DNA of 6,619 bases from Victivallales bacterium (GTDB taxonomy: Bacteria > Verrucomicrobiota > Lentisphaeria > Oligosphaerales > Oligosphaeraceae): positions 1 to 6,619 of the forward strand of contig JAGCTA010000330.1 of assembly GCA_017963875.1 (NCBI GenBank). Direction: 5' to 3'. The notes below the pieces were generated by a model. That model was given only the letters and a program-made list of their open reading frames with translations. It searched no databases and was not told the DNA's origin. A program made the translations under genes and the position numbers. Of the stretch, positions 1 through 6,619 are shown piece after piece. The stretch's first letter is position 1; each line of letters starts with the position of its first letter.

Positions 1-724
1 CCGTCAGGTCATAACTGTTCAACGCATATTCTGCTGTCAAAGTTACATCGTTGGCAGGCATGCCAAATGAAACAGGAGTCGATTTCTTCTGTTCTGATGT
101 CAATTCGATTCCGTCAGCAGACCATTCTTTAAACGACATTCCCTCTTTTTCTTCCGCTTCAGCCGTCACAATGGAACCTGCGAGGACAGCCCCGCTTCCG
201 CTCCCATTGTTCACTACAAGAATATAACGATGATTCATGTAGTATAGCCAGACTGCCTTGCCATACTTGGGTTCATCGGTCAGCACATAATTATGGGAGT
301 TTTCATCGTATATGAACGCATTGTCCTTGACAATTTCAGAAAAACTCCCCGAATCAACCAGATTCCAGCCATTGTCCAATGCAACTGTCGTCCCCGCTGA
401 TCCTTTCAACAAGATAGTCTTTCTTGTATCTGAACACAAGATAAACCCCTGTCCAGGAAGAAGATTCCCTTCATTCGCTGTAAAATGGAGTTTGGGATTC
501 CATACCCAAATTGCACCGATATTCTTGAGCAATTCCATGCTTTCTGCATCTGGGACAAAGTGAACTCCATAGAATCCCCATCCCTTGTTCAGTTCAAGTC
601 TTATCCAATTGCTTCCCACAGAAATATTATCTGGTTCAATAATTTTCTGTAATCCTTTGTCTGAATAACCAATAAAACACAAAAAACAAATGATGAATAT
701 ATATTTATATAAAACCTGACGCAT
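1..724 (-). CDS. Secreted protein with duplicated beta-module and InlB-like bacterial repeat, partial (C-terminus beyond left edge)
   Basis: The reading frame starts at the ATG complementary to 722-724 and stays open to base 1, giving 241 codons without a stop. Residues 1-20 form a signal-peptide-like segment (MRQ..K, then IFIICFLCFIG) with no lipobox, so export across the inner membrane is likely. Residues about 42-110 and 114-165 look like two copies of one small module. Each has a G-W near its start (GWGFYGV, NGWNLV), then an aromatic stretch (WVWNPKLHF, FIYDENSHNY), then G-x-x-[FV]-x-[LI] (GQGFIL, GKAVWL). Residues 167-234 match the divergent InlB B-repeat / bacterial repeat pattern: Y-x-L-x-V-x-N-G-S-G-S-G, a G-x-x-V-T segment, F-K-E-W, and a closing M-P-A-N-D-V-T-L-T-A-x-Y. 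The next residues (NSYDLT) look like the start of a second repeat. Such modules are common in large surface or secreted proteins; no catalytic domain is visible in this part. The function is unknown. The start is supported by AAGAGGT seven bases upstream. The gene is divergent from the hydrolase at 1162. Confidence 0.85.
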   Translation of the reverse strand, partial: MRQVLYKYIFIICFLCFIGYSDKGLQKIIEPDNISVGSNWIRLELNKGWGFYGVHFVPDAESMELLKNIGAIWVWNPKLHFTANEGNLLPGQGFILCSDTRKTILLKGSAGTTVALDNGWNLVDSGSFSEIVKDNAFIYDENSHNYVLTDEPKYGKAVWLYYMNHRYILVVNNGSGSGAVLAGSIVTAEAEEKEGMSFKEWSADGIELTSEQKKSTPVSFGMPANDVTLTAEYALNSYDLT

Positions 725-731
725 GGTGAAT

Positions 732-738
732 ACCTCTT
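732..738 (-). promoter_or_regulatory. Ribosome-binding site of the secreted repeat protein
   Basis: On the minus strand AAGAGGT lies seven bases before the ATG at 724. This fixes the start and shows that this genome uses Shine-Dalgarno sites at least for some genes, unlike the hydrolase at 1162. Confidence 0.6.
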
Positions 739-819
739 GTGAATTCTGTTGACCTTTTACCAATGCTCTGTCCCCCATGAAGGTTAGTAATTACACCTAT
801 ACCAACAAAGTCGTTAAAT

Positions 820-834
820 GACCCCATCGGGATC
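820..834. repeat. Small inverted repeat (hairpin on minus-strand RNA)
   Basis: Six-base arms flank a three-base loop. On the plus strand one pair is a mismatch (GACCCC / GGGATC). On the minus-strand RNA the same position becomes a G-U wobble, giving GAUCCC-GAU-GGGGUC with all six pairs made. The hairpin would lie in the 5' leader of the gene starting at 724 if that gene is transcribed from upstream of 834. The role is unknown. Confidence 0.35.
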
Positions 835-846
835 AAATATCAGTAA

Positions 847-876
847 CCCTAGGTTGAGCGAAGCGAAACCTAAGGG
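847..876. repeat. Inverted repeat with GAGCGAAGCGA loop
   Basis: The left arm CCCTAGGTT (847-855) pairs with AACCTAAGGG (867-876), leaving a single bulged A. The eleven-base loop GAGCGAAGCGA contains GCGAAGC (858-864), a heptamer known to form an unusually stable DNA mini-hairpin. A related G(A/G)AGCGAAAC motif occurs twice in the right intergenic cluster (5841-5874), which suggests a dispersed intergenic repeat family. There is no U-tract, so a classical terminator is not supported. Confidence 0.6.
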
Positions 877-896
877 CGCAGGCCTCTAGAAGATTA

Positions 897-911
897 CGAC
901 CTCAGAGGTCG
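897..911. repeat. Near-perfect 15-base palindrome
   Basis: Seven-base arms CGACCTC and GAGGTCG flank a single A. This could be a protein-binding site or part of the same compound repeat as the inverted repeat at 847-876, which lies 20 bases to the left. An outer pairing CCTCT (883-887) with AGAGG (904-908) is also possible, so alternative folds exist. No known operator is recognised. Confidence 0.5.
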
Positions 912-924
912 AACCTACCTGCCG

Positions 925-952
925 TGGAAACAAAATTATTACCAATTATAAT
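925..952 (+). promoter_or_regulatory. Candidate distal promoter toward the hydrolase
   Basis: A perfect TATAAT (947-952) follows TGGAAA (925-930, four of six to TTGACA) with a 16-base spacer. Overlapping it, 952-959 (TATATTTG) fits the TAnnTTTG element used by Bacteroidota-type sigma factors, but no matching upstream TTTG is placed for it. The resulting leader would be about 200 bases long. The region is AT-rich, so chance matches are expected. Confidence 0.25.
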
Positions 953-1006
953 ATATTTGAAAAAATAAAAAAACAAATCAAGCCATGCGTTTTACTCAAA
1001 AAGGAA

Positions 1007-1027
1007 TTGAAACCAATTACGATTCAA
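1007..1027. repeat. Weak inverted repeat upstream of the hydrolase
   Basis: The arms TTGAA and TTCAA are separated by eleven bases in an AT-rich setting. This could be a regulator half-site pair upstream of the candidate promoters at 1039 and 1081, but five-base arms arise readily by chance. Confidence 0.15.
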
Positions 1028-1038
1028 GTGTCTGCGAA

Positions 1039-1067
1039 TTGCTTTTTATTTTATATCACAATATATT
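1039..1067 (+). promoter_or_regulatory. Candidate promoter upstream of the hydrolase
   Basis: TTGCTT (1039-1044) and TATATT (1062-1067, five of six to TATAAT) are separated by 17 bases, the ideal spacing. The leader would be roughly 90 bases. The -35 hexamer is poor beyond TTG, and the surroundings are AT-rich. Confidence 0.25.
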
Positions 1068-1080
1068 AAATTGGATTGCC

Positions 1081-1107
1081 TAGACAATGACAGCATGATG
1101 ATATCAT
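1081..1107 (+). promoter_or_regulatory. Candidate proximal promoter overlapping a palindrome
   Basis: TAGACA (1081-1086, five of six to TTGACA) and TATCAT (1102-1107, five of six to TATAAT) are separated by 15 bases, which is shorter than ideal. The -10 hexamer is the right half of the perfect palindrome ATGATATCAT (1098-1107). A repressor bound there would block the promoter, but that reading is inference. Confidence 0.3.
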
Positions 1108-1161
1108 AGTTTTTTCATCAGGAATCAAGTTTCTACTCAACTTCTAACATATTAAAACAAC

Positions 1162-3183
1162 ATGAAAGAAAAGAACGAACTTCGTTTTCGTCAGATCCAT
1201 CTTGATTTCAATACACCGCTTGAAATCAATGACGTCGGTGCAAAATTCGACAGGAAAAAGTGGCAGGACTGTCTGAAACTGGCCCATGCAAATTCCATCA
1301 CATGCTTTTCATGCTGTCATCATGGCTACAGTTACCATCCGACGGAAATCGGCATGATGCATCCTAAGTTGAAGTTCAATCTTCTGCGAGAACAGGTTGA
1401 TGCGGCACATGAAATCGGTGTGAACGTCCCCATCTACATGACCGTCGGATACAACAACCGCATTGCGGCATTGGAGCCTGGCTGGCTTCAGATAAATGAG
1501 GACGGCATGATTTCCCAGCCTCCCTTCCATGCCGCCTACCGCCTGCTCTGTCTGAATTCAACCTATCTGGATTATGTCTGCCATCTGACTGAGGAAGCGG
1601 CACACTTTTTCCGTGATGCGGACGGTATTTTCTTTGACATACTTGTCCAGAACAACTGCTGCTGCCCTCGCTGCATTGAAAGCATGAGGAAACGCGGGTA
1701 TGACCCAACCAATATCGAACACCGCATGGCTTTCTCCAACGAAGTCATCGAGGAATGCTGCAGAAAACTTAATCTGGCGGCCCGTTGCATCAATCCTGAA
1801 TGGCCCATCTATCATAACAACACAAATCTTCTCCAGCCAGGAAGACAACCGCTTCTGAAGTATTGCAGCCATATTGAACTGGAGTCACTCCCGACCGCCG
1901 CGCATAACTACGACCATTATCCAATGCTTGCAGCATACGTTCGGACGCTTGAACCAGACTTTCTCGGCATGACTGCCAAATTCAATGCGCTATGGGGAGA
2001 CTACGGCGGTTTCAAGCATCCTAATGCACTGCGATATGAATGCTCGGCAATGCTCGCACAAGGTTCAAAATGCAGCATCGGAGACCAACTCCATCCTTCA
2101 GGAGAAATGGATGAAAGTTCCTGCCGCCTCATTGGAGAAGCCTATAAGGAAGTTGAAAAGAAGGAGCCATGGTGCGGTCATGTGAAATCAGCGGCAAACG
2201 TCGCTCTTCTTGCGACAAATGCTTTCCAGAAAAAGAACAACTACGATATCAAAAGCGAAACTGGCGTCTGCCGACTCCTTCTGGAAGGACACATTCCCTT
2301 CGACCGCATCGACGAAAAACATCCCTTTGACAATTACAAGGTCTTGATTCTTGCAGACAGCCTTCGGCCAGATTCAGAATTGCGCGCACGACTTCAGCAG
2401 TTCATCGCCAACGGCGGCCGATTGATTCTTTCTGGCACATCAGTGCTCAAGGCAGAAAACGATGAACTTGCCTTCGATCTGCCAATTCAGATTGAAGGCA
2501 TGACAACAGAATACCCCAATTTCGTGAAATGTGCTCCTGACATCAAGCCAGATGGCGTCGATTCCCCTATTGTGATGTACTATCCTTCCATGAAAATGAA
2601 AGTGTCTGGCGGCAAAAGCCTAGGGGAAATCTATGATCCCTATTTCACAAGGAGTTACCTGCATTTCTGCTCGCACATTCATTCGCCTGCAAAGACCGAG
2701 CCATCTGGATATGACGCAGGCATCCTTACGGACAACATCCTCTATTTCGCGCACCCTGTCTTTGAGTTATATGCGGCTTACGGACAAGTGATATTCAAGC
2801 AATATGTCCTTAATGCAGTTCATGCGCTGATCGATGACATCCTGCAGGTCAAGACGACATTGCCGTCACAAGGACGCGTGACCATCATGGAACAGGAAGC
2901 AGAACGACGCTATGTTGTTCATGCGTTGTATGCCAATACGATACTTCGCGGGATGTCCGTGCCGCCCATCGCCCCCGAGCAGACTGCGGCAAGGCCATAC
3001 GAAGTCATTGAGGATCTGGTTCCCCTTTACGATCAGGAATTCGCACTCAGACTGCCTCGTAAAATCCATCGGGCGATGCTTCAGCCACAGGGAGAGGAAA
3101 TCCCATTCAGTTATGATGGCGATGTTCTGAAACTGACCTTGAAAAAACTATTGTGCCACCAGATGATCGTCCTTGAGTACTGA
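1162..3183 (+). CDS. Putative glycoside hydrolase, GHL6-like catalytic domain with beta-galactosidase-trimerisation-like domain
   Basis: This 673-residue protein has no signal peptide and about twenty cysteines, so it is probably cytoplasmic. The N-terminal part (about 8-340) looks like the TIM-barrel of the hypothetical glycosyl hydrolase family GHL6. It opens with QIHLDFNTP and has CCHHGYSYHP at 51-60, the strand-end motif DGIFFDI at 154-160, a cysteine cluster CCCPRC at 166-171, HIELESLP at 237-244 and a conserved-looking MTAKFNALWGDYGG at 270-283. D154, D159, E239 and E241 are the acidic residues best placed to be catalytic, but this is inference. Residues about 342-440 resemble the flavodoxin-like trimerisation domain of GH42 beta-galactosidases (NVALLATNAF, NYKVLILADS, FIANGGRLILSG). 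Residues about 570-673 look like a C-terminal beta-sandwich. The family usually acts on oligosaccharides, and the substrate cannot be told from sequence. An in-frame TAA at 1153 makes this ATG the first possible start. It has no Shine-Dalgarno site, only an A-rich leader. The gene ends 28 bases from the convergent copper pump and has no operon partner in view. Confidence 0.8.
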   Translation: MKEKNELRFRQIHLDFNTPLEINDVGAKFDRKKWQDCLKLAHANSITCFSCCHHGYSYHPTEIGMMHPKLKFNLLREQVDAAHEIGVNVPIYMTVGYNNRIAALEPGWLQINEDGMISQPPFHAAYRLLCLNSTYLDYVCHLTEEAAHFFRDADGIFFDILVQNNCCCPRCIESMRKRGYDPTNIEHRMAFSNEVIEECCRKLNLAARCINPEWPIYHNNTNLLQPGRQPLLKYCSHIELESLPTAAHNYDHYPMLAAYVRTLEPDFLGMTAKFNALWGDYGGFKHPNALRYECSAMLAQGSKCSIGDQLHPSGEMDESSCRLIGEAYKEVEKKEPWCGHVKSAANVALLATNAFQKKNNYDIKSETGVCRLLLEGHIPFDRIDEKHPFDNYKVLILADSLRPDSELRARLQQFIANGGRLILSGTSVLKAENDELAFDLPIQIEGMTTEYPNFVKCAPDIKPDGVDSPIVMYYPSMKMKVSGGKSLGEIYDPYFTRSYLHFCSHIHSPAKTEPSGYDAGILTDNILYFAHPVFELYAAYGQVIFKQYVLNAVHALIDDILQVKTTLPSQGRVTIMEQEAERRYVVHALYANTILRGMSVPPIAPEQTAARPYEVIEDLVPLYDQEFALRLPRKIHRAMLQPQGEEIPFSYDGDVLKLTLKKLLCHQMIVLEY

Positions 3184-3211
3184 CTAAATCGCACGTCAAG
3201 AATACCATCAC

Positions 3212-3442
3212 TTATTCAATCCCCATGACCGTGTATCCTGCGTCCTCTACAGCGGTCTTGAGGACTTCTGGCGCAATGCCAGACGCAGAACTAACAACAG
3301 CGTTCTTTTTTTCCAATGAGACTGTCACACCAGTCACGCCAGGGATTTTCGCCAAAGCGTCATTCACATGCTTGACACAGTGCTGACACATCATGCCGTC
3401 AATGGATACAGTCTGTTTCACTTCACTTTTTGATGTTGTCAT
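3212..3442 (-). CDS. copZ: Possible free CopZ-like copper chaperone made by internal initiation in copA
   Basis: An in-frame ATG at codon 767 of the pump gene would give a 76-residue protein, the usual size of CopZ/Atx1-type chaperones. It has the Cu(+)-binding GMMCQHC near residue 16, as in free chaperones, and ends with the typical AVEDAGYTV. The ATG is preceded by AAGGAG with a nine-base spacing, a better ribosome-binding site than that of the full-length gene. In the fusion these bases are read as part of the linker K-K-E-Q-P-T. This suggests that a separate copZ was joined in frame to copA and kept its own start signal. Production of the free protein is inference; the domain itself is certain. 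Confidence 0.45.
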
Positions 3443-5740
3443 TGTGGGTTGCTCCTTTTTTATATTTCGATGGAAAAATCTTAGACGAAGCGCATTGGAA
3501 ACGACGCAGAATGAACTCGCGCTCATCGCAACCGCTCCGAACACTGGCTTGAGCAGAATGCCAAATTTGAAGAATACTCCTGCCGCCAACGGAATGCCGC
3601 AGGCATTGTAGAAAAACGCCCAGAAAAGATTCATCTTGATGTTTCTGATGGTCGCTCGGGATAGTTCAAATGCCTCCACGACACCGTTAAGGTCGCGGCC
3701 TGAAAGCACTACATCTGCCGATTCAATGGCGATATCCGTCCCTGCCCCAATGGCAATGCCGATATCCGCGCGCGTAAGCGACGGTGCGTCATTGATGCCA
3801 TCGCCAACCATCGCGACATGCCGTCCCTGCGCCTGGAATTCCCTCACTATGCGTTCCTTGTCCTGTGGAAACAGTTCAGAGCGAACATCATCAATGCCAA
3901 GTTGAACGCCAACGGCCTCAGCCGTGCGACGATTGTCCCCCGTCAACATGACCACGTTCAGACCATAGCCGCGCAGTCTTGAAATCGCAGACTTCGCCGT
4001 TGTCTTTGGGACATCTGCCGATGCGATAATACCAAGGACATGCGTATCGTCCGTAAGGAACAACGGAGTCTTCCCCTGTGACGCCAGTGCCTCTGCCTTT
4101 TCAAGCCAGTCGTCGCCTTTTGAATCAAGCATTTCCAGCGTACGGCGATTGCCAAGATGGTACTTCGTACCATCGAACACGGCTGAAACGCCCTGCCCCT
4201 CGGCTATACTGAAATCTTTCGTTTCACCTGGCTCAATGCCCTGCTCCCGTGCATATTGCGAAACCGCCTGCGCCAGCGGATGCTCCGAACCATATTCAAG
4301 ACTCGCCGCAATCCTCACAAGGCATTCTTTGCTAATATGTTGTGCTGGAATGACATCAGTTACTGTCGGATGCCCCTCCGTTATCGTACCTGTCTTGTCG
4401 AGCAGTATGGTATCGGCATGATGAAGACTCTCTAGGGCCTCGGCATTTTTAAAAAGGATGCCAAGTTCTGCGGCACGCCCAGTTGCCACCATGATGGCGA
4501 CTGGTGTTGCAAGGCCAAGCGCACATGGGCAACTGATGACAAGCACTGCAATCGCGCGTTCCAGCGCAAAGGTGAAATCCTGTCCGCACATCATCCACAC
4601 AATCGCCGTAAGAATCGCTATCATGATGACTGACGGGACAAAGATACCTGCGACTCTATCAGCCAGTTTGGATATTGGTGCTTTCGATGCCGCCGCCTCC
4701 TCAACCAGTCGGATGATTTTCGCAAGCGTTGAATCCTCTCCGACGTGCTCCGCGCGAATCTTCAGGAAGCCGAGACCATTGACCGTGGCTCCAGTCACAA
4801 CATCCCCGACGCTTTTCTCAACGGGAATGCTCTCTCCTGTAATGGCGGACTGGTCCACTGCGGAATGTCCCTCAATTACAACACCGTCAACAGGGATTTT
4901 CCCACCAGGCCTCACGAGCACCTCATCGCCGACAACCAACTCTGCCACAGGGACATCAGTCTCTTTTCCATCCCGAAGAACAGTCGCAGTTGCAGGAGCC
5001 AACTCCAGCAAACGGTCGATGGCATCTCCTGTACGACCTTTCGCCCGTGCCTCCAGCCATTTGCCAAAAGTAATCAACACGACAATCATGGCTGAGGAAT
5101 CAAGGTAAACATTCATCCCGCAAGCCATTATCTGCGTCCAGTCCCGCTCGGGTGCGCCGAGAGCCAAAGCAATTCTGAAAAGCATTGCAATGCCATAGAC
5201 ATACCCAGCCCCTGCACCGATGGCGACCAGCGAATCCATGTTCGGCGTCAACCGTAAAAGACGCTTCAGACCATTCTCGAAAAAATGGCGGTTAATGACA
5301 TGGATGGCAGTACACAACAGCAATTGAATCAAGACGTTGACAATGACATAGCGACCATTCTCTGTCAACGGATTCAGCACCTGTGGCAACGGTCCTCGAA
5401 ACAGCCCCCACAACCCAATGTAGGCCAGTGGAATCAAAAGAAGGAACGACGGCACCAGACGAGCCTTCAAAGAAGAAATCTCCTGTGCGGCAACATTGTC
5501 GTTCCCACGAGACGCTTTTTGCCCCGCTCCTTGCACAACCGCACCATAACCAGCCGCTGCAACGGCATCGCAAACAGCCTGCGTGTTCGTCACAGATTCG
5601 TCAATCTCAAGATCCATCGTGTTCCGAAGAAGATTCACATTGACGCATGAAACACCCGCAACAGCACCTGCCGCTTTCTGGACATGCGCCTGACAAGCGG
5701 CGCAAGTCATCCCTGTAATGTCAAATCTGACTTTTTTCAT
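3212..5740 (-). CDS. copA: Cu(+)-exporting P1B-type ATPase with N-terminal HMA domain and fused C-terminal CopZ-like domain
   Basis: This 842-residue inner-membrane pump uses ATP to expel Cu(+) from the cytoplasm. In order it has: an N-terminal HMA domain with GMTCAAC (10-16); the actuator-domain TGES (301-304); the transmembrane CPC (404-406); the phosphorylation motif DKTGT with D448; the nucleotide-binding SEHP (485-488) and GNRR (530-533); MLTGDN (598-603); and GDGIND (646-651). Y711-N712 in the seventh helix and M739/S743 in the eighth match the Cu(+) site of CopA proteins, which argues for Cu(+)/Ag(+) over Zn or Cd. About eight membrane helices are visible. The unusual part is the C-terminus. 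The pump should end near residue 760, but a short linker joins it to a second HMA domain with GMMCQHC (782-788) and a CopZ-like fold to residue 842. Such fusions are seen in some gut anaerobes. The 5' leader has no clear Shine-Dalgarno site. No copper regulator lies nearby. It is in the same orientation as the glycosidase at 6007 but separated by a 266-base repeat-rich gap. Confidence 0.95.
3423..3461 (-). promoter_or_regulatory. Candidate -1 ribosomal frameshift site in copA
   Basis: The heptamer A_AAA_AAG (3461 down to 3455) is in the correct phase for simultaneous -1 slippage (codons ATA AAA AAG), the same heptamer as used in dnaX. After slipping, ribosomes would read [10 protein letters not shown] and stop at TGA (3425-3423), giving a pump without the C-terminal HMA domain. 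No Shine-Dalgarno stimulator lies in the usual place upstream, and I see no strong downstream hairpin, so efficiency is uncertain. Escherichia coli copA is known to use -1 frameshifting to make a free chaperone, which gives a precedent in the same gene family. Confidence 0.35.
3452..3457 (-). promoter_or_regulatory. Internal ribosome-binding site inside copA
   Basis: AAGGAG on the minus strand lies nine bases before the ATG at 3442. It is the strongest Shine-Dalgarno match I noticed in the window and sits exactly at the boundary between pump and chaperone domain, where coding constraint is weak. Confidence 0.5.
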
Positions 5741-5753
5741 CTACTGTCTTCAT
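5721..5753 (-). other. Short upstream frame overlapping the copA start
   Basis: An ATG at 5753 opens a ten-codon frame ([10 protein letters not shown], then TGA) that overlaps the first codons of copA in another frame. AAGAGA just upstream is a weak ribosome-binding site. It might lower or tune copA initiation, or may be chance. Confidence 0.2.
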
Positions 5754-5760
5754 GTTTCTC

Positions 5761-5790
5761 TTTTTACTACGTGGAGGAAGTTTAGTCCAA
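5761..5790 (-). promoter_or_regulatory. Weak candidate promoter of copA
   Basis: On the minus strand TTGGAC (5790-5785) and TAAAAA (5766-5761) are separated by 18 bases, giving a leader of about 15 bases. Both hexamers are poor matches. No CsoR-, CueR- or CopY-type operator is recognised around it. Confidence 0.2.
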
Positions 5791-5808
5791 GTCGGAGCAG
5801 ACCGCACA

Positions 5809-5822
5809 GCCGCGTGAGCGGC
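5809..5822. repeat. Hairpin repeat, copy 1 (GCCGC-GTGA-GCGGC)
   Basis: A perfect five-base stem encloses the tetraloop GTGA, a GNRA loop if read on the plus strand. It is followed by GGAGGA, similar to the GGAAGGA after copy 2. Confidence 0.7.
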
Positions 5823-5835
5823 GGAGGACGGGGAG

Positions 5836-5880
5836 CCGTGGGTGAAGCGAAACAGCAGAGCGGTGGAGCGAAACCCACGG
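5836..5880. repeat. Long inverted repeat containing an internal direct repeat
   Basis: The eight-base arms CCGTGGGT (5836-5843) and ACCCACGG (5873-5880) are perfectly complementary and enclose 29 bases. The sequences 5841-5853 and 5862-5874 are direct repeats matching at 12 of 13 bases (GGTG-A/G-AGCGAAAC), spaced by 21 bases. The AGCGAAAC core is shared with the loop and right arm of the hairpin at 847-876. Confidence 0.65.
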
Positions 5881-5903
5881 AAAACAGCGTTAATGTTGTG
5901 AGA

Positions 5904-5917
5904 GCCGCGTTAGCGGC
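5904..5917. repeat. Hairpin repeat, copy 2 (GCCGC-GTTA-GCGGC)
   Basis: It has the same five-base stem as copies 1 and 3, with one change in the loop (GTTA instead of GTGA). Stem conservation with loop variation is what a structure-preserving repeat would show. Confidence 0.7.
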
Positions 5918-5942
5918 GGAAGGAACCCATCGCTACAGCGGA

Positions 5943-5967
5943 CCGCAGCCGCGTGAGCGGCAAGCGG
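5943..5967. repeat. Hairpin repeat, copy 3, with extended stem
   Basis: The core GCCGC-GTGA-GCGGC (5948-5961) is identical to copy 1. An outer CCGC (5943-5946) pairs with GCGG (5964-5967) across a one-by-two internal loop, giving nine pairs in all. The preceding ACCGCA resembles the ACCGCACA before copy 1, so the repeat unit is longer than the hairpin alone. Confidence 0.7.
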
Positions 5968-6006
5968 AGCCCACAGTTCACCCCTGCCCCACGTCTCCTA
6001 CAACCG

Positions 6007-6619
6007 TCACGCAAGTGCAATCATCGCACGGTCAGCCAGCACCAGCGGCGAATCGCCACAAGGGACGTCCAAGAAAAGCGTCCGCCCACCGCATTCGCAA
6101 ATATTGTCATCATGTATTTTATAGACTGCGCCTGAGATCGGGTCGATCAGCACGGGATTCTTCAGTTTGAAACCGTTTATGATAATATCCGCGCGGCCCA
6201 TGAAATCGCCGTCACCAGGGATGCCCGAACGGTCCCAGTAGACGACTTGGTGCGCGCCGTCTGATTTCCTCTCAAAGGCACTTGCGTGCATGCGGTTCAG
6301 ATAACGCGCGGCGCAGCCGCCTGGAATCTGCTCCAGGCCGTCGTTGAAGAGCGTCGTCATGTTGATGATGGCGCCGTAGGCGAGTTTCGGACGAATGACC
6401 TTGTGGTTCTCGTCCGCCATCAGCAGCCCCTTGCGGTTGATCTGGCGGCCGATGTGATTGAAGTCGCAGACCGTGAAGACAGAGGAGAACACATCCATGC
6501 AGTAGTCGCCGATGAAGCGCCGCAAATCCCACTTCGCCTGAGTCAGCTCTGTCCACGGATAGTGTCCGAGTGCGAATCTCTGTGTCTCCTCCGACGGGCA
6601 GCCGTTTTCACCCTGCCAC
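6007..6619 (-). CDS. Clan GH-A-like glycoside hydrolase, partial (N-terminus beyond right edge)
   Basis: The frame ends at TGA (6009-6007) and is open to the window end, giving 203 codons; the start lies outside. The visible part begins W-Q-G-E-N-G-C-P-S. A glutamate at such a strand end, followed by N-G, is typical of the nucleophile position in retaining clan GH-A enzymes; this assignment is inference. Helical sequence follows (AKWDLRRFIGDYCMDVF), then a segment of the kind that closes a TIM barrel (IRPKLAYGAIINMTTLFND). The last 90 or so residues look like the C-terminal beta-sandwich common in these enzymes (VVYWDRSG, PVLIDPISGAVYKI, FLDVPCGDSPLVLADRAMI). The exact GH family and substrate are not recognised. 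An internal TTG at 6525 could be taken for a start but lies mid-domain. The gene reads toward copA, but the hairpin-rich gap argues against a tight operon. Confidence 0.65.
   Translation of the reverse strand, partial: WQGENGCPSEETQRFALGHYPWTELTQAKWDLRRFIGDYCMDVFSSVFTVCDFNHIGRQINRKGLLMADENHKVIRPKLAYGAIINMTTLFNDGLEQIPGGCAARYLNRMHASAFERKSDGAHQVVYWDRSGIPGDGDFMGRADIIINGFKLKNPVLIDPISGAVYKIHDDNICECGGRTLFLDVPCGDSPLVLADRAMIALA

Follow-up and report, generated by a model that had tools for sequence, protein, structure and literature searches.

A candidate internal start for a free CopZ-like chaperone within a fused copA gene

Can one copA gene supply both a copper pump with a tethered chaperone and the same chaperone in free form? 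The question is raised by a copA-like gene in the window analysed here, a stretch of 6,619 nucleotides from a Victivallales bacterium, in which the linker ahead of the C-terminal HMA domain contains a Shine-Dalgarno (SD) sequence followed by an in-frame ATG (Table 1). Comparison with related genes suggests that internal initiation probably gives this host, from the one gene, a free CopZ in addition to the pump with its tethered chaperone.

The gene and its internal start signal

The 842-residue product is ordered as an N-terminal HMA domain, a P1B copper ATPase, a short linker and a C-terminal HMA domain. Pfam recognizes two HMA domains, an E1-E2 ATPase and a hydrolase, and a score of 605.6 bits against TIGR01511, copper-translocating P-type ATPase (cut-off 397), places the protein with CopA of the P1B type. 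Across the copA start, at window position 5753 on the minus strand, lies a ten-codon out-of-frame ORF with a weak SD (-1.7) that may be a leader or serve coupling. Further upstream (window 5808-5973) a 27-nt repeat beginning AGCCGCGT(G/T)AGCGGC occurs three times.

Table 1. Features of the copA-like locus, in positions of the window
Feature	Position	Strand	Basis
copA-like gene, 842 codons plus stop	3212..5740	-	ORF, domain and family matches
Start codon of the full-length product	5738..5740	-	SD duplex energy -0.3
Linker codons K-K-E-Q-P-T, residues 761-766, holding the start signal	3443..3460	-	Sequence and ORF
Internal Shine-Dalgarno AAGGAG	3452..3457	-	Duplex energy -7.2; signal conserved in relatives
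Internal in-frame ATG, codon 767	3440..3442	-	Nine bases downstream of AAGGAG
Putative second product, free CopZ-like protein, 76 aa plus stop	3212..3442	-	Predicted from the start signal
C-terminal HMA, residues 777-837, with GMMCQHC metal-binding motif	3230..3412	-	Pfam; similarity to CopZ structures

The sequence-only reading of this DNA had placed AAGGAG nine bases before an in-frame ATG, and this is exact, the nine bases being CAACCCACA. Its statements that the linker residues are the translation of this start signal and that the full-length gene lacks a clear SD are borne out as well: the energy of the duplex with the anti-SD is -7.2 kcal/mol for the internal ATG versus -0.3 kcal/mol for the copA start. 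Among the 20 in-frame ATGs listed, a list that omits codon 1 and includes one entry past the stop (codon 845), codon 767 has the strongest SD; as the next two reach -6.8 and -6.3, energy by itself sets codon 767 little apart within this single gene. The window's own single-gene synonymous p-value is 0.23. Across related genes, an energy of -7 is attained by 99 of 3,013 other in-frame ATGs. The family most often has this same nine-base spacing (79 of the 131 loci with GGAG before the start), and the Pfam HMA match begins ten residues after the internal ATG.

The isolated C-terminal domain was queried from Thr768, one residue after the Met, in the Pfam, NCBIfam, structure and protein searches. 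It scored 56.9 bits against PF00403 (cut-off 24.8) and contains CxxC, and the 75-residue query was similar to the solved CopZ structures 1k0v and 2qif. Scores against the NCBIfam models for CopZ and copper-ion-binding proteins stayed below their cut-offs (NF047957, 70.5 for a cut-off of 85; TIGR00003, 58.9 for 62). The protein search gave 12 matches, among them P0235, a 76-residue protein that begins exactly at Met767; as its contigs are of at most 627 bases, P0235 shows only a gene caller's choice of start.

Under the two-product reading, ribosomes starting at codon 1 would translate the whole frame, giving a copper-exporting P1B ATPase that carries a tethered CopZ-like domain at its C-terminus. 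Other ribosomes would bind the linker AAGGAG of the same mRNA and start at codon 767, yielding a free CopZ-like chaperone of 76 residues. The arrangement would have arisen when a downstream copZ was fused to copA with its own ribosome-binding site retained. We infer initiation in this organism, and a product that is stable, binds copper and delivers it to the pump or buffers it.

The start signal in fused copA genes

Fused copA genes were collected by a profile scan of genome contigs, of which the best 80 of 589 loci were used. Further samples, named after their centre loci, were taken from 198 genomes of the phylum of a Treponema locus, 120 of a Pseudoflavonifractor family and 120 of the class of a Selenomonadaceae locus. 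Two more phyla were sampled from Clostridia and Bacilli loci (299 and 295 genomes), and lower-ranked matches from these two were added by region. The search profile A2 included K-E-E..M linkers, which biases the samples toward such loci, not toward their codons. There were 242 sources including the window, five of them plasmid regions; leaving out four duplicate loci and 12 sources that lacked the anchor motif (11 scored separately; L117 not), 226 unique loci with the motif comprised 191 fused and 35 unfused genes. The scored set consists of 188 fused copA genes including the window, three fused plasmid regions being excluded. The start was taken as an ATG, GTG or TTG located 6-18 codons (6-11 for non-ATG) before the last GMxCxxC, chosen blind to the SD, and an SD energy of -6 or below was called strong, with counts also made at -8 or below. 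These DNA-level relatives belong to Bacillota and Spirochaetota, while the nearest Lentisphaerota relatives were compared as proteins only.

Almost all of the fused genes (183/188) have a start codon at the beginning of the domain, ATG in 179, GTG in three and TTG in one. The SD reaches -6 in 158 of the 188 and -8 in 133, compared with 315 and 58 of the 3,299 other in-frame ATGs of the same genes; 30 genes are without a strong SD and five without a start. When synonymous codons were drawn from each gene's own usage, the observed mean energy of -8.90 was reached in 0 of 1,000 replicates (null mean -5.10, sd 0.19), and the same 0/1,000 was obtained for 126 genes thinned at 75% core identity. Single-gene p-values fell below 0.05 in only 14 of 81 genes; since the residues themselves permit the SD, most of these values are unconvincing and the strong test is the joint one only. 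The least selected subset, from the 299 and 295 genomes at E <= 1e-28, has an SD of -6 or below in 56 of 73 genes, and the eleven fused loci missed by the anchor have a start in 11/11 and such an SD in nine. A like layout is found in the fused plasmid regions of Ruminococcus albus 7 (SD AAGGAGG, -10.8), Subdoligranulum variabile (-10.6) and Roseburia sp. 831b (-5.6). The contrast was unchanged under variants of the scoring window and of the anti-SD. The RNA around the starts is weakly structured (mean -3.2 versus -12.2 kcal/mol at other ATGs), for which AT-rich linkers account in part.

Proteins with tandem C-terminal HMA domains (27 in all) locate the signal further. A Met lies 6-10 residues before the motif in 22 of their 27 last domains versus 1 of 33 earlier domains. 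At the DNA level, an SD and ATG precede only the last domain in L111, L112 and L124; in L116, L178 and L181 no convincing site was seen ahead of any of the domains. The natural stop codon allows separate synthesis of the last domain only.

The sequence-only reading had proposed as a check that the signal be kept while the linker drifts. This is what the 188 fused genes show: the SD is retained beyond synonymous expectation, it shifts codon frame, and an ATG, GTG or TTG follows. As in known genes within genes, there is an in-frame start with an SD at initiation spacing and, in Bacillota and Spirochaetota, conservation beyond coding. On these sequence comparisons, the start signal is genuine and subject to selection across the wider family.

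Nearest relatives and origin by fusion

Among the best 120 of 7,997 scored proteins, the three closest other proteins are 64-65% identical to the window's CopA, and the named next matches are from Victivallales or Lentisphaeria metagenome-assembled genomes (MAGs), which points to a probable Lentisphaerota source. Many Clostridia proteins among the matches listed share the HMA-ATPase-HMA layout and carry a Met immediately ahead of the final HMA. Of the 20 nearest proteins listed, five keep the Met and K-E: the window's own (P0001), P0002-P0004 and P0008, the last four having differing linkers. The other 15 (P0005-P0007 and P0009-P0020) have neither and retain the C-terminal HMA, which suggests that close relatives can do without the signal. 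In 60 genomes with a fused copA, 22 had another HMA in a short frame (E <= 1e-10) and six had no other HMA match, counts that were made by eye with the threshold set afterwards and with many of the MAGs incomplete; a free CopZ is thus not always otherwise absent. A scan of viral contigs for CopA relatives found none.

The sequence-only reading had likened the linker to an intergenic region captured by fusion, and the unfused relatives support this. In 22 of the 35, an HMA gene starts between -20 and +120 nt of the copA stop, with a strong SD (-6 or below) in 16; most of these neighbouring copZ genes share the copA frame, which is partly due to a search bias toward that arrangement. In L201 the SD of copZ lies inside the end of copA. 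In L235 copZ opens in a different frame, 20 nt ahead of the copA stop, and AAAGGAGG falls inside copA; this locus could represent a stage between separate and fused genes. Fusion through stop loss with the copZ start signal retained would be the simplest history for these sequences. A tree built with FastTree from 104 ATPase cores shows at least 15 changes in the codon frame of the signal, 9 in SD strength class and 6 in fusion state; as fused genes were over-sampled, the fusions cannot be dated from these numbers.

Alternative readings and known systems

That selection acts on the residues of the linker, as a charged tether rich in K and E for which AAGGAG is simply the usual coding, would fit the frequency of K-E and E-E dipeptides, but it is the most improbable of the alternatives given the codons. 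GGAG precedes the start in 131 of 162 loci, in the codon phases xxG/GAG (100), GGA/G (28) and xGG/AG (3), and is spelled by K-E, E-E, T-E, Q-E, M-E, K-G, E-G, Q-G, N-G or R-R; since it occurs in all three codon frames, the conserved thing is the nucleotides and not one peptide. In the 163-gene set, Lys-Glu at the site uses GAG in 72 of 83 cases versus 171 of 524 elsewhere in the same genes (Fisher 3.6e-21), kinship making such p-values too small and a thinned set giving a like result (54/63 versus 125/406). Its Lys is AAG in 70 of 83 versus 238 of 524, whereas it becomes AAA when the SD sits in the other frame (25 of 26 Lys-Gly in that set). Also against a protein tether, Q-G, N-G, T-E, M-E and R-R appear when they spell GGAG, and the Met is missing from the earlier tandem domains. 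Another reading is that the SD-like site slows elongating ribosomes and so helps the pump to fold or to enter the membrane, with no start being made. Pausing at internal SD sequences has been proposed in general and is disputed, and the site does lie shortly after the last transmembrane segment. However, pausing needs no start at initiation spacing, which all but five of the fused genes have, and the four non-ATG starts are GTG or TTG (the rule admitted only these and ATG), so we regard this explanation as very unlikely.

The signal may instead be a relic, an SD and ATG left over from a separate copZ, unused and not yet decayed. Unfused copA-copZ neighbours exist, so that fusion accounts for the origin of the signal, and it is often gone among the nearest relatives. 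Decay is nevertheless hard to reconcile with an SD kept among representatives that have ATPase-core identities below 66% (70 of 80), with retention beyond synonymous expectation, or with a position that stays while the codon frame moves as often as the tree indicates, and a relic is accordingly improbable. It is also unlikely that the signal is active in Bacillota and Spirochaetota and silent in this Lentisphaerota-like host, through a weaker motif or low use of SDs. The loss of Met and K-E in 15 of the 20 nearest proteins listed would agree with silence, as would the window's SD being weaker than the family mean (-7.2 versus -8.9) and two of the three starts scored in the window being without an SD (copA, -0.3; the gene starting at 1162, +2.9). 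On the other side, the third, the 724 gene, has an SD as strong as the internal one (-7.2), the spacing of nine bases is the modal one, and P0002-P0004 and P0008 keep K-E and Met despite their differing linkers.

Two products from one gene, which we prefer for this locus, has parallels. In PMC10187127, which cites Meydan 2017 and Drees 2017, programmed frameshifting in E. coli copA is described as yielding the pump and a free copper chaperone. The likeness is a single gene for a copper pump and a free, here putative, chaperone; the difference is that here the C-terminal domain would be freed, by the proposed internal initiation. In E. coli the free chaperone is reportedly the N-terminal domain, made at a slippery site. 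In PMC10327210, the Rpn genes-within-genes have their C-terminal domain made separately from an internal in-frame ribosome-binding site and start, though with a toxin-antitoxin function and in another protein family. Similarly, PMC11899642 describes Cas11 as a small protein translated in frame from within large-subunit genes, but it belongs to a CRISPR interference complex. Separate copA-copZ operons, as in L187 (Haliovirga abyssi) and L189 (Enterococcus faecalis), share the gene order, with copZ having its own start a few bases past copA; they differ in that a stop codon ends copA, leaving no tethered form. The literature search, whose coverage took in few subscription papers, found no paper describing internal initiation in copA. 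Within these sources, internal initiation for a free C-terminal domain is already known from Rpn and Cas11, and the proposed copper case would be new.

More broadly, the comparisons suggest that a copper system in which one gene gives two proteins is probably old and widespread, spanning Bacillota, Spirochaetota, Lentisphaerota and perhaps methanogenic archaea, where P0221, named Methanocorpusculum bavaricum, has the linker S-K-E-E-T-M (protein only). In such a system an absorbed copZ would remain translatable, SD strength would set the ratio of free to tethered forms, and the origin would be independent of the E. coli frameshift. It would also have been missed in annotation; RefSeq annotates the long CDS alone in Roseburia sp. 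831b and R. albus 7 (L185, L186). If so, a free copper chaperone that annotation does not show is produced from within the pump gene in many gut bacteria, and pump and chaperone from one gene evolved at least twice, by frameshift in E. coli and by internal initiation here. A fusion would then have retained both joined and free forms in a ratio set by a few bases, which is directly testable in cultured species, and it would warn that conserved second genes can hide in the C-terminal domains of fused genes.

Three other frames occupy the window around copA. An open-ended frame of 203 residues (6007-6618, minus strand) has no Pfam match. The frame at 2-733 on the minus strand encodes a protein that is hydrophobic at its N-terminus and carries a divergent InlB B-repeat domain (PF18998). 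The plus-strand frame at 1162-3183, opened by an ATG without an SD, encodes a 673-residue protein with a Pfam GHL6 domain and a weak, sub-cut-off match to a beta-galactosidase trimerisation domain.
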